From Candidatus Bipolaricaulis sibiricus (GTDB lineage Bacteria > Bipolaricaulota > Bipolaricaulia > Bipolaricaulales > Bipolaricaulaceae), in the NCBI GenBank assembly GCA_004102645.1, contig CP034928.1:186001-250000 (forward strand): a DNA stretch of 64,000 bases. The letters are read 5' to 3'. The position numbers were made by a program, and so were the translations under genes. The notes under the pieces were generated by a model. It saw nothing but the letters and a program-made list of their open reading frames with translations, made no database searches and was not told the origin of the DNA. Positions 1 to 64,000 of this stretch are shown here, one piece after another; position 1 is the first letter of the stretch; each line of letters begins with the position of its first letter.

Positions 1-656
1 GGACGATCGCCGCCGCGGCGGGGGTCAAGCTCGCGCGGCCGGACCTCACCGTGATCGCCGAGTCGGGGGACGGGGACCTGTACGGGGAGGGGGGGAACCA
101 CCTCGTCCACAACATCCGCCGCAACGTGGACCTGACCGTGATCGCCCACGACAACCGCGTGTACGGGCTCACCAAGGGCCAGGCGTCCCCGACCGCGCCC
201 CGCGGCTACCGGACCCGGGCCCAGCCAGCGGGCAGCCCCTCCGCCCCGCTGAACCCCCTCGCCCTGGCGGTGGCCGTCGGCGCGCCGTTCGTGGCCCAGG
301 CGTTCTCCGGGGAGATCGAGCGGACAGCGGACCTCATCGCCCAGGGGATTCGGCACAAGGGGTTCGCGCTCGTGAACGTCCTTCACCCTTGTCCAAGCTG
401 GAACCGGGTCCAGACGTTCGCGTGGTACCGGGAGCGTCTCGTCCACCTCGAGGAGCGGGGGCACGACCCGACCGACCGCGCGGCGGCGTTCGCCGTGGCA
501 ATCGGCAGCGGGGAGGAGATCCCGATCGGTGTCGTCTACCGGACGGAGCGGCCGACGTTCGCCGACGGGCACCCCGTCCTGGCTGGTGACCCGGTGGGCC
601 TGCGCCCCCTTCCGTCCCCGGAAGACGTGCGACCCATCCTGGAAGGATTCCTGTAG
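1..656 (+). CDS. 2-oxoacid:ferredoxin oxidoreductase, beta subunit (5' end cut off by window)
   Basis: The frame is open from base 3 to the stop at 656, so the start lies upstream of the window. The translation carries the thiamine pyrophosphate binding signature GDGD, followed about 20 residues later by an NxxYG-type segment (DNRVYGLTKGQ). This is typical of the small TPP-binding subunit of pyruvate or 2-oxoglutarate:ferredoxin oxidoreductases. These enzymes decarboxylate 2-oxoacids to acyl-CoA and reduce ferredoxin in the cytoplasm. Substrate cannot be told from this fragment. Reduced ferredoxin from such an enzyme is the expected electron donor of the Mbh hydrogenase at 41.3-49.2 kb. The alpha/gamma subunits would lie upstream. 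Confidence 0.88.
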   Translation, partial: TIAAAAGVKLARPDLTVIAESGDGDLYGEGGNHLVHNIRRNVDLTVIAHDNRVYGLTKGQASPTAPRGYRTRAQPAGSPSAPLNPLALAVAVGAPFVAQAFSGEIERTADLIAQGIRHKGFALVNVLHPCPSWNRVQTFAWYRERLVHLEERGHDPTDRAAAFAVAIGSGEEIPIGVVYRTERPTFADGHPVLAGDPVGLRPLPSPEDVRPILEGFL

Positions 657-726
657 GGCTCGGGCGGTACCCCACGGGGGGCGGTGCGGAGGCCCGCCAG
701 GGCGGACGCCCAACGGCCGGGTCGGA

Positions 727-745
727 CACCGCCGAGGGCGCCGAG
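727..745 (+). repeat. Intergenic micro-repeat, family CACCGCCGAGnGCGCCGAG
   Basis: In the roughly 200-bp gap between the oxidoreductase and the C45 peptidase gene there is a CACCGCCGAGGGCGCCGAG motif. It matches copies at 8411-8440, 17161-17190, 17249-17279 and 40371-40400. The rest of 657-863 shows no recognisable gene. Confidence 0.5.
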
Positions 746-863
746 GGAGCGAACGACAGCCGGTCCCGGTTGAACCCGATGTTGCGGGTGGCGACAGCCC
801 TCGCGGGGGTTCCGCGGGCTTGGTGGCTCTGCCTTCGCTCGTCTCCGGGGTTCTACGCTGGCG

Positions 864-1952
864 CTAGAGGGCGATCTCGTGGTACGCGCCCGCGCACGGT
901 GGACCAGCGGCGTACTGCAGACGTCGCGCTCGGAGGTCCATCACCACGGAGAGCACGGTTCGGTAGTTGAGCGCGGGTGGGAAGAGCGGGCTCTCGTGAC
1001 GGCACACGGAGTCGGGGCGGCCGACGTGGTCCCGAAGCGCGTCCTGAACGGATTCTACCGACACTTGCCCCGCGCCTGCCGCTTGGGTGAGCCGGTCCGC
1101 CAGCCGGCGTTGACGGAGGTGGGTGGATCGGCGGTCCTCGGCCAGAGGTTCTCGTACCCCGAGCTGCTCGGCGCGAAGGAAATGGTTTGCGTGGACGAGG
1201 ATCCCGTTGTCGGGCTCGATCTGTGCGGTCCCGGTCGGAGCCCGTTCGAAGGCGCTCGCTCGGCCTCGCGTGGCATCGCCGACGAGGAAGCTCGCTGAGC
1301 ACGGGCTCCTTCCTGCCTCAACCACGGCCGCCGCGGCGTCGAGGTCCGAGGAGAGAAGGACGCGCCACGCGCGGACGTGGAAGGGGATTCCTTCGCCATC
1401 CCACCTATCGAGGTGAGACAGGAGGCCGGTCACCGCGAGGCCGATCCCGGCCGAGTTGAAGCCGATCTTCCCCCCGACGATTCCCGCCTCGGTGAAGGCG
1501 AGCACGGTGAGGTCTCCCCAGCGAACCCTCAGCCACACGCCCTCCACCTCGGGGAACCAATCCCAGTTCTCGCCCACGAGGAGGCCGCCTCCGGCGCACG
1601 CGGGGAGGATGGCGAACGCGGTGCAGGCCGTGGCCAGACCGGTGGAGGAGAACTCGCTGTAGAAGAGCTCGTAGCGGGCATTGAGCGCAGCGATGTCGAG
1701 GACGGACAGCCCGGAACCGGCAGCAACGCCCCTCAGTGCGGCTGCGTAGGGCGGGTCCAGTTCAGAGACGCGCTCCAGCCACATCGCAGCACGTCGATGA
1801 ACCTCGGCCTGTTCCAGCCCCACCTCGTCACGGTACCGGCGGGTGTAGAGGGAGAGGTTGTTCTTGATCCGATCGCTCGCCTCTCGTCCGTGGCCGAGGC
1901 CGATGGCACGGGGGCCGCCTGCCAACTCCAGGATGGGGAGTGGCGCGCTCAC
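864..1952 (-). CDS. C45-family peptidase / acyl-CoA:isopenicillin N acyltransferase-like NTN hydrolase
   Basis: The protein is about 362 residues from the GTG at 1952, chosen because it follows the preceding gene by 35 nt and a GAGG lies upstream. A longer frame would run back through the preceding gene. The motif ATACTAF, with the predicted autocatalytic nucleophile Cys110, is followed about 17 residues later by GENWDW (about 127-132). This is the hallmark of the C45 / acyl-coenzyme A:6-aminopenicillanic acid acyltransferase family, in which self-cleavage before the Cys exposes an N-terminal nucleophile. Such enzymes hydrolyse or form amide bonds; the substrate here is unknown. It is the last gene of the operon with three RHH-cupin paralogues. 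No clear signal peptide is seen from this start. Confidence 0.78.
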   Translation of the reverse strand: MSAPLPILELAGGPRAIGLGHGREASDRIKNNLSLYTRRYRDEVGLEQAEVHRRAAMWLERVSELDPPYAAALRGVAAGSGLSVLDIAALNARYELFYSEFSSTGLATACTAFAILPACAGGGLLVGENWDWFPEVEGVWLRVRWGDLTVLAFTEAGIVGGKIGFNSAGIGLAVTGLLSHLDRWDGEGIPFHVRAWRVLLSSDLDAAAAVVEAGRSPCSASFLVGDATRGRASAFERAPTGTAQIEPDNGILVHANHFLRAEQLGVREPLAEDRRSTHLRQRRLADRLTQAAGAGQVSVESVQDALRDHVGRPDSVCRHESPLFPPALNYRTVLSVVMDLRARRLQYAAGPPCAGAYHEIAL

Positions 1953-1987
1953 GATCGCCGAGCCTCGTGCTGTCTCCGCACCGCTTC

Positions 1988-2572
1988 CTACCTCGGCAGC
2001 GAGAGGGCGGGCGTGCAGACGAGAACGGCGCGCGTGTCCGGGGTCAGCGGGGTCGAGACGTGAGGGGTTCGCGGCGGAATGTGGATCACCGAGTGCGGAC
2101 CGAACTCCTTCTCCTCGTCGTCGATCCGCATGCGGACTTTCCCCGAAAGAACAATCGCCCACACGTGGCTTTCGTCGTGTACGAGCTCAGGGGTAGAAAC
2201 CCTCTTCGCATCTCGAGCCCAGTGGTCGAACACCTGGACGTGGTCGTCCGGGCTTCGGTACACCTCTCTTCCCTCCCAGCTTCCGATGGTCATCACCTGC
2301 CGGTCTGGATCATCGGCCATGGCCTCTGCGATGCGGCGCTGGGCAGATCGCAGCGCCTGCGCGGCAGCTTGTTTGGCCCGGTCGTACTCCTCGCGGGTGA
2401 TCTTGCCGGTCGCGATCAGCTTTTCCACGACCAGTTCTTCCTTCGTGGGGATGGAGAGCGCGGCGCGGAGCGCGGAGTTGCCGATCTCTTTGACCGTGAT
2501 GCCGACCCGCTTCTTGCGGGCCTTGAGGGCCTTGTGGACGTCGTCATCCAGGACGAGGTGTTGGATCTTCAT
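1988..2572 (-). CDS. Ribbon-helix-helix/cupin fusion protein, paralogue 3
   Basis: A 194-residue protein. The start ATG at 2572 has an AGGAGG sequence 6 nt upstream and overlaps the previous stop (ATGA). Residues 1-40 (MKIQHLVLDDDVHKALKARK...) look like a ribbon-helix-helix DNA-binding fold: short strand, helix, turn, helix. A short helical segment containing TGKITREEYDRA follows, reminiscent of SHOCT-type oligomerisation segments. The C-terminal half is a cupin barrel with the metal-type cluster HDESH, a glycine turn (VLSGKVRMRI) and a distal PPRTPH. The ligand is unknown. It is nearly superimposable on the two upstream paralogues in the N-terminal half but more divergent in the cupin. Inferred role: small-molecule-responsive regulator. 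Confidence 0.7.
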   Translation of the reverse strand: MKIQHLVLDDDVHKALKARKKRVGITVKEIGNSALRAALSIPTKEELVVEKLIATGKITREEYDRAKQAAAQALRSAQRRIAEAMADDPDRQVMTIGSWEGREVYRSPDDHVQVFDHWARDAKRVSTPELVHDESHVWAIVLSGKVRMRIDDEEKEFGPHSVIHIPPRTPHVSTPLTPDTRAVLVCTPALSLPR

Positions 2573-3213
2573 CGGGCGCCTCCTCGTGAAGCCCGCGCTC
2601 TCCTCTCCTTCTTTGGTGCCCCCAGTGTGTCGCGCGATTGGGACTCCGGAGGAGACATCAGCATGAGCATCACGGTGTTCCGGGTGAGGGGCGCCGAGTT
2701 GTGGAGGACCCCGGGAGGAATCAGGACCGGTTCCCCTGGCCCACACACGCGCTCCTCCGCTCCGATGCGCCACCGCACCTTCCCCTGGAGCACAACCGCC
2801 CACGAATGTGCCTCGCTGTGCTCGTGCAGGGTACTGGGTGTCTTCTTCCCGTCGGCAGCCTCATGGGCGAACAGAACGAACATGCCTTGTGGATCGCGAT
2901 GGATCATCGCTCCCTTCCAGCTGCCCACGGTGACCGTCGTTCCGTCAAGGGGCGGTACGATCGGCTGGCGGGCTGCGGCGCGTCCGGACTTCAGGCTCCG
3001 CGTCGCAGCGGCCACTGCTCGGTCGTACTCCTCGCGGGTGATCTTGCCCGTCTCGACGAGCTTCTGTGCGATCAGCTCCTGTTTCGTGGGCACGAGCAGC
3101 GCGGCGCGGAGAGCGGAGTTTCCGATCTCTTTGACCGTGATGCCCACCTGCTTCTTGCGGGCTTTGAGGGCCTTGTGGACGTCGTTGTCCAGCACGAGAT
3201 GTTGGATTTTCAT
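2569..3213 (-). CDS. Ribbon-helix-helix/cupin fusion protein, paralogue 2
   Basis: A 214-residue protein with the same architecture as its neighbours. The N-terminal RHH-like segment is nearly identical to the other two copies. A linker carrying TGKITREEYDRA follows, then a cupin with LHEHSEAHSW (putative metal His residues) and PPGVLH. It overlaps both neighbours by 4 nt, so translation is probably coupled through the whole operon. The last about 20 residues are basic and Arg/Ala-rich and absent from paralogue 3. Function is not known; the conserved DNA-binding half with a diverging sensor half suggests three regulators that read similar DNA but different ligands. Confidence 0.7.
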   Translation of the reverse strand: MKIQHLVLDNDVHKALKARKKQVGITVKEIGNSALRAALLVPTKQELIAQKLVETGKITREEYDRAVAAATRSLKSGRAAARQPIVPPLDGTTVTVGSWKGAMIHRDPQGMFVLFAHEAADGKKTPSTLHEHSEAHSWAVVLQGKVRWRIGAEERVCGPGEPVLIPPGVLHNSAPLTRNTVMLMLMSPPESQSRDTLGAPKKERRARASRGGAR

Positions 3214-3875
3214 GCTTTCCTCGTTGTTCGCGGGACCTTGTTCGGGCGACGGGTGCGTGCGGGGCGCTCACTGGTTGGATCCGGGCACTCGCCGGGATCG
3301 AACCGCTCAGGAGGGGCGACGATACTCACGACGCAGGTGTCACGGGTCAGCGGGGCCGAACAGTGGGCCACTCCGGGTGGGTAGTACGTCCACTCGTGGA
3401 CCCCCAACACGCGCTCTTCCTGTGCGGTCCGGGCGAGGATCTTGCCGGACAGCACGATCCCCCACACGTGACTCTCCGTGTGGTAGTGCAGGGGAGGGGC
3501 AATCCTTCTTCCATCGCGCGCGCGGTGTTCGAACACGGCGTACGAATCGTCCTTGCTGCGGTAGATCTCGCGCACGGTCCAGCTTCCCACGGACACGCTC
3601 TTCGACCCAGGGGCTGGACGGAACAGCTCGATGGCCTTCCGTTGGGCGGCCCGCAGGTGGGCCTGGGCAGCGGCCACCGCTGCATCGTAGTCGTCTGGGG
3701 TGATCTTCCCCGTCTCGACGAGCTTCTCGACGATCATCTCGTCCAGGGTGGGCAGGGCGAGGGCCGCGCGAAGGGCGGAGTTGCCGATCTCCTTGACGGT
3801 GATGCCGACCTGCTTCTTGCGGGCCTTGAGTGCCCTGTGGACATCGTCGTCCAACACCAGATGCTGGATCTTCAC
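3210..3875 (-). CDS. Ribbon-helix-helix/cupin fusion protein, paralogue 1 (operon head)
   Basis: A 221-residue protein starting at a GTG (3875) with a strong AAGGAGGGG just upstream. The RHH-like segment is residues 1-40, the TGKITPDDYDAA linker about 56-67, and the cupin about 95-190. The cupin carries LHYHTESH (His130, His132, Glu134, His136) and a distal His171 in PPGVAH, the expected metal ligands. It is the first gene of a four-gene operon with two paralogues and the C45 peptidase. A 16-bp palindrome 25 nt before its start is a plausible autoregulatory operator. The family as a fusion is not one I can name; each half is recognisable by pattern. Confidence 0.72.
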   Translation of the reverse strand: MKIQHLVLDDDVHRALKARKKQVGITVKEIGNSALRAALALPTLDEMIVEKLVETGKITPDDYDAAVAAAQAHLRAAQRKAIELFRPAPGSKSVSVGSWTVREIYRSKDDSYAVFEHRARDGRRIAPPLHYHTESHVWGIVLSGKILARTAQEERVLGVHEWTYYPPGVAHCSAPLTRDTCVVSIVAPPERFDPGECPDPTSERPARTRRPNKVPRTTRKA

Positions 3876-3899
3876 GACCCCTCCTTAAGCTACCGGGCA

Positions 3900-3915
3900 A
3901 CAGTTTAACGACTGT
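3900..3915 (-). promoter_or_regulatory. Palindrome upstream of the RHH-cupin operon (candidate operator)
   Basis: The sequence ACAGTTTAACGACTGT has perfect 5-bp arms (ACAGT/ACTGT) around a 6-bp AT-rich centre, unusual in this GC-rich context. It lies 25 nt upstream of the GTG of the first RHH-cupin gene and downstream of rsmI. RHH proteins bind short palindromes as paired dimers, so autoregulation is a reasonable inference. Confidence 0.4.
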
Positions 3916-3942
3916 ACAGCGCAGGGAGAGGCGATGCAAGTC

Positions 3943-4800
3943 CTACGCTGCGGAGGCAGATCCGTCGGACTTGGAGTGGAGGGTCTGGTACACCCGGCGG
4001 CGGCTCAGGTTCAAGCGGTGCGCCGTCTCCTGGAGCGCTTCGCGAGGGGAGAGACCCGCCGCGATGAGCTCGGCGTACACGGTGCGCGCAGCCTCGGGGG
4101 ACGGCGCGGAGTGCGTCGTGTCGCCGGGTGGGCCGACCACGATCGCCAGCTCACCCCTCACCTCGGCCCGCGCGGCAAGGGCCCGTTCCACCTCTGCCGC
4201 CGTGCCACGAACGAACTCCTCGTGGAGCTTCGTGAGCTCGCGGGCGACGGCCACGGGGCGGGAGCCCCACCGCTCGGCGAGCTGCCGGAGCGAAGCAGCG
4301 ATCCGGTGGGGGGACTCGTAGAACACCACCGTGCAGTCCACCGTATCCAGCACTTCGAGGGCCTTCCCGCGGGGGCCCGGCTGGCGAGGGAGGTGGCCGA
4401 GGAACAGGAACCGGTCCATGGGGAGCCCCGAGGCGACGAGGGCAGCGAGCAGCGCGCTCGGCCCGGGGACGGGCACGACGGGGATCCCCTCCCCCACGCA
4501 CGCCCGGACGAGCGGGTAGCCGGGATCGGACAGGAGCGGCGTCCCTGCGTCGGACACGAGGGCCACGGTCTTCCCAGCGCGGAGGAGGGCGATCACCTCC
4601 CGGGTCCGTTCGTCCTCCGCGCCCTGGAACAGGCTTGGGGCGAACCGGGTGTGGATGCCGTAGTGGGAGAGGAGCTTCCGCGTCCGCCGGGTGTCCTCGC
4701 CCACGATCAGATCGACCTCGCGGAGGACCCGCAGCGCGCGCAGGGTGATGTCCTCGAGGTTTCCGATCGGGGTCGAGCACACGTAGAGCGTCCCCGCCAT
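3943..4800 (-). CDS. rsmI: 16S rRNA (cytidine1402-2'-O)-methyltransferase RsmI
   Basis: A 285-residue protein from the ATG at 4800. It starts TLYVCSTPIGNLEDITLRAL, the RsmI/YraL signature, and contains VGEDTRRTRKLL, SDAGTPLLSDPG (SAM-binding tetrapyrrole-methylase fold) and VFYESPHR. It methylates the ribose of C1402 in the decoding centre of 16S rRNA. The C-terminal about 40 residues form the usual helical tail (LSRRRVYQ). A GATAAT hexamer ends 6 nt before the ATG with no Shine-Dalgarno sequence, so the transcript may be leaderless. It is divergent from prfB. Confidence 0.95.
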   Translation of the reverse strand: MAGTLYVCSTPIGNLEDITLRALRVLREVDLIVGEDTRRTRKLLSHYGIHTRFAPSLFQGAEDERTREVIALLRAGKTVALVSDAGTPLLSDPGYPLVRACVGEGIPVVPVPGPSALLAALVASGLPMDRFLFLGHLPRQPGPRGKALEVLDTVDCTVVFYESPHRIAASLRQLAERWGSRPVAVARELTKLHEEFVRGTAAEVERALAARAEVRGELAIVVGPPGDTTHSAPSPEAARTVYAELIAAGLSPREALQETAHRLNLSRRRVYQTLHSKSDGSASAA

Positions 4801-4867
4801 GGCGTGATTATCCTCGGTTTGGTCTGCAAACGGGGCGGCCTTCGCCACGACCTCGCGCGGGTGCCGC

Positions 4868-4896
4868 TTGCAGCGCCGAACCGAACGAGCTAACGT
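4868..4896 (+). promoter_or_regulatory. Putative leaderless promoter of prfB
   Basis: TTGCAG (4868-4873), a 17-nt spacer and TAACGT (4891-4896) are followed only 6 nt later by the GTG start at 4903. An in-frame TAA inside the -10 region blocks any upstream start, and there is no clear Shine-Dalgarno sequence. The hexamers are weak individually; spacing and recurrence at other genes are the support. Confidence 0.4.
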
Positions 4897-4902
4897 TCGC
4901 TT

Positions 4903-5997
4903 GTGGACGAGCATCTGCGCGATCTGCGGGACCGGATCGAGCGCCTCGGGAAGAGCCTGGACGCTGACGGGCTCCGGAACCAGATCCAGACCATCGAGCG
5001 AGAGATGGCCCAGCCTGGGTTCTGGGACGACCGGTCTGCAAGCCAGGCCAAGGTGCGGGAGTTGGAGGCGGCGAAGGGGCGCCTGGGCGAGTACTCCCGC
5101 CTCACCGCGGCGCTCGACGAGGTGGAGGTCCTGTTCGAGCTCGCCGACGAAGAGGGGGACGAGGCGACGCGGGCCGAGGCCGAGGCCGCCCTCGCCAAGC
5201 TCGACGAGGATTTCGAACGGGTACGCGTCCAGTTCCTCCTGTCCGGGCCCTACGACGGGAGCGATTGCTTCCTCGCCCTCAACGCTGGGGCTGGGGGCAC
5301 GGACTCCCAGGACTGGACGGAGATGCTGCTCCGCATGTACACCCGGTTCTGCGAGCGGGCAGGGTTCGCGGTGAGGTTGGTTGACGAGTCGCCGGGTGAG
5401 GAGGCCGGCCTCAAGTCGGCCACCCTCGAGGTCAAAGGGCGGAATGCGTTCGGAATCCTGAGGGGCGAGACCGGAGTCCACCGGTTGGTGCGGATCTCTC
5501 CGTTCGACTCGGCAGCCCGGCGCCACACCTCGTTTGCTTCGGTCACGGTCACGCCGATCGTTCCCGAGGACGACCTCGTGATCGCCGACGACGACCTCAA
5601 GATCGACTCGTTCCGCGCTGGGGGTCCCGGCGGGCAGCACATGCAGAAGAACGAGACCGCGGTTCGGATCACCCACCTGCCGACCGGGATCGTGGTCGGG
5701 TGCCAGAACGAGCGGTCCCAGATGCAGAACAAGCTCACCGCGATGCGAATGCTGCGCGCGAAGCTCCGGGCCCTGATGGAGCAGGAACAGGCACGGAGGT
5801 TGGACGAACTGCGCGGGGAACTGGCGGACATCGAGTGGGGGCACCAGATCCGATCCTACGTCCTCCAGCCCTACCAGCTGGTCAAGGACCACCGCACTGA
5901 GGTCGAGGTGGGGAACGTCCAGGCCGTGCTCGACGGCGACCTGTGGCCCTTCATTTGGGCCTGGCTGGAACGCACCCAGATCACGGCCAAGGATTAG
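4903..5997 (+). CDS. prfB: Peptide chain release factor 2
   Basis: A 364-residue protein starting at GTG 4903. It contains the RF2 recognition tripeptide SPF (about residue 199, in SPFDSAARRHTSF) that reads UGA/UAA stop codons, and the catalytic GGQ (about 243, in GGQHMQKNETAVR) that enters the peptidyl transferase centre. Coiled-coil domain 1 occupies the first about 90 residues. In many bacteria RF2 needs a programmed +1 frameshift at an early in-frame UGA. Here the frame is uninterrupted from the GTG and has full family length, so that autoregulation is absent. Divergent from rsmI. Confidence 0.96.
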   Translation: MDEHLRDLRDRIERLGKSLDADGLRNQIQTIEREMAQPGFWDDRSASQAKVRELEAAKGRLGEYSRLTAALDEVEVLFELADEEGDEATRAEAEAALAKLDEDFERVRVQFLLSGPYDGSDCFLALNAGAGGTDSQDWTEMLLRMYTRFCERAGFAVRLVDESPGEEAGLKSATLEVKGRNAFGILRGETGVHRLVRISPFDSAARRHTSFASVTVTPIVPEDDLVIADDDLKIDSFRAGGPGGQHMQKNETAVRITHLPTGIVVGCQNERSQMQNKLTAMRMLRAKLRALMEQEQARRLDELRGELADIEWGHQIRSYVLQPYQLVKDHRTEVEVGNVQAVLDGDLWPFIWAWLERTQITAKD

Positions 5998-6027
5998 GGC
6001 TCCCGTTCGCCTGGCTAAAGCGCGGCG

Positions 6028-7401
6028 TTACCGAAGGACGCGGATCCCGCGTTCCTCCAACTCATCCAGCACCTCCCGCGCCTCGGGCTTGAGGAGGATC
6101 CTTGTCGCGTTCAAGAGTCGCAACGACGGGAGCTCCAGCAGCGAAGCGAAGCTGGCGACCGGGTTCGCGGAGAGATCCAGGATCTCCAGGCGGAGGAGTC
6201 CGGCCAGGGGACCGATGTCGGACACGTTGTTTCCCCCGAGGAGGAGGTCCCGCAGGCCTGCGAGGTTGGCGAGGGGTTCGACGGATCGAACCCTGTTTCC
6301 CTGAACGTTCAAGGTCGCGAGGTTCGTCAATCCAGCCAGGGGGGAGAGGTCGGCGATCCGCGCCCCGGCCGCGATGAGCTTCGTCAGGTTCTTCAGTCCG
6401 GACAACGGCGCGAGATCCCACACCGGGTTCCCCGAGATCGCCACCGTCTCGAGCCTCGCGAGCCCGGCCAGCGGTTCGAGGGTGGCCACCCGGTTCCCGC
6501 TCAGGTCCAGGTACCGGAGTTCGCTGAGGGAGGCAACGGGGGAGACGTCGGCCACGGCGTTGTGGCCCAGGTCCAGGTACCGGAGGCGGCCAAGCTCGCT
6601 CAGAGGACGCAGATCGGAGACTCCATTCCCCAACAGAACGAGCTTCTCCAGGTTACGAAGACCGGCGAGCGGGCTGATGTCGGCGATAGCGTTCTGCGTC
6701 GCGGAGATCTCCCGAAGCTCCGTGAGGGTCGCGAGCGGCGAGAGGTCCGTGACCGCGTTCATGTCGATCCACAGCCGGCGCAGGCTCTCGAGGCCGGAGA
6801 GAGGGGACAGGTCGAACACGTTGTTCGCCATCAGCATGAGCCACTTCAGGTTCTTGAGCCCCGCCAGGGGCGCGAGGTCCAAGACCTCGTTGAAGGTGAG
6901 GTCCAGCCACTCGAGGGCGTGGAGCGAAGCCAAAGGAGCGACGTCCCGGATCCGGTTGTGGCCGAGGCCCAGGAGGGAGAGCGTGGTCAGTCCGGCCAGA
7001 GGGGAAAGGTCCTCGATCTCGTTGAACGCGGCCTCCACCGTCCTCAGCCGGGGGAGGTTGGACACCGGGGAAAGATCGCGCACGCGGTTCCACCCAAGGG
7101 AGAGCTCCTCCAGCGCCGAGAGGCCCGAGAGAGGGGCTAGGTCGGAGACCCGGTTGTCGGCGAGGGCGAGCTTCCTCAGGTTCACCGCGTGCTCCAGTCC
7201 TGTGAGGTCCTCGATGCCCAGTCCCATCGCCTCGAGTTCCGTGAGGCCCGCCAGGTCACCCACCGTAAGGTCGCCCTCGGGCTTCCCGAGCGCGGCCCGG
7301 ATCGCTCCCTCCAGCCCGGGATCAGGGACGACGACCGTCTCCGATCCCAACCCGACGAGACCCCACACGAGCGCCAGCGCCACCACGACCATCGTCCTCA
7401 T
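6028..7401 (-). CDS. Exported leucine-rich repeat protein (internalin-like, 22-residue repeats)
   Basis: A 457-residue protein from the ATG at 7401 (GGAGGAGG upstream). Residues 1-20 form a signal peptide (MRTMVVVALALVWGLVGLG). After a short cap (DPGLEGAIRAAL), about 18 repeats of 22 residues follow the pattern LxxLxxLxLxxNxVxDLxPLxG, the Listeria-internalin/SDS22 type. A C-terminal cap ends LDELEERGIRVLR. LRR arcs are protein-binding scaffolds; no sorting signal or membrane anchor is visible, so the protein is probably periplasmic or surface-associated. A TATACT hexamer lies about 21 nt upstream of the start. It is the last gene before convergent prfB. Confidence 0.85.
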   Translation of the reverse strand: MRTMVVVALALVWGLVGLGSETVVVPDPGLEGAIRAALGKPEGDLTVGDLAGLTELEAMGLGIEDLTGLEHAVNLRKLALADNRVSDLAPLSGLSALEELSLGWNRVRDLSPVSNLPRLRTVEAAFNEIEDLSPLAGLTTLSLLGLGHNRIRDVAPLASLHALEWLDLTFNEVLDLAPLAGLKNLKWLMLMANNVFDLSPLSGLESLRRLWIDMNAVTDLSPLATLTELREISATQNAIADISPLAGLRNLEKLVLLGNGVSDLRPLSELGRLRYLDLGHNAVADVSPVASLSELRYLDLSGNRVATLEPLAGLARLETVAISGNPVWDLAPLSGLKNLTKLIAAGARIADLSPLAGLTNLATLNVQGNRVRSVEPLANLAGLRDLLLGGNNVSDIGPLAGLLRLEILDLSANPVASFASLLELPSLRLLNATRILLKPEAREVLDELEERGIRVLR

Positions 7402-7442
7402 CGCGCACCTCCTCCGCAGTTCAGTATAGCAGGACCGACCCG

Positions 7443-8210
7443 CTACGGCCCTCGCCCGGTCCACTCCGCCTCCAGCGACACCCACGCCCGATCCCCGCGA
7501 AGGGACAGCGTGGCACGCACCCCGAGTTCCCCCTTTCCCCGCGGGTCCAGCGCGTAGCGAAGTCGCACGCCGAGCGACGTCACCGGAACACCCACCCCGA
7601 GCACGGGCACGGCCAGGCTCCCGGAGGTGCTGACGCTGATCCAGGCGTTGGCCACGAACCCCGCTCCCAGACCCAGGGTGAACCACGCGTGGGGTTCCTC
7701 CTCTTGGCTCCGCAGGCCGACCTCCCCCACCAGCACCATCGGGTCGCGCAAGAAGCTCGCCGCCACTCCGATCCCGCCTTTCCACGGGTGCCCAAGCGAC
7801 ATCGAGACGCGGGGATCCCACGGGTTCTTCGGATCGATCCGCCACTCCTGGAACACCGAGTACGCCATTCCACGCTCGCTGCTCGACAGGCGTTCCTCGC
7901 CCCACGGGTACCGCCGGACCTCGTCCAGAGTGGTCGTGCTCTGCGAGACCGCGACCCCCGTCTTCCATCCCTCGCCGAAGTGGACCGTTCCCGTCAAGCT
8001 AAGCTGCCACTCCTGACTGAGCAGCGTGTAGGTGTACGGTTGGCCGAAGGCGTCCACTGCCAGCCCTTCCCGGCCGGACGGGGTGTAGCCGAGCCCGAGC
8101 TGCCAGGTGTACTCCCCCGTGGCCTCGTCCGGCCGCTTCAGGGGATCGATCGGGGTCTGGGCCCACGCCGTGACGGAGAGGAGAATAAGCGTGGCTACAA
8201 TCCCACTCAC
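7443..8210 (-). CDS. Small exported protein, predicted outer-membrane beta-barrel
   Basis: A 255-residue protein from the GTG at 8210, chosen because it begins a good signal peptide (VSGIVATLILLSVTAWA followed by QTPIDP). The remainder alternates hydrophobic and polar residues with many Trp, Tyr, Gly and Ser (for example WQLGLGYTPSGREG, WKTGVAVSQSTTT, LGVRLRYALDPRGK). It ends in strand-like VSLEAEWTGRGP, which suggests 10-12 transmembrane beta strands. I cannot name the family. It is downstream of the C39 peptidase with a 296-nt repeat-bearing gap, so co-transcription with that locus is uncertain. Confidence 0.55.
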   Translation of the reverse strand: MSGIVATLILLSVTAWAQTPIDPLKRPDEATGEYTWQLGLGYTPSGREGLAVDAFGQPYTYTLLSQEWQLSLTGTVHFGEGWKTGVAVSQSTTTLDEVRRYPWGEERLSSSERGMAYSVFQEWRIDPKNPWDPRVSMSLGHPWKGGIGVAASFLRDPMVLVGEVGLRSQEEEPHAWFTLGLGAGFVANAWISVSTSGSLAVPVLGVGVPVTSLGVRLRYALDPRGKGELGVRATLSLRGDRAWVSLEAEWTGRGP

Positions 8211-8314
8211 CCCACGCCCGAGGGAGAGAGGGTCCCGCCACGAGCGCACTTCACCCCTGAGCACACCGGGGCCGCCGAGGACAGCCGGCCAACTGAGGAG
8301 CCCACCCCAACGGG

Positions 8315-8398
8315 CACCAAGGACGCGAAGAACAACAAGCATGAGCTCTCGGGCTAACCCGACCCAATCCCTTTCTGCTCTTTGTGCCCTTGGCGGTG
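8315..8398. repeat. Inverted pair of CACCAAGGac-type micro-repeats
   Basis: CACCAAGGACGCGAAG at 8315-8330 and, inverted, CTTTGTGCCCTTGGCGGTG at 8380-8398 are relatives of a short repeat pattern (CACCAAGGnCnCnAAG). They lie between the barrel gene and the C39 peptidase gene. No ORF explains them. Confidence 0.4.
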
Positions 8399-8410
8399 CA
8401 GTTCGGGGTT

Positions 8411-8440
8411 TCTCTGCGATCTCGGCGCGCTCGGCGGTGA
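8411..8440 (-). repeat. Intergenic micro-repeat, CACCGCCGAG family
   Basis: Read on the minus strand this is TCACCGCCGAGCGCGCCGAG followed by ATCGCAGAG, the longest well-preserved copy of the family. Others are at 727-745, 17161-17190, 17249-17279 and 40371-40400. Confidence 0.5.
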
Positions 8441-8465
8441 GAGCCTCTGAGCCCTTCCCCTTCAA

Positions 8466-8485
8466 CCCTCCCGAGGCCGGGAGGG
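8466..8485 (-). terminator. Hairpin after the C39 peptidase gene
   Basis: CCCTCCC GAGGCC GGGAGGG forms a 7-bp perfect stem with a 6-nt loop, 21-41 nt downstream of the C39 stop. The T-run after it is weak, so it may be a repeat hairpin rather than an efficient intrinsic terminator. Confidence 0.4.
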
Positions 8486-8506
8486 GACAGGGGGAGCGCC
8501 ACGCCG

Positions 8507-9109
8507 TCACGGCAACCTCTCCCGGAGCCGAGCCAGGGCCGCAAGCCGTTCCTCCGCGCGCCGAAGCGCTTCCTGTTGCCGCTCCTGAACCAGGAAAGAC
8601 AGCTCGGGCGGCGGGATCGGGACCAGCACGACCTCGCTGTAGCCTCGCTCATCCACGAAGGTCGAGAACGGGAGGCTGCTCTGCCCCCACGACGGATCGG
8701 CAAGGACGATGTGGTCTCCCACCATCCCCACGCCGACCACGAAGTGCCTCTGCGGTTCGCTGAGGTGGAGGATCACCGGCAGCCCGCCGCGGGCGAAGTA
8801 GTCGGCCAGGGCCTCGGGCGACACTCTATACCCTCGGGTGGGGATGCCCTTGGCTTCCAGGGTTTGCCGGAGGGCGAGCGCGGTGAGGGCCTGTCCGGGC
8901 TTGCGGCCTGCAGCGATCATGAACCCCTCGGCCAGTTCCAGGGTCTCGGCCTCTGTGGTATCAATGCCGTAGTAGTAGGTGAGCAGCGTCGCTACTGCCG
9001 CTGCCCCGCACGTGTACCAGTCCGCCTGCCCCACCACCCCCTCGTAGCGCAGGTCCCGGTGCGCCAGGGGCTGGAACAGGAGCTCCACGAGCAAGAGCAG
9101 TTCCGCCAA
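8507..9109 (-). CDS. Stand-alone C39-family (double-glycine leader) peptidase
   Basis: A 200-residue protein from the TTG at 9109, preceded by an in-frame TAG and an AGGGAGGGG. It has the full C39 triad: oxyanion Gln28 and Cys34 in GQADWYTCGAAAVA, His122 in RHFVVGVGM and Asp138 in VLADPSWG. C39 domains cut bacteriocin leaders after a double-glycine-type motif and are usually fused to an ABC exporter. Here there is no membrane or ATPase domain, only a hydrophobic N-terminus (LLLLVELLFQPLA) that could be a signal or anchor. The C-terminal 35 residues form a charged helix (QERQQEALRRAEERL). It is the only intact copy of three in the cassette array and lies 36 nt after a small membrane protein gene. 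Confidence 0.85.
   Translation of the reverse strand: MAELLLLVELLFQPLAHRDLRYEGVVGQADWYTCGAAAVATLLTYYYGIDTTEAETLELAEGFMIAAGRKPGQALTALALRQTLEAKGIPTRGYRVSPEALADYFARGGLPVILHLSEPQRHFVVGVGMVGDHIVLADPSWGQSSLPFSTFVDERGYSEVVLVPIPPPELSFLVQERQQEALRRAEERLAALARLRERLP
9026..9057 (-). repeat. Cassette seam repeat, copy in intact C39 gene
   Basis: This 32-bp stretch encodes the residues around RDLRYEGVVGQ just before the catalytic Cys of the C39 peptidase. It is identical to 10243-10274 and differs at one base from 11320-11351, where the peptidase reading frame ends at this point. Confidence 0.8.
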
Positions 9110-9145
9110 CTCCCCTCCCTAGCTCGATTCCACTGGCGCTGCCTC

Positions 9146-9517
9146 CTATGCTCCTCCCTTGTCGTGGTTGCCCAAGACGAAGGGGAGCGCGTACAGAACC
9201 CCTATCACGATCAGGCCAACAAACGGCTCAAAGCGCACCAGACCATAGAGCCTCGCCCGCGCCACATCCAACGATGCAGAAGAGAGGAGTAGGAAGAGGA
9301 CTGAAAGGACGCACATCAGGGCCATTCCGACTGAAGCTCGGGCTACGAACGCGATATGCCGGCCCCTTTTCCGGGCCGACTCTGTCAGCCTCCTTCCCGC
9401 CAGCGTTCCGAGCACAGGGACAAGGTAGCCTAACCCGAGGATCATGGACACGTGACGCCACCACTCGCGGCCCTGAAACGCCAGTACAACAAGCGGGGTA
9501 AGCACCAGCCCATGCAA
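9146..9517 (-). CDS. Small multi-membrane-segment protein, cassette 1 (immunity-like position)
   Basis: 123 residues if read from the TTG at 9517; a TGA six codons upstream limits the start. Three to four hydrophobic segments are visible (VLTPLVVLAF, MILGLGYLVPVLGTLAG, VGMALMCVLSVLFLLL, FVGLIVIGVLYALPFVLG), with a basic loop (RRLTESARKRGR) after the second. No family recognised. It lies between a precursor-peptide relic and the C39 gene, the same slot as the membrane proteins at 10372 and 11366, though the three are not obviously similar in sequence. Immunity or export partner is an inference from position only. Confidence 0.55.
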   Translation of the reverse strand: MHGLVLTPLVVLAFQGREWWRHVSMILGLGYLVPVLGTLAGRRLTESARKRGRHIAFVARASVGMALMCVLSVLFLLLSSASLDVARARLYGLVRFEPFVGLIVIGVLYALPFVLGNHDKGGA

Positions 9518-9739
9518 GAAGCCTTCGCAGTGTCACACTAGAACCACCCCTTGTTTATTCTGCTACCAATTATCATAGTGATCATACTGGGTCGCGGCCC
9601 AAAGTCGGTCCTCGGAAGAGAGACCGGGGCAGAAGGTTCCGGCCCCGACGTCACCAGGTTCGCCGCTCCTACTACCAGGCCCATCCTCCTCCGCCTCCCA
9701 AGCCGCCGCCACGCTGTGATAGGCAGGGGAGTCAGCGAC

Positions 9740-9781
9740 GTGAGTCAAACCGATGGCCAAGTGAGTCAAACCGATGGCCAA
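9740..9781 (+). repeat. Exact tandem duplication of a 21-bp unit
   Basis: Two perfect head-to-tail copies of a 21-mer beginning GTGAGTCAAACCG and ending GGCCAA, followed by a partial third (GGTCAAACC). It lies in the 9518-9928 gap, which otherwise shows no credible gene; an AT-rich patch at 9552-9590 could contain a promoter for the minus-strand membrane protein. Confidence 0.85.
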
Positions 9782-9928
9782 GGTCAAACCAGGACCTTTT
9801 GGTTCTGACTAGGTCTCCCGATCGTAGTTGCCAAACGCTAGGAATCCCCGCTGAGACGGATGTTGTTGAGGCGCCGCTGGTGCGTTATGTACCCTGTGGA
9901 CACCCCAACAAAGACGCTCAGGGCGACA

Positions 9929-10097
9929 TCAGGCTGAGCCGGGATATGGTTCATAATACTCACCCACCACCCTTTCGAGTTCGTCATCTGAGTACCTCTT
10001 CGCCTGCAGGAAGTACACGTCCAGCCTGAGCAGACGCGGGAACGAGACCGACCACGGCCGCGAGGGCCACCGCCACCATCTGCGTCCACTTTGGCAT
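9929..10097 (-). pseudogene. Precursor peptide P1, frameshifted relic
   Basis: From the ATG at 10097, with GGGGTGA 5 nt upstream, the frame encodes a signal peptide (MPKWTQMVAVALAAVVGL, cleavage near PASA) nearly identical to those of P2 and P3. It then hits a stop after LPAGEEVLR. In the next frame the DNA continues as YSDDELERVVGEYYEPYPGSA and stops at 9929. That segment aligns to the leaders of P2 and P3 in every key position. A one-base insertion or two-base deletion near 9990 therefore separates signal from leader. The expected core after the leader would be only about nine residues. Its promoter spacing is also collapsed. Confidence 0.65.
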
Positions 10098-10124
10098 CCC
10101 CATCACCCCGTGATGATGGCTCCC

Positions 10125-10147
10125 ATTGTAGCCCCCCCCCCTGTCAA
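10125..10147 (-). promoter_or_regulatory. Decayed promoter of precursor P1
   Basis: On the minus strand TTGACA (10147-10142) and TACAAT (10130-10125) align with the P2 and P3 promoters, but the spacer is only 11 nt and consists largely of a poly-G/C run. That is too short for normal sigma-70-type recognition. Confidence 0.5.
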
Positions 10148-10242
10148 GTCCTTCGCTGGTGGACACTCGTCCCATCCTACGGAAGCTCGCACGGGGAATC
10201 AGTGCACCATCGGCTCTGCCGTGTGCACGCACTTCACACCCT

Positions 10243-10274
10243 CTGCCCCACCACCCCCTCGTAGCGCAGGTCCC
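10243..10274 (-). pseudogene. Truncated C39 peptidase start, cassette 2, with seam repeat
   Basis: The minus strand reads LRDLRYEGVVGQRV and then a stop. The first 11-12 residues match the intact C39 peptidase just before its catalytic Cys, after which similarity ceases. The 32 bp are identical to 9026-9057. It lies downstream of the cassette 2 membrane protein, where a peptidase would be expected. Confidence 0.7.
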
Positions 10275-10371
10275 GCAGAGGAGTACGCCTGTTGGCTGCG
10301 GACCGCCACTGTTACGAGCAAAGACGCTCGCCCCCGGCTTCCGCTGCTGATCGTACCCACTCTCAGGGTCG

Positions 10372-10632
10372 CTACTTCCCCTTCCCTCTTAGGCAGCGCC
10401 CAAGCCCGCGTACAAGGGATACTACCATCCCTCGGTGCAGTGCTGCTATCACAACTGCACTACCTATGTAGACAGCCGGAACCACCGGATCGGCCCAGGC
10501 GGCAAGCCCGGACCGTACCGATTCGGCAACCCCTATCCCTTCCCTTAGGGGTCTGAAGACCACGTGGATGGTGCCAAACATCAGTACTATCCAGCAGACA
10601 GCGCTACCAAGGAACTTCAGCATCGCGCTCAT
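10372..10632 (-). CDS. Small membrane protein, cassette 2 (immunity-like position)
   Basis: 86 residues from the ATG at 10632 (AAGGA 8 nt upstream); a GTG at 10650 would add six residues. Two clear membrane segments (MLKFLGSAVCWIVLMFGTIHVVF and DPVVPAVYIGSAVVIAALHRGMVV) are joined by a polar loop, and the tail is strongly basic (RGLGRCLRGKGK). It begins just after the precursor P2 stop, so the two are probably co-transcribed. No family recognised. Small basic two-segment membrane proteins next to bacteriocin genes are often immunity proteins; this is positional inference. Confidence 0.6.
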   Translation of the reverse strand: MSAMLKFLGSAVCWIVLMFGTIHVVFRPLREGIGVAESVRSGLAAWADPVVPAVYIGSAVVIAALHRGMVVSLVRGLGRCLRGKGK

Positions 10633-10658
10633 CCGGCTATCCTTCAGCACGAGGACGA

Positions 10659-11180
10659 TCAGCGACGCCAGATCCAGTTCCAGGCAGTGGTGACGGCGTT
10701 CTGCACGGGCATCCGTACATGGGTGTGGAGGCCTACATGGATTGTGTGGAGACCCCCGTGGACCTTGTGTGCTGTCTGTATGGCTTTCTCTGCAACTGTG
10801 TCAGCCCCTTTGAACGGTGACAACGCACCGTAAGTGAAGCCCGTCAGCCCAACGATTGAGAGTCGCACCGGATCCAGGGACGATCTGTCTCCCCGTGCGA
10901 TCTCGTACTGTTGTAGCGCCAGATCGCCTGCCACCGCGATTCCGCCAATAACCACTGCCGATGCGAGCCGCTCGACCGCCTCCTTGGCGAGCGGGCCGGC
11001 GTCTCCATCGACGTCGAGAAGCTCTGTATCTGACAGCTCCTCACCATGAGGGAGTACGACCAAGGGCTGTTGCGCCGGAACCGCCTGGGCATAGCCCAGC
11101 TGAGCGAACGCGGGAACGAGACCGACCACAGCCGCGAGGGCCACCGCCACCAACTGCGTCCACCAGGGCGTCCCGATCAC
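10659..11180 (-). CDS. Secreted precursor peptide P2 with double-glycine-type leader
   Basis: 173 residues when read from the GTG at 11180. The start is uncertain: the conserved GGGGGTGA is followed at the P1/P3 start position by ACG instead of ATG (11171). Order: signal peptide (VAVALAAVVGLVPAFA), a short spacer (QLGYAQAVPAQQPLVVLPHG), then the leader EELSDTELLDVDGDA. This matches L-S-x-x-E-L-x-x-V-x-G with Asp where the second glycine normally is. A core of about 110 residues follows, with a Gly/Ala-rich hydrophobic segment (SAVVIGGIAVAGDLAL), a His-rich stretch (HKVHGGLHTIHVGLHTH) and an aromatic end (WNWIWRR). The core resembles neither P1 nor P3. Inferred to be a bacteriocin or signal peptide precursor. 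Confidence 0.62.
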   Translation of the reverse strand: MIGTPWWTQLVAVALAAVVGLVPAFAQLGYAQAVPAQQPLVVLPHGEELSDTELLDVDGDAGPLAKEAVERLASAVVIGGIAVAGDLALQQYEIARGDRSSLDPVRLSIVGLTGFTYGALSPFKGADTVAEKAIQTAHKVHGGLHTIHVGLHTHVRMPVQNAVTTAWNWIWRR

Positions 11181-11201
11181 CCCCTATTAATGATGGCTCC
11201 T

Positions 11202-11231
11202 ATTATAGGCACCTACCCCCCTCTCTGTCAC
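11202..11231 (-). promoter_or_regulatory. Promoter of precursor P2
   Basis: Minus strand GTGACA (11231-11226), an 18-nt spacer and TATAAT (11207-11202), positioned as in the P3 promoter. The -35 differs from consensus in one base. Confidence 0.55.
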
Positions 11232-11319
11232 GTCCTCCGACGATGGACGCTCGTCCCCTCCTACCGAAGCGCGCGCGCGGAATCAGCGCAGCATGGGGTC
11301 TGGCGCGTGCGCATGCCCT

Positions 11320-11388
11320 CTGCCCCACCACCCCCTCGTACCGCAGGTCCCGGTGGGGCACCAGCTCACCGTTTCGGATCAGCCTCAT
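11320..11388 (-). pseudogene. Truncated C39 peptidase start, cassette 3, with seam repeat
   Basis: An ATG at 11388, overlapping the end of the membrane protein gene, begins MRLIRNGELVPHRDLRYEGVVGQ. The last 13 residues match the intact C39 peptidase up to just before its active-site region. The frame then runs into non-homologous sequence that is the upstream region of P2. The seam at 11320-11351 differs from the other two copies at a single base. Confidence 0.7.
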
Positions 11389-11872
11389 CCTCCCGCGCTG
11401 CCCGTTTCCTCCTTCCCCAGCGCGCCGTCAGCTCCGGGAGGACTCCTCCGAGAAACCCGATCGCAATCGTCAATCCGACGAAGGTCGCAATCCATCCTGC
11501 AACTCGCCACCAGACAAGATCAGAGAGCGTGACCTCGCGCGGGATAACCCACAAGAGCATGACCCCAAGGGCTCCCGGAGCGCCAAAGGCCAAGCTCCTG
11601 AGGACGATCGCTCGGGTAGAACGTGGCCGTGCCGGTGCTCGCCCTGGCCATCTTCGCCCCACTGCACGGATGACCACTGCTACGACAGTGCCTGCGATCG
11701 GAGACGCCACTGCCCAGTACAGGACAAGCCGCTGGCTTCTTGCCTCCCCACTCACAGCTGGCAACACGACGACGGACCATACGAACAGCAACACGCTGAG
11801 TGCCAGGGCAAGCACAAGCGTCCGCCACAACTCCTTCGGGGTTCTCACCGTTCTGTCCGAGCGCACATACAT
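11366..11872 (-). CDS. Membrane protein, cassette 3 (immunity-like position)
   Basis: 168 residues from the ATG at 11872, with AGGTGGG 6 nt upstream. Four hydrophobic segments are visible (TLVLALALSVLLFVWSVVVLP; LYWAVASPIAGTVVAVVI; SLAFGAPGALGVMLLWVI; VAGWIATFVGLTIAIGFLGG), followed by a charged cytoplasmic-type tail (RWGRRKRAAREDEADPKR). It follows precursor P3 by 78 nt and precedes the truncated C39 fragment. I do not recognise the family. Its location equals that of the other two small membrane proteins in the array, so self-protection or export of the P3 product is plausible. Confidence 0.6.
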   Translation of the reverse strand: MYVRSDRTVRTPKELWRTLVLALALSVLLFVWSVVVLPAVSGEARSQRLVLYWAVASPIAGTVVAVVIRAVGRRWPGRAPARPRSTRAIVLRSLAFGAPGALGVMLLWVIPREVTLSDLVWWRVAGWIATFVGLTIAIGFLGGVLPELTARWGRRKRAAREDEADPKR

Positions 11873-11950
11873 GAAGGCCCACCTGCCTGCGCTTGTACAA
11901 CCATCATCCGAATCCGCCAGAACAGGCCTGAGTAAGCCCCCTTCATCCGA

Positions 11951-12316
11951 TCATCGGAACCAGCTCAGAACGGTGATCACAGTGCTGATCTGGGAGCCCA
12001 AAGCGAAAGTCCCGGCATAGAGCAGCAATGAACCACCGACTATCATACGGGTGTGCTGAAATCCGGGTTCCCCGTCGAAGAAAGCATCGTAGATCGTCCA
12101 AGCGATCGCATGGGCGAGTCCAAGGCAACCAGCGACGATCCAGTGCCAGAACTCCCCTTCGGCATTGAGGAGGTCTTCCTCTTCCAGTTCGTCGCCAACC
12201 GGCAGAACTACTGAGGAAGAGGGGAGCACCTGAGCGTAACCGAGCGGCGCAAACACGGGAACCAAACCGACCACGGCCGCGAGGGCCACCGCCACCATCT
12301 GCATCCACTTTGACAT
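11951..12316 (-). CDS. Secreted precursor peptide P3 with double-glycine-type leader
   Basis: 121 residues from the ATG at 12316, which has GGGGGTGA 5 nt upstream; an ATG at 12322 would lie too close to it. The signal peptide MSKWMQMVAVALAAVVGL is nearly identical to P1. The leader segment GDELEEEDLLNAEGE has Leu, acidic, Leu and Gly at the double-glycine leader positions, with Glu at -1. The mature part (about 75 residues) begins FWHWIVAGCLGLAHAIAWTIYDAFF. It holds two hydrophobic helices and one Cys, and ends ITVLSWFR. Such small, hydrophobic, Gly/aromatic-rich products resemble class II bacteriocins in style, not in recognisable sequence. It has the best-preserved promoter of the three. 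Confidence 0.65.
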   Translation of the reverse strand: MSKWMQMVAVALAAVVGLVPVFAPLGYAQVLPSSSVVLPVGDELEEEDLLNAEGEFWHWIVAGCLGLAHAIAWTIYDAFFDGEPGFQHTRMIVGGSLLLYAGTFALGSQISTVITVLSWFR

Positions 12317-12345
12317 CCCCATCACCCCCTGTGATGATGGCTCTC

Positions 12346-12376
12346 ATTATAGGCCGCTACCCCCGCTCTCTGTCAA
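12346..12376 (-). promoter_or_regulatory. Promoter of precursor P3
   Basis: Minus strand TTGACA (12376-12371) and TATAAT (12351-12346), both perfect consensus, with a 19-nt spacer. A 29-nt leader follows up to the ATG. Its similarity to the P1 and P2 upstream regions extends from -35 through the signal peptide codons. Confidence 0.65.
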
Positions 12377-12445
12377 ATCCTCGGAGGGGGGCATCCGTCT
12401 CCGCCAGTTGACCTCCGTACGGGGCAATCGGTCAAGCTTGGCCGA

Positions 12446-13078
12446 CTACGGAGCCTGGAGGAAGGCGAGGATCCCGGTGAGGATCCCGGCAGCGATCTTC
12501 TCCTGGTAGGCGGGGTCAAGGAGCTTCACCCGTTCGGCGGGGCAGGACAGGTACCCCACCTCCGCCAGGGCGGTGGGAAGCGCGGTGTGACGGAGGTAGA
12601 GCGTCTGGCGTCGAACCCCGCGGTCGGACGCCCCAGTGGCGGCAACCACCGCCTGCTGCACCGCTGCTGCCAGCCGAAGGCTTTCTGGATCGGCATCTGT
12701 GTCCACCCACGTCTCCACGCCGCACACCCCGGGGTCACGGAAGTAGTTGGCGTGGATTGAGACATACAGCCGCGCCCCCACGGCTTCGGCGAGCCTGAGG
12801 CGCTCCAGGAGCGACGGGTAGGTGTCGGTGGTGCGGGTGAGAACAACCTGGAGCCATGGGACTGCCTCGGCTTTGCGCTGAACGCGGAGCGCAAGGGCAA
12901 GGGTCACGTCCTTCTCCCTAACTCCGGCCACGACCGCCCCGGGATCGTGGCCGCCGTGCCCGGCGTCCACCACAACCACCACCCGCTCGACGGGAACCGG
13001 GGGCACGCTCAGCAGAATCCCCGCTGTGATGACGATGACGAGGCTGAACAGGAGAACAACGACAATGGCCTTCGGCAT
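12446..13078 (-). CDS. N-acetylmuramoyl-L-alanine amidase (Amidase_3 family)
   Basis: 210 residues from the ATG at 13078. The N-terminal segment AIVVVLLFSLVIVITAGILLS is a signal anchor. The catalytic domain has the Zn ligands in VDAGHGGHDPGA (His), the Glu of REKDV and the His of YVSIHANYF, with a second catalytic Glu in TALAEVGYLS. It cleaves the amide between MurNAc and L-Ala of peptidoglycan in the periplasm. It lacks AMIN or LysM targeting domains. It sits 70 nt upstream of the P3 promoter; a link to the peptide cassettes is possible (release of products through the wall) but unsupported. Confidence 0.92.
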   Translation of the reverse strand: MPKAIVVVLLFSLVIVITAGILLSVPPVPVERVVVVVDAGHGGHDPGAVVAGVREKDVTLALALRVQRKAEAVPWLQVVLTRTTDTYPSLLERLRLAEAVGARLYVSIHANYFRDPGVCGVETWVDTDADPESLRLAAAVQQAVVAATGASDRGVRRQTLYLRHTALPTALAEVGYLSCPAERVKLLDPAYQEKIAAGILTGILAFLQAP

Positions 13079-13153
13079 CAGGGGGAGGATACGAGGGGCG
13101 CGGACGGAAGGCGAGGCGGGATGTCTCGTCTTGGCGTCCCTTCTTGGGCTGGC

Positions 13154-13181
13154 TTGACAGCAGGGGCCACCGGGATAAGCT
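13154..13181 (+). promoter_or_regulatory. Promoter of feoAB, near-leaderless
   Basis: A perfect TTGACA (13154-13159), a 16-nt spacer and TAAGCT (13176-13181), with an ATG 5 nt later (13187) and another at 13193. A TGATAATGA at 13187-13195 vaguely resembles half a Fur site; I do not consider it established. Confidence 0.45.
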
Positions 13182-13186
13182 TCGAG

Positions 13187-13456
13187 ATGATAATGAGTTT
13201 CGATCTATCTCTGCCGCTGGCATCGCTCTCCCCCGGTCAGGTGGGACGGTTGGTGGCCGTCCACGGGGGCCATGGCTCCCTGATGCGGCTGCGTCGCCTT
13301 GGCCTCCGGCCTGGAGCCCAGGTGCGTGCCGTTGCCACGGGGAGGTGGGGCGGCCCGGTGCTCGTCGAGGTGAACGGCTGCCGCGTGGCCCTTGGCCGCG
13401 GCCTCGCCCGAAGGATTCTTGTCCAGGTGAACGGGGCTTCTACTCTCACCCAATGA
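13187..13456 (+). CDS. feoA: Ferrous iron transport protein A (FeoA, SH3-like)
   Basis: 89 residues from the ATG at 13187 (87 if from 13193). It has the FeoA pattern: LSPGQVGRLVAVHGGHGSLMRLRRLGLRPGAQVRAV, then GGPVLVEVNGCRVALGRGLARRILV, the small five-stranded SH3-like fold. FeoA is a cytoplasmic partner of FeoB. Its stop overlaps the FeoB start (ATGA), so the two are translationally coupled. The start was chosen on the promoter distance; the preceding 240 bases of open frame are shadow of the divergent amidase. Confidence 0.85.
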   Translation: MIMSFDLSLPLASLSPGQVGRLVAVHGGHGSLMRLRRLGLRPGAQVRAVATGRWGGPVLVEVNGCRVALGRGLARRILVQVNGASTLTQ

Positions 13457-15333
13457 GCGCTGACCTCCGTGCCGTGCGGCGGGTGGCCCTCGTGGGGCAG
13501 CCCAACGCCGGCAAGTCCACCTTGTTCAACGCGATCGTCGGGTACCGGGCGGTGGCGGCCAACTTCCCCGGCACCACGGTCGAAGCGCTGCACGGTCAGG
13601 CGAGCGTTGGGGGGCGACGGGTCGAGGTTGTCGACCTGCCGGGCACTTACTCCCTTCTTGGCGGTGACATCGCGGAGCAGTTGACGCGGGACTTCCTTCT
13701 GTCGGGTGAGGCGGATGTGATCGTCCAGGTGGTGGATAGCTCGCTCCTCGGACGATCGCTGGAGCTGACTCTCGAACTGGCGGAGTTGGGCCTCCCCACG
13801 GTGCTCTGCCTGAACATGATGGACGAGGCGGAGCACAAGGGGATCAGCATTGACCGAGAGAAGCTCGCCGCGTTCCTCGGGGTACCGGTGGTGGCCACGG
13901 TGGCCAGCCGCGGACAGGGGTTGGTGGACCTCCTCGCCGCGATTCCCGAGGCACATCCGGTGCGGCGACCCCCGTACACCGCCGATGTCGAGCGAGCCTT
14001 GTCCCAGATCCAACAGGCCCAGTCCTCCACCGGCCGTTCCAGCATCCACCGCGCAGCGCAGCTTCTCGCGGGCGAGGCGCCGGCGGACTCTGCGCTAGAG
14101 GAACCGGTGGAAGGGGCGCGCCGTGCGCTCGCCGAGGGTCGCGGAGAAGATCCGGGGGTGATCCTGGCCGACGAGCGCCACGCGCAGGCGATGCGGCTGT
14201 TCGAGGCGGTGGCGACCGTGGGCACGGCCCGCGTGGGGTGGCGGGAGAGGGCCGACGACCTCTTCATGCACCCAGTGGTTGGCTACCCCCTTCTCGTGGT
14301 GGCGCTGTTGGCGATGTTTGGGGCTGTGTTCTGGTCGGGGGATGCGCTCGAGGGGCTTCTCTCCCCGCTCCTCGAGGCCGTGTCAGCGCAGATCGGCGCC
14401 GCGCTGGGCACAGGCCCTGGTGCTGCCCTTCTGCTCGGCGCGTGGGATGGCCTGGCGGCCGGAGTGGCCATCGTCCTCCCGTACCTGATCCCTTTTCTGT
14501 TCCTCCTCGCGTTGCTCGAGGACGTGGGGTACATGCCACGGGTGGGGTTTCTCCTCGACGGCCTGATGCACAGGGTGGGCCTCCACGGGAAGAGCGTGAT
14601 CCCGTTTCTCCTCGGCTACGGGTGCACCGTCCCCGCGATCCTCGCCACGCGGATCCTCGACGACGAACGGGATCGCCTGGTCACGGCGGCGTTGGCGGTG
14701 ATGATCCCCTGCGCGGGGCGGACGATCGTGGTCATGGGCCTCGTCGGGCGGTACGTGGGCCCGGTGGCGGCGCTCCTTCTCTACCTGGGGAACGTCGTGG
14801 TGATCGCGCTTGCGGGCTGGGCCCTCACCCGCCTCGTGCCGGGGGAGGGGCCGGGGCTGATCCTGGAGATCCCCCCCTACCGGACGCCGCGCCTCCGGAA
14901 TCTTCTTGGGAAAACGTGGCTTCGGCTGAAGGGGTTCGTGGTCCTGGCGTGGCCGCTCCTCGCCGTGTCGAGCGCGCTCCTCGCGCTGGCGGAGGCCCTC
15001 GGCTGGGCGGGAGGGCTCAACCTGGGAGTGCGGTTCCTCACCTGGCCGCTCGGGCTTCCCTCCGAGACCGGGGTACCCCTTGTTCTGGGGATTCTGCGCA
15101 AGGAGCTGTCGCTCGTCATGCTCGACGAGGCCTTGGTGGGCGGGGTAGGGGCGTTGACTCAGGCCCAGATGATCGTGTTCACGGTGTTCGTCTTGTTCTA
15201 CGTTCCGTGCCTGGCGACCGTCGGGGCGCTGGGCCGGGAGCTCGGGTGGCGGCGGACCGGGCTCGTCGTGCTGGCGACGACCGGCCTCGGTCTCGTCCTC
15301 GCCCTGCTCGCGCGAGCCGCGCTCGGTGCCTGA
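13453..15333 (+). CDS. feoB: Ferrous iron transporter FeoB
   Basis: 626 residues. An N-terminal cytoplasmic GTPase has G1 GQPNAGKS (about 15-22), G3 DLPGTYS and G4 NMMD. An intervening helical domain (about 170-260) follows, then a membrane domain with two Gate motifs (GYGCTVPAILATRIL; VLGILRKELSLVMLDEAL) and a short tail. It imports Fe(II) across the inner membrane. This supplies iron for the many Fe-S and NiFe proteins of an anaerobe. The protein is shorter than the E. coli form but within the range for short FeoB proteins. No FeoC was found downstream. Confidence 0.96.
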   Translation: MSADLRAVRRVALVGQPNAGKSTLFNAIVGYRAVAANFPGTTVEALHGQASVGGRRVEVVDLPGTYSLLGGDIAEQLTRDFLLSGEADVIVQVVDSSLLGRSLELTLELAELGLPTVLCLNMMDEAEHKGISIDREKLAAFLGVPVVATVASRGQGLVDLLAAIPEAHPVRRPPYTADVERALSQIQQAQSSTGRSSIHRAAQLLAGEAPADSALEEPVEGARRALAEGRGEDPGVILADERHAQAMRLFEAVATVGTARVGWRERADDLFMHPVVGYPLLVVALLAMFGAVFWSGDALEGLLSPLLEAVSAQIGAALGTGPGAALLLGAWDGLAAGVAIVLPYLIPFLFLLALLEDVGYMPRVGFLLDGLMHRVGLHGKSVIPFLLGYGCTVPAILATRILDDERDRLVTAALAVMIPCAGRTIVVMGLVGRYVGPVAALLLYLGNVVVIALAGWALTRLVPGEGPGLILEIPPYRTPRLRNLLGKTWLRLKGFVVLAWPLLAVSSALLALAEALGWAGGLNLGVRFLTWPLGLPSETGVPLVLGILRKELSLVMLDEALVGGVGALTQAQMIVFTVFVLFYVPCLATVGALGRELGWRRTGLVVLATTGLGLVLALLARAALGA

Positions 15334-15339
15334 ACCCCG

Positions 15340-16005
15340 CTACGGGCGGGGGCCGAACAGGAGGGTCCCCAGGCGGATCATCGTCGCTCCCTCTTCCACG
15401 GCGACCTCCCAGTCTTCGCTCATCCCCATCGAGAGGACGTCCAAGGCCGGGTCGACGACCCGCTCGTGGTTCAGCTCCTCGAGGAGGTGCCGCAGGGCGC
15501 GGAAGTGGGGCCGGGAGTCCTCCGGCCGCTCGGGGAGGGGCGGGACGGCCATCAACCCCCGCACCGAGAGCTGGGGATGGCGCGCCAGGTCCTGGACAAG
15601 CGGGAGCACCCCCTCGGGGAGAACGCCCGGGCGATGCTCTTCCCGCCCGATGTTCACCTCGACGAGCACGGGAAGGGGCGATGCTCCGGGGGGACGCGCC
15701 GCGGCGAGCCTCCGGCCGAGCTCGGGGGTGTCCACGGTTTGGACCCATTCGAACAGGCGGGCCGCCTTCGCCGCTTTGTTCCGCTGGAGGTGGCCGATCA
15801 TGTGCCACACGGCCAGCTCGGGAACGAGGGGGCGCTTCGCCTCCGCATCTTGGACGTAGTTCTCCCCAAGATGGGTGATCCCAGCACGGAGGGCAGCCCG
15901 GATCTCGTCGGGGGACCGTCCCTTCGTGGCTGCGACCACGGTCACCCCGCTTGGGACCCGCCGCAGAACGGCCCGGCAACGTTCGGCAATCGCTGCGGCC
16001 TCCAT
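15340..16005 (-). CDS. yggS: Pyridoxal phosphate homeostasis protein (YggS/PLPBP)
   Basis: 221 residues from the ATG at 16005. The PLP-binding lysine is Lys28 in VVAATKGRS, and the family motifs GENYVQDA, WHMIGHLQRNK, SMGMSEDWEVAVEEGATMIRLGT and LFGPR are all present. It is a single-domain TIM barrel that buffers free PLP. A TATCCT hexamer lies 7 nt before the start and no Shine-Dalgarno sequence is seen, consistent with leaderless expression. It is convergent with feoB (6 nt between stops) and divergent from amrS. Confidence 0.95.
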   Translation of the reverse strand: MEAAAIAERCRAVLRRVPSGVTVVAATKGRSPDEIRAALRAGITHLGENYVQDAEAKRPLVPELAVWHMIGHLQRNKAAKAARLFEWVQTVDTPELGRRLAAARPPGASPLPVLVEVNIGREEHRPGVLPEGVLPLVQDLARHPQLSVRGLMAVPPLPERPEDSRPHFRALRHLLEELNHERVVDPALDVLSMGMSEDWEVAVEEGATMIRLGTLLFGPRP

Positions 16006-16036
16006 TGCGGGGAGGATACCGCGAAGACGAAGCCCC

Positions 16037-16066
16037 TTGCCAGATCGGGACTCCGCGTCGTACGAT
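16037..16066 (+). promoter_or_regulatory. Putative leaderless promoter of amrS
   Basis: TTGCCA (16037-16042), an 18-nt spacer and TACGAT (16061-16066). A GTG starts 6 nt later (16073) and the ATG at 16076. No Shine-Dalgarno sequence precedes either. Confidence 0.45.
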
Positions 16067-16075
16067 CGAACTGTG

Positions 16076-17086
16076 ATGCACGAGGCGATCCTGTGGGAGC
16101 CGGCGGGGGAGGGGCGCGTGCGGTGCACCCTGTGCGCGCACCGTTGCCTCATTGCCCCCGATGGCCGTGGGGTGTGCAGGGTTCGGGAGAACCGGGGCGG
16201 CACCCTGTACTCGCTCGTCTACGGACGCCTGGTGTCGCAGGCCCTCGACCCGATCGAGAAGAAACCCCTGTTCCACTTTCTCCCCGGCTCGCTGGCCCTC
16301 TCGGTCGCGACGGTGGGCTGCAACCTGCGCTGCGACTTCTGCCAGAACCACGCGATCTCCCAGTACCCGCGCGAGCACCGGGGCGGGATCCCCGGAGAGC
16401 CGATCGCCCCTGAGGAGGTCGTGCGGGCAGCGAAGGGGGCGGGCGCGCCGACGATCGCCTACACCTACACCGAGCCGACCGTGTTCTTCGAGACCTGCCG
16501 CGATGTCGGACTTCTGGCCCGAGAGCAGGGAATCCGGAACGCCTTCGTCACGAACGGGTACATGACCGGCGAGGCGCTCGACGCCGCCCGGGGGTGGCTC
16601 GACGCGGCCAACGTTGACCTCAAGGCGTTCTCCGACGACTTCTACCGCCGTCACTGTGGGGGGTCGCTCCAGCCGGTGCTCGACGCGATCAAGCGGATGA
16701 CGGAGCTCGGGCTGTGGGTGGAGGTGACGACCCTCGTCATCCCCGGCCGAAACGACTCCGACGAGGAGCTGGGGTGGATCGCCCAGTTCTTGGCGGGGAT
16801 CTCCCCCGACCTCCCGTGGCACGTGTCGCGGTTCGTCCCGTCGTACCTCGTCTACGACGTCCCCCCGACTCCGGTCGCAACGCTGCGCCGCGCCCGGGAG
16901 ATTGGGCGCGAGGCAGGGCTGCGCTTCGTGTACCTGGGGAACGTCTCGGGGGAGGGCGAGGACACGGCCTGCCCATCGTGCGGGAAGACGGTCATCCGGC
17001 GGGAGGGGTTCCGCGTCGTGGAGAACCAGCTTGCCGACGGCCGCTGTCCTGGCTGTGGTGAGGCGGTGGCCGGTGTCTGGTCCTAG
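16076..17086 (+). CDS. amrS: AmmeMemoRadiSam-system radical SAM enzyme
   Basis: 336 residues. The radical SAM cluster motif is C82NLRC86DFC89QN, preceded by the family's N-terminal pairs (RCTLCAHRC, GVCRVREN). A C-terminal zinc-finger-like module follows (CPSCGKTVIRR ... RCPGCGEAV). It is of the AmrS/pyruvate-formate-lyase-activating-like type, which occurs with AMMECR1 and Memo proteins in the AmmeMemoRadiSam group; its reaction is unresolved. No AmrA or Memo gene lies in the window. An adjacent GTG at 16073 is an alternative start. Confidence 0.88.
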   Translation: MHEAILWEPAGEGRVRCTLCAHRCLIAPDGRGVCRVRENRGGTLYSLVYGRLVSQALDPIEKKPLFHFLPGSLALSVATVGCNLRCDFCQNHAISQYPREHRGGIPGEPIAPEEVVRAAKGAGAPTIAYTYTEPTVFFETCRDVGLLAREQGIRNAFVTNGYMTGEALDAARGWLDAANVDLKAFSDDFYRRHCGGSLQPVLDAIKRMTELGLWVEVTTLVIPGRNDSDEELGWIAQFLAGISPDLPWHVSRFVPSYLVYDVPPTPVATLRRAREIGREAGLRFVYLGNVSGEGEDTACPSCGKTVIRREGFRVVENQLADGRCPGCGEAVAGVWS

Positions 17087-17160
17087 CAGCCAGGGATGAA
17101 CTCGCCGCGGAGCCGTCGGCCACGCGGAGAAGGCCGGGTCCCCACAGGAAGCAGGGGCCC

Positions 17161-17279
17161 AACCGCCGAGCGCGCGGAGTTCACCGAGGCAACCCGGAGC
17201 GCACCCACATACAGACAGGGATCCAGACTCTACCCCGGACTAGTTTCACTCAGCGATCTCGGCGCTCTCAGCGGTGAAC
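17161..17279. repeat. Inverted pair of CACCGCCGAG micro-repeats in a 279-nt gene-free gap
   Basis: The gap 17087-17365 between amrS and tsaE (convergent) has no gene. It holds one family copy on the plus strand (17161-17190, ACCGCCGAGCGCGCGGAG) and one on the minus strand (17249-17279, TTCACCGCTGAGAGCGCCGAG...), about 60 nt apart. Transcribed, the pair could fold into an imperfect hairpin. Confidence 0.5.
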
Positions 17280-17365
17280 AGCTGTGCGGAGAGTGTTGCC
17301 GATAGGCGGGAGCCGCGCCGGGGGCCCGCGCGTCAGAGGTCGCCGGACCCAGAGCTCCCTTTCAG

Positions 17366-17785
17366 CTAACGGCGGAGGGTGATCCGGCGGCGGTCGTCGC
17401 CGGCGTGCTCGATCTTGACCCAGACCGCTCCCTGCGGGATGAGACCGGCGATCCGATCCGCCCACTCCACCGCCGTCACCCCCGTCTCGGGCGGGAGCAG
17501 GTCCCGCAAGCCGACCTCGGAGAGCTCGTCGGGATCGCTGATCCGGTAGGCGTCGAGGTGGTGGAACGGGATCCGGCCGTCGTAGCTCCGGGCGAGGAGG
17601 AAGCTCGGCGACAGGACCAGGTCCTTCACGAACAAGCCGCGGGCGAGGCCCTTTACGAACGTCGTCTTGCCGGCCCCGAGCTCGCCGACGAGGGCCACCA
17701 CGTCCCCGTCCCGAACGAGTTCGGCGAGGCCAGTTCCCGCCTCCTCCGTCTCCTCGGGGCTGTGGGTGATGAGGATCCGTTCCAT
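17366..17785 (-). CDS. tsaE: tRNA threonylcarbamoyladenosine biosynthesis protein TsaE
   Basis: 139 residues. Walker A is GELGAGKTT (about 34-42), followed by SPSFLLARSYDG, HHLDAYRI and VEWADRI, the diagnostic TsaE series. It is the ATPase that drives the TsaB-TsaD complex in making t6A at position 37 of ANN-decoding tRNAs. Its ATG directly abuts the pheT stop, so the two translation genes form an operon. Confidence 0.95.
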   Translation of the reverse strand: MERILITHSPEETEEAGTGLAELVRDGDVVALVGELGAGKTTFVKGLARGLFVKDLVLSPSFLLARSYDGRIPFHHLDAYRISDPDELSEVGLRDLLPPETGVTAVEWADRIAGLIPQGAVWVKIEHAGDDRRRITLRR

Positions 17786-20179
17786 CTAGGCCCGGAGCTG
17801 CGCACCCAAGGGACCGAGGGAAGCGAGGATACGCTGGACGGCGCCCTCGACCTCCTCGGAGGACAGCGTCCGCTCCCGATCGCGGAACACGACCTCGTAG
17901 GTCAGGCTGACGGAGCCAGTGGGGACCCCTTCGCCCTTGTATAGATCGTACAGGAACGCGCTTTCCACCAGACGCTCGGCGACGATCGCCGCCCGCACGC
18001 TTCCCTCGGGAACCCTCTCCGGGACGAGGAGGGACAGGTCGCGCTTCGAGGCCGGGGAGCGGGGGATGGGGCGGTGCTCGGACGGCCGGGCCGCGGCGCG
18101 GAGGGGTGCCAGGGCCAGCTCGAGGGCGAGGACCCGCCTCTGCCCGGGGAGATCGGCCCTGAGGGACGGGGCGAGCTCGCCGAGCCATCCCACCGGAATC
18201 CGTGGTCCGGGGTCCGTGGTCCGTCGTCCGTGGCCCGACGGATCGCGGTCTGCGGGACACGGCCCACGGAGGTAGATCCCGGCGCGGCGGTGGGGGTGGA
18301 GACGGGGATCGTCGATCTCTCCCAGCTCCACTCCCTCCACCCGCAGGGCGGCGATCAAGGCGTCGAACAACCCCTTCAGGTCAGACGGTCCGTACTCCCC
18401 TTTCCCAGACAGGGGGAACGGCGGACGGCCAGATAGGGCGACCGCCACGCGGTCCTCCTCAGCGATCTCCCCGTCCCGCCGCAGGAACACCCGCCCGACC
18501 TCGAACAGGGCGACGCCCGGCGCCTGAGCCTCGAGGTTCGCCCGGAGCGCGGCGAGGAGCCCGGAGAGAAGGCTTGGCCTCAATCCCTCCCAACCCTGGG
18601 CGAGGGGGTTACGCAGCTGGACTTGTGCCTCGGCCGCGGCGACGAGGCCGGGGGTGTACGCCTCGGTCAACCCCAGAGCGGCGAGGACTTCCCGCACTCG
18701 ATCTGCGAACGACTCGGCAGGGTCCTTGGTTCCGATCCTCGGCTCGGTGTGGGGCGGGACAGGCGGAATGCGATCGTAGCCGTGCAGGCGCGCTACTTCC
18801 TCGATCAAGTCGATCTCTCGTTCCAGGTCCCGCCGAAACGGAGGAACCGTGGTCTCCCACGTGTGCCCTCGGTCGCGGAGCGACAGACCGAGGCGCGACA
18901 GCCCGTCGGTCACTTCCGGGGAAGGAACCTCAACTCCCAGGACGTGGGCGACGCGCTGCTTGCGCAGTGCGATGACGCGGGTCGGGGTGGGGGCCGGGTA
19001 TGCGTCCACCGCCCCTCGTGCGACCACCATCCCGTGCGGGGCGAGGAGGGCACAACAGCGGCGGGAAGCCACGTCGGCCATCTCCGGCGAGAGACCTCGC
19101 TCGAACCGCAGGCTGGCTTCGGTACGCAGTCCGACGGCGCGCGCGGACCGACGTACCCGGGCAGGAGAGAACGCTGCCGCCTCGAGAAGCACCGTCTGCG
19201 TGTGGGGGCCGACCTCGGGTTCTGCCCCGCCCATCACCCCGGCTACCGCCACGGGCCGCGCCGCGTCGGCGATCACGAGGACCTCCGGGGAGAGATCGCG
19301 CTCGACCCCATCGAGGGTGCGGATCTTCTCCCCCGGTCTGGCCCGTCGGACGACGATCCGCCCTTCCGACAGCTGAGCGTGGTCGAACGCGTGCAGCGGA
19401 TGTCCGAGCTCGAGGAGCACGTAGTTCGTGACGTCAACCACCAACGACAAGGGCCGCATCCCCGCCTTGAGAAGTCGCGCCTCGATCGCAAGTGGGGAGG
19501 GCTGGCTCCCTGCGCCACGGATGATCCGGGCCACGTAGCGCGGGCAGTCTCTGGGGTCGGCGATGTGAACCGAGGTGAGGCTTGCTGCGGCTGGGTCAGA
19601 CTCCGGGAACGATCGATCGGGTTCGCGAAGGGGCGTCTGGTACAGCGCGGAGATCTCGCGGGCGATCCCCACGATTCCCAGCAGATCGGGGCGGTTCGAC
19701 GTGATCTTGAGGTCGAGCACTGTGTCTGGGAAGCCGATGAGCGGAGCAAACTCTGAGCCCACCGTCAGCTCCTGAGACAGATCCCAGATCCCCGCCGACT
19801 TCGCTTCCAGGCCTAGCTCCTGGCGGGAGAGGATCATTCCTTCGCTCCTCACGCCCCGCAGCGTGACCACGGAGACCGTTCCGCCAGGGATGCGGGCCCC
19901 CGGAAGGGCAAGCGGAACCAGAGCTCCTGCGGCTACGTTCGGTGCCCCGCAGACCACGGTCCTCGTTCCCGAGCCGATCTCGACCTGACACACGGCGAGC
20001 GCATCTGCCTTGGGGTGGGGTTCGACCTCGGCCACGCGGGCCACGATCACGCCCTCCGCCAGCAGGGCCGTGATCCCCTCCACCTCCAATCCAGCCAGCG
20101 TCAAGCGCTCGGCGAGCGCCTCGACGGTGACCGGCGGAAGGTCTACGTACTCGGAAAGCCAACTCAAGGATGCCCGCAC
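17786..20179 (-). CDS. pheT: Phenylalanyl-tRNA synthetase beta chain
   Basis: 797 residues from the GTG at 20179, with AGGGGAGG upstream. The N-terminal tRNA-binding EMAP/OB domain (about 38-145, VARVAEVEPHPKADALAVCQV) is followed by B3/4 (SNRPDLLGIVGIAREI), B5, the catalytic-like core and the C-terminal anticodon-binding FDX-ACB domain (YDLYKGEGVPTGSVSLTYEVVF). The alpha chain gene pheS is not adjacent; an unrelated peptidase gene lies upstream. Near residues 635-660 an extra stretch (RGPCPADRDPSGHGRRTTDP) interrupts the normally tight turn between YLRG and IPVGWLGEL. It is encoded by an in-frame micro-repeat at 18201-18237. Expected activity: charging tRNA-Phe as an alpha2-beta2 tetramer. 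Confidence 0.95.
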   Translation of the reverse strand: MRASLSWLSEYVDLPPVTVEALAERLTLAGLEVEGITALLAEGVIVARVAEVEPHPKADALAVCQVEIGSGTRTVVCGAPNVAAGALVPLALPGARIPGGTVSVVTLRGVRSEGMILSRQELGLEAKSAGIWDLSQELTVGSEFAPLIGFPDTVLDLKITSNRPDLLGIVGIAREISALYQTPLREPDRSFPESDPAAASLTSVHIADPRDCPRYVARIIRGAGSQPSPLAIEARLLKAGMRPLSLVVDVTNYVLLELGHPLHAFDHAQLSEGRIVVRRARPGEKIRTLDGVERDLSPEVLVIADAARPVAVAGVMGGAEPEVGPHTQTVLLEAAAFSPARVRRSARAVGLRTEASLRFERGLSPEMADVASRRCCALLAPHGMVVARGAVDAYPAPTPTRVIALRKQRVAHVLGVEVPSPEVTDGLSRLGLSLRDRGHTWETTVPPFRRDLEREIDLIEEVARLHGYDRIPPVPPHTEPRIGTKDPAESFADRVREVLAALGLTEAYTPGLVAAAEAQVQLRNPLAQGWEGLRPSLLSGLLAALRANLEAQAPGVALFEVGRVFLRRDGEIAEEDRVAVALSGRPPFPLSGKGEYGPSDLKGLFDALIAALRVEGVELGEIDDPRLHPHRRAGIYLRGPCPADRDPSGHGRRTTDPGPRIPVGWLGELAPSLRADLPGQRRVLALELALAPLRAAARPSEHRPIPRSPASKRDLSLLVPERVPEGSVRAAIVAERLVESAFLYDLYKGEGVPTGSVSLTYEVVFRDRERTLSSEEVEGAVQRILASLGPLGAQLRA
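18201..18237 (-). repeat. GTCCGT-type micro-repeat inserted in frame within pheT
   Basis: The DNA reads CGTGGTCCGGGGTCCGTGG then TCCGTCGTCCGTGG, a degenerate tandem of (GT)CCGTGGT units. The same type occurs between genes at 35781-35820. It and flanking bases add about 20-24 residues to PheT without breaking the frame. Confidence 0.7.
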
Positions 20180-20194
20180 GGTTCCTCCCCTCTT

Positions 20195-22831
20195 CTACAG
20201 GCCGACGATGCCGAAGTAGAGGACGCCCTCACTGGCGGGGTTGACGGGCCACCCGAATCCCATGACCGCAGTGAGCCCGAGCAGCCCGCCCAGCACCTCG
20301 ACCTGGACCATTGCCTCGAAGCCGACCTCGATGTAGGTCGGGATTATCCCATCGGGTTCCTCTTCGTTCCACAGGCGTGCTGCAGATGCGTATAGGCGCG
20401 GACGGACCTCGGTGACGAGACCCGCTCCGCCGAGGGAGTAGTCCGGGCGCAAGGGAGGAAGCCAGATCCCGATCGATCCGAGTAGCTTCCGCTCTTCTCG
20501 CGGAGCGGACTGCGGGCTCAGGGTCCGGAACTCGCTGAGGGTCAGCAAGAAGCGTGAGTCCAAACCCGGGCTGGCCAGACCTGCCCCCCCGGTCACGGTG
20601 AGGTAGGCGTGGGGGGCGAGCCCGACGAGCGCGGTGTGCTGGACCTCGGCCCGCCATCCCGATGGCTGGATCCAGACGAGGGACAGCCCCCCGCTGTACG
20701 CTCGGGCAAGGCTTTCTCCCCACGTGAACGCTGCCCCGAGCGTCCACTCGGGACGCCGTGCCAGCGTGAAGGTCATCTCGCCGACGGGCTCCCAGTAGGT
20801 GCCGGCCGATCCCAGCGTCGGGGTTGCCCAGAGAACGCGCGTGAGCGACAACGCCCCCACCAGCGTGTCTTGCAGAGCGGCCCACCCGGACACTGCCCAA
20901 TCACGCCCGTAGCGGACCCAACCCGAGACGGCGAGTGCCTGGGGGTAGACCCCCCAGCCGAACCGGTCGAGGTAGCTGATCGTGAACCCCTCGGACTCCA
21001 TGTCAAGCTGGACGAGGTACGCGTCGAGGGGGAGGTCGTTCCGGCCGAGGGTGACGGCGAACTTCCGCGGCCACGTGTTGTTCAACCTGTCCGTGTCCAG
21101 GACCTGGTGGTCGGGATCGATCGTGGCCTGGCGCACCAGGAACGGCGTCTGGAACACAAGCGTCGCCTGGGGGTCCTTGGCGTCCCAGATGTGATGTGCG
21201 GCTTCGCCGTCGGCACCGTAGACCTCAACCCGCACCGGCAGCGCTCCGGTCCCAGTTCGCGTGACGTGGACCTGGGTCACGTGCTCACCGTCGGCGATGG
21301 TTCGTGTCAGACCAGTCACCGCGTAGTCGGCCCACGCCTCTCCATACACCCACTGGGAGAAGAACTCTTCCCAGTCGTCGTCGGTTGCCTGCTCGAGGGC
21401 ACGCTGAAGATCGGCCACGGTGAACACCTCCGACCGCGCCTGGGTGTGCGCTTGACGGAGGATGTCGTCGAATGCGTCCTCGCCAACCAGAGATGCTGCC
21501 GCGCGGAGGACAAGATACCCCTTGTTGTAGAGGCGATCTGCGGACGCCTGCTCGTACCGGACCTCGGCCGATGGCTTGACCACCGCCTCGTCGAACCCAG
21601 CGAATGCGGTTCGGAGATAGGGGAGTTCGGTGAGGTGCTGGCGGAGGTTGACGAACCCGATCACGGTGGTGGCCATCTCCTCCCCCAGGCCCCGGTTGTC
21701 GAACTGAAAGACGTTCCCACCCTCTGTTCCGTACCTGTCCTCGTACCACCGGATGGACAGGTACTGGGCCATTCCCTCGGACAGCCAGTTCTCCGCGTCC
21801 AGGTCCACGCCAATCCCCACTCCCCACCACAGGTGGGCGAGCTCGTGGGCGAGGATGTACTGACCGTAGCGGGACAGGATTCCTCCTGCAGTGAGATCGC
21901 TGCGGCGGAAGAACCATCGGGGCATGAACAGGACACCATCTGCGGCCATGGCGATCCCCACCTCGTTGGGGTGATCGATGAGGAGGACACGTCGCTCTGG
22001 GTAGGGTCCGTAACGCTGCGCGTAGTACGCAAGAATCTCTGGAACGTAGGTTGCCAGGCTCCGAATCCTGTCCTCGTCTCCGGGGAGGGCGACCGCTTCG
22101 ACCACGATTCCTTCGAACGACAGCGTGGCCCGCCGTAGGGTCGTGGCAGGGGCGAGGAAGAGCGAGATCGACCGCACGGGTTCGGAGAAGCGTGTGCTAA
22201 ACAGGGTCCTTTCGTCGTCGCTTTGGCGCGTCACTTCGCCTGGAAGCGCGGCGTCCCATCCAGCGGGAACGGTCAGTTCCAGCCGATAGTCAAGCGCAGG
22301 AAGAACGAGCGGCCACCGTCCGTCTTCGGGGGGCGCGAACGGCACGGGGTGCCACCCGAACCGCCAGGTGTAGACGTCCCCCAGGCGGCCCGGTTCGCCG
22401 GACCAGATGTGAGGAAAGCGCGTACGAAACTCGAGCACGAGCTCGCCCTCTCCTGGGGGAAGGGGGATCCGGAGGAGGACGTCCTCGAGCGAGTAGGTCT
22501 GGAGAGTGGGTGGGGCGGGGAGAAGCTCGTAGGGGAGCTCCTGCTCTCCGGCTGGGGTCAACCACCCCACCCGCACGATCACCGTCCACGCGGGGTCGAA
22601 TCCGGCAACGTAGGTGCTGTCTTGAACAAGGGGTGACAGGTACGGGTTCCGTTCCCGCCCCAAGTTGCCGAGCAGAGCAAACCACGCCTCGCTCGCGGAG
22701 GAATCCCTCTCCATCCGCAACGTACCGACGATGGAGTGCTCATCTGGTACGAACGAGGATTCGATCCACACTGGTGAGGAAAAGGCCTCTCCGGCTAGTG
22801 CAAGCAACAGGCAGCACAGTGCAATGCGCAC
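20195..22831 (-). CDS. M1-family metalloaminopeptidase with C-terminal putative beta-barrel
   Basis: 878 residues from the GTG at 22831, with AGGAGG 7 nt upstream, just after the preceding stop. It has a signal peptide (VRIALCCLLLALAGEAFS), then an M1 N-terminal beta domain. The gluzincin site HELAH (about 327-331) follows, with a downstream Glu in ENWLSEGMAQYL. The C-terminal about 250 residues are strand-like and Gly/aromatic-rich (SGWVRYGRDWAVSGWAALQD, EMTFTLARRPEWTLGAAFTW), ending in GVLYFGIVGL. That part looks like an outer-membrane barrel rather than the helical M1 C-domain. The protein would display a peptidase at the outer membrane, which suits a peptide-consuming anaerobe. Confidence 0.75.
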   Translation of the reverse strand: MRIALCCLLLALAGEAFSSPVWIESSFVPDEHSIVGTLRMERDSSASEAWFALLGNLGRERNPYLSPLVQDSTYVAGFDPAWTVIVRVGWLTPAGEQELPYELLPAPPTLQTYSLEDVLLRIPLPPGEGELVLEFRTRFPHIWSGEPGRLGDVYTWRFGWHPVPFAPPEDGRWPLVLPALDYRLELTVPAGWDAALPGEVTRQSDDERTLFSTRFSEPVRSISLFLAPATTLRRATLSFEGIVVEAVALPGDEDRIRSLATYVPEILAYYAQRYGPYPERRVLLIDHPNEVGIAMAADGVLFMPRWFFRRSDLTAGGILSRYGQYILAHELAHLWWGVGIGVDLDAENWLSEGMAQYLSIRWYEDRYGTEGGNVFQFDNRGLGEEMATTVIGFVNLRQHLTELPYLRTAFAGFDEAVVKPSAEVRYEQASADRLYNKGYLVLRAAASLVGEDAFDDILRQAHTQARSEVFTVADLQRALEQATDDDWEEFFSQWVYGEAWADYAVTGLTRTIADGEHVTQVHVTRTGTGALPVRVEVYGADGEAAHHIWDAKDPQATLVFQTPFLVRQATIDPDHQVLDTDRLNNTWPRKFAVTLGRNDLPLDAYLVQLDMESEGFTISYLDRFGWGVYPQALAVSGWVRYGRDWAVSGWAALQDTLVGALSLTRVLWATPTLGSAGTYWEPVGEMTFTLARRPEWTLGAAFTWGESLARAYSGGLSLVWIQPSGWRAEVQHTALVGLAPHAYLTVTGGAGLASPGLDSRFLLTLSEFRTLSPQSAPREERKLLGSIGIWLPPLRPDYSLGGAGLVTEVRPRLYASAARLWNEEEPDGIIPTYIEVGFEAMVQVEVLGGLLGLTAVMGFGWPVNPASEGVLYFGIVGL

Positions 22832-22841
22832 GTCGGTCCTC

Positions 22842-24146
22842 CTAGTTGATCTGTTCCCCGGGTTTGGGCTCGGGGTGCAGCGTGAGGCGGACGGTCGTGA
22901 TCTCGCGGGCGCTTGCTCGTTCGACCGTGATCTCCGTCCGTCCAATGCGAAGCTTGGTTCCGATCTCGGGAATGTCCCCCAGGGTCTCCAGCACGAGCCC
23001 AGCGACCGTGACCGCCTCGTCTTCAGGGAGATCCGCACCCAGGCTGCGGTTCACGGTGCGAACCTCGGCGTCCCCCCCGACGATGGCCTCGGTTGGGGAC
23101 AAACGCCGGATGAGGGGTCGCGGCCGCCGGCGGTCGTATTCGTCTTCGATCTCGCCCACGATCTCCTCGAGGATGTCCTCGAGGGTCACGATCCCCGCCA
23201 CTCCGCCGTATTCGTCTACCACCACCGCCATGTGGGATCTCTCCTGCTGTAACTCCCGAAGGAGCGTGCTGATGGGCTTTGTGGTCGGAACGTAGGACAC
23301 AGGCCGGAGAAGGGTTGCCAGCGACACGTCCGACCGCACGTCGCCGAGGTGGGGGAGGAGGTCCTTGGCATGGAGAAGCCCGATCACGTTGTCCTGACTG
23401 CCCTGGTGCACCGGGTAGCGCGAGTGACCGTCTGAAACGATGAACTTCACCACTTCCGACAGGGGCGACTCGACGGCGATCGTCTTCATGTCCGTGCGCG
23501 GGACCATGATGTCCTCGGCTGTGATCTCATCGAGGGCCAGAATCCTGCGCATCATGTCCCCGTGCTCGGGAGACAGGGCTCCTCGTTCCTCCCCCATCTC
23601 GATGATGGACACGAGCTGATCCTTGGACAGCGGCGTCCGCTCGCGGGCGAAGAACTCCACGCCAAACGGGCGCACCAACTGCGCGCCCGCCCAGCGAAAG
23701 AAGCGCACCACGAGGTAGGAGGCCCGCATCAGCCTCCAGATGGGAACGATGACGGCCATCGCCAGCGCCTCGGGCCGGTTGCGGGCGAGGTTCTTGGGCG
23801 TGATCTCGCCGATGAGGAGGAGGAACGTGGTGAGGACGAGAGTGGTGATGAGACCGGTCACGTATGCGGGAAGCGTCTGCGGAAGGAGACGCAGGAACAG
23901 AAGCGTTGCCAGACTCGACGCCGCTACGTTGACGAGGTTGTTGTAGATGACGATGCAGGTGATGAACTCGTTCGGCTCCCGCACGAGGTGTTCGAGCGCC
24001 TTGACCCTGGTCTTCGAGGCCGTCTTCCGCAGGAGGTGCCGCACCCGCAGTTCGGGAATCGAGGTCAGGGCAGTCTCGGCAGCCGAGAACAACGCCGAGA
24101 GGAGGAGAAGAAGAAAAAGAACCGTACTTTGCGATTCGACGCTCAC
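22842..24146 (-). CDS. CNNM/CorC-family membrane protein (DUF21 - CBS pair - CorC/HlyC domain)
   Basis: 434 residues from the GTG at 24146 (GAGGTGAT 6 nt upstream); an ATG at 24188 is possible. An N-terminal DUF21 membrane domain has four hydrophobic segments (TVLFLLLLLSALFSAAETAL is the first). A CBS pair follows (VPRTDMKTIAVESPLSEVVKFIVSDGHSRYPV; the second around LRPVSYVPTTKPISTLL), then the CorC_HlyC domain (GGDAEVRTVNRSLG). The family is implicated in Mg2+/Co2+ efflux; the older name haemolysin is not functional evidence. It lies 10 nt upstream of the M1 peptidase gene. Confidence 0.9.
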   Translation of the reverse strand: MSVESQSTVLFLLLLLSALFSAAETALTSIPELRVRHLLRKTASKTRVKALEHLVREPNEFITCIVIYNNLVNVAASSLATLLFLRLLPQTLPAYVTGLITTLVLTTFLLLIGEITPKNLARNRPEALAMAVIVPIWRLMRASYLVVRFFRWAGAQLVRPFGVEFFARERTPLSKDQLVSIIEMGEERGALSPEHGDMMRRILALDEITAEDIMVPRTDMKTIAVESPLSEVVKFIVSDGHSRYPVHQGSQDNVIGLLHAKDLLPHLGDVRSDVSLATLLRPVSYVPTTKPISTLLRELQQERSHMAVVVDEYGGVAGIVTLEDILEEIVGEIEDEYDRRRPRPLIRRLSPTEAIVGGDAEVRTVNRSLGADLPEDEAVTVAGLVLETLGDIPEIGTKLRIGRTEITVERASAREITTVRLTLHPEPKPGEQIN

Positions 24147-24217
24147 CTCGTCATCACCTCGGGCGTCATTATAGTCGGGCGGTGCCATTCGCTATAGTGC
24201 AGTTCAGGTAAGCGTTG

Positions 24218-24246
24218 TTGTGCTCGCCTTCGCGGGGCCGTAGACT
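24218..24246 (+). promoter_or_regulatory. Putative leaderless promoter of ffh
   Basis: TTGTGC (24218-24223), exactly 17 nt of spacer, TAGACT (24241-24246), then 7 nt to the GTG at 24254. No Shine-Dalgarno sequence is present. Confidence 0.45.
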
Positions 24247-24253
24247 TCCCCCT

Positions 24254-25561
24254 GTGTTCGAGTCGTTGACCGAGCGATTGTCACAGGCATTCCGCAAGCT
24301 CCGTGCTCCAGGGCGGCTCACCCAGGCGGAGGTTCAATCCGGTCTGCGGGAGATTCGGCAGGCCCTTCTTGCTGCCGACGTCCACTACGGCGTAGTCCGG
24401 GACCTCCTGGCGCGGGTTGAGGAGCGGTCGGTGGGGGAGAAGGTGGTGGAGTCACTGGCCCCAGCCGAGCAGCTGTTGGCGATTGTGCGTGGGGAGATGG
24501 CAGCTGCCATGGGGGGCGAGGCGGCCAAGCTCCGGCTGTCCGGTCGCCCGGCGATCGTCCTCCTTGTGGGCCCGGCAGGGTCCGGGAAGACGACCACCGC
24601 GGGGAAGCTGGCCCGCCACCTCGCCCGCAGGGGCCGCAAGCCCCTGCTTGTGTGCGCCGATCCCCAGCGCCCCGCGGCCGCTGAGCAGCTCTCGATCCAC
24701 GCGTCGCGGCTCGGGGTGGCGTTCGCGTCGGCGGTTGAGGACCCGGTTGGGGCGGTGGGTCGTGCGGCGGACCGGGCACGACGGGAGCTTCTCGACATCC
24801 TGGTCGTGGACACGCCGGGTACCCCCCCCGGGATGCCTCCGCCCTCGTTCGTGACGGAACTGGTGACCTCGCTTGGCCCGAGCGATGTCCTCCTCGTGCT
24901 CGATGCGATGGTGGGTCAAGAAGCGGTGCGAATGGGCGAGGCGTTCACTTCGCTCGGGATCACAGGGCTCGTTCTGACCAAGCTCGATGGGGATGCCCGC
25001 GGCGGGGCGGCGCTGTCGCTACCGACCCGGCTCGGGAAGCCTGTCGTGTTCGTCGGCGTCGGCGAAGGACCGGGCGACCTTGAGGCGTTCGATCCGGGGC
25101 GGATGGCAGACCGGATCCTCGGGTTCGGCGACCTTGCCGGGCTGGCGGAGAAGCTGGCCGAGGTGGGAGGGGATCAGGTAGCGGCTACAGCTGCTCGGGT
25201 ACGCGAGGGGACCTTCACCCTGGAGGATTTCCTCACCCAGTTCGAGGCAATGACCCGCGCCGGTCCGCTCGACCAGCTGCTGGCGAAGATCCCCGGACTG
25301 GGGAAGGTCGCCCAAGACGAACAGATCGAGGCCGAGCTCCGGCGGACGCGGGCGATCATCCAGTCGATGACAGTTGAGGAGCGGCGAGGGCCCCATATAA
25401 TCGGGGCCAGCCGCAAGCGCCGTATCGCCCGCGGGTCGGGAACCACTGTTCAGGAAGTGAACCAGCTTCTGTCCCAATACGAGCAGGCACGGCGTCTGGT
25501 GCGAGGGTTCGGCAAGCGGCGCATGCCCCCCGGGTGGGGCGGACACGTTCAGACGAGGTGA
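24254..25561 (+). CDS. ffh: Signal recognition particle protein Ffh (SRP54), atypical G3 motif
   Basis: 435 residues from the GTG at 24254. It has an N domain (FESLTERLSQAFRKL...), a GTPase with G1 GPAGSGKTTTAGKLA, DPQRPAAAEQL, G4 TKLDGDARGG, and an M domain with IPGLGK, RKRRIARGSGTTVQEVNQLL. This is the cytosolic GTPase that delivers signal-sequence-bearing ribosomes to FtsY. The near-invariant DTAGR motif is here DTPGT followed by PPGMPPPS (about residue 186-198). This could alter GTP hydrolysis or indicate a local sequencing problem. It starts an operon with rpsP, khpA and trmD. Confidence 0.93.
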   Translation: MFESLTERLSQAFRKLRAPGRLTQAEVQSGLREIRQALLAADVHYGVVRDLLARVEERSVGEKVVESLAPAEQLLAIVRGEMAAAMGGEAAKLRLSGRPAIVLLVGPAGSGKTTTAGKLARHLARRGRKPLLVCADPQRPAAAEQLSIHASRLGVAFASAVEDPVGAVGRAADRARRELLDILVVDTPGTPPGMPPPSFVTELVTSLGPSDVLLVLDAMVGQEAVRMGEAFTSLGITGLVLTKLDGDARGGAALSLPTRLGKPVVFVGVGEGPGDLEAFDPGRMADRILGFGDLAGLAEKLAEVGGDQVAATAARVREGTFTLEDFLTQFEAMTRAGPLDQLLAKIPGLGKVAQDEQIEAELRRTRAIIQSMTVEERRGPHIIGASRKRRIARGSGTTVQEVNQLLSQYEQARRLVRGFGKRRMPPGWGGHVQTR

Positions 25562-25565
25562 TGGG

Positions 25566-25865
25566 ATGGTCAAGATCAGACTCATGCGGGTGGGCAAGCG
25601 CAAGCAGCCCAGCTATCGAATCGTCGTGATGGAAAGCACGGACAAGCAGGGCGGGCGCGCAGTGGCCGCGATTGGTCACTACAACCCGCTCGCCGAGCCT
25701 GAGGAGTTCACGGTGGACACGGAGGCGGCTCTCGCCTGGTTGCGTCGGGGGGCCCAACCGTCCCAGGCGGCGCGGCGGCTGCTCGCGAAGAGCGGCGTTC
25801 TGAAGGCCCTCGCGGGTGCACCTTCGAGCCCCGGGGCTCCGTCGGGCGAAGGAGATGCTGGCTGA
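25566..25865 (+). CDS. rpsP: 30S ribosomal protein S16
   Basis: 99 residues beginning MVKIRLMRVGKRKQPSYRIVV, the S16 signature, with IGHYNPL and the ALAWLRRGAQPSQAARRLL helix. It assembles early in the 30S body. It begins 4 nt after the ffh stop, and its end overlaps the start of the KH-domain gene. The order ffh-rpsP-khpA-trmD is a classical bacterial arrangement, here without rimM. Confidence 0.97.
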   Translation: MVKIRLMRVGKRKQPSYRIVVMESTDKQGGRAVAAIGHYNPLAEPEEFTVDTEAALAWLRRGAQPSQAARRLLAKSGVLKALAGAPSSPGAPSGEGDAG

Positions 25866-26076
25866 CCTGGCTCGTTACCTGCTCCGCGCAGTGATCTCGC
25901 GGCCGGGCGAGGTTCACGTCGAGCACGTCCTGTCCGGCCAGGTGGACTTCCTCTTTCTTCGTCTCTCGGGACACGAGGGCAGCTCGCTCTCCGCACGCGA
26001 CCGTGAAGCGGTCGCATCGGTCATCGAGGCCGTTGGGGCGCGGTCTGGGCGCACGGTGATCGTGGACTGGCGATGA
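25855..26076 (+). CDS. khpA: KH-domain RNA-binding protein KhpA
   Basis: 73 residues from the ATG at 25855, overlapping the rpsP end by 11 nt, and overlapping trmD by 4 nt. The single KH domain has the expected layout (LADLARYLLRAVI; FLFLRLSGHEGSSLSARDREAVASVIEAV). The usual GKxGR loop reads GHEGSS, as is common in KhpA-type proteins where the loop is degenerate. It is thought to act with KhpB as a global RNA chaperone. Placement between rpsP and trmD supports the assignment. Confidence 0.82.
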   Translation: MLADLARYLLRAVISRPGEVHVEHVLSGQVDFLFLRLSGHEGSSLSARDREAVASVIEAVGARSGRTVIVDWR

Positions 26077-26777
26077 GGTTCGACGTCGTCACGCTGCATC
26101 CGGAGATGCTTGTTCCCTTCGCATCCGCGGGAATCCTCCGCGGGGCGCAGGACAAGGGCCTGATCGAGATCCACCTCCACGACCTGCGCCTGTTCTCCCC
26201 CGACGAGCACGGGATCGTGGACGACCGGCCGTTCGGGGGTGGGGCGGGGATGGTGATGCGCCCCGAGCCGTTCGCGCGCGCGCTGGAGGCCATCGAGGCC
26301 GCGGCGGGCCGCCGCCCGTACGCGGTTCTCCTCTCCCCCCAGGGCGCCCGGTTCACCCAGCAGGTTGCCCAAGACCTTGCCCGGCAGCCCTCCCTCGCGC
26401 TCCTCTGCGGCCGCTACGAGGGGGTGGACGAGCGGGTCGCGGTTTTGTGTGACCTCGAGCTCTCGATCGGCGACTACGTCCTCGCGGGGGGCGAGCTCGC
26501 TGCGGCCGTGGTCCTGGAGACGACGGCGCGCATGGTCCCCGGGGTTGTGGGCCGGCACGAATCCGCGGCCACGGACTCCTTCTACTGCGGACCGAAGCTG
26601 GGGTACCCCCAGTACACCCGCCCCCGGGTGTTCCGGGGGATGGAGGTTCCGGAGGTCCTCCTCTCCGGCGACCACGAGAAGATCCGCCGCTGGCGCGAGC
26701 GGGAGGCGTGGCGGAAGACCCTCCGCAACCGCCCCGACCTCGTGGGGTTGAGCCTGCCCCCGACCCCTACCGGTTAG
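26073..26777 (+). CDS. trmD: tRNA (guanine37-N1)-methyltransferase TrmD
   Basis: 234 residues. It begins MRFDVVTLHPEML and carries DDRPFGGGAGMVMRPEP, LLCGRYEGVDERV and the trefoil-knot SAM site IGDYVLAGGELAA, plus VPEVLLSGDHEKIRRWR. It methylates G37 next to the anticodon to prevent frameshifting. It is the last gene of the operon. RimM, often encoded between the KH protein and TrmD, is missing here. Confidence 0.97.
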   Translation: MRFDVVTLHPEMLVPFASAGILRGAQDKGLIEIHLHDLRLFSPDEHGIVDDRPFGGGAGMVMRPEPFARALEAIEAAAGRRPYAVLLSPQGARFTQQVAQDLARQPSLALLCGRYEGVDERVAVLCDLELSIGDYVLAGGELAAAVVLETTARMVPGVVGRHESAATDSFYCGPKLGYPQYTRPRVFRGMEVPEVLLSGDHEKIRRWREREAWRKTLRNRPDLVGLSLPPTPTG

Positions 26778-26797
26778 GACCCTATTGGACAGCCTGC

Positions 26798-26812
26798 GTG
26801 GCCCTCGGCCAC
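26798..26812. terminator. Small hairpin between convergent trmD and yqgF
   Basis: GTGGCC CTC GGCCAC forms a 6-bp stem with a 3-nt loop and is followed by a T/C-rich stretch (GTGTCTTTCCC). It is the only stem in the 54-nt convergent gap and may act in both directions. Confidence 0.3.
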
Positions 26813-26831
26813 CGTGTCTTTCCCACAAACG

Positions 26832-27248
26832 CTAGGTTCGTGTCGCGCGGTCGAGCCACGCCTGGAGGATGAGCACGGCGGACAGCGTGTCGGACCGCTC
26901 CCTGCGGGCCCTTCGGGACAGCCCGCCCTCGACCATCGCCCGGTCGGCTTCGGACGAGGTGAGCCGCTCATCCACGTAGTGGACGGGGAGCCCCGCGTCC
27001 CGGGCGACGGCCTCCGCGAGGGCGCGCGTCTTCGCCACTTGCTCCCCCTCGGTGCCGTCCATGTGGAGGGGGAGGCCCACCACCAGCGCCACCGCACCCG
27101 CTTCCCGTGCCAGCTGGGCAAGATGGTGAACGTCCTCTCCCGGAGACCGGCGGGTGTAGACCCCGTGGGGGCTGGCGATCGTGCCCGTCTCGTCGGAGAG
27201 AGCGATCCCTACCCGCCGATCCCCGATGTCCAGCCCCAACACCCTCAT
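26832..27248 (-). CDS. yqgF: Putative pre-16S rRNA nuclease YqgF/RuvX
   Basis: 138 residues from the ATG at 27248. It has MRVLGLDIGDRRVGIALSD (RNase H-like strand with catalytic Asp), VVGLPLHMDGTEG, YVDERLTSSEA and a terminal Asp in RSDTLSAVLIL. The family processes the 16S rRNA 5' end. It is the last gene of the minus-strand operon with ruvA and yigZ. Confidence 0.94.
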   Translation of the reverse strand: MRVLGLDIGDRRVGIALSDETGTIASPHGVYTRRSPGEDVHHLAQLAREAGAVALVVGLPLHMDGTEGEQVAKTRALAEAVARDAGLPVHYVDERLTSSEADRAMVEGGLSRRARRERSDTLSAVLILQAWLDRATRT

Positions 27249-27269
27249 CTTCCCTGATCCAACCTCCGC

Positions 27270-27297
27270 GTCACTCGTCACGCGTCACCCGTCACCC
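27270..27297. repeat. TCACCCG-type tandem micro-repeat at the 3' end of ruvA
   Basis: GTCACTCGTCACGCGTCACC and the following CGTCACCC are four imperfect copies of a 7-8 bp GTCACCC unit. The ruvA stop codon (27292-27294) lies inside it. The same unit occurs at 42413-42440 and 47769-47803, also at gene ends. Confidence 0.75.
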
Positions 27298-27879
27298 TTT
27301 GGCCAGCAGGGTGAGCGCGCGGCGGATGAGTTCCTCCACCGAGGCGTCGGGTGCCTCCCGCATCAGCTTCTCCACCGCCCGCCGGGCCTCGGCCTCGGGG
27401 AACCCGAGGACCTTCGAGGTGAGGGCCTTGACCACGACCTGGGCCTTCTCCGACGCCGGGGACGGCCCGACCGGGGCCCACTGGGCGAGCTTCCCCGACA
27501 GCTCGACCATCACCCGCTGCGCGGTGCGGCGGCCGATCCCCTTCACCCCGTCGAGGGCCGAGAGGTCGCCCTGTCGCACCGCGGCCGAGAGCTCGGCCGG
27601 CGGCAGCGCCGACACGAGCCGGAACGCGAGCTTGGGGCCCACCTGGGGGACGGAGAGAAGGGCCACAAACATCTCCCGCTCCTCGCGGGTCGCGAACCCC
27701 CACAGCTCGGCCCCGTCGTCGCGGAGGATGAGGTGGGTGAGAAGCCGCGCCGTGTCGCTCGAGCGAAGCTCGTTCACTGTTCGCGCTGGAACCGCGACCC
27801 TCAGTCCGATCCCCCCCACCGCGATCACGAGGGACTCCTCCCCCGCCTCGACGATCGGCCCCTCCACGAACTCAAGCAT
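27292..27879 (-). CDS. ruvA: Holliday junction branch migration protein RuvA
   Basis: 195 residues. Domain I (OB, MLEFVEGPIVEAGEESLVIAVGGIGL...) is followed by domain II with two helix-hairpin-helix motifs (VPQVGPKLAFRLVSALPP; VKGIGRRTAQRVMVELSGKL) and domain III, which contacts RuvB (GFPEAEARRAVEKLMRE). It binds four-way DNA junctions as tetramers. The start overlaps the yigZ stop. The stop falls within a TCACCCG micro-repeat, so the last residues may be repeat-derived. Confidence 0.95.
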   Translation of the reverse strand: MLEFVEGPIVEAGEESLVIAVGGIGLRVAVPARTVNELRSSDTARLLTHLILRDDGAELWGFATREEREMFVALLSVPQVGPKLAFRLVSALPPAELSAAVRQGDLSALDGVKGIGRRTAQRVMVELSGKLAQWAPVGPSPASEKAQVVVKALTSKVLGFPEAEARRAVEKLMREAPDASVEELIRRALTLLAKG

Positions 27880-28456
27880 CGCCGACCTCCCTCACCTCGC
27901 CCAGCGGGGCGACTGCCGCCTGAAACAGGGTCGCGTTCCCTTCGGGCACGGCGATCTCGGCCTCGGCCCGGCCGGTGAACCGCTGGGAGAGGACCCGCGC
28001 TTCGTGCCGTCGGGCAACCGCGAGGACGGCGCCGACTCTCTCGCGCTCCGCGAACACGACGAACCGCCTCTCCCGGACGACGGGGCGCACTTCGGCCGCC
28101 TCGAGGGCCGCTCGGGCCGCATCGCGGTACGCCCGGGCGAGGCCCCCCACCCCGAGCTTGACCCCGCCGAAGTAGCGGACCACGGCGACGAGGACGCCCC
28201 CCAGATCCTCGCCCTCGAGCAGGCTCAGGATCGGTCGTCCGGCCGAGCCAGACGGTTCGCCGTCGTCGCTCGCCCGGCCCTCGCCCGAACGAAGTCGGTA
28301 CGCGTACGGGACGTGGCGCGCGGTGTGGTGCTCCTTGCGGAGGCGGTCGAGGGCGCCCTCCACCTCTGCAACCGTGGTCACCGGAACGGCGTAGGCGAGG
28401 AACCGCGATCGCTCGCGGACAAGCTTCGCCTCGGCCGGTCGGGAGATCCCGTTCAT
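27872..28456 (-). CDS. yigZ: IMPACT/YigZ-family protein
   Basis: 194 residues from the ATG at 28456. The UPF0029 signature is intact: KLVRERSRFLAYAVPV, ASDDGEPSGSAGRPILSLLEG, GGVLVAVVRYFGGVKLGVGGLARAY. The C-terminal ferredoxin-like DUF1949 segment is about residues 130-190. IMPACT-like proteins associate with ribosomes or the stringent/GCN2-type response in eukaryotes; the bacterial role is unclear. It overlaps both neighbours by 4-8 nt. Confidence 0.9.
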   Translation of the reverse strand: MNGISRPAEAKLVRERSRFLAYAVPVTTVAEVEGALDRLRKEHHTARHVPYAYRLRSGEGRASDDGEPSGSAGRPILSLLEGEDLGGVLVAVVRYFGGVKLGVGGLARAYRDAARAALEAAEVRPVVRERRFVVFAERERVGAVLAVARRHEARVLSQRFTGRAEAEIAVPEGNATLFQAAVAPLGEVREVGDA

Positions 28457-29229
28457 CCGACCTTGGGGGGAGACTCGGTCTGGGCGAGGGCGGCGAGCTC
28501 GGCGAACGCACGGCGGACGTCCGCTTCCTCGCCCACGAGGAACAGGGTCACCGCGCCGCCACCTGGCCCCACGCCTCCGGTCGCAAGGTGCTCGGCCCGC
28601 ACGCCGTACAGGAGCGCGATCGCCTCGGCCTCGGTCACCACGGTGCCCGTGAGCGGGAAGAGCCCGATCGGGAACCCGGTCGCGTCGGTCACCTTCCCCA
28701 CCCCGACCTCGCGGGCGAGTTCGGTCACGAACCCGTGGATCGACTTTGCAGCCGAGATCGGGATCACGACCTCCACGCCCCGGGCGAGGGCGGGGACCGC
28801 AAGCTTTCCCACCGTTCCCCCCGCGGGGGAAGCCATGAACACCCCGCACACCCCCGATGGGTCGAGGACGTTCGCCCCCTTGACGACCACGTCGCCGGCC
28901 TTCAGTTCGGTCACGACCTCGTCGAGGGAAAGGTCCACGCGCGTCCCCTTTTCGAGAACGAGGGGTTGCGCCTGCCGCTCCGGAGGGACCCAGGTCAGGG
29001 TCTCGCCGATGTACCCCGCGCAGAACCGCTCCCGCTCGATCGGCGCTCCCAACAGCTCCTCGGCCACGTAGGCGTTCGTCGTCCCGAGGGTGACGACGAC
29101 GAGACCGTCCCGGAGGGCGCGCTGCACGGAGGGGAGGCGCGCCACGCCGCGGGCGATGAGGCGGCGCGCCGCGCCGGGGGGCAGGACGACGATCGCCCGT
29201 CGTTCGGTTGCGTTCCCATCCTTGGGCAT
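28453..29229 (-). CDS. Conserved-looking protein of unknown function
   Basis: 258 residues from the ATG at 29229. Not recognised. It is soluble and alpha/beta in composition, with Gly-rich turns that look functional: VVTLGTTNAYVAEELLGA, KAGDVVVKGANVLDPSG, MASPAGGTVGK, TGFPIGLFPLTGTVVTEAEA, ATGGVGPGGGAVTLFLVG. No signal peptide, Cys cluster or Walker motif. It heads the operon with yigZ, ruvA and yqgF and overlaps yigZ by 4 nt (ATGA). The regular motif spacing suggests a real enzyme family rather than a chance ORF. Confidence 0.75.
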   Translation of the reverse strand: MPKDGNATERRAIVVLPPGAARRLIARGVARLPSVQRALRDGLVVVTLGTTNAYVAEELLGAPIERERFCAGYIGETLTWVPPERQAQPLVLEKGTRVDLSLDEVVTELKAGDVVVKGANVLDPSGVCGVFMASPAGGTVGKLAVPALARGVEVVIPISAAKSIHGFVTELAREVGVGKVTDATGFPIGLFPLTGTVVTEAEAIALLYGVRAEHLATGGVGPGGGAVTLFLVGEEADVRRAFAELAALAQTESPPKVG

Positions 29230-29237
29230 GCTATAAC
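29208..29237 (+). promoter_or_regulatory. Putative promoter of the acyl-CoA ligase gene
   Basis: TTGCGT (29208-29213), 18 nt, TATAAC (29232-29237). The gene starts at 29276 with GGAG 6 nt before the ATG, so this transcript would have a normal short leader. Confidence 0.4.
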
Positions 29238-29264
29238 ACTAGCCAACGAGGCCGACCTCGGCAA
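29236..29264 (-). promoter_or_regulatory. Putative leaderless promoter of the unknown gene at 28453-29229
   Basis: Minus strand TTGCCG (29264-29259), exactly 17 nt, TAGTGT (29241-29236), then 6 nt to the ATG at 29229. It overlaps the divergent plus-strand promoter. Confidence 0.4.
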
Positions 29265-29275
29265 AGGAGTGGTGG

Positions 29276-30892
29276 ATGGTCTTCACACGCGAGGAGTACG
29301 AACGGGAGAAGCGGGAGTTCCGGTGGGAGATCCCCGCCGGGTACACGATCGCGGGGGCGGTAGACAGCCACGCCCGCGCCCATCCAGACAAGGCGTGCGT
29401 GCTGTGGGAATCGGAGAAGGGCGAGCGGCGGACGATGACATGGGGGGAGCTGTCGGACCAGTCGAGCCGGTTCGCCTCGGTGCTGATGGCCCTCGGGGTG
29501 GGGAAGGGCGACCCGGTGATGCACATCTTCCCGCGGATCCCCGAGGCGTTCGTGGCTCAGATCGGTACGTTCAAGGCGGGTGGGGTTGCCGTGCCTGGGA
29601 CGGACATGCTTCGCGCGAAGGACATCATCTATCGGGCCGAAACCGCCGGGGCGCGTACGGTGATCGCCCACGTCTCGACGATCGGCGAGGTGGAGGAGGT
29701 GCGGGGGAAGTGCCCGTTGGAGCACTTCGTCCTCATCGGGGGCGACAGGCCGGGGTGGACCTCGTTCGAGAAGGCAATGAAGAGCGCCCGGCCCGCGGCG
29801 CCGATCCCGCTCACTGCGCAAGACCCGCTTACGATCAACTTCACTTCGGGAACCACCGGGAACCCCAAGCCCGTCATGCACCGCCACCGGTGGATGTACG
29901 GCCACTCTCGGATCACCGCCCGCTACTTCTGGGGCGCGGAGCCCGACGACGTGATCTGGGCCACCACCGCCCCCGGGTGGGCGAAGTGGTACTGGGCGCC
30001 GATGGGGGTCGGCCTGACCACGGGCTGCACCCAACTCATGTACCACGGTCGGTTTGACGCCGAGCGGTACCTCGATCTGCTCGCCCGCTACCCAGTGACC
30101 AAGCTCTGCGCCACCCCGACCGAGTACCGGATCTTGATCCAGGTTCCCGACCTCGCGAAGCGGAAGGTGGCCCTGCGCGACGCCGTGTCAGCGGGTGAGC
30201 CCCTCAATGCCGAGGCGATCGAGGTCTTCCGCAAGGCATTCGGCATCACGATCCGCGACGGGTATGGCCAGACGGAGTCGGTGTGCCTGGCGTGCAACCC
30301 GCCGGGACTCCCGGTGAAGCCAGGCTCGATGGGCTTGCCCACGCCAGGGCTCAACGCGACCCCCATCGATGAGCACGGGGTCCCCGTGAAGCCAGGCGAG
30401 ATCGGCGAGATCGCCGTCGAGGTGGGGAACCCGGGGATCTTCGACGGCTATTGGAAGGACCCCCAGCTCACCGCCCAGGTCCTGTCCGGCAAGTGGTACC
30501 GCACCGGGGACCTCGTCCGAGTCGATGAGGACGGGTACTTCTTCTTCGAGGGGCGGGCCGACGACGTGATCAAGGCCTCCGGGTACCGAATCGGGCCGTT
30601 CGAGGTCGAGGACGCGCTCGTCTCCCACCCGGCGGTGGTCGAGGCGGCCGTCATCGGAGCGAACCACCCCGTGCGGGGCCAGATCGTGAAGGCGTTCGTG
30701 ATCCTCGCCAACGGTTACCAGCCGTCCGAAGCGCTCGTGACCGAGCTCCAGGACCACGTCAAGAAGGTGACCGCCCCCTACAAGTACCCGCGGGAGATCG
30801 AGTTCGTCTCCGAGCTTCCCAAGACGACGAGCGGCAAGATCAAGCGGGCCGAGCTGCGGAAGCGCGACGACGAACGCCGTCAGGCAGCCTGA
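29276..30892 (+). CDS. AMP-forming acyl-CoA synthetase (medium-chain/benzoate-CoA ligase-like)
   Basis: 538 residues from the ATG at 29276. The adenylate-forming core motif is FTSGTTGNPKPVMH (about 188-201), followed by DGYGQTE, the hinge YRTGDLVRVDEDGYFFFEGRADDVIK and the catalytic C-terminal Lys in TSGKIKRAEL. It activates a carboxylic acid through an acyl-adenylate to acyl-CoA; the acid is not determinable. In an organism using 2-oxoacid:ferredoxin oxidoreductases, such ligases can also run in reverse to make ATP, but that is speculation. It is followed by cytidine deaminase 25 nt later. Confidence 0.88.
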   Translation: MVFTREEYEREKREFRWEIPAGYTIAGAVDSHARAHPDKACVLWESEKGERRTMTWGELSDQSSRFASVLMALGVGKGDPVMHIFPRIPEAFVAQIGTFKAGGVAVPGTDMLRAKDIIYRAETAGARTVIAHVSTIGEVEEVRGKCPLEHFVLIGGDRPGWTSFEKAMKSARPAAPIPLTAQDPLTINFTSGTTGNPKPVMHRHRWMYGHSRITARYFWGAEPDDVIWATTAPGWAKWYWAPMGVGLTTGCTQLMYHGRFDAERYLDLLARYPVTKLCATPTEYRILIQVPDLAKRKVALRDAVSAGEPLNAEAIEVFRKAFGITIRDGYGQTESVCLACNPPGLPVKPGSMGLPTPGLNATPIDEHGVPVKPGEIGEIAVEVGNPGIFDGYWKDPQLTAQVLSGKWYRTGDLVRVDEDGYFFFEGRADDVIKASGYRIGPFEVEDALVSHPAVVEAAVIGANHPVRGQIVKAFVILANGYQPSEALVTELQDHVKKVTAPYKYPREIEFVSELPKTTSGKIKRAELRKRDDERRQAA

Positions 30893-30917
30893 GCCTCCAT
30901 CGGAACAGGGGACTGTC

Positions 30918-31313
30918 ATGGATGAGTCGAGACTGGTGGCGGCGGCGGTGGAGGCCCGGCGACGGGCGTACGCGCCCTACTCCGGGTTCCCGGTGGGAGC
31001 AGCCCTCCTTTCCAAGGGCGGGCGCCTGTTCACAGGGTGCAACGTGGAGAACGCGAGCTACGGCCTGACCGTGTGCGCGGAGCGGGTGGCCCTGTTCAAG
31101 GCCGTGTCCGAGGGGGTACGGGAGTTCGAGGCGATCGCTGTGGCCTGCGGGGACGGCCCCTGTTCCCCCTGCGGGGCCTGTCGCCAGGCCCTGTACGAGT
31201 TTGCGCCGGACCTGAAGGTGATCCTCGCCGATGCAGAGGGGAGGAGCTGGGAAGTGACATCGCTTCCCGAACTCCTCCCCCGCGCGTTCGGTCCTTCCGA
31301 TCTGGAAGGGTAG
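30918..31313 (+). CDS. cdd: Cytidine deaminase
   Basis: 131 residues. It has the Zn site CAERVALFK (Cys-Ala-Glu with catalytic Glu) and PCGACRQAL (two Cys ligands), plus YSGFPVGAALLSKGGRLFTGCNVENASYGLTVCAE, all diagnostic of the homotetrameric type. It deaminates cytidine and deoxycytidine to uridine forms for pyrimidine salvage. It is probably co-transcribed with the preceding ligase gene; the stop is 8 nt from the convergent barrel gene stop. Confidence 0.95.
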   Translation: MDESRLVAAAVEARRRAYAPYSGFPVGAALLSKGGRLFTGCNVENASYGLTVCAERVALFKAVSEGVREFEAIAVACGDGPCSPCGACRQALYEFAPDLKVILADAEGRSWEVTSLPELLPRAFGPSDLEG

Positions 31314-31321
31314 CGCCGCGC

Positions 31322-32449
31322 CTAGAGGATCTTCATCGAGACGGACAGGCTGAGGTCCACCGACCACCCCGTCGCGTCCGCGGCCTTGGTCAAGGCGAGG
31401 CCGATTCCGAGGTTTGCCTTCCCCAGCGTGAACGTGAGCTGGGCGTTCGCCGAGAGCGAGTCCTTCGGGTCGAGGTCGAGCGGCTTCACGCGCTGCAGCG
31501 CCACGTTCGCCTGGAGCGCCGAGGTTGGACTCAGCTCCTGTTCGTAAGCCAGGGTGACGGTGAGCGTGTGCTGGTTCACGATGTCGAACGGACCCTGCGC
31601 CAGCGCCCGGAACAAGAGCTGGGCCCCAGGTGTGGGGGCGTACGCTGCGTCAGCGGACACGGTCACCACCACGTCCTGAGGTCCACCGTACGGGTCGACG
31701 AGCTCGTAGCCGAGCCCAGCCTGGACTGCCCATCCGCAGTAGCGTTCAGCGCCGGTGGCGAGGATCTCGTCTTCGATGGCGAGGATGGTCCGGGGATCGA
31801 CCGAGACCCGAGCACCCTGCTCGATGAGGATGACCACTGCTGCCGCGAGGTCCTTCGCCGCATCGGCAGGGGTCTTCCCCACGGCGTACTCCTTCCAACG
31901 CCCGATCTCCTCGCCCACCGCAAGGAGGACGCTATCGGGAAGGTCCCGGGTGATCACCTTCCGGTCCAACAGGAGATTCTGGATGCGGAACGCCTTGGCG
32001 AGCGGGGTCACGTCGGCAAACCGCCCGTAGCCCGCGCCCACGCTGAGGGTGACCCCAGGCTGGGGTTGTCCCGTGGCGTAGCCCACGTTGAGCCCGCCGA
32101 ACCCGAAGACCGGTTCGCCAGGGGCGAAGTAGTACCGCGCCGTGCCCGCTCCCTGGGCGGCGATGCTCGCCAGGCCGAGGTTCACCAGCCCGAGCTCGCC
32201 GAGGCCGGAGAGGCTGTACCCGAACCCAGGGGAGTCGAACAGCTTGTTGAGCGTTAGCGTCGCACGACCCGCGTTCACGTCCACGTCCGGAGTGGTCGGG
32301 TCGTTGAAGTAGCGGTAGTTCCCTGCGAGCCAGAGGCTCGTCAGGTCCGTCTGCGGCGGCTTGTAGTCGCAGAGCCCCACGGCCCCCGCCGCGCTCAGCG
32401 CCGCGAAGGCCACCCCCACCATGGTCAAGACTGCGATTCGTCTCGTCAT
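31322..32449 (-). CDS. Exported protein, predicted outer-membrane beta-barrel
   Basis: 375 residues from the ATG at 32449 (GGAGG 5 nt upstream). Signal peptide MTRRIAVLTMVGVAFAALSAAGA, then strand-rich sequence with recurring amphipathic segments (FGFGGLNVGYATGQPQPGVTLSVGAGYGRF, HTLTVTLAYEQELSPTSALQANVALQRV, NAQLTFTLGKANLGIGLALTKAAD, WSVDLSLSVSMKIL). A helical insert of about 70 residues interrupts the strands (LLAVGEEIGRWKEYAVGKTPADAAKDLAA). The terminal strand ending in Leu is barrel-like. Family not recognised; its style matches the protein at 7443. Confidence 0.6.
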   Translation of the reverse strand: MTRRIAVLTMVGVAFAALSAAGAVGLCDYKPPQTDLTSLWLAGNYRYFNDPTTPDVDVNAGRATLTLNKLFDSPGFGYSLSGLGELGLVNLGLASIAAQGAGTARYYFAPGEPVFGFGGLNVGYATGQPQPGVTLSVGAGYGRFADVTPLAKAFRIQNLLLDRKVITRDLPDSVLLAVGEEIGRWKEYAVGKTPADAAKDLAAAVVILIEQGARVSVDPRTILAIEDEILATGAERYCGWAVQAGLGYELVDPYGGPQDVVVTVSADAAYAPTPGAQLLFRALAQGPFDIVNQHTLTVTLAYEQELSPTSALQANVALQRVKPLDLDPKDSLSANAQLTFTLGKANLGIGLALTKAADATGWSVDLSLSVSMKIL

Positions 32450-32597
32450 CGTTCCTCCCTCGTCCGCAGGTTCGTCCGCGGACGCCTTCATTGTAGTGAG
32501 CGCACGAAGGCGTGCCAGGGCAGCGCTGGGCCGCGGTGCGGATGCCACGCGTGGCGTCACCAAGGCGGCTGGCATTTGCGGATCGAAAGCGGCTCTG

Positions 32598-33293
32598 TCA
32601 CCGTTTCACAACCTCGCTCACCTTCCAGACCTTGACCACGCCCTCCAGTGAGGCGGCGGCAAGGTACTCCCCGTTCGGGCTCCAACAGAGAGACGGTACC
32701 GACATGGCTGGTGTTGCCAGCTGTCCCCCCGTTGCCGGGCCCCAGAGCCGGAGACTGAACTCCTCCGCGGAGAGGGTGGCGAGGATCGTTTCGTCCGGCC
32801 TCAAAGCCATGAAGTACGCTTGCCAGTTTCCGGGCCAGAGCGTCCGGATCTCCTGCCCACTCTCAGCGTCGAAGGACGTGATTGGCGTGTGGCCCCAACC
32901 GGTGACAAGGGCCTTCCCATCGGAATTCCAGGTGAGGGAGTGCAGGCACCCTTCCCAATCGGCAATCCGCGTGACCTCCTCGCCTGTGGACGCCTCCAAG
33001 ATCACCACGGCTTGCGTCTCGCGTGTACAAGCAACCTTAGTGCTGTCCGGGCTCCACACCGCGGGCCCGCAGCACGGCAGGGCACGGATCTCGCCGCTGC
33101 TTCTGCTCCACAGCCATATTGGGCAGCCGTACAGCTCACCCATGTACATGAGGACTGCTCCGTCAGGGCTCCACGCCATCGGGACGAAGGCCCATTCCTG
33201 CAGCGGCAGGCTCCCGGCCTCGGTTCCCGGGGGTAGATTCCAGAGCTTGACCGTCCCCGGCTGATCCCCGGAGACCAAGGTGCTCCCGTCCAT
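32598..33293 (-). CDS. WD40-repeat protein fragment
   Basis: 231 residues from an ATG at 33293. Four to five WD-type units are visible (SGDQPGTVKLWNL; MAWSPDGAVLMYMG; AVWSPDSTKVACT; LTWNSDGKALVTGW; LCWSPNGEYLAAASLEGVVKVWKV). A full propeller needs about seven, and no signal peptide or partner domain is present. In-frame sequence before the ATG still fits the pattern (PLSPSMDGSTLVSG), up to a TAG at 33342. It is therefore probably the 3' part of a larger, broken gene. The 148-nt gap to the barrel gene (32450-32597) is empty. Confidence 0.6.
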   Translation of the reverse strand: MDGSTLVSGDQPGTVKLWNLPPGTEAGSLPLQEWAFVPMAWSPDGAVLMYMGELYGCPIWLWSRSSGEIRALPCCGPAVWSPDSTKVACTRETQAVVILEASTGEEVTRIADWEGCLHSLTWNSDGKALVTGWGHTPITSFDAESGQEIRTLWPGNWQAYFMALRPDETILATLSAEEFSLRLWGPATGGQLATPAMSVPSLCWSPNGEYLAAASLEGVVKVWKVSEVVKR

Positions 33294-33311
33294 AGAAGGC
33301 GACAGGGGACA

Positions 33312-33330
33312 AGGACGCGGCCCGCGTCCT
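33312..33330. repeat. Perfect inverted repeat, 9-bp arms
   Basis: AGGACGCGG C CCGCGTCCT is a 19-nt near-palindrome between the WD40 fragment and the preceding ORF. It could be a hairpin or a scar of rearrangement. Confidence 0.5.
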
Positions 33331-33341
33331 AGGGACGACGG

Positions 33342-33659
33342 CTATGGGTAGCGCCCAAGGGATCTCGCCACCGGCTTGCTTAGGTCCTCGAACGTCACGT
33401 AGCCAGCGTACCGCTTACCAGGGCATGATCCATCCCTGCTGTGTTTGACCGATCTCACCCACACGCCACTGGTGAGCTGCCGGACCTCGTGGTGGACAAT
33501 GCCCTGCTTCCACCGGCGGCCTACATGGCCTGGCGCACCTCCGCCGGCTTCCGTCTGCAGGACCCCGGCACCCACGGGCGCCTCCAAGGGGTACTTACCT
33601 CCGTGCAGAAGCCCGTTCCCCTCGAAGTAGTCGACGACAGCCTTCGGGTGCGCCCACAA
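33342..33659 (-). other. Open frame of uncertain coding status between VIT gene and WD40 fragment
   Basis: 105 codons from a TTG-type start. They are in a different frame from the overlapping VIT gene and the same frame as the WD40 fragment, from which a single TAG separates them. The composition is protein-like (AVVDYFEGNGLLHGGKYPLEAPV, KRYAGYVTFEDLSKPVARSLGRYP), but I recognise nothing. It may be the continuation of the VIT gene after a frameshift near 33660. Confidence 0.3.
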
Positions 33660-34227
33660 TCTCGATCTTCACTGTGACGGACACCTCCTCGAGGGGTCGG
33701 GCCGAGAACCGCTCCGGCGCAAGCGGGTACCGGTATCCGAACACGCCCCCTTCCGGGGACAGGAGCTCCACGTACTCGAGGGCGATCCGCCGCGTCTCCC
33801 CAGGTTCAATCGGGAACACCCGCGCCCGGTACGCCCCCTCCCCGATGTACTCGAGAAGCGCCGGGTCGCGGTTCTGCCGGAGGTAGGAGAGGTGGATGTC
33901 CCGCGCCTCGTCGGCGGGGAGGAGTTCGGCCGCCACCGGCTCCCCATCGACCCGCAGGGTGAACCCGTGGATCACCGGCCCCGGGGGGAGGGGGAACACG
34001 TTCGTCCCCTCGATTGGGAACCGGGTTTCGTTGCGGAACGCCTGGTCCACGTTCGGCGTCGCCACCCCGTCCCGGATCGTCACCGTCACGTGGTGGTAGA
34101 CGATCGTCAGCCAGCAGAGGGGGGGACTGGGAATCTCCGGCCGCAGGATGGGGATGATGATCCCGTCCGCCAGCCCGGGGAGAACCAACGATAAGAACAG
34201 AACGAACAGCAGGGCGCCTTTCCGCAC
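33595..34227 (-). CDS. VIT-domain exported protein, C-terminally truncated
   Basis: 210 residues from the GTG at 34227, which has GGGGGTGG 5 nt upstream; GTG 34236 is an alternative. A signal peptide (VRKGALLFVLFLSLVLPGLADG) is followed by a VIT domain (VYHHVTVTIRDGVATPNVDQAFRNETRFPIEGTNVFPLPPGPVIHGFTLRVDGE ... YRARVFPIEPGETRRIALEYVELL). VIT domains are normally followed by a von Willebrand A domain. Here the frame ends soon after VTVKIEIV in a basic tail (RRLLRGERASARR) that looks out of frame. Probably a decayed surface-adhesion or chaperone-type protein. Confidence 0.6.
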   Translation of the reverse strand: MRKGALLFVLFLSLVLPGLADGIIIPILRPEIPSPPLCWLTIVYHHVTVTIRDGVATPNVDQAFRNETRFPIEGTNVFPLPPGPVIHGFTLRVDGEPVAAELLPADEARDIHLSYLRQNRDPALLEYIGEGAYRARVFPIEPGETRRIALEYVELLSPEGGVFGYRYPLAPERFSARPLEEVSVTVKIEIVGAPEGCRRLLRGERASARR

Positions 34228-34310
34228 GCAAACCACCCCCTGCGGTCCATTTACACAGGGGTAACCAGGTTGGCTTCGCGGTTCCCTCTTTCGGGGATAG
34301 GATTACAGTC

Positions 34311-35114
34311 ATGGGGTACGTGAAGTTTCTCGGCACGGCCGGGGCGCGGTTCGTGGTGGCCCGCCAGCTCCGGTTCTCGGCCGGGACGTGGATCGAGCTC
34401 GGGGGGACGCGGCTCCTCCTCGACCCCGGCCCGGGGACCCTCCTCCGCCTGCGCAAGAGCAAGCCGCCCCTCGACCCGCTCAAGCTCGACGCGATCCTCC
34501 TTTCCCACAAGCACCTCGACCACTCGACGGACGTGAACATCGTGATCGAGGCAATGGCCGACGGGGGGTACCGACGCCGAGGGACGCTCCTCGCTCCCGA
34601 CGATGCGCTGGAGGGCGACGACCCGGTGGTCCTTCGCTACGTCCGCCCGTTCTTGGAACGGATCGAAACGTGGCAACCTGGGGGGGAGCACGCGGTGGGC
34701 GAGGTGAGGATTCGGCCTGTATCCCACGGCCACGGAGACGTCGAGGCGTACGGACTGGTCTTGGACTCGCCCGAGGGCCGGGTCGGGTTCGTCACCGATA
34801 CCCGGTTCTCGCCCGATCTGGCGGGGCACTACACGGGGTGCGCGCTTCTTGTTCTCAACGTGGTCCTCAAGGACTGGAAACCCGACGTCGACCACCTGAG
34901 CCTTCCCCAGGCCGGGGAGATCATCGCGGCCGTGAAGCCGCGGCTCGCCGTCCTCACCCACTTTGGGACGACGATGCTTCGCGGCAACCCCCGCAAGCTC
35001 GTGGCGGAGCTCGCCGCGGCTGTAGGATCACCGGTGATCGCCGCCGCCGACGGGATGACCGTGGAATCGACGGAGTGGCGGGGGCATCCGGAGGGACTGG
35101 CTTCCGGTGGGTAG
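34311..35114 (+). CDS. Metallo-beta-lactamase-fold hydrolase
   Basis: 267 residues. The metal motif is SHKHLDHS (His-x-His-x-Asp-His), followed by the distal His in PVSHGHGD, the bridging Asp in FVTDTRFS and a final His in LTHFGTT. The layout matches the ribonuclease-Z/YcbI-like branch of small MBL hydrolases. The substrate is unknown. The -10-like TAGGAT (34298-34303) ends 7 nt before the ATG and there is no Shine-Dalgarno sequence, suggesting a leaderless transcript. The lipoprotein gene follows 28 nt later. Confidence 0.85.
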   Translation: MGYVKFLGTAGARFVVARQLRFSAGTWIELGGTRLLLDPGPGTLLRLRKSKPPLDPLKLDAILLSHKHLDHSTDVNIVIEAMADGGYRRRGTLLAPDDALEGDDPVVLRYVRPFLERIETWQPGGEHAVGEVRIRPVSHGHGDVEAYGLVLDSPEGRVGFVTDTRFSPDLAGHYTGCALLVLNVVLKDWKPDVDHLSLPQAGEIIAAVKPRLAVLTHFGTTMLRGNPRKLVAELAAAVGSPVIAAADGMTVESTEWRGHPEGLASGG

Positions 35115-35142
35115 AGGTGGACAATGTGCACGGAGGTGGACT

Positions 35143-35775
35143 ATGAAACGAAACGTGTTGCTCGCGGCGCTGATGGGTGGGGGGCTGCTGCTGGGGGGAT
35201 GTTCGGGTCCTGAGGTCGGCCGACCTCCCGTGGCGGGGATTTGGTACAACCCGTGGAGAGGGGAAGTGCCGCTCTTGGTCACGTTCGTCAGCCAGTCCCA
35301 ACCGGGTGACGCACCGATCGCAACCTACCGCTGGGACTTCGGCGACGGCGCGGTGAAGGACGGAGGGGCAACGGTAAGTCACTGGTACACGCGGGAGGGC
35401 ACGTTCTACCCATCCCTGACCGTCACCGACAGCGCCGGCCTCTCCGCCACTGTGCGCGGGGTGATCCAACCCGGCAGGTCTTACCCGCTCGATGTGCTCG
35501 AATGGAAGCCGGAAGAGACCTACTATGGGCAGAGGGTAGTCGGTCGGGTGAAGAACATCGGCGACCGTCGGATCAACCTCGGCCGGGTCGTCGTGCAGTT
35601 CCGTGACAACGACTGGGTGGTCGTTCGCGAGAGGTCCAAGATTCTGGGGGACCTCGCTCCGGGCGCGGAGCAGATCTTCGAGATCACGACCGACCTTCTC
35701 CTTGCCCCAGGCGGAGCTCCCCACCACACGATCTACACGGAGGTCATCCACAGCGACCATCCGCTTTCGCCGTAG
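35143..35775 (+). CDS. PKD-domain lipoprotein
   Basis: 210 residues from the ATG at 35143 (GGAGG upstream). A lipoprotein signal with lipobox LLGGC (MKRNVLLAALMGGGLLLGGC) is followed by a PKD domain (about 30-115) with the signature YRWDFGDGAVKDGG ... VSHWYTREGTFYPSLTVTDSAG. A second strand-rich CARDB/FxLYD-like domain follows (VLEWKPEETYYGQRVVGRVKNIGDRRINLGRVVVQFRD). Likely a periplasmic or surface adhesion/binding protein; ligand unknown. Confidence 0.78.
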   Translation: MKRNVLLAALMGGGLLLGGCSGPEVGRPPVAGIWYNPWRGEVPLLVTFVSQSQPGDAPIATYRWDFGDGAVKDGGATVSHWYTREGTFYPSLTVTDSAGLSATVRGVIQPGRSYPLDVLEWKPEETYYGQRVVGRVKNIGDRRINLGRVVVQFRDNDWVVVRERSKILGDLAPGAEQIFEITTDLLLAPGGAPHHTIYTEVIHSDHPLSP

Positions 35776-35780
35776 CGGCA

Positions 35781-35820
35781 GCCGCGTAGTCCGTTGTCCG
35801 TGAGCCGTAGTCCGTTCCGG
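35781..35820. repeat. GTCCGT-type micro-repeat
   Basis: CGTAGTCCGTTGTCCGTGAG and CCGTAGTCCGTTCCGG lie just after the lipoprotein stop. Same family as the in-frame insertion in pheT (18201-18237). The remaining bases up to 35915 show nothing. Confidence 0.65.
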
Positions 35821-35915
35821 CTCCGACGGTTCACGGGGAACGAAGAGCGGGCCGCGGCAGTCGCCCCGGAGTGCCCTGTCTTGCCGGAGAAGGTGCGGGC
35901 GACCCCGCCCGGCCA

Positions 35916-36440
35916 TCACGGAATCGTTATCCCAGATTGGGAGAGAAGTTCGAGGAGGTGGCCCAGGTCGCGGATCGCCACTGCCCACACCCCGGCTACC
36001 CTGCCCCGCTCGTCCACGAACACGGTGAACGGGTAGCGGAGGTTCTCCGAGAGCTGGTAGCGGCGCGTGACGACTGCCCCCGGGTCGTGGACGACCGGGA
36101 ACGTGATCCCGCGTTCGAGGACGATCGCCGGTACCTGGGGCCAGCGCTCAGGACACACCCCGACTACCGCAATCCAGTCTCGGTAGCGGCGGTGAAACTC
36201 CTCCAGGACGACCAGATCGTGTCTGCACACCCCACACCAGGTGGTCCAGAAGGCGATCACGATCGGTCTCCCCGGGGCCTCGGACATCGTGAACTCCCCC
36301 CGCCCGGAGAGCGTGAACTCCGGCGCCCGTTGGCCGACGATCGGGAACACTCCCTCCCCGGGTCGTCCCCCCCGCGGCACGGACAGCAGACCGAGGACAA
36401 CGAGGGCCGCGAGTGCCAGACCGAGCCAACGCAGGTCCAC
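35916..36440 (-). CDS. TlpA-like thiol:disulfide oxidoreductase (membrane-anchored thioredoxin)
   Basis: 174 residues from the GTG at 36440. One N-terminal membrane segment (WLGLALAALVVLGLLSV) is followed by an AhpC/TSA-Redoxin fold with active site WCGVC and the cis-Pro region YPFTVFVDERG. It would reduce or isomerise periplasmic thiols. It starts 3 nt after the hypF stop, so it is co-transcribed with hypF; a role in hydrogenase or cytochrome assembly is possible but not shown. Confidence 0.85.
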   Translation of the reverse strand: MDLRWLGLALAALVVLGLLSVPRGGRPGEGVFPIVGQRAPEFTLSGRGEFTMSEAPGRPIVIAFWTTWCGVCRHDLVVLEEFHRRYRDWIAVVGVCPERWPQVPAIVLERGITFPVVHDPGAVVTRRYQLSENLRYPFTVFVDERGRVAGVWAVAIRDLGHLLELLSQSGITIP

Positions 36441-36442
36441 CC

Positions 36443-38689
36443 CTACCGCTCTCCCTGAAGCGAAGCCACCTGGACAAGCTGGCCGAAGGCGAGGCCCCCG
36501 TCTCCCGGTGGGACGAGGCGGTGCGAGACGAACCGGAGCCCGGAGCTCTCCACCTCCGCCCGGATCGCAGAGGAGATCGCGTCGTTCACCGCCACCCCGC
36601 CGGTGAGCCCGACAACCGGGATTCCCCGGTCTAAGGCCACGCGGACGGCCAACCCGGCCAGGCCCCGGGCGAGGGCGGATTGGGCCGTGGCTGCGAGGTC
36701 AGGCACACCAGCTCCCCGTCTTCGCAGGGCGTCGAGCTCCCGGAACAACCCAACCGTGTCGAGGACCCGTCGCCCGTCCTGTTCCCGAACCAGAAGGGGA
36801 AGTTCCACTGCCGTCCCCCCGGCTGCCGCGGCCTCGAGGCGCATTGCCGGCTCCCCCTCGTAGGTTCGCTCGGAGCAGACCCCCACCCACGCCGCCACCG
36901 CGTCGAGGAACCGCCCGGCGCTCGTGGTCTGGGGGCAGTTCAGCTCGCGCTCGACCTGAATCCGCACCGCCTCGATCTCCTCTGGTCGCAGTCCCGATGC
37001 CGCAGGATCGAGACCGGCGGCGAGGAGGTAGCTCGCCGCCATCCGTCCCGGGCGGCGCGTGGCGAGGTCTCCACCGGGCATCGGCACCGGGGCAAGCGAG
37101 CCCACGCGATCCCACTCCCCCCCCTTCCACACGATGACCTCTCCACCCCACGCCGTCCCGTCAACTCCGTACCCGTACCCGTCGGCGGCGATCCCCACCA
37201 GATCTTGGACCCCGTGCTCGGCCGCGAGCCCGGCGACGTGGGCCACATGGTGCTGGACTGGGACCGCCTCTCCCAGCTCGGCGGCGAGGCGGGTCGTCGC
37301 GAACTGGGGATGGAGGTCGCACGCGATCCGCCGCGGGAGGGGGATTCCGGTGAGGCGGAGGAGGTGGTCCAGCGCTTCCCGCAGGAACTCAAGCGTATCC
37401 AGGTGCTCCGTGTTCCCGATGTGTTGGGAGAGGTGGACCTTGCCGCGGCTGTACAGGGCGAAGACCACGTTGAGATCCCCGCCGAGGGCGAGAAGGGGAC
37501 CTTCCCCCAGGTCCAAGGGGACCGGCTCCGGGACCCACCCTCGTGATCGGCGAAGGAACGTCGGGGTCGCTCCGGAGACACGTACCACCGAGTCGTCGCA
37601 GCGGGCCACGATTCGCCGGTTGTGGAGGAGGAACGCGTCGGCAACCCCTTCCAGGTCGCCGAGGATCCGCCTGTCCTCGATGAGCATGGGACGGCCGGGG
37701 TAGTTGGCGCTCGTCATCACGAGCGGGAAAGGGAGATCGCGGAACAGGAGGTGGTGAAGACCCGTGTACGGGAGCATCACACCCACGGTGTGAAGTCCGG
37801 GTGCCACCGACGGGGCGAGAACGCCGGGACTGAGTTGGAGGACGACGATTGGCCGCCGTGGGGAGCGGAGGAGGGACCACTCCTCGGTGGACAGACGGGC
37901 GAACCGCTCGGCCTGGTCCTCGCGGGCCATGAGGGCGAACGGCTGCCCCGGCCGACCGAGCCGCCGCCGAAGCCCGGCGACCACCTCGTCGCGGGTGGCG
38001 TCGCACGCGAGGTGCGTTCCGCCAAGTCCTTTGATCGCCAGGACCTTCCCCGCGCGCAGCGCGGTCACGGCCCGTTCGATCGGTTCTTCGGCCGTCTCCC
38101 GGCCGGCCTCGACGTAGCGCAACTTCGGTCCGCACACAGGGCAGGCGATCGTCTGGGCGTGGTAACGCCGGTCGAGGGGATCGGTGTACTCCCGTCGGCA
38201 GTCAGCGCACAGGGCGAACTCGCGGAACGCGGTCCGCGGCCGGTCGTAGGGGAGTCCCTCGATCACCGTGAACCGCGGGCCGCAGTCCGTGCAGCTCGTG
38301 GCCCAATACCCGTGGTAGCGGCCCGCGGGGTCGGCGATGTCCGCGATGCAGGGGCCGCAGGTGGCGGTGTCGGGGGGGATGGCGCCGCTTCCCTCGCCCC
38401 CATCCAGGGAAGGGACGATGTGGAACCCCTGTCTTCCGTCCGGCCGAAGACCGGTCACGTCCAGGTGCTCGATCGCGGCCAGGGGGGGGCGTTCGGTGTG
38501 GAGTGCGGCCAGGAAGCCGTCCACAGCATCAGGATCCCCTTCGACCTCGATCTCCACCCCCGCGTCCCCCAGGTTGCGGACGAACCCCGCCAAGCCCCGG
38601 CCGACCGCGATGCGGTACACGAAGGGACGGAACCCAACCCCCTGCACGGTCCCCGTCACGTGGAGCCTCTTCCGCACGCGTTGCGACAT
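36443..38689 (-). CDS. hypF: [NiFe]-hydrogenase maturation carbamoyltransferase HypF
   Basis: 748 residues from the ATG at 38689. Domains in order: acylphosphatase (HVTGTVQGVGFRPFVYR, 1-90); paired zinc fingers (CGPCIADI ... SCTDCGPRF, CADCRREY ... ACPVCGPKL); YrdC-like (LAIKGLGGTHLACDAT ... MTSANYPGRP); Kae1-like carbamoyltransferase (VQHHVAHVAGLAAEHG). It uses carbamoyl phosphate and ATP to carbamoylate HypE, the source of the CN ligands of the NiFe site. GATAAT lies 9 nt before the ATG. Its target is presumably the Mbh hydrogenase 3 kb away. Confidence 0.96.
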   Translation of the reverse strand: MSQRVRKRLHVTGTVQGVGFRPFVYRIAVGRGLAGFVRNLGDAGVEIEVEGDPDAVDGFLAALHTERPPLAAIEHLDVTGLRPDGRQGFHIVPSLDGGEGSGAIPPDTATCGPCIADIADPAGRYHGYWATSCTDCGPRFTVIEGLPYDRPRTAFREFALCADCRREYTDPLDRRYHAQTIACPVCGPKLRYVEAGRETAEEPIERAVTALRAGKVLAIKGLGGTHLACDATRDEVVAGLRRRLGRPGQPFALMAREDQAERFARLSTEEWSLLRSPRRPIVVLQLSPGVLAPSVAPGLHTVGVMLPYTGLHHLLFRDLPFPLVMTSANYPGRPMLIEDRRILGDLEGVADAFLLHNRRIVARCDDSVVRVSGATPTFLRRSRGWVPEPVPLDLGEGPLLALGGDLNVVFALYSRGKVHLSQHIGNTEHLDTLEFLREALDHLLRLTGIPLPRRIACDLHPQFATTRLAAELGEAVPVQHHVAHVAGLAAEHGVQDLVGIAADGYGYGVDGTAWGGEVIVWKGGEWDRVGSLAPVPMPGGDLATRRPGRMAASYLLAAGLDPAASGLRPEEIEAVRIQVERELNCPQTTSAGRFLDAVAAWVGVCSERTYEGEPAMRLEAAAAGGTAVELPLLVREQDGRRVLDTVGLFRELDALRRRGAGVPDLAATAQSALARGLAGLAVRVALDRGIPVVGLTGGVAVNDAISSAIRAEVESSGLRFVSHRLVPPGDGGLAFGQLVQVASLQGER

Positions 38690-38813
38690 CGCGGGGTGAT
38701 TATCCCCGAACCTCTTGCCGGCGTGGTCTCTGGTTCGGGTATCCCGTCTGTCCCTCGGCGGACGGACGGGGGTGGTTGGAGAAGCGGAGGTTGACGGGTG
38801 CAATGGGGAGCGC

Positions 38814-39890
38814 ATGGTGCGGGCCGAGGTGGACACAGGGGTGGTGCGGGGGAACCTGGAGCGGATCCGGGCGTGGCTTCCCCGCCGGGTGTCCGTCCTG
38901 TTCGTGGTCAAGGAGGACGCCTACGGGCATGGCCTGCTCCCGGTGGCGCGTGCTGCCCAAGGGGTCGTTGACTGGTTTGGCGTTGCGTACCTCGCCGAGG
39001 CACGCTCGTTGCGCCGCGCCGGTTTCGAGCAGCCGATCTTCATTATGACCCCGCCCGTGGGCTCGACGCTGATCGCCGCGATCCGCGAGGGGTACCACCT
39101 CCCTCTCGGCGACAGCGGGATGATCCCCGAGATCGAGGCCGCCGCCGTCCGCGCCGGGCGCCGGGCGCTTGTCCACATCGAGGTCGACACGGGGATGGGC
39201 AGGTTCGGTCTTCTCCCGGAAGAAGTCGACCAGGCGCTGGCTGTCCTCAACCCCGACCGAGTCGAGGTCGCGGGCGTGTACTCCCACCTCTCGTCGGCGA
39301 ATGGCCGGTCTGAGGAGGATCTCGAGTTCACCCGGGCGCAGGTGTGGTGGTTTCGACAGGTCCTCCAGGAGTGGGAGCGGCGGGGGATCGAGATTCCGTG
39401 GCGACATCTCGCCAACTCGGCTGCGGTGCTTGCGTTCGACGAAGCGACGGCGTCTCCCCTGAACATGGTCCGGGTAGGGACCGCGGCCTATGGGTACCCC
39501 GAAGGGCCGGCAGTTCCTCCTGTCGAGCTTGTTCCCGCGGCGCGGGCGTGGACCGAGGTCGCCGCTGTCCGCGACCTGCCGCGCGGCTGGCCGGTGGGGT
39601 ACGGCCACGCCTACGTGACCCCGGACGCGCGCCGGGTGGCGATCCTTGCCGCTGGTTACGGGGACGGGCTGCGGCCGGAGCTCCGGCGCGTGGTGATCCG
39701 CGATCAGGCAGCTGACCTCGTGGGGAAGCTCGGGATGGACAGCGTGGCTGCCGACGTAACGGGGATCGAGCGCATCAGCCGGGGTGACCGGGCCCTCCTG
39801 TTCGGCCCCGGCGTGTGCGGGCACCAAGGTTGGATCTGTCCGGTGCTCGTGCCGGTGCTCCTCTCCGCCCACCGCCGCTGGACGAGCTAG
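38814..39890 (+). CDS. alr: Alanine racemase
   Basis: 358 residues from the ATG at 38814 (GGGGAG 3-4 nt upstream). The PLP lysine is Lys33 in FVVKEDAYGHG, with HIEVDTGMGRFG, the catalytic Tyr region VGYGHAYVT, LAAGYGDGL and KLGMDSVAADVT. It makes D-alanine for peptidoglycan, confirming a walled bacterium. It interrupts the hyp group on the opposite strand and has its own start region divergent from hypF. Confidence 0.94.
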   Translation: MVRAEVDTGVVRGNLERIRAWLPRRVSVLFVVKEDAYGHGLLPVARAAQGVVDWFGVAYLAEARSLRRAGFEQPIFIMTPPVGSTLIAAIREGYHLPLGDSGMIPEIEAAAVRAGRRALVHIEVDTGMGRFGLLPEEVDQALAVLNPDRVEVAGVYSHLSSANGRSEEDLEFTRAQVWWFRQVLQEWERRGIEIPWRHLANSAAVLAFDEATASPLNMVRVGTAAYGYPEGPAVPPVELVPAARAWTEVAAVRDLPRGWPVGYGHAYVTPDARRVAILAAGYGDGLRPELRRVVIRDQAADLVGKLGMDSVAADVTGIERISRGDRALLFGPGVCGHQGWICPVLVPVLLSAHRRWTS

Positions 39891-39898
39891 AGGCCTAC

Positions 39899-39910
39899 GG
39901 GCTTCGGCCC
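39899..39910. terminator. Short UUCG-loop hairpin between convergent alr and hypA
   Basis: GGGC TTCG GCCC, a 4-bp stem with a stabilising UUCG tetraloop, in the 34-nt gap between stops. No T-run follows, so efficiency is doubtful. Confidence 0.25.
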
Positions 39911-39924
39911 AGCGGCGCCGCTCC

Positions 39925-40344
39925 TCATCCCGGCGGAACCGGGGGCGCTCCCTCCCCGCCCGGAGGGCCCCCCTCGTCCACGGTGAGCCCCACGATCGCC
40001 AGGTCGCGGCCGGCGACGACCTCGGTCCGGCCGCCGCACCGCGGGCAGGCAAGTACGGGCACGGTGAAGTGCCACCCCTCATCGCTCACGTACCGAGCGG
40101 GCCCTTCGTAGCCACACGCTGGGCAGCGGATCTGGACGGGAACCTTCTCGATCCGGAGCTCCGAACCCGCGACGGGTGTGCCCTCGGTGAGGATGCGCCA
40201 CGCCTCGGCCAGCGCCTCCTCGGACAGGATGAGGAGCTCGCCCTTGCGGATGTGGACAGCCTTCACCCGCCCCTGTACCGGGTGCCGGCCGAGGTGCTCG
40301 GTCAGGCCTTCGAGGAGCGCGTGGGCGAGCGAGTATTCATGCAT
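39925..40344 (-). CDS. hypA: Hydrogenase nickel incorporation protein HypA
   Basis: 139 residues. It starts MHEYSLAHALLEG, where His2 is the Ni ligand. The zinc site is RCPACGYEG ... ACPRCGGRTEV, and GRDLAIVGLTVDE is conserved. It delivers Ni2+ with HypB to the hydrogenase large subunit precursor. The last about 17 residues (GGPPGGEGAPPVPPG) are a Gly/Pro tail not usual for HypA. It is downstream of hypB with a 237-nt repeat-bearing gap. Confidence 0.94.
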   Translation of the reverse strand: MHEYSLAHALLEGLTEHLGRHPVQGRVKAVHIRKGELLILSEEALAEAWRILTEGTPVAGSELRIEKVPVQIRCPACGYEGPARYVSDEGWHFTVPVLACPRCGGRTEVVAGRDLAIVGLTVDEGGPPGGEGAPPVPPG

Positions 40345-40370
40345 GGGTCCTCTCTACGTCGTCAAGGCCC

Positions 40371-40400
40371 TCACCGCCGGGATCGCGGAGCGCGCCGAGG
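40371..40400 (+). repeat. CACCGCCGAG-family micro-repeat in the hypA-hypB gap
   Basis: TCACCGCCGGGATCGCGGAG followed by CGCGCCGAGG, a diverged family copy. The gap 40345-40581 otherwise contains no gene that I can support. Confidence 0.45.
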
Positions 40401-40581
40401 ACGCCTGCTCCTGGACTGAAGCCTGAGGGCAACGATGCCCTCTGAGGAACCGACGCACGGCGAATCCGGCAGCTGCAGGTCCCTGGTCTCAACGCACGAG
40501 CCTCCTGATTCCTGGTCCCCGCATCAACGGGCGGAGGGTCTTCTGTGCGACCTCGGCTTCCTCGCGGTGGGGTTTCGTGGT

Positions 40582-41226
40582 TCACAGGCCGAGGGCGGTG
40601 AGGAGCTCGTCCACCCCGCGGCCGCTCCTGGCATCGGTGAGGGCAATCGCTCCGTGGGGATTGAGCCGGCGGTAGTCGTCCACGAGGACCATCGGGTCCA
40701 CTCCCACGAAGCTCGCCAGGTCCACCTTGTTCACGGCGAGGACGTCGGTCTGGGCGAACATCTTTGGATGTTTGCGGACCATGTCGTCGCCTTCGGTCAC
40801 GGAGATCACGACGAGGTCACCCTCGGTCCCGAGCGGGAAGTCGGCCGGACAGACAAGGTTCCCCACGTTCTCGATGAACAGGACATCCACGTCGCCGAGC
40901 GGGAAGCTCTCCAGGGCGTGCCCCACACGGTGGGCGTCGAGGTGGCAGTCGTCCCCGGTGTTGAGGTTCGCGGCGACGAGCCCGGCGGCGACGAACTTCT
41001 GGTAGTCGTCGTCGCCCGCCACGTCACCGGCGATCGCTCCGACCCGCAGGCCCTTCTCCTTCAGCCGCTCGGCGAGGCGGAGGATGAGAAGAGTCTTGCC
41101 TGACCCGATTGCTCCCATTACGTTGAAGGCTCGCACCCCATGCTCCTTGAACAGGGCGAAGTTGCGGGAGGCGAGTTCGATCTGCCGCTTGAACACGTCT
41201 TCGGTTCCCACGCGGATGTCGTGCAT
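40582..41226 (-). CDS. hypB: Hydrogenase nickel incorporation GTPase HypB
   Basis: 214 residues from the ATG at 41226. It has G1 GAIGSGKT, the metal-site Cys and His in TGDDCHLDAHRV, IENVGNLVCPADFPLG and G4 NKVD. The N-terminal CxxCGC and His-rich nickel-storage segments of the E. coli type are absent, so this is the short form. TATCAT (41240-41235) lies 8 nt before the start with no Shine-Dalgarno sequence. Divergent from the mbh operon. Confidence 0.95.
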   Translation of the reverse strand: MHDIRVGTEDVFKRQIELASRNFALFKEHGVRAFNVMGAIGSGKTLLILRLAERLKEKGLRVGAIAGDVAGDDDYQKFVAAGLVAANLNTGDDCHLDAHRVGHALESFPLGDVDVLFIENVGNLVCPADFPLGTEGDLVVISVTEGDDMVRKHPKMFAQTDVLAVNKVDLASFVGVDPMVLVDDYRRLNPHGAIALTDARSGRGVDELLTALGL

Positions 41227-41270
41227 GGCAGGCAATGATACCTCCGACCGGCCTCCTCCCCCGGGGCGGA

Positions 41271-41299
41271 TTGCGCGGTCCGCGTCCCGTGGCTATAGT
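41271..41299 (+). promoter_or_regulatory. Promoter of the mbh operon
   Basis: TTGCGC (41271-41276), exactly 17 nt, TATAGT (41294-41299), then 9 nt to the ATG at 41309. The start of transcription would fall 0-3 nt from the first codon, so a leaderless message is likely; ATG 41318 is the other option. Confidence 0.5.
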
Positions 41300-41308
41300 C
41301 CGACCCGT

Positions 41309-41824
41309 ATGCGCCGGATGGCGGAGTGGGCGACGACGGCGGGTCTGGTGTTCCTGGTCTACCTCGTCTTCTCCGCCTTCAGCGGAAGATGGGGCCTGTG
41401 GGCCTCGGAGGAGCTTCTCGCTGGCGCGATCATCGCGGTTCTCGTGGGGCTCGCCACCGGCTCCCTCGTGTGGGCGCGGGGAGGCTGGCGGCTTCTCCAG
41501 CCGCATCGCTGGCTGCTGTTCCTGCTCTACCTCGTCGGCCCGTTCTTCTACGCGATGGCCAAGGCGAACCTCGACGTGGCGTGGCGGGTGATCACCGGCC
41601 GGATCAACCCGGGGATCGTCCGGTTCAACCCCGGCCTCCAGACCGACTTCGGCCGGACGTTCCTCGCCAACTCGATCACCCTCACCCCAGGCACCCTGAC
41701 GATGGACGTGGACGACGCCACGGGGGACTTCTTCGTCCACTGGATCAGCGTGACCGATGCCTCCCCGACGGCGGACGCCGTGTGCGGGCCGTTCCCGAAG
41801 TGGGCGCGGAGGGTGGCCGAGTGA
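41309..41824 (+). CDS. mbhA: Mbh subunit A (MrpE-like antiporter subunit)
   Basis: 171 residues. Two to three N-terminal membrane helices (GLVFLVYLVFSAF, LLAGAIIAVLVGLATGSLVW, WLLFLLYLVGPFFYAMAKANLDVAWRVI), then the soluble MrpE/MnhE domain (NPGIVRFNPGLQTDFGRTFLANSITLTPGTLTMDV). First gene of the 14-gene operon; the following genes reproduce the archaeal mbhA-N order. It belongs to the Na+/H+ antiporter module of the complex. Confidence 0.92.
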   Translation: MRRMAEWATTAGLVFLVYLVFSAFSGRWGLWASEELLAGAIIAVLVGLATGSLVWARGGWRLLQPHRWLLFLLYLVGPFFYAMAKANLDVAWRVITGRINPGIVRFNPGLQTDFGRTFLANSITLTPGTLTMDVDDATGDFFVHWISVTDASPTADAVCGPFPKWARRVAE

Positions 41825-42087
41825 TCGTCGCCCTGCCGTTTGCCGCTGCTGGCCTGGCCATGCTGGGGTTCATCCTCGTGTGCATGGTCCGGCTGTCGGT
41901 TGGCCCCACCGCCGCCGATCGGGCGGTGGCACTGGACACGATCAACACCCTCGTCGTGGCGACGATGGTCCTCCTCGGCGCGGCGTTCGACCTCGTCGTG
42001 CTCCTGGACGTGGCGCTCGTGTACGCGCTTCTGTCCTACGTGGGGACGCTGTACATCGCCCGGTACCTGGAACGGGGGCTGTCGTGA
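41821..42087 (+). CDS. mbhB: Mbh subunit B (MrpF-like)
   Basis: 88 residues from the GTG at 41821, overlapping the previous stop (GTGA). Three membrane helices, with the MrpF hallmark RLSVGPTAADRAVALDTINTL. Part of the cation antiporter arm. The long alternative frame over this region is spurious. Confidence 0.92.
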   Translation: MIVALPFAAAGLAMLGFILVCMVRLSVGPTAADRAVALDTINTLVVATMVLLGAAFDLVVLLDVALVYALLSYVGTLYIARYLERGLS

Positions 42088-42461
42088 CCGGGCTCATCTA
42101 CGCGTTCCTTGCGATCGGGGCCGCGTTCAACGCGCTCGGGGCGGTGGCGCTGATTCGGTTTCCCGACGTCTACACCCGCATCCACGGCGCGACGAAGTGC
42201 ACAACGTTCGGGTCGATCTTCTCGATCCTCGCCGTCGCCGTGTACGGGATCGCCCATGGCGGCGGGGCAGGCGGGACGATGGCCGTACGGGCGTTCCTCG
42301 CGCTCGTGTTCCTGCTCCTCACGAACCCCACGGGATCTCACGCCCTGGCGCGCGCCGCCCATCGGTCAGGGATCAAGCCGTTCCGCGCCGTCGTGGACCG
42401 CCTCGAAGAAGCGGGTCACCCGTCACCCGTCACCCGCCACGGGCCCGAGGAGACGCGATGA
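42084..42461 (+). CDS. mbhC: Mbh subunit C (MrpG-like) with repeat-derived tail
   Basis: 125 residues from the GTG at 42084. Three membrane helices with the MrpG signature [25 protein letters not shown]. The protein continues normally to about AHRSGIKPF, then ends in [16 protein letters not shown]. That tail is encoded by a TCACCCG micro-repeat (42413-42440), an apparent in-frame extension that still preserves coupling to mbhD. Confidence 0.92.
42413..42440. repeat. TCACCCG-type tandem micro-repeat inside the 3' end of mbhC
   Basis: GGGTCACCCGTCACCCGTCA followed by CCCGCCAC: three to four copies of GTCACCC. Same family as 27270-27297 and 47769-47803. Confidence 0.75.
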
Positions 42462-42709
42462 CGATTCTCGCCATCCTGCAGATCGTGATCCTCATCCTGA
42501 TCGTCGCCGGGTCAGTCCTCGCCGTGTGGCTGAAGGACCTCCTGGCAAGCGTGATCGCCCTCGCTGGGTCGAGCCTGCTTCTTGCGCTCCAGTTCTATCT
42601 ACTCCAGGCTCCCGACGTGGCGATTGCCGAGGCGGGGGTCGGGGCCGCGCTGACCACGGCGATCTTCGTCCTCGCGATCCGGAAGACCCAGCGCAAGGAG
42701 GAGGAATGA
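42458..42709 (+). CDS. mbhD: Mbh subunit D (DUF4040, MrpA C-terminal-like)
   Basis: 83 residues; three membrane helices and the segment [44 protein letters not shown], the DUF4040/MbhD pattern corresponding to a C-terminal piece of MrpA. ATGA overlaps on both sides. Confidence 0.92.
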
Positions 42710-42972
42710 GGCGCTGGGTCGTGGTCGCGGCGTTCCTGATCGTCGCCGGGTGTCTCCTGCTCGGCGGGGCCCGGATGCGCCCGTTCGGCGCGCCGCGCTA
42801 CGACCTCATGGACCGCTACTTCAACGCCTTCTCCCAGTACGAGGCGGCGACGAACAATGTCGTGACCGCGATCGTGTTCGACTACCGCGGCTACGACACC
42901 CTCGGCGAGGCGACGGTCCTGTTCACGGCTGTGGTGGGGGTAGCCCTCATCCTGCGGAGGCTGAAGCGATGA
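42706..42972 (+). CDS. mbhE: Mbh subunit E
   Basis: 88 residues. One N-terminal helix ([18 protein letters not shown]), a periplasmic stretch ([50 protein letters not shown]) and a second helix. The [19 protein letters not shown] motif marks MbhE/MrpA C-terminal segments. Short and coupled to both neighbours. Confidence 0.92.
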
Positions 42973-43418
42973 GCGTCGTGGTGAAGACGATCGCCCGGAT
43001 CCTCCTCCCCGTGATTCTCGTGTTCGGGGGGTACGTCATCCTCCACGGGCACCTCACCCCGGGCGGTGGGTTCCAGGGCGGGGCAGTCGCTGCGTCGGCG
43101 GTGGCGCTCCTCCTCGTTGCGTTCGGGGCCAGTTCGGTGAAGAAGCTCAAGACACCGTTCTCGATCCTCGAGGACCTGGGCGGGGTCGCGTTCGTGCTCC
43201 TGGGGTTCCTCGGGATCGGGACCACGTTCTTCTTCAACCTCCTCGCTGGCTCGGGCGGGCTGTTCGGCGCAGCCGCGCCGATTGGACCCAACCCCGGGGT
43301 CCTCAACACCGGCGGCACAGTGCCGCTCATGAACTGGGCGGTGGGGTTCAAGGTGCTCGGCGGACTGGGCGCAGTGATGGTCCTGTTCGGCCTGTTCGGG
43401 GGCGACGATGATCGGTAA
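42969..43418 (+). CDS. mbhF: Mbh subunit F (MrpB-like)
   Basis: 149 residues, four membrane helices. The MrpB/MnhB signature is [32 protein letters not shown] Gly-rich loop ([23 protein letters not shown]) precedes the last helix. Antiporter module. Confidence 0.93.
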
Positions 43419-43755
43419 CGTCCCGTTCGTCGTGTGCATGGTGCTCGTCCTCCTCGGGCTGTGGGCCCTCCTGTTCCGGAGGAACCTTGTCAAGGTCGTG
43501 ATCGGGATCAAGATCATCGAGAACGGGGTCAACCTGTACCTCGTCGCCACGGGCTACGTGCACAAGGGCGTCGTTCCGATCTATACCTACGCTCCCCAGG
43601 ACGCGGCGATGGTTCTCCCCACGCCGCAGGCCCTCACCCTGACGAGCATCGTGATCGGCCTGGCCACCACGGCGCTCATGCTCGCGTTCGCGGTCGTCAT
43701 CCACCGCCACAAGAAGACCTTGGACGGCCGCAAGGTCACGGAGCTCTCGGGATGA
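43408..43755 (+). CDS. mbhG: Mbh subunit G (MrpC/NuoK-like)
   Basis: 115 residues, three helices. NLVKVVIGIKIIENGVNLYLVATGY and DAAMVLPTPQALTLTSIVIGLATTALMLAFAV are typical of MrpC/NuoK, including the helix Glu of ENG used in proton/Na+ handling. Overlaps mbhF by 11 nt. Confidence 0.93.
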   Translation: MIGNVPFVVCMVLVLLGLWALLFRRNLVKVVIGIKIIENGVNLYLVATGYVHKGVVPIYTYAPQDAAMVLPTPQALTLTSIVIGLATTALMLAFAVVIHRHKKTLDGRKVTELSG

Positions 43756-45290
43756 ACCTCACCGCACACGCCCCGATCCTGGCGATCGCCGTGCCCCTCT
43801 TGGGCGCGTTCGCCCTTCCGTTGTGGGCGAAGCTCCACCGGTCCCTGCGCGACGGGTGGCTCGTCCTCGTCGCGGGCGCCACCGCCGCCCTCACGGCCCT
43901 CGTCGCGGTCCAGGTGTACACGGTCGGGATCCAGGTCTACACCCTGGGTGCGGCTTGGCCGCGAGACACCCTGACCCCCGGCGGGTTCCCGATCCGGATC
44001 ATCCTCACGGTGGACGCCCTCAGCGCGTTCATGGGGCTCATCACCGCCCTCGTCGCCGTGGTCGGGTTCGCCTACGCCTGGCGGTACCTGAAGGAAGACG
44101 AGGGGAAGACCCTCGCCCTCACCCTCGGCACGCTCCTGTGGGCGGGGATGCTCGGGATGGCGTTCACGGGGGACCTGTTCAACCTGTTCGTGTTCTTCGA
44201 GGTCACGTCGATCGCCGCGTGCGGGCTGGTGGGCTACCGCACGTGGGCGTCGCGTGGCCCGGAGGCAGCGTTCAAGACGATGGTCATGTACACCGTGGGT
44301 GGGCTGTTCGTCCTGCTGGCGATCGCCCTTCTCTACGGCGAGTACGGGGCCCTCAACCTCGCCTACCTCGCCCGGCAGCTGAGCGGGTCGCTCATCGACC
44401 GGATCGCGCTGGCCCTTCTGTTGGGCGGGCTGCTCATGAAGGCCGGCGCGGTACCGCTCCACATGTGGGCGCCCGACGCGTACGGCGAGGCCCCGGCCCA
44501 GGCGGTGATCCTCCTCGTCGCCAACACCCAGATCTCCCTCTACGCCCTGTTCCGGGTCCTGTTCACCCTCTACGGCGGGGTTGCTGACCCGAGCGTGGGG
44601 TGGCTGGTCGTGGCCCTCGGCACGCTGACCCTCCTCGTGGCGGCCCTGATGGCGGTGGTCCAGCTCGACCTCGGCCGCCTCGTGGCGTTCGGGGCCGTGT
44701 CCCAGATCGGGTACATGCTCCTCGGGGTCGGGGTTGGGCTGACCGTGATCGCCGCTCGGCCCGCGTACGGGCTCGTCGCGATCCAAGGCGGGATCTTCCA
44801 CATGCTGAACGACGCGGCGGCGATCGGGCTCCTCTTCCTCGCCGTGGGCGCGGTGGAGAAGGCGAGCGGGAGCCGAAACTTGGGAGCTCTGGGCGGGTTG
44901 GGCCACGACCTCCGGTGGACCACCGGGTTCTTCCTCCTCGGCTCGCTCGCCTTGGCCGGGATCCCACCCCTCAACGGGTTCGCCTCGAAGCTCATGATCT
45001 ACCAGTCGAGCTTCCTCCTCTCCCCGATCCTGTCGGCGCTGGCGATCCTGGCGTCGATCCTCCTCCTCGCCGTGTTCGTGAAGGCGTTCCAGGGGGCGTT
45101 CCTCGGGCCGAGGCTCAGAAAGGCCGAGCCGGTTCCCGTCCCGATGCTCGTGGCGATGGGCGTGCTCGCCCTGGGCGTGCTCGCGTTGGGCCTGTTCCCC
45201 GAGCTCGTCGTCCGCCACCTCGTGGCGCCGGCGGCGGACGCCCTGTGGAGGGGCCGCGACCTCTACCTCCAGGCGGTGCTCGGACGATGA
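43752..45290 (+). CDS. mbhH: Mbh subunit H (MrpD/NuoN-like antiporter core)
   Basis: 512 residues from the ATG at 43752, with about 14 membrane helices of the Proton_antipo_M family. The key charged residues are a Glu in FNLFVFFEVTSIAACGLVG, a Lys in GGLLMKAGAVPLHMWAPDAY and a Lys in NGFASKLMIYQSSF. It is the ion-translocating subunit through which ferredoxin oxidation pumps H+ or Na+. Only one such large subunit is present, as in Mbh. Confidence 0.95.
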   Translation: MNLTAHAPILAIAVPLLGAFALPLWAKLHRSLRDGWLVLVAGATAALTALVAVQVYTVGIQVYTLGAAWPRDTLTPGGFPIRIILTVDALSAFMGLITALVAVVGFAYAWRYLKEDEGKTLALTLGTLLWAGMLGMAFTGDLFNLFVFFEVTSIAACGLVGYRTWASRGPEAAFKTMVMYTVGGLFVLLAIALLYGEYGALNLAYLARQLSGSLIDRIALALLLGGLLMKAGAVPLHMWAPDAYGEAPAQAVILLVANTQISLYALFRVLFTLYGGVADPSVGWLVVALGTLTLLVAALMAVVQLDLGRLVAFGAVSQIGYMLLGVGVGLTVIAARPAYGLVAIQGGIFHMLNDAAAIGLLFLAVGAVEKASGSRNLGALGGLGHDLRWTTGFFLLGSLALAGIPPLNGFASKLMIYQSSFLLSPILSALAILASILLLAVFVKAFQGAFLGPRLRKAEPVPVPMLVAMGVLALGVLALGLFPELVVRHLVAPAADALWRGRDLYLQAVLGR

Positions 45291-45613
45291 CCCTCCTCAC
45301 CGGCCACGGCTTCTGGAACCCGCTTCTCTGGCTCGCCGCCGCAGGCGGGGTGACGCTGCTCGCGCTCCTGGTGTGGTCGCGCGGCCGGCGCGACTACACC
45401 CGAGGGACGGACGGGGAGCTCCCATTCCTGTCTGGCGAGAAGGCGGAGGGAGCCCACGTCGGGGGCGGGCACCTCTACTGGGGGTTCGTGGAGGGACTCC
45501 GGTCGTACGTGGAGCGGCTGCGGGCGCTCCACAGCGGGCTCGTCAACGACTACGTGGCGTGGCTGGTGGTCATCCTGGCCGTGGTGTTCCTGATCGTCCT
45601 CGTGGGGGGCTGA
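45287..45613 (+). CDS. mbhI: Mbh subunit I
   Basis: 108 residues with a helix at each end (LLWLAAAGGVTLLALLVWS; DYVAWLVVILAVVFLIVLVGG) and a polar middle (GELPFLSGEKAEGAHVGGGHLYWGFVEGLRSYVERLRALHSGLVNDY). This matches MbhI, which bridges the antiporter and hydrogenase modules (a lateral-helix-like piece). ATGA overlap with mbhH. Confidence 0.88.
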   Translation: MTLLTGHGFWNPLLWLAAAGGVTLLALLVWSRGRRDYTRGTDGELPFLSGEKAEGAHVGGGHLYWGFVEGLRSYVERLRALHSGLVNDYVAWLVVILAVVFLIVLVGG

Positions 45614-45614
45614 G

Positions 45615-46046
45615 ATGGGTCTCGGGTCGTTCAAGCGCGCGCTGTGGGTGTTCCACATTGCCACCGGTTCGTGCAACGGCTGCGACATCGAGATCGTGGC
45701 TGCCCTCACCCCCCGCTACGACGTGGAGCGGTTCGGGATCAAGCTCGTGGGCACCCCGCGCCACGCCGACGTCCTCCTCGTGACGGGGCCCGTGACGCGG
45801 CCGATGGCGGAGCGACTGAAGCGCGTCTACGAGCAGACGCCGGACCCGAAGGCCGTCGTCGTGGTCGGGGGGTGCGGCTCGACCTCGGGCGTGTTCTACG
45901 ACAGCTACAACGTGGTCGGCCCGGTGGACAAGATCGTCCCCGTGACCGCCTACGTCGCCGGCTGCCCGCCCCGGCCGGAGGCAATCATCCACGGCGTGGT
46001 GACCGCGGTGGCGAAGCTCGAGGAGCTCACGGGGGAGAAGCGATGA
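45615..46046 (+). CDS. mbhJ: Mbh subunit J, [NiFe]-hydrogenase small subunit
   Basis: 143 residues. The proximal [4Fe-4S] ligands are in GSCNGCDIE (Cys20, Cys23), VVGGCGSTSG and VAGCPPRPE, the NuoB/small-subunit pattern. It takes electrons from the MbhN clusters and passes them to the NiFe centre. Confidence 0.95.
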   Translation: MGLGSFKRALWVFHIATGSCNGCDIEIVAALTPRYDVERFGIKLVGTPRHADVLLVTGPVTRPMAERLKRVYEQTPDPKAVVVVGGCGSTSGVFYDSYNVVGPVDKIVPVTAYVAGCPPRPEAIIHGVVTAVAKLEELTGEKR

Positions 46047-46561
46047 CCGCCGATCAGGTGACGCGGGCACTCACGGCAGCCGTGCCGGGGCTCCAGCCCG
46101 AGCTCCGGCCGCGGAAGGTCGGGGTCCGGTCCCCGGTCGAGGTCCCCGAGCTGTGGGTCGAGGTGCCCCGGGAGGGGCTCGTCCCCGCGGTGGCGGCCCT
46201 CAAGGCAGAGGGCCCGCTCCACATCTCCGTGATCTCCGGCCGGGACGTGGGCGAGAAGATCGAGCTTCTGTACCACTTCGCGGTCGGGTACGGGACCCCC
46301 GGCGGCGAGGTGACCGTGACCCTTCGGGTGACCGTGTCCAAGGCCGACCCAGTGCTGCCCTCGATCTGCGGGCTCCTCCCCGGCGCGGAGACGACCGAGC
46401 GGGAGAAGATCGAGTTCCTCGGCGTTTCGTTCACCGGGATCCCGTCCACAGCGCACGTGTTCCTGCCCGACGACTTCCCCGGCCACCCGTGGCGGAAGGA
46501 CGACCCGGAAACGGCCAAGCTCGTGAACCGGCTCGTGGAGTGGGAGGGGAAAGATGCCTGA
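46043..46561 (+). CDS. mbhK: Mbh subunit K (NuoC-like 30-kDa subunit)
   Basis: 172 residues, soluble. The NuoC-type signature is present as LLYHFAVGYG ... VTVSKADPVLPSICGLLPGAETTEREKIEFLGVSFTGIP. It also has the conserved end DDFPGHPWRKDD. It associates with the large subunit. Confidence 0.93.
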   Translation: MTADQVTRALTAAVPGLQPELRPRKVGVRSPVEVPELWVEVPREGLVPAVAALKAEGPLHISVISGRDVGEKIELLYHFAVGYGTPGGEVTVTLRVTVSKADPVLPSICGLLPGAETTEREKIEFLGVSFTGIPSTAHVFLPDDFPGHPWRKDDPETAKLVNRLVEWEGKDA

Positions 46562-47816
46562 GACCCAGAACGTGTACGAGATCCCGATCGGCCCGATCCA
46601 CCCTGCCTTGAAGGAGCCGATCCGGTTCACGTTCCAGGTGGAGGGGGAGCGGATCCGCGGCGTGGACGTCCGCGCCGGGTTTGCCCACCGCGGGATCGAG
46701 TTCATGGCGATGAAGCGGAACCTGATCCAGACCCTCTACCTCTCCGAGCGGATCTGCGGCATCTGCTCGATCTCGCACCCGATCGCAATCACCCTCGCTG
46801 TGGAGCGGGCGGCGGGGATCGAGGTCCCGCCTCGCGCCCAGTACCTGCGCGTGATCTTCTCCGAGCTGGAGCGGATCCACTCCCACCTCCTCTGGGCCGG
46901 GGTTGCCGCACACGAGCTGGGGTTCGACACGCTGCTTCACCTCACGTGGAAGGTGCGGGAGCAGGTCCTCGACATCCTGGAGGAGCTCTCGGGAAACCGG
47001 ATCGACTACGCGATCCCGATCTACGGCGGGGTGCGGCGGGACATCGTCCCGGCGCAGGTCCCGAAAGTCGAGGCGATGGTCCGCTACTACCGCGGGCTCT
47101 TGGACGAGCTCCTCGACGCGTTCCTCCGCGACCCGTCCGTCGAGGCTAGGACGCGCGACGTGGGGATCCTCACGGCACAGGAGGCCGACTCCCTGTGCGC
47201 GGTGGGCCCCACTGCCCGCGCGTCGGGCCTCTCGAAGGACGTGCGCCAGGACCGGCCGTACCTCGTGTACGGCGAGCTTGGGGTGAGGGCGATCACGCCG
47301 CGCGACTGGGGCCTCGAGCCACGGGGCGACGTGTACGACAAGGCCGTCGTCCGGCTCCTCGAGATCGGCCAGTCCCTCGACCTCATCGAGAAGTGCCTGT
47401 ACGAGATGCCAGACGGGGAGATCACCTCGTTCCCGAAGATCCCCGCCCTCCTCGCCTACCTCAAGAAGGCCGAGGGCGAGGGGTTGGGCTGGCACGAGGC
47501 GCCGCGGGGCGAGGTCATCCACTACATCCGCCTCGAGGCCGGGGTCGAGGAACCCGTTGTGTGGAAGGTGAAGGCCCCCACGTACTCGAACCTCATGAGC
47601 TGGGTCCCCATGTTCCGCGACCAGGAGGTGGCCGACATCCCGATCATCGCCGCCTCGATCGATCCCTGCATGTGCTGCATGGACCGCGTGCACGTGGTGC
47701 GCGACGGCTCCCCCGGGACGGTGCTCAAGGAGGAGCTCCTCCGCCTGTCCCGCGCCAAGACGGAGCGTGTCACCCGTCACCTGTCCCCCGTCCCCCGTCA
47801 CGGAGGTGCCGCATGA
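46554..47816 (+). CDS. mbhL: Mbh subunit L, [NiFe]-hydrogenase large subunit
   Basis: 420 residues. It has the complete nickel site: L1 RICGICS (Cys68, Cys71) and L2 DPCMCCMDR (Cys372, Cys375). All four terminal/bridging Cys are present, which distinguishes it from complex I NuoD and from sulfane reductase MbsL. It reduces protons to H2 using ferredoxin electrons. The C-terminus, RVTRHLSPVPRHGGAA, is encoded by a TCACCCG micro-repeat and is therefore probably unrelated to the ancestral end. Confidence 0.96.
   Translation: MPETQNVYEIPIGPIHPALKEPIRFTFQVEGERIRGVDVRAGFAHRGIEFMAMKRNLIQTLYLSERICGICSISHPIAITLAVERAAGIEVPPRAQYLRVIFSELERIHSHLLWAGVAAHELGFDTLLHLTWKVREQVLDILEELSGNRIDYAIPIYGGVRRDIVPAQVPKVEAMVRYYRGLLDELLDAFLRDPSVEARTRDVGILTAQEADSLCAVGPTARASGLSKDVRQDRPYLVYGELGVRAITPRDWGLEPRGDVYDKAVVRLLEIGQSLDLIEKCLYEMPDGEITSFPKIPALLAYLKKAEGEGLGWHEAPRGEVIHYIRLEAGVEEPVVWKVKAPTYSNLMSWVPMFRDQEVADIPIIAASIDPCMCCMDRVHVVRDGSPGTVLKEELLRLSRAKTERVTRHLSPVPRHGGAA
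47769..47803. repeat. TCACCCG-type micro-repeat inside the 3' end of mbhL
   Basis: GTCACCCGTCACCTGTCCCC and CGTCCCCCGTCACGG: four to five degenerate copies of GTCACCC, encoding the last residues of MbhL just before the mbhM start. Confidence 0.7.
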
Positions 47817-48805
47817 GTGCCCTCCACTTCGTGTGGCAGGCGGCAGCCGTCCTCGTGGGCGGCGGGCTCCTGGGCTTGGTGTACAAGGGGTTCGACCGTA
47901 AGCTTGCCGCGCGGATGCAGGCCCGGATCGGGCCGCCGCTGCGCCAGCCGTTCCTCGACGTGGGGAAGCTCCTCGTGAAGGAGAGCGTGGTCCCCAAGGA
48001 CGCCGTGGGGTGGCTGTTCCGGGCGATGCCGTTCCTGGCCGTGGTCGCCTCGTTCACGGTTCTCCTCTACCTCCCGTGGGGGCCGTTCCCGGCGGTTCTC
48101 GGTGGCTACGGGGACGCGATCCTCGTCCTGTACCTCCTTGCCGTGCCGGCGCTCGCGATGGCGCTCGGTGGGTTCGCCTCCGGGTCGCCCCTCGCCACGG
48201 TGGGTGCTCAACGCGAGATTGTCATGCTGATGTCCTACGAGTTCCCGCTTGCCGTGGCCGTGGTCGGGGTGGTGTGGCGGCTGGCGACCCTTGGCGGCGG
48301 GCCCGTGTTCTCGCTGGGGGCGATCGCCGCGGCGCCCCTGTGGGCCCAGGTGGGCCCGCTAGGGGTGATCGGGCTCGCCATCCTCGCTGCGTGCCTTCTG
48401 ATCGTGACCCCGGCCGAGCTCTCCAAGATTCCGTTCGACATCCCCGAGGCGGAGACTGAGATCGCCGGGGGCCTCATGGTCGAGTACTCCGGGACCTACT
48501 TGGCGCTCTTCTACCTCGCCGACGCGGCGAAGACGATCGCCATGGCCGCCCTCGTCGTGACCCTGTTCGCCCCGTACGGGATCGCCGGGCTTCTCGGCCT
48601 CTCCGGGGCCGGTGCCCAGGCCGTGGACCTCGTGTTCCATCTCCTGAAGATCTTCGTTGTCATGTTCGCCGCCGTGACCACGGTGCGGGTGGCGATGGCC
48701 CGGCTCAAGATCGACCAGGTGGCGCGCGGGTTCTGGCTTCAGATCACCGCGGTGGCCGTGGCGGGGCTGGTGCTCTTGGTCCTCGACCGGATGGTGGTCG
48801 GATGA
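47813..48805 (+). CDS. mbhM: Mbh subunit M (NuoH-like membrane anchor)
   Basis: 330 residues with eight or so helices. NuoH/MbhM motifs: RKLAARMQARIGPPLRQPFLDVGKLLVKE, and SKIPFDIPEAETEIAGGLMVEYSGTYLALFYLA with its conserved acidic loop. It anchors the peripheral hydrogenase arm and couples it to the ion-pumping arm. Confidence 0.95.
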   Translation: MSALHFVWQAAAVLVGGGLLGLVYKGFDRKLAARMQARIGPPLRQPFLDVGKLLVKESVVPKDAVGWLFRAMPFLAVVASFTVLLYLPWGPFPAVLGGYGDAILVLYLLAVPALAMALGGFASGSPLATVGAQREIVMLMSYEFPLAVAVVGVVWRLATLGGGPVFSLGAIAAAPLWAQVGPLGVIGLAILAACLLIVTPAELSKIPFDIPEAETEIAGGLMVEYSGTYLALFYLADAAKTIAMAALVVTLFAPYGIAGLLGLSGAGAQAVDLVFHLLKIFVVMFAAVTTVRVAMARLKIDQVARGFWLQITAVAVAGLVLLVLDRMVVG

Positions 48806-49194
48806 TCCTCAAGACCCTGTTTTCCCAGCTCCTCACCAAACCGGCCACGAACCGGTTCCCGGCCAAGTACATGCCCAAGTCCGTGCTCGGGTTTCTGGGC
48901 CGGGTGAAGGAGGGCAAGGCGACCCTTGTCCCGCCCGTGCCGGTGCCGCCCCGGTTCCGGGGGAAGATCGCCTACGACCGGGAGAAGTGCATCGGGTGCC
49001 AGCTCTGCATCCGGGTGTGCCCGGCCAAGGTGATCGAGTTCCTGCCCGAGGTGAAGAAGATCCGGATGCACGTGGCGCGGTGCACGTTCTGCGCCCAGTG
49101 CGTGGACGCCTGCCCGGTGGACGCCCTCGCCGAGAGCCCCGACTTCCTCCTCTCCGACACCGACCGCAGCTCCGCTGCGCTCACGGTGGAGTAG
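48802..49194 (+). CDS. mbhN: Mbh subunit N, 2x[4Fe-4S] ferredoxin-like (NuoI-like)
   Basis: 130 residues with two ferredoxin motifs, CIGCQLCIRVCPAKV and CTFCAQCVDACPVDAL. It is the electron entry point from reduced ferredoxin and the last gene of the operon. The protein ends with a short Ser/Ala tail. Confidence 0.95.
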   Translation: MILKTLFSQLLTKPATNRFPAKYMPKSVLGFLGRVKEGKATLVPPVPVPPRFRGKIAYDREKCIGCQLCIRVCPAKVIEFLPEVKKIRMHVARCTFCAQCVDACPVDALAESPDFLLSDTDRSSAALTVE

Positions 49195-49215
49195 CCCCGA
49201 CGACCTACTCAGTTT

Positions 49216-49391
49216 GGTTGACCCGCTCTGGAAACCGATTGGGGTTGCCTCTGTCGCGTCAGGGCCCCCAATGTTGCGCGCCATCACTCGATTCCCCGGA
49301 CCTGCGCACCGCCCAACCACGACGAGACCTCTCGGCGAACTCCGCGTCTCTGCGCCCCAGAACAAGCACGCACGGAACAAGATCTGACCCC
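49216..49391 (+). mobile_element. Half-copy of the GGGGTCAG terminal-repeat element
   Basis: From GGTTGACCCGCTCTGG to the end GGAACAAGATCTGACCCC, this stretch is the diverged counterpart of 53307-53452. Both share CTGTCGCGTCAGGGCCCCC-type blocks and the same 22-nt terminus. The opposite terminus is missing. It fills most of the gap after mbhN. Confidence 0.6.
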
Positions 49392-49414
49392 AGTGATGAG
49401 TGAGCTCACTGGGG
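49388..49414. terminator. Hairpin between convergent mbhN and the ABC permease gene
   Basis: CCCCAGTGA, a 9-nt loop, TCACTGGGG: a perfect 9-bp stem. No T-run follows. It abuts the end of the mobile half-copy, so it may belong to the element or serve as a bidirectional terminator. Confidence 0.4.
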
Positions 49415-49439
49415 CTCACCAAGTAGGCTGACCAGACAA

Positions 49440-50297
49440 CTAGACCCTGCCCCGGAGTCGCGGGTCCAGTGCGTCGCGGAGGCCGTCGCCGAGGAGGTTG
49501 AACCCCAAGACGGATAGGAAGATCGCCAGCCCGGGGAACGCGGAGACGTGAGGCGCAACCCGCAGGTACTCTCGCCCGCGGCTGAGCATCGCCCCCCATT
49601 CGGGGGTCGGCGCCTGGGCTCCCAGCCCGAGGAAGCCCAGTCCCGCTGCGGTGAGAATCGCGCTTGCGGTGTACAGGGTGGAGAGCACGACCACGGGTCC
49701 CAGCACGTTGGGAAGCACGTGGCGCACCAGGATCCGTGTGTCTGCAGCACCCATGGCCCGGGCGGCCTGAACGTACTCGGAGTCGCGGATCGACATGGTG
49801 GACCCGCGCACCACCCGGGTGTAGACGGGAATCGACGAGATGCCGATGGCCAGCATCGCGTTCCACAGACTTGGCCCAAGGACCGTGACCACGAGAATCG
49901 CGAGGAGGATAGGGGGGAATGCGAGGAGGATATCGATCGAACGTTGGGTGAGGATGTCGAGCTTGCCGCCGTAGAAGCCGGAAGCGAGTCCCCACGGAAC
50001 ACCGATCGCCATCCCCACACCCACCGAGACGACCCCGATGGTGAGGGAGATCCGCGCGCCGTAGATGATCCGGCTGAGAATGTCGCGCCCCAGTTCGTCC
50101 TGGCCCAGCCAGTGGCTCGATGAAGGTGGGGTGAGGCGCTCCCTCATCCGCGGCAAGAGGGGGTCGTGAGGAGCGAGCACTGGGGCCAGCAACGCGACGA
50201 CGAGGAGCGTCAACACCGCTAATAAGCCCACTGCGGCGCTGCGGTGCCGCAGGAGACCCCGGGCCATATCCCATAGCAGCTGCCTAGATCCCGCCAC
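49440..50297 (-). CDS. Peptide/nickel-type ABC transporter permease (DppC-like)
   Basis: 285 residues from the GTG at 50297 (GGAGG 6-7 nt upstream). An N-terminal OppC segment (LLRHRSAAVGLLAVLTLLVVALLAP) precedes the BPD_transp_1 domain. HWLGQDELGRDILSRIIYGARISL and the EAA-type loop EYVQAARAMGAADTRILVRHVLPNVLGP are present. Third gene of a DppA-B-C set; the ATPase genes dppD/F do not follow, the mobile half-copy does. Confidence 0.92.
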   Translation of the reverse strand: MAGSRQLLWDMARGLLRHRSAAVGLLAVLTLLVVALLAPVLAPHDPLLPRMRERLTPPSSSHWLGQDELGRDILSRIIYGARISLTIGVVSVGVGMAIGVPWGLASGFYGGKLDILTQRSIDILLAFPPILLAILVVTVLGPSLWNAMLAIGISSIPVYTRVVRGSTMSIRDSEYVQAARAMGAADTRILVRHVLPNVLGPVVVLSTLYTASAILTAAGLGFLGLGAQAPTPEWGAMLSRGREYLRVAPHVSAFPGLAIFLSVLGFNLLGDGLRDALDPRLRGRV

Positions 50298-50314
50298 GGC
50301 CGCCTCCTTGTGCT

Positions 50315-51235
50315 CTAGTCATAGCGAATTCGAGGGTCCACGAACGAATACGCGAGGTCCACCAGGAGGTTCACTCCAATGAAGATCAGGGCGATCACCA
50401 GAACGGCACCCTGAACCACCGGATAGTCGCGGTTGGTGATCGAGTCGACCATCAGGCGTCCCACGCCGGGCCACGTGAACACGGTCTCGGTGAGCACCGA
50501 GCCAGCGAGCAATCCACCGAACTGGAGCCCGACCACCGTGACGACTGGGATGAGCGCATTCCGCAGTGCGTGACGGAGGGTGACTGCACGCTCCGTGAGG
50601 CCCTTGGCCCTCCCAGTGCGAATGTAGTCCTGACGCAGAATCTCGAGCATGCTGGAGCGGGTCATCCGGGCGATCATCCCCGTGGCCATTGCGCCAAGGG
50701 TGACCGCCGGGAGCACCAGATGACGCAGTGTCCCTCTACCGCCCACGGGGAACCACCCGAGCCGAACGGAGAAGATCCACATCGCCATCAAGCCGAACCA
50801 GAACACGGGGATGGAGATGCCCATGAGAGCTCCGACCATCGTGCCGTAATCCAGGACGGAGTACTGCCGAGTCGCTGAGATGATGCCAGCGGTCAGCCCG
50901 AGGAGGATGGCGATCGCCATGCTGGCGGAGGCGAGTTCCAGCGTCGCCGGAAGGCGGAACCCAAGCTCCTGGGTGACCGGGCGACGGGTGCGAGCCGACC
51001 GGCCGAGGTCGCCGCGCAGCAGGTTCCAGATGTAGATCCCGTATTGAACCGTCAGCGGACGATCCAGACCGAGTTGCGTGCGTATCCGCGCCACTACCTC
51101 TTGAGGGGCCGCCTCGCCAGCCATGACCAGAGCGGGGTCCCCCGGGATCAGGCGCAGCGCCAGGAACACCAGTGTGACCACCCCGAGCAACACGGGAATG
51201 GCCAGAAGAAGTCGGCGGACAATGTAGCTGAGCAT
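50315..51235 (-). CDS. Peptide/nickel-type ABC transporter permease (DppB-like)
   Basis: 306 residues, six helices. MLSYIVRRLLLAIPVLLGVVTLVFLALRLIPGDPA is the canonical DppB start. The EAA loop reads DYIRTGRAKGLTERAVTLRHALRNALIPVVTVVGLQFG. The protein ends in YSFVDPRIRYD. With the DppC-like protein it forms the membrane channel; 17 nt separate the two. Confidence 0.94.
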   Translation of the reverse strand: MLSYIVRRLLLAIPVLLGVVTLVFLALRLIPGDPALVMAGEAAPQEVVARIRTQLGLDRPLTVQYGIYIWNLLRGDLGRSARTRRPVTQELGFRLPATLELASASMAIAILLGLTAGIISATRQYSVLDYGTMVGALMGISIPVFWFGLMAMWIFSVRLGWFPVGGRGTLRHLVLPAVTLGAMATGMIARMTRSSMLEILRQDYIRTGRAKGLTERAVTLRHALRNALIPVVTVVGLQFGGLLAGSVLTETVFTWPGVGRLMVDSITNRDYPVVQGAVLVIALIFIGVNLLVDLAYSFVDPRIRYD

Positions 51236-51319
51236 GTGTGCCTCATCCGGTCCCCGCTGGACCCCGACGGGCGCCCGTGCGCCCGCCGGGGCAGAAGCGA
51301 GGATGGGGGTATGAGCCCT

Positions 51320-52828
51320 CTAGTTGTCCAGCCAAGCGCGGTGCGCTTGGACGGTGAAGTTGGGATGGAAGACAAGGCCCCGTACGTTGGTCCGGACGCC
51401 GTAGCGGTGATCCGGGTTCAACAGGAACAGCCACGGCGCTTCGTTCCAGATCAACTCGATCGCCTGTGCGTAGTACTGCTCACGCAGCTCGGGGACCGGC
51501 GTGGTGCGGGCCGCCGTCAGAAGGTCGTCGACGGTCTCGTTCTTGTAGAACGAGCGGTTGCTGCCGGCAGGCGCCCACTGCGTTCCGTGGAACAGGGAGT
51601 ACAGGGTGTAGTCAGCGTCGCCCGTGACCGTGCTCCAGCCGAGCATGTAGAGATCGGTCTCGCTCCGATCCACCGGCCGCAGCGTGAAGTCCAGGTACGA
51701 ACCCCACTCCATCGAGATGAGCTCCACGTCGATTCCGACCACCTTCAACTGGGCTTGGATGACCTCTGCACCGAGCGTCCGCCAACCGGGGTTGTAGCGA
51801 AGTGTCGTCTTGAACCCGTTCGGATAGCCGGCCTTGGCTAGCAGATCCTTGGCCTTCTCCACGTCGTAGACATACGGACCTGGCGCATGGTAGCCGAACA
51901 CGCCCGGGCTGAACGGTGCTGCCGCAACGGAGGCAAAACCGCCAAACACGAAGTCCACGATCTCCTGTTTGTCGACCGCGTAGTTCAGCGCCTGGCGGAC
52001 GAGTGGGTTGGCCAGCGGCCCGCGCTGGCAGTTCATACCCACGTACTGAATGGTGAGCGACGGGATGATGACAACTTCGGTCTTCGGGTCAGCGTTGACA
52101 ATCGGAACATCGTCTGGGGGGACGACGGTCGTCACGTCCACCTCGCCTGTAAGGAGCTTCATGACCCGCGTTCCGCCCTCGGGGATCGGAAGGAACACCA
52201 GCCGGTCCAAGTAAGGGCCCTCTCCCCAGTAGTTCGGGTTCCTCGCGAGGACGAGCTCGGTTCCAGGGATCCAGCGCACAAACATGAACGGACCCGTCCC
52301 CACGGGGTGGTCCACGCCGGCCGCCACGGCCGCCGGGCTGACGACTCCGGTGAAGCTGTGCGCGAGGCCTACGAGCAGCGGAGCGAAGGGCGCGCTGAGG
52401 TGCATGCGCATCGTGTGATCATCGATAACCTCGATGTCAGCAATGTAGTTCATCCCCAAGGTGGGCCCGAAGATCGCCTTGTCGCGGAACCGAAGTAGGT
52501 TCCATTTCGCCGCCTCGGCGTTGAACGGTGTTCCGTCGTGGAACTTCACGCCTTCCCGCAGGTAGAACGTCCACACCAGACCATCATCGCTGGACTCGAA
52601 GCTCTTGGCCAGGATGTACTCCAGCTCGCCGCCTGGCCCCAACCGGAAGAGAGCCTCGGCCACATGCATGAAGACGTTGGATGCGGGTGTGTCCGTCATC
52701 GCCAGCGGATCAAGCGTCGCTGGGTCATACTCCATGGCAATCGTTAGTGTCCCGCCGTAGCGCGGTGTCGCCCCTGCCAGAGCCCCCAGAGTTAACAACG
52801 CCATACACAGACCTACGATCTTTCTCAT
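51320..52828 (-). CDS. Peptide ABC transporter substrate-binding protein (SBP family 5)
   Basis: 502 residues from the ATG at 52828 with a perfect AAGGAGGT 6 nt upstream. It has a signal peptide MRKIVGLCMALLTLGALAGA with no lipobox Cys. The family-5 signature YGGTLTIAMEYDPATLDPL, LVWTFYLREGVKFHDGTPFNAEAAKWNL and PVGTGPFMFVRW are present. It binds oligopeptides or related solutes in the periplasm. It heads the transporter operon; consistent with a peptide-scavenging lifestyle alongside the M1 peptidase. Confidence 0.94.
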   Translation of the reverse strand: MRKIVGLCMALLTLGALAGATPRYGGTLTIAMEYDPATLDPLAMTDTPASNVFMHVAEALFRLGPGGELEYILAKSFESSDDGLVWTFYLREGVKFHDGTPFNAEAAKWNLLRFRDKAIFGPTLGMNYIADIEVIDDHTMRMHLSAPFAPLLVGLAHSFTGVVSPAAVAAGVDHPVGTGPFMFVRWIPGTELVLARNPNYWGEGPYLDRLVFLPIPEGGTRVMKLLTGEVDVTTVVPPDDVPIVNADPKTEVVIIPSLTIQYVGMNCQRGPLANPLVRQALNYAVDKQEIVDFVFGGFASVAAAPFSPGVFGYHAPGPYVYDVEKAKDLLAKAGYPNGFKTTLRYNPGWRTLGAEVIQAQLKVVGIDVELISMEWGSYLDFTLRPVDRSETDLYMLGWSTVTGDADYTLYSLFHGTQWAPAGSNRSFYKNETVDDLLTAARTTPVPELREQYYAQAIELIWNEAPWLFLLNPDHRYGVRTNVRGLVFHPNFTVQAHRAWLDN

Positions 52829-53084
52829 CGGACTACCTCCTTGGTTCTGTTCGGTCGGCACTGCTGCTTGGGACTGATTGTCTGCGCTAACCCGTTCGCC
52901 GCGGCCATCACCCCCTCCCCCAGACACTCCTTGACCCCCCGGTCCGTTGTCTGGCGATTGATGATAAGGGTGGTGGTGTACGGCAGCAAGGCCGGCGTCT
53001 TGGTTCTCCTGCAGATCGCTACGAGGCCGAGGGGGGGACGGGTTGGTCGGAAAAGAGACGGCCCCTCCTCCGAGACCAGTAAGG

Positions 53085-53452
53085 GGGGTCAGATCTTGTT
53101 TCGTGCATGCCTGTGTCGAGCCGTATGGCCCGCGACGGGCTGTGGTCAGGCCATGCGGGCATCGGAGCATGAGGATTGCCTCAGAACAACCTCTGACCTC
53201 TCCGCTTGCCATTGTTAGCGTGCGGTCGGGTGTTCATTCCTGGTGCTCGTGTCGGTTCGGGACACCAAGAATAGAGACTGACCCCGCCGGCTGAGCTCCC
53301 CAGCCCGGTTGACGCACTCCGGATTCCCTGTGTCGCGTCAGGGCCCCCGACTTGGATCGCAAGCCCCGACCTTCTTGGCCGGCGCGCCATTTCGCAGCGA
53401 ACTCGACGTCTCTTGGCCTGGAACGAGCCTGCACGGAACAAGATCTGACCCC
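53085..53452. mobile_element. 368-bp non-coding element with 23-bp terminal inverted repeats
   Basis: The left end GGGGTCAGATCTTGTTT continues as CGTGCA; the right end (53430-53452) is its inverse with one mismatch. Internally, at about 53275-53284, an AGACTGACCCC forms a second inverted end, so the element may be composite. There is no ORF with transposase features. Half-copies occur at 49216-49391 (right half) and 55722-55830 (left half). GGGGTCAG-type ends are of the kind I associate with REP-associated or passively mobilised elements; no transposase lies in this window. The flanking gaps 52829-53084 and 53453-53488 are empty. Confidence 0.65.
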
Positions 53453-53488
53453 AGTGACCATGGCGGGGCAGCAAAGCTTGAGCCATCC

Positions 53489-55423
53489 TCACGATCCGAG
53501 GACCTGGGCTACCAGCCGAACGAACCTCGGGTCTGACCGCACCGGATCGACGAACGAGGTTGTGAGCGCGGTCAGAAGCCACTCATCTCGCTCAGCGTAC
53601 GCGCGCTCGAGCCAGGCGAGGGCTCGCTCCAGGTCGCCGACCGCCAGATAGCACGCGGCGAAGCAGGTCGGGGGGACGTGCCCTCGTGCGGCTCGGCTCT
53701 CGAGTTCCCGCAGCGCGGCGGCCACCGCCCCCCGCTGTCCGCTCATCTCGCGGAGGCAGCCCGTGATCACCGCTGGCCACGGGGACCCTCCACTCACGGA
53801 CCGCTCCCCCTCCACCGCAGCCAGCGCGCGCTGCAGGTCGCCCTTCTGCACGTACGCAAGGGCGAGGTTGACGCGGGTCATCGGGAACGAAGGATCGAGG
53901 GCCAACACTCTCTCGAACGCCGCGATTGCCTCATCGGTCCGACGGCCAGCAAGGAGGATCCGGCCGAGGTTCCGGTTCACGACGAGGGACAACGGGTCGA
54001 GCTCCAGCGCCCGGTCGATCGCGCGCTGGGCTTCGTCCAACCGGTGGACATACATGAGCACGAGCGCGTACCAGTGGTGGGCGGTGGCGTAGTTGGGGTT
54101 GAGCTCGATTGCCCGTTGCAGCTCTCGCTGTGCCGCGCCGAAGTCGAACGACTGATGGGCGCAGATCATGCCGAGGGATGCGTGTGCCTCGGCCAGGGAC
54201 TCGTCCAGTTCGAGCGCGCGGAGGGCGGCCGCGCGGGCCTGGGGGTGGGCATCCCGCGGCGATAGGGTTCCGTACTCGGGGAGAAGGGCATAGGCATCAG
54301 CCAATCCCACGTGGGCAAGGGCGAAGCGGGGGTCGAGCTCGGTCGCCCTCACGAAGCAATCGATCGCTGCCCGCAGGTCGGACTCGGTGCGGCGGTTCCA
54401 GAGGTAACGCCCCTTGAGGTAGAGCGTGTAAGCGTCGAGGTTGCGCGTCGGCTCTCGCCGTACCGGGTGCGCGCCTCCCTCTACGAGCAGGAGCTCCAGG
54501 GCCTGCGCCACCTGGGAAGCGACGTCGGCCTGGAAGGCGAACACGTCGCCGAGCACCCCATCGTAGGCCCGCGCCCAAAGGTGTTCCTCGCTGTAGGGGT
54601 CGATGAGCTGGAGGGAAATCCGGATGCGGTCGCCCACCTTGCGGACGCTGCCCTCGACGATCGTTCCCACCCCGAGCTCCTTCCGAATCTCGGCGATGGA
54701 CTTCGTGGTCCCCCTGTAGCGGAGCACGGACGTGTGGGCAATCACCTTCAGTTCAGGATGTTGGGCCAGCGTACAGATGAGCTCGTCGGTCATCCCGTCC
54801 GTGAAGTAGGCGTCGGCGGGATCGGGGCTCACGTTCACCAGGGGGAGGACGGCGATTCGTCGCCGGTCGGCTCCCCGATCGGCGGGGAGGGGGGGATCTC
54901 CGGTCCGGGCGACACGGTAGATCTTGGTGGGGCGCTCCAGCCCCTTCAGCGACTCCGTTCCCGCGTAGACGAGGCGTTCCTCGGTCTTGTTCCAGACCTG
55001 ATCGTAGAACTGCTGAGACGCACAGACCCCTCCTGGCGGGGCGAGGGGCTCGATGCGGGCGACGAGGTTCACCCCATCCCCGAACAGGTCTCCTCCTCGA
55101 TCCACGACGTCGCCCAGGTGGAGCCCGATCCGAAGATGGAACGTGTCCTCCTCGGGCACAGAGGCGTTGCGACGGTCGACCGCCCGTTGGATCGCGACGG
55201 CGCACTCCAGGGCGGCCAGGGCGCTGGGGAACTCGACTAGGTACCCGTCGCCCGTGCACTTGACCTCCCGACCACCGTGACGGGCGACCTTCGCCCGGAC
55301 GATCCGCGCCTGATCGCGAAGGATCTCCAGGGCGAGGTTCTCGTTGCGCTGGCAGAGGGACGTGTAGCCCACCAGGTCGGTGAGCATCAGCGCGGCGAGC
55401 CGGCGCCGGTCCTCATCCACCAC
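53489..55423 (-). CDS. Class III adenylate/guanylate cyclase - TolB-like - TPR protein
   Basis: 644 residues from the GTG at 55423 (GGGAGGTGG just upstream; GTG 55420 is equivalent). Residues 1-170 form a CHD cyclase domain with both metal Asp motifs (MLTDLVGYTSL; CTGDGYLVEF) and GDGVNLVARIEPLA. Residues about 190-320 form the TolB/FlgO-like segment frequent in this architecture (RRIAVLPLVNVSPDPADAYFTDGMTDELI). Residues 330-640 contain eight or so tetratricopeptide repeats (DPRFALAHVGLADAY; LNPNYATAHHWYALVLMY). Probably a soluble cyclic-nucleotide signalling protein; no membrane segment seen. Flanked on both sides by mobile element copies. Confidence 0.82.
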   Translation of the reverse strand: MVDEDRRRLAALMLTDLVGYTSLCQRNENLALEILRDQARIVRAKVARHGGREVKCTGDGYLVEFPSALAALECAVAIQRAVDRRNASVPEEDTFHLRIGLHLGDVVDRGGDLFGDGVNLVARIEPLAPPGGVCASQQFYDQVWNKTEERLVYAGTESLKGLERPTKIYRVARTGDPPLPADRGADRRRIAVLPLVNVSPDPADAYFTDGMTDELICTLAQHPELKVIAHTSVLRYRGTTKSIAEIRKELGVGTIVEGSVRKVGDRIRISLQLIDPYSEEHLWARAYDGVLGDVFAFQADVASQVAQALELLLVEGGAHPVRREPTRNLDAYTLYLKGRYLWNRRTESDLRAAIDCFVRATELDPRFALAHVGLADAYALLPEYGTLSPRDAHPQARAAALRALELDESLAEAHASLGMICAHQSFDFGAAQRELQRAIELNPNYATAHHWYALVLMYVHRLDEAQRAIDRALELDPLSLVVNRNLGRILLAGRRTDEAIAAFERVLALDPSFPMTRVNLALAYVQKGDLQRALAAVEGERSVSGGSPWPAVITGCLREMSGQRGAVAAALRELESRAARGHVPPTCFAACYLAVGDLERALAWLERAYAERDEWLLTALTTSFVDPVRSDPRFVRLVAQVLGS

Positions 55424-55721
55424 CGTCCACCTCCCGTCGGAACCGGGGACACCCGGCCGGACGGACGCATTGTACAGCTCCCGAAACGCCAGCTGCTGAC
55501 GGCCGAGTTGCCTCACGCAAGAGGAGCATGAACGGTGTCCGAGGTTCTCACGCAAGGTGAGCACAGGCGTGGGGCCCAGACGCACGTGAGTCCCAGGCTG
55601 AGAGGCGATGATGGTCCGGGTGAGCGACTCGCGGGCGATGACGACTGAGCCTCGTCGGGGACGTGATCGTCCTGCACATCGCGGGTGGGCAGGGCCGGGT
55701 GGAGGCCCTCCTTGTGGCATA

Positions 55722-55830
55722 GGGGTCAGATCTTGTTCCGTGCATGTCTGTGTTGAGCTGTGTCGCCCGCGACGGGCAGTGGCCGTGCCATGCGGGCATT
55801 GGAGCATGAGGAATGCCTCACGACAACGTG
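55722..55830 (+). mobile_element. Half-copy of the GGGGTCAG terminal-repeat element (left half)
   Basis: It begins GGGGTCAGATCTTGTTCC and tracks 53085-53190 for about 105 bp with roughly one difference in six, including CCCGCGACGGGC and GAGCATGAGGA blocks. The right end is missing. It lies in the 456-nt gene-free stretch 55424-55879, which otherwise shows nothing I can support. Confidence 0.6.
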
Positions 55831-55879
55831 TGTCCCCCCGCTGGCGATCAGGCCTGGTTCTCCGTGGGCGGGTGTGCGA

Positions 55880-56319
55880 AGACGGTCCACTCCCATCCCA
55901 CTCTCCCCGAGGGTCTCTTGGGAGTCCGCCCTCGCCCTGCCGCTCGCGGCGCGTCATCGGCCACAGGGCCAGATGGCTCGCCCGACTTGCGAGCGATTCC
56001 GACACCCGGCACATCCGCAGGAGGTTGGTCGATCCGGTGACGAGGAACTGCCCGGGTCTGCGCGCTCGACCTCGTCCAGGGTGATCAGCTGGCTGCCGCT
56101 GACCAAAGCCTCCGGATCGCGACGCGCCACACCCCGCACACCGAGGTCGTCGAGGGTGCAGTAGCGACGTGGCCCGGGAACAAGGTGCTCGGCCAGGGTG
56201 CTCTTGCCCGTCTGCCGGGCACCCGTCAGCACGACCACGGGCATCACCGCAAGCCTGTCGCGTAGCGCGGTTCCGACGGCGCGGGGGAATGCCCTCATCC
56301 GATACATGACGACAACCAT
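55880..56319 (-). pseudogene. Broken AAA_14/DUF4143-type ATPase
   Basis: From an in-frame ATG (MYRMRAFPRAV; frame opens at 56319) the sequence encodes VVVLTGARQTGKSTLAEHLV (Walker A) and QLITLDEVERA (Walker B). It then loses the frame; the next frame carries the continuation GQFLVTGSTNLLRMCRVSESLASRASHLALWPM. About 20 residues between the blocks and the whole C-terminal DUF4143 part are missing. Clear decay product of a family common in mobile and toxin-associated loci. Confidence 0.7.
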
Positions 56320-56374
56320 TCACAGCGTGAATGACAAGACGACAGCGGATGCATCGGCACGCTAGTGGCCGGTT

Positions 56375-56404
56375 TTGTCAGACCTGGGGTCCAAGCACTA
56401 CGAT
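56375..56404 (+). promoter_or_regulatory. Putative promoter of the DUF4389 operon
   Basis: TTGTCA (56375-56380), 18 nt, TACGAT (56399-56404). The first gene starts at 56465 with GGGGAGG upstream, giving a leader of about 55 nt. Confidence 0.35.
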
Positions 56405-56464
56405 ACGGCGTGAACTACACGTTCGAACCGGGCGTGGGATGAGCAGCGTTCAGGGGAGGCAGGG

Positions 56465-57757
56465 ATGAAGCTAGGAAGAGTTCTTCTCGTCGTGTTCGGG
56501 GTGTTGGTGGGGATCGTCGGGGTCGGCCTGATCATCGGGGGAACGGCAGGGCTCGTGTTCCGCCTGGCGTTTGCCGATCGCGACGGGTTCGTGACGTCGG
56601 GCGAGGTCCGGCTGCTGAGCGACGCCTACGGGATCGTCACCCAGACGGCACGGATCGGCGGGGACGCGCCATGGTGGCGAGGGAGCCGGGCCACGCTGCG
56701 GGTCGAGGTGCGGGCGGCCGACCCCAGCCGCGCCCTGTTCGTGGGAGTCGCCGACTGGCGCGACGCCCAGGCCTACCTGGCCGGCGTGGCGCGGGACGAG
56801 GTCGTGGACTTCGAGCTCCGCCCGGTGTGGATCGGGTACCGCAGCATCCCCGGCGGACCGCCACCGGAACCGCCGGGCCGCCGGACGCTGTGGGCGGCCC
56901 GCGCGGAAGGCGTGGGGACACAGACGCTAACCTGGGACGTGAAGCCCGGCGAGTGGACGCTCGTCCTCATGAACGCCGACGGGTCCCCGGGGGTCGAGGC
57001 GTGGGCGGCGGTGGGGGTGAAGTTCCCCGCGCTCTTGCCGCTTGCGATCGGGATCCTCGTGGGTGGGGTGGCGCTCTTGGTGCTCGCCGTGGCCCTCATC
57101 TACGTCGGGGTGCGCGGTCGTCCCCTCGCCGAAGGGTCGCCGCAGCCCGAACCCGCCGAGGGTTACCCGCTCACCTTCACGGGCGAGCTCGCCGAGCCCC
57201 TGTCGCCCGCCCTGTGGCTGGTGAAGTGGTTCCTCCTCATCCCGCACTACGTCGTCCTCGCCTTCCTGTGGGTCGGGTTCGGCTTGTCGTGGCTCGTCTC
57301 GCTCCTGGCGATCCTGTTCACCGGCCGCTACCCGCGGGCCCTGTTCGACTACAACGTGGGCGTCCTGCGCTGGACGTGGCGGGTGGGGTTCTACGCGTAC
57401 CAGGCCCTTGGGACCGATCGCTACCCGCCGTTCACCCTGCAGTCAGGAGGCTACCCCGCGGATCTCGACGTGGTCTATCCGGAGCGGCTGTCCCGGGGCT
57501 TGGCGCTCGTGAAGTGGTGGCTGCTGGCGCTTCCCCACTACGCGGTGGTGAGCCTGTTCCAGGGCGGGGGAGGTCGGTCCGGCGGCGGGCTCGTGCCGCT
57601 GCTCACCTTGTTCGCTGGGGTGGCGCTCCTGTTCCGGGGCCGGTACCCGAAGGGGATCTTCGCGGTCGTGATGGACATGAACCGTTGGGCGTACCGGGTC
57701 GCGATCTACGCGGCGCTGATGACGGATCGCTACCCCCCGTTCCGGCTCGGGCAGTAG
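56465..57757 (+). CDS. DUF4389 membrane protein (two DUF4389 units)
   Basis: 430 residues. An N-terminal membrane segment (VLLVVFGVLVGIVGVGLIIGG) is followed by an about 130-residue strand-rich extracytoplasmic domain and another helix (PLAIGILVGGVALLVLAVALIYVG). Two DUF4389 units follow, each ending in the hallmark (D/T)RYPPF: WLVKWFLLIPHYVVLAFLW ... GTDRYPPFTL, and LVKWWLLALPHYAVVSLF ... MTDRYPPFRL. Function of the family is unknown. First gene of an operon. Confidence 0.82.
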   Translation: MKLGRVLLVVFGVLVGIVGVGLIIGGTAGLVFRLAFADRDGFVTSGEVRLLSDAYGIVTQTARIGGDAPWWRGSRATLRVEVRAADPSRALFVGVADWRDAQAYLAGVARDEVVDFELRPVWIGYRSIPGGPPPEPPGRRTLWAARAEGVGTQTLTWDVKPGEWTLVLMNADGSPGVEAWAAVGVKFPALLPLAIGILVGGVALLVLAVALIYVGVRGRPLAEGSPQPEPAEGYPLTFTGELAEPLSPALWLVKWFLLIPHYVVLAFLWVGFGLSWLVSLLAILFTGRYPRALFDYNVGVLRWTWRVGFYAYQALGTDRYPPFTLQSGGYPADLDVVYPERLSRGLALVKWWLLALPHYAVVSLFQGGGGRSGGGLVPLLTLFAGVALLFRGRYPKGIFAVVMDMNRWAYRVAIYAALMTDRYPPFRLGQ

Positions 57758-57773
57758 CGCACGGGAGGCAGAC

Positions 57774-58034
57774 GTGGCAGACGAGAGAAGGAGAACGGAG
57801 GAGTTCCGCGTGAGCGGGGAGGAGGTCCTGGCAAAGGTGAAGGAGCTCGTGCACGAGGGGAACGTGCGGCGGATCGCGATCCGCAACGAGAAGGGCGAGA
57901 CGGTCGTCGAGTTCCCGCTCACGGTGGGCGTGGTCGGGGCGCTGCTCCTCCCGATGTGGGCCGCGATCGGAGCGGTGGCGGCTCTCCTTACGAACTGCAC
58001 CATCGTCGTGGAACGGGTGAGCAACGAGCGATGA
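57774..58034 (+). CDS. DUF4342 protein
   Basis: 86 residues from the GTG at 57774 (GGGAGG upstream). The signature is EEFRVSGEEVLAKVKELVHEGNVRRIAIRNEKGETVVEFPLTVGVVGALLLPMWAAIGAVAALLTNCTIVVER: a charged N-terminal half and one hydrophobic hairpin. The family is uncharacterised and often sits near DUF4389 or regulatory proteins. ATGA overlap with the next gene. Confidence 0.85.
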   Translation: MADERRRTEEFRVSGEEVLAKVKELVHEGNVRRIAIRNEKGETVVEFPLTVGVVGALLLPMWAAIGAVAALLTNCTIVVERVSNER

Positions 58035-59479
58035 GCGCGCAGTCGGTGGCGATTGTCGGGGCGGGGATGGGTGGGCTCGCCGCTGGGGTCTACGGTCGGT
58101 TGGCAGGCCTGGACACGACGATCTTCGAGATGCACGACAAGCCCGGCGGGCTGTGCACGGCATGGACGCGCCAGGGGTACACGTTCGACGGCTGCATCCA
58201 CCACCTCGCCGGGTGCCTTCCCGGAACTCCCACCTACCGGATGTGGGAGGACCTCGGGGCGATGCCGCGGGAGGTCCTCTTTCCCGCTGAGCTTACCCAG
58301 GTCGAGACCCCGGAGGGAAAACGCCTCACCGTCCCCACCGACCTCGACCGGCTCGAGGCGCACCTCCTGGGCCTCGCACCCGGTGACCGCCGCCTGATTC
58401 GCAGGTACATCCGCGCCCTCCGGATCTTCACCCGGTTCGACCTGTTCGACGCGATGACCGGGTCTTGGCGCGAGTGGGCCCGTCTGCTCCGCCACGCGCC
58501 GACCGCGATCCGGTGGGGTCGGCTCACGATGCGCACGTTCGCCGCCCGGTTTCGCGACCCGTTTCTCCGCCAGGCGATGGCCACGATCCAATACGACTGG
58601 ACCGACACGCCGGTCATCCTTCACCTGAACATCCTCGCCGGGAGCGCGGTCCGCCGGTACGGGTTCCCCGCCGGCGGATCGCTCCGCTTCGCCCAGGCGA
58701 TCGCGGACCGGTACCTCTCCCTCGGGGGCGAGATCCACTACCGAGCGAAGGTCGAGGCGATCTTGGTCGAGCGCGGGCGCGCGGTCGGGGTGCGCCTCGG
58801 CGACGGAACAGAGTACAGGGCGGACGCGGTGATCTCCAACGCAACCCCGCATGCCACGCTGTTCAACCTCCTCGGCGGGAAGTACATGGACGAGAAGCTC
58901 CGCGCGGCGTTCGCCCGGCCCCAGGACGAGATGGTGATGGGGGTACACGTCTCGTTCGGCCTGGCCCGGGATCTGTCTCAGGAGCCGCACGCGATGGTTC
59001 TGTGGCTTCCCAAGCCTGTGGAGCTCGCGGATCGGGCCCGCGACCGCCTCGATCTCGAGCTGTTTGGGTTCGACCCGTCGCTTGCTCCGCCAGAGAAGGG
59101 CGTGCTGAAGGTACTTCTCGACACGAAGTGGAGGTACTGGGTGGAGCTGGCCCGCGACCGCAGCCGGTACCGCGCGGAGAAGGAGCGCCTTGCCAACACC
59201 GTCCTCCGGCTCCTCGAGCCCCGGTTCCCCGGGATTATGGGCCAGGTCGAGGTGTGGGATGTCGCCACCCCCCTCACCACGGAGCGGTACACGGGCGTGG
59301 GGCCGGGGTTCGCGTCGTCGCCCCGGTGGGGGGCCATGATGCTCTCCCGGCCGATGACCGTGCCTGGGGTGAAGGGCCTCCAAATCGTTGGGCAGTCCGC
59401 GGGCGGGGCGGGGATCCCCGGCTGCGCAACTATGGGCCGGAACGCGGTTCGCACGCTGATGGCGGCCGGGCGCGGGTGA
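58031..59479 (+). CDS. Phytoene-desaturase-like FAD-dependent oxidoreductase
   Basis: 482 residues. The N-terminal dinucleotide motif is VAIVGAGMGGLAAGVYGRLAGLDTTIFE, with KPGGLCTAWTRQGYTFDGCIHHLAG and the C-terminal FAD-closing QIVGQSAGGAGIPGCATMGRNAVRTL. It belongs to the CrtI/retinol-saturase-like group, which desaturates, saturates or isomerises polyenes; no carotenoid genes accompany it. Context with an acyl-AMP ligase/reductase suggests a lipid or polyene modification. Confidence 0.8.
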   Translation: MSAQSVAIVGAGMGGLAAGVYGRLAGLDTTIFEMHDKPGGLCTAWTRQGYTFDGCIHHLAGCLPGTPTYRMWEDLGAMPREVLFPAELTQVETPEGKRLTVPTDLDRLEAHLLGLAPGDRRLIRRYIRALRIFTRFDLFDAMTGSWREWARLLRHAPTAIRWGRLTMRTFAARFRDPFLRQAMATIQYDWTDTPVILHLNILAGSAVRRYGFPAGGSLRFAQAIADRYLSLGGEIHYRAKVEAILVERGRAVGVRLGDGTEYRADAVISNATPHATLFNLLGGKYMDEKLRAAFARPQDEMVMGVHVSFGLARDLSQEPHAMVLWLPKPVELADRARDRLDLELFGFDPSLAPPEKGVLKVLLDTKWRYWVELARDRSRYRAEKERLANTVLRLLEPRFPGIMGQVEVWDVATPLTTERYTGVGPGFASSPRWGAMMLSRPMTVPGVKGLQIVGQSAGGAGIPGCATMGRNAVRTLMAAGRG

Positions 59480-59544
59480 CGGAGGGCCGCGAGGCATATA
59501 CTCCCGGTGCGAGGGGAACGTGCCCCGGCGGAGGGAGGTGACGG

Positions 59545-60777
59545 ATGGCGCTCCCGCGCTCTTCGGCTGGACCGCGGATCCTGATGGTCGGGTACAACGG
59601 CGCGAACAACACCGGTGCCGAGGCACTCCTCCTCGCCGACATCGCCGACGTGCGCGCGGTTCTCGGCCCCCAGGCGCGGATCACTATTCCTTCCCTCAAC
59701 CCGGCGAACCTGCGCCGGTACGTTCGTGAGGATGAGCACCTGAGGATCGTTCGCCTCCCGCCCGTGTTCGTCCGCACCGCGCGCCGGCTTGTCCAGGACC
59801 ACGATCTGGTGATGCTCGTCGAGGGCAGCGCGTACATGGACACCTGGACCTCGGCCCTGCTGTGGGCGTTCCTCTGGGTGACGCACTGCGCGAAGACTTT
59901 CGGGAAGCCATCGTTGGCGTACGCGGTGGATGCGGGGTCTCTCAAGCCGGCGAACGCGCGGCGGGTGCGGCGGGAGGCGAGCAAGACCGACCTCATCATC
60001 ACCCGCAGCCGGGGCGCCGCGGAGCGGCTCCGCGGGTGGGGCGTGACGAGCGCGATCGAGGTCACGGCGGACAACGCGCTCACGTTCGTTCCCGACCCGT
60101 CGGACGCGGGCGTGGTCCGATGCCTGTGGCCGGACGCGCCGGCGCGGGTCGTGGGGATGGCCGTGGTCGACTTCCACCTCTGGCCGGTGGTCATCCGCCC
60201 GTTCGGGCGGCGGGCGAGCTGCTACCGGTGGCCGTACTACTTCCAGCGCTCTCGGGCGCGGTGCCGGGCAAGCCGGGCCCTGGCCGCGTCGTACGCTGCC
60301 CTGGCCGATGAGCTCGTCTCGACGCACGACGTAGGCATCGCGCTCATCGCCATGGAGGGGCTCGACGAACCCTTCGCCGCCACGGTGTGGAAAGGCATGC
60401 AGCATCAGGAACGGGCCCGTCTCTTCTCGGCGCGCACCCTCAACGCATCCCAGATGACGTGGCTCCTGCGCAGCCTGACCGCGCTCCAGACGTCGCGCTA
60501 CCACGCGGCGGTCCTGTCCCTGGCGGGCCAGGTGCCACAGGTTGCGGTGGGACATGACCTGCGGCTGCGGACGCTCTACGAGGAGCTCGGGCTCCGCGAC
60601 CGGTGGTTCGTGGAGCCGGAGCGGCTGGACCTTCTGCCCGCACGGATCGGCGAGCTCCTGCGGTCCCCCGCGGAGCAGCGGGGGCTCCTCACCGCCGGAC
60701 ACGCCGAACTCCTTGCCCGGGCCCAACGGAACCGGGAGCTCCTGCGAGCGTTCCTCGCTGACCGGGGGTGGGTCTGA
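59545..60777 (+). CDS. Polysaccharide pyruvyl transferase-family protein
   Basis: 410 residues. RILMVGYNGANNTGAEALLLADI is the characteristic start of the family, with DHDLVMLVEGSAYMD, GKPSLAYAVDAGSL, RSRGAAERLRGWGV and the late SRYHAAVLSLAGQVPQVAVGHDLRL. Members add pyruvate ketals to surface polysaccharides or teichoic-type polymers, or act as related transferases. Overlaps the next gene by 10 nt. Confidence 0.82.
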   Translation: MALPRSSAGPRILMVGYNGANNTGAEALLLADIADVRAVLGPQARITIPSLNPANLRRYVREDEHLRIVRLPPVFVRTARRLVQDHDLVMLVEGSAYMDTWTSALLWAFLWVTHCAKTFGKPSLAYAVDAGSLKPANARRVRREASKTDLIITRSRGAAERLRGWGVTSAIEVTADNALTFVPDPSDAGVVRCLWPDAPARVVGMAVVDFHLWPVVIRPFGRRASCYRWPYYFQRSRARCRASRALAASYAALADELVSTHDVGIALIAMEGLDEPFAATVWKGMQHQERARLFSARTLNASQMTWLLRSLTALQTSRYHAAVLSLAGQVPQVAVGHDLRLRTLYEELGLRDRWFVEPERLDLLPARIGELLRSPAEQRGLLTAGHAELLARAQRNRELLRAFLADRGWV

Positions 60778-63518
60778 CGCCCACCGTGCTCGTCACCGGT
60801 GCCGCGGGGTTCGTCGGCACAGAGGTCGTGAAGAGGCTGCTCGACGGCGGTAGCGCCGTCGTGGCGCTCGTTCGGGCCGCGGAGGGCGTCGCGGGGCAGC
60901 GGCTTGCCCGAGCGTGGTGGGACTGGCCCGACCTCCGGCGGGAGATCGGCCACGGGATCGAGCCCGTCGCGGGGAACGTGGCCGCTTCCTCCCTCGGACT
61001 GAACCCCGAGGCCTACGCGGACCTGGTGGGGCGGGTGACGCACGTCGTCCACGCCGCGGCCGACCTGCGGCTGGACGCCCCGCTCACGGATCTCCGGGCG
61101 ACGAACGTAGACGGCGTGCGGCACGTGCTGGAGTTTGCCCGCGCCGCGCGCCGGCATCGGTTGGTCCGGCTCGGTCACGTCTCCACGGCCTACGTGGCCG
61201 GCGCCCGCACGGGTGTCGTGCGGGAGGACGACCTTCCCGCAGCTCCCCGGTCCCGCAGCGCCTACGAGCAGACGAAGCACGAGGGCGAAGCCGCGGTGCG
61301 CTCGTCCATCGGCGAGGTCCCCACGTCGGTGTTCCGGCCGGGGATGATCGTCGGCGACTCCCGCACCGGGTATATCAAGACGTTCAACACCCTCTACCTC
61401 GCGCTGCGCCTGCTCCTCACGGGCCGACTCCACGTCGTCCCCACCTCTCCCGGGATGCGGCTGAACCTGATCCCGGTGGACTACGTCGCGGATGCGATCG
61501 TGCAGCTCCTGTTTGACCCACGGGCGGAGGGGCTCGCGTTCCACCTCACCCCGCCGTTCGACGGAGCTCCCACGGTGGGCGAACTCATCAGGTTCGTGCG
61601 TATCTGGGCTCGCCGCGAGCTCGGGGTGCGCGTTCCCCGCCCTCTGTACGCGCCCGTGCCCGAGAGGGCGGTTGCCGCGTTCGGATCCCTCGCGCCGGTT
61701 GCGGCCTACGTCCGGGAGCGGTGCCGCTACGACCGGACGAACGCCGATCGCCTGCCGGGGACGTACGCCGGGGACTGGCGGGAGATGATGCCCGCTCTGC
61801 TCGAGTTCGCCGCGCGGTGCGGGTTCCTGCACCGCTCGGAGCGCACGGTCCACGAGCAGGTGCTCGTGCGGTTGGCGAGCCGGAGCCGTCCGGTGCGGTA
61901 CCACGATCTCCGAGCCGGAAAGACGGTGGCCCGGGATCCCGCCCTGCTGAGGAAGGAGATCCTGCGGGCGACGGGGGCCCTGCGCGCCCTCGGGGTGGAG
62001 CCCGGGGACCGGGTGGCGCTCGTGGGGCCGAACAGCACGCGTTACCTTGTGCTCGACACAGCAATCGGGCTCTCTGGCGCGGTGAGCGTCCCCCTGTACT
62101 TCACGAGCCCACCGTCCGAGGTGCGGACGGTTCTCGCGGACAGCGGGGCGAAGCTCCTGTTGGCTGGCCTGGGTTCGCTGCTCGATCGCCTGGACGAGGT
62201 GGGGGCACCGCCCGTAGTGATCTCGTTCGCCGGCGAAGTACCCGAGGATCGGCTTCCCCTCGGCGTGCTCGGGTGGGAGGCGTTCCTCGCGCTCGGCGCC
62301 GATGACGAGCACCTCGCCCGGAGCCCGGTCGGGCCGGACGACCTCGCCACGCTCCGCTACACGTCGGGCACGACCGGGCCGCCGAAGGGGGTGATGTTCC
62401 GCCACGACCAGCTCCGGTGGATGGCGGAGACACTGGCGAGCCTGCTCCCGTGGAAGCCACGAACCCGGCGTGGGACGTACCTCTCGTTCCTGCCGCTGAA
62501 CCATGTGGTGGAGGGGATTCTGGGCACGTACGCCCCGCACTACATGCCGGCGCGGGTGGACGTGATGTTCCTCGACGACTTCCGACGCCTGGCCGACGGT
62601 CTGCGCCGGGTGCGGCCGACGGTGTTCTTCTCCGTCCCCCGGTTCTACGAGAAGCTGTGGGACGCGTTCCACGCGAGCCGGGTCGGACCGTGGTGCCAGC
62701 GGAGCGGGCCGATCGGGCGTGACCTCCTCCGTTCGTTCATCCGACGCCGGCTGCTCGTCCGCGCCGGTCTCGACCGCTGTGCCCAGCTCATCTCCGGCTC
62801 GGCCCCGATCGCCGAGGGTCTGCTCCGGGAGCTGTCCGCTCTTGGGATCGAGGTTCACAACGCGTACGGACTGACCGAGGCCCCCCTCGTGACCCTGAAC
62901 CGGGCGGGGAGGAACCGCATCGGAACGGTGGGCGAGCCGCTCCCGGAGACCGAAATCTGCCTCGCCGAGGACGGCGAGGTCCTCGTACGCGGTCCGCAGG
63001 TGACGCCGGGGTACTGGGGGCGGGAGGCCGAACAGCCGTTCCACGGCGGGTGGCTTCTCACCGGCGACCTCGGCGAGCTCCGCGACGGGTTCCTTGTCAT
63101 CACGGGTCGCAAAAAGGACCTCCTGAAGACGGCGTATGGGAAGTACGTGAGCCCCGGCAAGGTGGAGGCCCTCCTCAAGGGGATCCCGGGCGTGGCCGAG
63201 GCGCTGGTGGTGGGAGAGGGGCGGCCATACTGCGCCGCGCTCTTGTGGGTGTCCAAGGACGATCCCTGCCTAGAGGGCAAGCGGCTCGATGAGGCGGTCG
63301 AGTCTGTGAACCGGAACCTCTCCCACCCCGAGCAGGTGAAGGCGTGGGCCGTCCTGGCGCACGACCTCTCGATCGAGCGGGGAGATCTGACCGCGAACCT
63401 CAAGCTTCGGCGGGCGGTGGTGCTCGAACGTAGGAGCGATGCTGTCGCTGCCCTGTACGAAGCGGGCACCGTCCCCGCTGGGGTCCTCCACCTCGGGCGG
63501 GCGACTCCTGGGCCGTGA
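60768..63518 (+). CDS. Fusion of NAD(P)-dependent reductase/epimerase and AMP-dependent acyl-CoA/acyl-ACP ligase
   Basis: 916 residues from the GTG at 60768. The N-terminal extended SDR (about 1-360) has VLVTGAAGFVGTEV, the catalytic YEQTK and AVRSSIGEVPTSVFRPGMIVG, the thioester-reductase/male-sterility-like type. The C-terminal adenylating domain (about 365-916) has RYTSGTTGPPKGVMFRHDQL, FFSVPRFYEKLWDAF, NAYGLTEAPLVTLN, LLTGDLGELRDGFLVITGRKKDLLKTAYGKYVSP, typical of long-chain fatty acyl-CoA synthetases. No carrier protein domain lies between. The order (reductase first) is opposite to carboxylic acid reductases. It could activate and reduce a long-chain acid, or do both independently. Confidence 0.85.
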   Translation: MGLTPTVLVTGAAGFVGTEVVKRLLDGGSAVVALVRAAEGVAGQRLARAWWDWPDLRREIGHGIEPVAGNVAASSLGLNPEAYADLVGRVTHVVHAAADLRLDAPLTDLRATNVDGVRHVLEFARAARRHRLVRLGHVSTAYVAGARTGVVREDDLPAAPRSRSAYEQTKHEGEAAVRSSIGEVPTSVFRPGMIVGDSRTGYIKTFNTLYLALRLLLTGRLHVVPTSPGMRLNLIPVDYVADAIVQLLFDPRAEGLAFHLTPPFDGAPTVGELIRFVRIWARRELGVRVPRPLYAPVPERAVAAFGSLAPVAAYVRERCRYDRTNADRLPGTYAGDWREMMPALLEFAARCGFLHRSERTVHEQVLVRLASRSRPVRYHDLRAGKTVARDPALLRKEILRATGALRALGVEPGDRVALVGPNSTRYLVLDTAIGLSGAVSVPLYFTSPPSEVRTVLADSGAKLLLAGLGSLLDRLDEVGAPPVVISFAGEVPEDRLPLGVLGWEAFLALGADDEHLARSPVGPDDLATLRYTSGTTGPPKGVMFRHDQLRWMAETLASLLPWKPRTRRGTYLSFLPLNHVVEGILGTYAPHYMPARVDVMFLDDFRRLADGLRRVRPTVFFSVPRFYEKLWDAFHASRVGPWCQRSGPIGRDLLRSFIRRRLLVRAGLDRCAQLISGSAPIAEGLLRELSALGIEVHNAYGLTEAPLVTLNRAGRNRIGTVGEPLPETEICLAEDGEVLVRGPQVTPGYWGREAEQPFHGGWLLTGDLGELRDGFLVITGRKKDLLKTAYGKYVSPGKVEALLKGIPGVAEALVVGEGRPYCAALLWVSKDDPCLEGKRLDEAVESVNRNLSHPEQVKAWAVLAHDLSIERGDLTANLKLRRAVVLERRSDAVAALYEAGTVPAGVLHLGRATPGP

Positions 63519-64000
63519 GCGTGCGCTTGGTCCTAGCCGCGCGGTGGCTCCCCCCGTTCGTGGAGCGATGGATGCTGGACCGAGTGGCGCGCGTCACGAA
63601 CGGCGCCCTCGATGAGCTCCTCCTCGAGCATGCCCCGGGGGAGGTGGCACGAATCTGGGCAGGTGAGGGCCGTCTTCCGCGGCGGATGGCCGCGCGACGG
63701 GCGAAGCTGGCGCAGGTCCATGCCCAGCGCGTGCTCGCCCTGGCGGATGCGCTCGGGGAGGAGCGGGCCGTAGAACTGGCGCGGGCCCGTCTGTTCCCCG
63801 TGGGCGTGGCCCTGGGGAAGGATGCGCGTCGCCTCCTCGGGGTGGGCAATGCCCTTGATGAGGTGGAGCGGGCAGCGCGTGTTCTGTACCGAACGCTGGG
63901 GATCGCGTTCCGGCTCGATCTCGGTCCGCCAGTGCGGCTCGTCGTCGAGCGCTGCGCCCTCGCTCCCCACTACGGACCCGTCACCTGCCGGGCCCTGTCT
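63515..64000 (+). CDS. Uncharacterised protein, 3' end beyond window
   Basis: The frame is open from the GTG at 63515 (GTGA overlap with the preceding stop) to the window edge, at least 162 residues. It is soluble, Arg/Leu-rich and helical (RRMAARRAKLAQVHAQRVLALADALGEERAVELARARLF). Near the edge are RLVVERCALAPHYGPVTC, a Cys-containing pattern somewhat like that of L-2-amino-thiazoline-4-carboxylate hydrolase-type proteins (ERC...C). I would not assign a function. It is the next gene of the FAD oxidoreductase - pyruvyl transferase - reductase/ligase operon. Confidence 0.65.
   Translation, partial: MSVRLVLAARWLPPFVERWMLDRVARVTNGALDELLLEHAPGEVARIWAGEGRLPRRMAARRAKLAQVHAQRVLALADALGEERAVELARARLFPVGVALGKDARRLLGVGNALDEVERAARVLYRTLGIAFRLDLGPPVRLVVERCALAPHYGPVTCRALS

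Follow-up and report, generated by a model that had tools for sequence, protein, structure and literature searches.

The window analysed here, a 64,000-nucleotide stretch (GCA_004102645.1, CP034928.1:186001-250000) of the complete, single-contig, 1.70-Mb genome of Candidatus Bipolaricaulis sibiricus, whose relatives are members of Candidatus Bipolaricaulota / Acetothermia, carries three tandem genes for paralogous proteins with a ribbon-helix-helix (RHH)-like N-terminal domain and a C-terminal cupin domain, followed by the gene of a C45-family enzyme:

3943..4800, minus strand: rsmI (16S rRNA 2'-O-methyltransferase, a name that we take from sequence knowledge), the upstream neighbour, which bounds the variable array on its left at a constant position and is syntenic in relatives
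3210..3875, minus strand: RHH-cupin A, 221 aa, GTG start; RHH-like domain, aa 1-40, at 3756-3875; cupin, aa 95-190, at 3306-3593
2569..3213, minus strand: RHH-cupin B, 214 aa; RHH-like domain at 3094-3213; cupin at ~2644-2931, with the motif HEHSEAH
1988..2572, minus strand: RHH-cupin C, 194 aa; RHH-like domain at 2453-2572; cupin at ~2003-2290, with the motif LVHDESH
864..1952, minus strand: C45 (AAT-type) Ntn hydrolase/acyltransferase, ~362 aa from the GTG at 1952; the Cys predicted to be the nucleophile is encoded at 1623-1625, within ATACTAF

The first-pass annotation of this DNA had described three tandem paralogues, each gene overlapping the next by 4 nt, in an operon that ends in a C45 gene. 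The tandem order (A, 3875-3210; B, 3213-2569; C, 2572-1988; all on the minus strand) is as described, and 4-nt overlaps do join A to B and B to C. The third overlap, between C and the C45 gene, is not real, since the frame at 1991 opens with GTA, which is no start codon, and the C45 homologues begin near 1952 (e.g., with an ATG in the genome G005). The C45 gene most likely starts at the in-frame GTG at 1952, leaving a gap of ~35 nt after gene C. Its product matches the C45 autoproteolytic acyltransferase/hydrolase family NF040521 (E 5e-65, 220 bits against a cut-off of 85) and Pfam AAT (E 2e-13) and is homologous over ~275 residues to acyl-CoA:isopenicillin N acyltransferase (2x1c; E 5e-24), with which the predicted Cys nucleophile, conserved in correctly framed homologues, is aligned. 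In the related genome G001, the C45 gene shows greater divergence and a change of frame close to its end, which may reflect decay or misassembly.

As had also been noticed at first pass, the three RHH-cupin proteins are nearly identical over their N-terminal 40 residues (92% identity in all three pairs), whereas identity falls to 44% over residues 41-94 and to 41-48% in the cupin regions. The predicted strand residues I3, H5, and V7 are the same in A, B, and C, and the hallmark HLVLDxDVH...GN..LR is near-invariant across the phylum. The assignment of this N terminus to the RHH fold is supported by a gapless, in-register alignment: five diverse family members, compared with 11 RHH_1 (Pfam) proteins from the phylum, gave z values of 5.2-6.7 relative to shuffled sequences. 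Matches to Omega_Repress, weak and below threshold, are seen in 19 of the 22 family members and keep the register in A, B, and C; the hhalign comparison with RHH is likewise in register but weak (P 0.002), and the N-terminal half exceeds no curated family cut-off. No helix-turn-helix (HTH) family of Pfam or NCBIfam matches the N terminus. An HMM built from the gapless subset of RHH_1 sequences separates most members from shuffles, although less clearly than the gapless alignment test; one built from all RHH_1 sequences, insertion-bearing ones included, gives no such separation. A profile of the N terminus run against PDB sequences yielded weak RNase P matches only and no RHH protein, and a Foldseek search with the N-terminal model gave no match. 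The RHH reading of the first pass is supported by the sequence comparisons, and AlphaFold monomer models do not decide the matter either way: residues 1-8 or 1-10 are of low confidence, helices are placed near residues 10-23 and 32-38, and no beta strand is shown, which is not surprising for a fold that forms only upon dimerisation. The reader is followed, at residues ~44-80, by two confident helices that resemble SHOCT (weak matches in 4 of the 22 members) and make up the SHOCT-like, helical linker of protein A.

The C-terminal halves match Cupin_2 in all 22 family members (with E values up to 1); A by itself scores under the curated cut-off, which B and C exceed. The cupin of B is modelled by AlphaFold with a pLDDT of ~80-93, and Foldseek matches of the modelled cupin include KdgF, Sthe2323, and quercetinase (E ~4e-8). 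The residues around the metal site differ as originally described (HYHTESH, HEHSEAH, and VHDESH). Proteins A and B carry an HxHxxxH motif that, with the His of motif 2, could form a His-rich metal site, and in C the first metal His is lost (LVHDESH). This possible site in A and B, and the presence of quercetin 2,3-dioxygenase and KdgF among the best profile and fold matches, would suit trigger enzymes, i.e., catalytic cupins (dioxygenases or isomerases) that are localised or autoregulated through the RHH domain, as in PutA. However, the canonical HxHxxxE motif, which is retained in some relatives from a second family within the class (f2), such as G059x, is absent from the operon copies, its Glu being replaced in every one (HxHxxxH in A and B, xVHDESH in C); the G000d copy has fewer metal residues still than C, and G000e has lost most of them. 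Conservation is, moreover, concentrated in the DNA reader and not in the pocket, and we regard such an enzymatic role as very unlikely.

The reader and the pocket appear to have had different histories. In the tree of cupin domains, A and B form separate clades with support of 98-100, and cupin orthologues of A and B share 67-76% identity among G000 (the genome of the window), G001, and G002, against 39-54% between paralogues; class-specific pocket residues are retained across genomes in both. These comparisons support the view that the pockets are distinct and anciently separate. In the tree of the N-terminal 76 residues, the separation of A and B is less clear, and the two copies of G011 are paired (support of 88). 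Codon differences counted at positions with the same amino acid come to 0.30 in the RHH part for paralogues within a genome versus 0.40 for non-orthologues from different genomes (confidence interval of the difference, -0.16 to -0.05); compared with orthologues (0.37), the difference has the same direction and is not significant (-0.14 to 0.01). For the cupins, the value is 0.49 both within and between genomes. The N termini thus look partly homogenised within genomes, and the signal, being absent from the cupins, fits occasional gene conversion confined to the reader.

Purifying selection plus gene conversion could also keep the N termini of mere duplicates alike, in which case the copies would be redundant, sensing the same ligand or decaying. 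The unstable copy number (0-3 at this site), a pseudogene in G006, a remnant in G008, and the loss of a metal ligand in C are what would be expected of such duplicates, but the persistence of two well-supported cupin clades, each with its own pocket residues, is not, and redundancy seems quite unlikely. The pocket itself may be subject to exchange. Gene C of G010 is near-identical to its G002 orthologue except that 46 of the 59 nucleotide differences lie between codons 136 and ~175, a stretch that begins at codon 136 and runs, between the metal motifs, to the end of the second one; this 39-residue segment is nearest to gene C of G001 (26/39 versus 20/39) and looks like a pocket swap, although the G010 sequence is metagenome-assembled and has to be read with that reservation. 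A more far-reaching view, in which a single homogenised reader serves pockets exchanged as cassettes, with all products on the same operator, mixed oligomers integrating several ligands, and segments moving by recombination, is conceivable, though we lean against it.

The genome of the window encodes five RHH-cupin copies, the three of the operon and two elsewhere (C1:1001 kb and C1:472 kb). The family was found, intact or in part (including one 29-residue remnant and one pseudogene), in 9 of the 11 other genomes of the genus and also in family f2 (G059, G092, G085, G087, and G089). Octapeptides of the operon, searched in 84,980 species by a scan that detects close relatives only, occurred solely in Bipolaricaulota, and no full-length relatives were found in viral contigs or plasmids. 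One octapeptide match labelled Thermotoga sp. comes from a contig of G002 and so lies within the genus.

All genomes of the genus that have the locus keep the gene order prfB - rsmI - [RHH-cupin]n - C45, with n = 3 in five genomes (G000, G001, G002, G009, and G010), 2 in G011, and 1 in G004 and G007; G006 has a broken RHH-cupin copy beside C45, and in G005 and G008 (n = 0) C45 directly follows rsmI. Since C45 is present in 11 of the 12 genomes, the enzyme is the constant part of the locus and the regulators are the variable one. RHH proteins include many antitoxins. At the genus loci inspected, no small toxin gene adjoins the array, the neighbours being rsmI, C45, prfB, and an oxidoreductase subunit, and the C terminus is a full-length cupin; a toxin-antitoxin system was therefore rejected as extremely improbable.

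The same distribution bears on whether the regulators have anything to do with C45. The enzyme is retained at the rsmI site in the two genomes devoid of RHH-cupin genes there and beside the pseudogene of G006, so it does not depend on these genes, and the dispersed RHH-cupin copies of the genus and of f2 are single genes with neither a C45 partner nor a constant target. It could be argued from these facts that RHH-cupin proteins control only themselves or distant genes and that C45 is transcribed by read-through, with no functional tie. Against this stands the orientation of all genus arrays at the rsmI site, which point into C45 with nothing intervening at copy numbers of 1, 2, and 3. In addition, one RHH-cupin copy of G059 and G092 is divergent from a gene for Peptidase_C69, which is also an Ntn hydrolase of the Cys type, with ~515 bp between the two genes; this adjacency is suggestive, although seen in a single genus. 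On balance, the absence of any tie to C45 is judged unlikely.

The region between rsmI and gene A contains the following features:

3934..3939, minus strand: probable -35 box TTGCAT, directly after rsmI; the same layout, with a spacer of 16-18 nt, is seen in seven RHH-cupin promoters
3911..3916, minus strand: probable -10 box TACAGT, identical in G000, G001, G002, and G010
3900..3915, no strand: the reported 16-bp "palindrome", with 5-bp arms and a 6-nt asymmetric spacer
3881..3908, minus strand: TTAA-N16-TTAAGGAG, a conserved, paired TTAA element that starts immediately behind the -10 box and reaches the Shine-Dalgarno sequence; candidate operator half-sites

The 16-bp palindrome had been proposed as the shared operator, with its conservation in relatives named beforehand as the check. 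It is complementary at 10 of 16 positions here (the outer 5 + 5) and at 2 of 16 in the orthologous sites of three relatives, and shuffling the 68-nt gap between rsmI and gene A gives a dyad with 5-bp arms 40% of the time. One arm is the conserved -10 box TACAGT and the other, ACTGT, is present in this genome only and absent from the relatives. The palindrome was accordingly discarded as an operator and is judged to be the -10 box joined by a chance ACTGT.

What is conserved upstream of gene A is the order of a -35 TTG..., 17 nt, the -10 box TACAGT, two bases, TTAA, and the Shine-Dalgarno sequence TTAAGGAG; the same layout, with TTAA or CTAA, is found at the G011 array and at unlinked copies of G000 and G009. 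The -35 box TTGCAT is weak against the consensus, and a sigma-70 consensus scan reported no promoter at the threshold used. TTAA-N13-17-TTAAGGAG has nine matches in the 12 genomes of the genus; the 1.70-Mb genome of the window contains two, each in the promoter of an RHH-cupin gene. Seven of the nine are at RHH-cupin genes, all with a spacing of 15 or 16 (the A orthologues of five genomes, the G011 pair, and the unlinked fourth copy of the window's own genome); the other two lie elsewhere and have spacings of 13 and 14. As some of these promoters had served to define the pattern before it was searched and five of the seven sites are orthologous, independent support comes from the fourth G000 copy and G011. 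The pair may represent start-site and Shine-Dalgarno sequence inherited with the gene, and it is absent from the single copies upstream of C45 in G004 and G007, from G059, and from some G092 copies. In f2, three same-strand GTTAAT repeats, spaced 18 and 36 bp, surround the consensus -35 box TTGACA of an RHH-cupin gene in G085 and G087, making up 3/3 and 3/4 of the GTTAAT hexamers in those stretches. Enrichment of single GTTAA sites is weak and specificity comes from spaced pairs only: among the 10 genomes searched, GTTAATN11-13GTTAAT occurs only at these two RHH-cupin sites. The spaced pairs of the genus and the repeats of f2 together make a TTAA-centred half-site the best candidate for the operator, which we infer to be the paired TTAA element.

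Taken together, these features suggest that A, B, and C are one-component regulators, each consisting of an RHH reader, a helical SHOCT-like linker, and a C-terminal cupin acting as a ligand pocket. They would be expressed together with the operon that encodes them and would most likely repress it, its output being the C45 amide hydrolase. With a nearly invariant reader, all three would be expected to share one binding site, probably the TTAA pair that spans the transcription start and the Shine-Dalgarno sequence, and possibly to occupy it as mixed oligomers, and the diverged pockets would allow different small molecules to release or tighten the binding. As to the ligands, we would guess at compounds on which C45 acts, such as amides, amino acids, or peptides; the enzyme might make or degrade them, as suggested at first pass. 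The sensor array envisaged at first pass, i.e., one reader and several pockets, stands as a hypothesis given the RHH-like N terminus, the distinct pockets, and the C45 linkage; its shared site, the palindrome, does not. That these proteins are local autoregulatory repressors of the C45 operon, combining a shared reader with several pockets, is a reading of the sequence that we give about even chances. If true, it would describe a natural multi-input promoter with one operator, one reader, and several interchangeable pockets, a simple system for sensor diversification at a constant DNA target, and an entry point to the study of gene regulation in Bipolaricaulota, which are uncultured.

To our knowledge, few RHH repressors with a fused small-molecule pocket have been described, and no report of an RHH-cupin fusion was found among the 5.4 million open-access papers searched. 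NikR combines an RHH reader with an ACT-like domain that senses nickel and binds half-sites about two helical turns apart. The RHH-cupin proteins resemble it in the fusion of an RHH-like reader to a putative ligand- or metal-sensing domain and in the spacing of the candidate half-sites, and differ in having a cupin instead of ACT and a TTAA repeat with N15-16. With the Omega, CopG, and RHH_1 repressors they share the beta-alpha-alpha sequence pattern in register; those, however, are stand-alone readers, and the Pfam scores of the RHH-cupin proteins stay below the curated cut-offs. XRE-cupin regulators (HTH_3-Cupin_2; PauR, PsdR, and ErfA) are likewise small one-component proteins with an N-terminal reader and a C-terminal cupin, present as several paralogues per genome (PMC7901475). 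Their readers are of the HTH type, unlike the RHH-like reader seen here, which occurs in three near-identical copies in one operon, and palindromic sites have been reported for them (PMC7901475), whereas none is conserved at the RHH-cupin locus. In Pseudomonas, these proteins act locally, repressing metabolic genes next to their own (PsdR, for example, controls genes of peptide utilisation), and are sometimes autoregulated (PMC7901475). The gene order described here is compatible with such control, and XRE-cupin regulators, as the nearest functional precedent, offer an analogue for local repression by RHH-cupin proteins.

The third RHH-cupin gene (gene C) of G010, a metagenome-assembled genome of the genus, apparently carries a recombined ligand pocket, judging from its sequence. 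Codons 136-174, which encode the cupin pocket, are sharply unlike those of the orthologue in the congeneric G002, whereas the remainder of the gene is near-identical; the nearest relative of these 39 codons is gene C of G001, another genus member.

L044 5920-6504, G010 gene C (divergent segment, codons 136-174)
L041 6617-7722, C45 homologue of G001
L048 1674-2279, broken RHH-cupin remnant of G006
L057 6883-7158, broken RHH-cupin remnant of G008

In G001, the C45 homologue has diverged further (56%). The match to it crosses several frames towards the end; it could represent a pseudogene or an assembly error. The G006 remnant has lost the N-terminal strand and is frame-shifted within the cupin; that of G008, located away from the C45 locus, retains ∼29 RHH-like residues.

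Window 6028-7968, regular leucine-rich-repeat protein adjoining prfB

Several members of the genus conserve this neighbor alongside the locus. The public record DYGJ01000002.1 (L009), titled “Thermotoga sp.,” is the contig of G002, within this Bipolaricaulota genus, and its title appears to be a mislabel.

L079 6935-6994 and L080 6749-6808, GTTAAT triplets upstream of RHH-cupin genes (G087 and G085)
L049 7463-8515 and L077 1214-2278, M42 aminopeptidases by x-type RHH-cupin copies (G059 and G092)
L051 4100-5782 with 6297-6893 and L078 7083-8753 with 5983-6570, divergent Peptidase_C69/RHH-cupin pairs (G059 and G092)

In the second family of the class, the three GTTAAT repeats of G087 and G085, spaced by 36 and 18 bp, surround a consensus -35 box. 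In both G059 and G092, the M42 gene is convergent with the x-type copy, and a ∼515-bp gap is conserved between the divergent RHH-cupin gene and that of Peptidase_C69, another Cys N-terminal-nucleophile hydrolase.

Follow-up and report, generated by a model that had tools for sequence, protein, structure and literature searches.

The window, i.e., the whole stretch of DNA that was analysed (64,000 nucleotides), spans bases 186001-250000 of the genome G000, which is a single contig of 1,701,655 bases, and it contains pheT, the gene for the beta chain of phenylalanyl-tRNA synthetase (Table 1). The domains B3_4, B5, CLM, FDX-ACB and tRNA_bind were assigned to the protein by Pfam, and solved bacterial PheRS beta chains were its best matches in sequence. 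PheT carries an insert, opposite which the solved bacterial chains 2rhs_B and 3pco_B have a gap in the alignment. The loop that contains it is 46 residues long compared with 25 in the empty loop of the family, which leaves 21 extra residues, and the reading frame is open throughout. An AlphaFold2 model that was based on a 32-sequence alignment (mean pLDDT 88.5, pTM 0.63) again had bacterial PheRS beta chains as its best fold matches; in this model, residues 641-656 have a pLDDT below 50 and lie between strands 627-638 and 660-669. This makes the insert a predicted disordered beta-hairpin turn within the CLM domain (Pfam 471-690). A first-pass annotation of this DNA had claimed an in-frame insertion of about 20 residues at a surface turn, accommodated in coding sequence and built of the same kind of repeat as an intergenic copy elsewhere in the window, and all of this was borne out. 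Period-7 arrays were found at both 18199-18237 and 35785-35815 (the latter with 4.4 copies and a score of 39 in Tandem Repeats Finder). The annotation had overlooked the inverted repeat that makes up part of the insert (p 0.025 and 0.010 when tested against random 150-mers and the PheT sequence, respectively) and that other heptamers occupy the same place in relatives. The heptamer array and its in-frame placement in PheT are confirmed as real.

Table 1. Position and strand of the pheT gene, its insert and the heptamer arrays in the window
Feature	Position	Strand	Basis and details
pheT, phenylalanyl-tRNA synthetase beta chain, 797 aa, host of the array	17786..20179	-	ORF; Pfam; solved PheRS matches
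In-frame insert, residues about 638-660	18200..18268	-	Protein alignments; gap in 2rhs_B/3pco_B; low-confidence model loop
Heptamer array TCCGTNN, period 7, 5.6 copies, score 57	18199..18237	+	Tandem Repeats Finder; genome-wide pattern; best lag 7
Inverted partner of the pheT array	18253..18270	+	Inverted-repeat scan; arms 18220-18237 / 18253-18270, loop 15
GTCACNN array at the ruvA/ruvX junction	27266..27300	+	
Intergenic TCCGTNN array with inverted partner	35785..35842	+	Arms 35792-35808 / 35826-35842; inverted repeat p 0.059
GTCACNN array, C-terminal end/tail of an MnhG-like gene	42411..42446	+	
GTCACNN array, C-terminal tail of a complex-I 49 kDa / hydrogenase large-subunit-like gene (46554-47816)	47768..47801	+	

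Heptamer arrays across the genome and in other genes

Within the window alone, a 14-base pattern gave a weak signal (4 matches compared with 1.71 expected; 10 of 100 shuffles scored as high). Genome-wide, three units combined into a 20-base pattern gave 52 matches with at most three mismatches and none when reversed, while three consecutive TCCGTNN units with at most two mismatches were matched 105 times, compared with two for the reversed control. A second unit, GTCACNN, was also found in G000 (32 matches, two for the reversed control). Both unit types have a TCAC-like core in common on one strand, and therefore a local change from one unit to the other is conceivable. Among 149 units taken from 25 arrays, positions 2-4 were conserved (C in 125, C in 136 and G in 128), while position 6 was open (G 67, T 37, C 24, A 21). 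According to a rough gene caller, the 25 TCCGTNN arrays with at least two matches in G000 comprised 15 intergenic arrays, eight at gene ends or junctions and two inside genes. The six 20-kb stretches without arrays lay away from the listed matches and thus give no estimate of array density. An inverted repeat (p<=0.05) was detected in seven of the 25 arrays, two of which, as judged by eye, were not built of units.

Apart from pheT, heptamer arrays were found in the coding sequence of several proteins of this genome: inside a hydrogenase maturation protease (P0002; its HycI score of 22.3 bits is just below the cut-off of 23), in the N-terminal ends of P0003, which is hydrogenase small-subunit-like (Oxidored_q6), and of P0004, a protein that we take to be HdrA-like from its domains, and in the C-terminal end of an MvhD-like protein (P0006, FlpD). 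In the protease loop, for which 30 out of 35 matching genomes were aligned and paralogues are possible, a heptamer insert was present in eight of the ten readable genomes of the genus and absent in G003 and G011, whose PheT loop is also empty. The same loop carries in-frame G+C-rich palindromic inserts that are unrelated to the heptamers in G015, G025 and G012 (L143, L144, L149), and in two g11 genomes (L155, L162) REP-like palindromes lie in frame inside this gene; similar REP-like palindromes occur between genes in G000. In a hydrogenase/heterodisulfide-reductase-like cluster (L066:2337-8168), several genes end in or begin with heptamer arrays and one internal loop contains one, with an array spacing of about 2.9 kb that is common to G002 and G010.

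The PheT loop among relatives

PheT was present in 59 of 60 relatives and in 38 of the 40 family genomes, and the only relative from a named collection that gave a full-length match was a Candidatus Bipolaricaulota MAG (74% identity). The loop was readable in 36 of the 40 family genomes (G009, G014, G024 and G062 were left out); it was 25 residues long, i.e., empty, in 16 of them, short (30-33 residues) in five and long (36-62 residues) in 15. The long inserts lengthen the loop by 11 to 37 aa, and the frame is open in all 15, which come from separate genomes. Repeats are prone to errors in assembly, but this constancy of the open frame, together with the single contig of the window genome, makes an assembly artefact extremely unlikely. 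All of the inserts are located at one position of PheT and were found, short or long, in 9 of the 11 genus genomes and 11 of the 25 other family genomes that could be read, so that the insertion is not simply sporadic among relatives, as had been expected earlier. Outside the family, the loop had 25-26 residues in all 16 genomes of the same class that were examined (of 23).

In a PheT tree that was computed by a quick method with the loop columns removed and SH-aLRT as the only support, and which is a tree of PheT and not of species, the inserts were distributed among three groups. The first consisted of nine genus members (seven long and two short inserts), the second of g2, g8 and g9 (three long and one short) with the empty g3 nested inside, and the third of g13 with g7 (five long and two short). 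An empty loop was characteristic of g3, g5, g10, g12, g6 and g11 and of the pair G003/G011. The deep forks of this tree are poorly supported, so that the number of insert gains may differ from that of the groups.

The occupation of one site in three tree groups would be expected of a mobile palindromic element, similar to the Rickettsia palindromic elements or a MITE, that was inserted in PheT several times. An inverted repeat (p<=0.05) in 6 of the 15 long inserts and the unrelated palindromes in the protease loop of G015, G025 and G012 point in the same direction. However, nine inserts had no significant inverted repeat, the same was true of all but seven of the 25 TCCGTNN arrays of the genome, and neither shared ends, a target duplication, a fixed length nor a conserved encoded peptide was seen in the inserts. 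We therefore consider such an element improbable, and with inverted repeats in so few arrays and inserts, the palindrome was rejected as the defining feature of the family.

Selection for the insert, either as an mRNA hairpin or as a functional peptide of PheT, would explain why it was kept in most of the readable genomes of the genus (9 of 11) and in all six of g13, in which hairpins were found. Against this, the length, sequence and presence of the insert vary freely among the family genomes. The covariation of the g13 hairpin was weak (2 of 19 pairs changed on both sides, 69 of 76 cells paired), and the folding energy of the 25 arrays was not below that of random genome stretches (median z -0.26 compared with -0.21, a crude control), which makes selection a very remote explanation. 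The folding test covered 36 of 58 clusters, the 22 clusters with a single match being left out; a conserved RNA hairpin was rejected since no folding-energy excess was found for 25 TCCGTNN and 11 GTCACNN arrays over Markov-resampled sequence, again a crude control. The first-pass annotation had held that conservation of the extra residues across the lineage would speak against its reading; the sequence of the insert is not conserved, and the reading therefore stands in this respect.

Changes between two sister genomes

In the sister genomes G002 and G010, PheT is 93.9% identical outside the loop. Near the start of the HdrA-like gene, the coding array differs between them by two 21-bp indels, each equal to three heptamers, while their intergenic arrays differ in ways other than 21-bp indels. 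A length change of the slippage type was thus observed in another gene and not in PheT. The pheT genes themselves (L011, L018) are 96-99% identical upstream and 99.2% over the final 250 bp ahead of the loop. Their identity then falls to 76.4% and 79.3% in the two 250-bp segments that follow and, about 500 bp further along, returns to 95.6-98%. This looks like an allelic replacement of the gene end with one edge at the array, in which either genome may be the recipient, and consequently the changed insert need not reflect local or genome-wide writing. As for the statement that these repeats are mobile or expand, expansion is supported by the 21-bp differences in another coding array of the sister genomes, whereas for mobility no insertion event that combined an empty site with a target duplication was found, and the single clear change between sisters has the appearance of part-gene replacement.

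The difference in identity between the left and right sides of the pheT array was 19.6 points. At random positions, the median was 2.4 points, the 90th percentile 11.0 and the 99th 38.7. Six other arrays of G002 and G010 gave smaller differences of 0.3 to 10.7 points (for two others, scores on the left and right were not both obtained), and heptamer arrays therefore did not emerge as general recombination edges.

Unit type of the loop and of its own genome

In all 15 long inserts, a lag of 7 or 14 was the strongest of lags 4-14; they share a 7-base period but have different units. When scored against the two units, the insert had the commoner type of its own genome in 14 of the 15 (shuffled-label p 0.00095, with shared ancestry ignored), and the commoner type remained unchanged in all 15 when the matches of the pheT array itself (0 to 6 per genome) were removed. 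The exception was G002, with a mixed insert that was discordant with the commoner type of the genome. The most telling comparison, and the sole within-genus contrast of unit type, was that of the g8 sisters: G018 has 13 TCCGTNN matches, one GTCACNN match and a TCCGTGA insert, while G026 has 11 TCCGTNN matches, 44 GTCACNN matches and a GTCACNN insert. TCCGTGA is also common elsewhere in the G018 genome. A third unit, AAGTCNN, occurs on the left side of the g2/g8 inserts and also elsewhere in G012, G018 and G026; it was also found in the genomes of G002, G009 and G010 and in none of their PheT loops where these were readable.

With shared ancestry ignored, loop length within the genus correlated with the number of TCCGTNN matches per genome (Spearman 0.88, n 11) and, in the family, with the summed count of both units (Spearman 0.81, n 36). 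In G003 and G011, the unit is absent genome-wide and the PheT loop is empty. Counter-cases were G015 and G025, in which the loop is empty despite 11 and 16 genome-wide TCCGTNN matches, and G019, which has 36 GTCACNN matches and yet a short non-heptamer loop. Outside the family, the heptamer pattern was sporadic, and in G041 the matches of the reversed control exceeded those of the pattern.

The agreement between insert and genome in 14 of 15 cases, the g8 sisters that differ in type both in PheT and genome-wide, and the TCCGTGA unit shared by the insert and the rest of G018 are what would be expected if a trans-acting process copied or wrote the currently common unit throughout the genome, including the PheT loop, i.e., concerted evolution. 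No shared enzyme was found among the 40 genomes, several of which are drafts, and the change between G002 and G010 is better explained by part-gene replacement, so that we regard such a process as possible but on the unlikely side. Its wider form, a genome-wide spread in trans that would rewrite unrelated arrays together and make the PheT loop a reporter of the active unit of the lineage, appears rather unlikely. Among candidate enzymes, a Y1 transposase was found in 18 of the 40 genomes and was missing in the heptamer-rich G001, G006, G018, G019, G023 and G029; several of these are drafts, and hence its absence is not proof. A reverse transcriptase was found in 6 of the 40. Both were rejected as drivers because their presence was unrelated to heptamer abundance. 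The arrays thus do not match REP elements with RAYT in having a cognate Y1 transposase, which was missing in the six heptamer-rich genomes, drafts in several cases.

Discussion

In this study, we found heptamers that recur at one loop of PheT across genera, with units that follow their own genome, which is new here. In our opinion, the insert is probably a tolerated array of degenerate heptamers that belongs to a lineage-specific family and that grows, shrinks and is exchanged. Such arrays, here of the TCCGTNN type and arranged in part as inverted repeats, lie at dozens of sites in Bipolaricaulaceae genomes, most of them intergenic or at the ends of genes. The hairpin turn of PheT, which normally has few residues, may accept a soluble peptide that is free of stops, and since it can do so, the insert would be tolerated rather than used. 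Slippage or unequal exchange presumably makes the arrays longer or shorter, and those in coding sequence would keep only the net length changes that preserve the frame. They may also be replaced when relatives exchange parts of genes, and would erode once their unit has become scarce in the genome around them.

Tandem heptamers are known from cyanobacteria as the short tandemly repeated repetitive (STRR) sequences, whose unit and lineage differ from those described here. A literature search by title among openly licensed papers found no report of heptamer arrays in Bipolaricaulota/Acetothermia. According to an excerpt of the paper on the heterogeneous heptameric repeats (GGGANTN)n of Xanthomonas and Nostoc, these degenerate 7-bp repeats are dispersed and mostly intergenic, frequently form inverted pairs (in Xcc, 70 cases among 186 patterns), overlap genes in 7-11% of cases and differ in length between related species (PMC4692102). 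The Bipolaricaulaceae arrays are similar in being tandem, dispersed and mostly intergenic 7-bp repeats with fixed and degenerate positions. Unlike here, the Xanthomonas/Nostoc unit is described as G-quadruplex forming, and the excerpted account has neither an in-frame array that recurs in one essential gene across genera nor a unit type that follows the genome (PMC4692102).

The TAACTGA direct repeats of Beggiatoaceae, Cyanobacteria and Bacteroidetes, as far as the portion of their description that was available goes, also lie in some reading frames, mostly at protein ends (PMC4679880). The arrays of Bipolaricaulaceae resemble them in the 7-bp period and in the presence of some inside reading frames. 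However, the TAACTGA unit is homogeneous and mostly located upstream of start codons, and the same portion does not mention a tRNA synthetase with the repeat in an internal loop (PMC4679880). Rickettsia palindromic elements, as summarised in part of another paper, are tolerated in frame in unrelated metabolic genes, are about 150 bp long and encode a conserved peptide (PMC10969869). They are comparable to the in-frame repeats in PheT and the hydrogenase maturation protease, but the latter, unlike these elements as so summarised or a MITE, are tandem heptamers without fixed ends or length, the long PheT inserts ranging from 11 to 37 aa. In a survey of prokaryote satellites, heptamers are also named as the origin of some abundant families in bacteria (PMC6749651).

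The safest explanation of these observations is that a changing array is tolerated; spread by a trans-acting process is possible but less likely. One loop of an essential gene that carries species-specific heptamers matched to the genome constitutes a readable record of the birth, change and loss of a repeat family, and demonstrates the capacity of essential enzymes to take in selfish or neutral sequence without loss of the reading frame.
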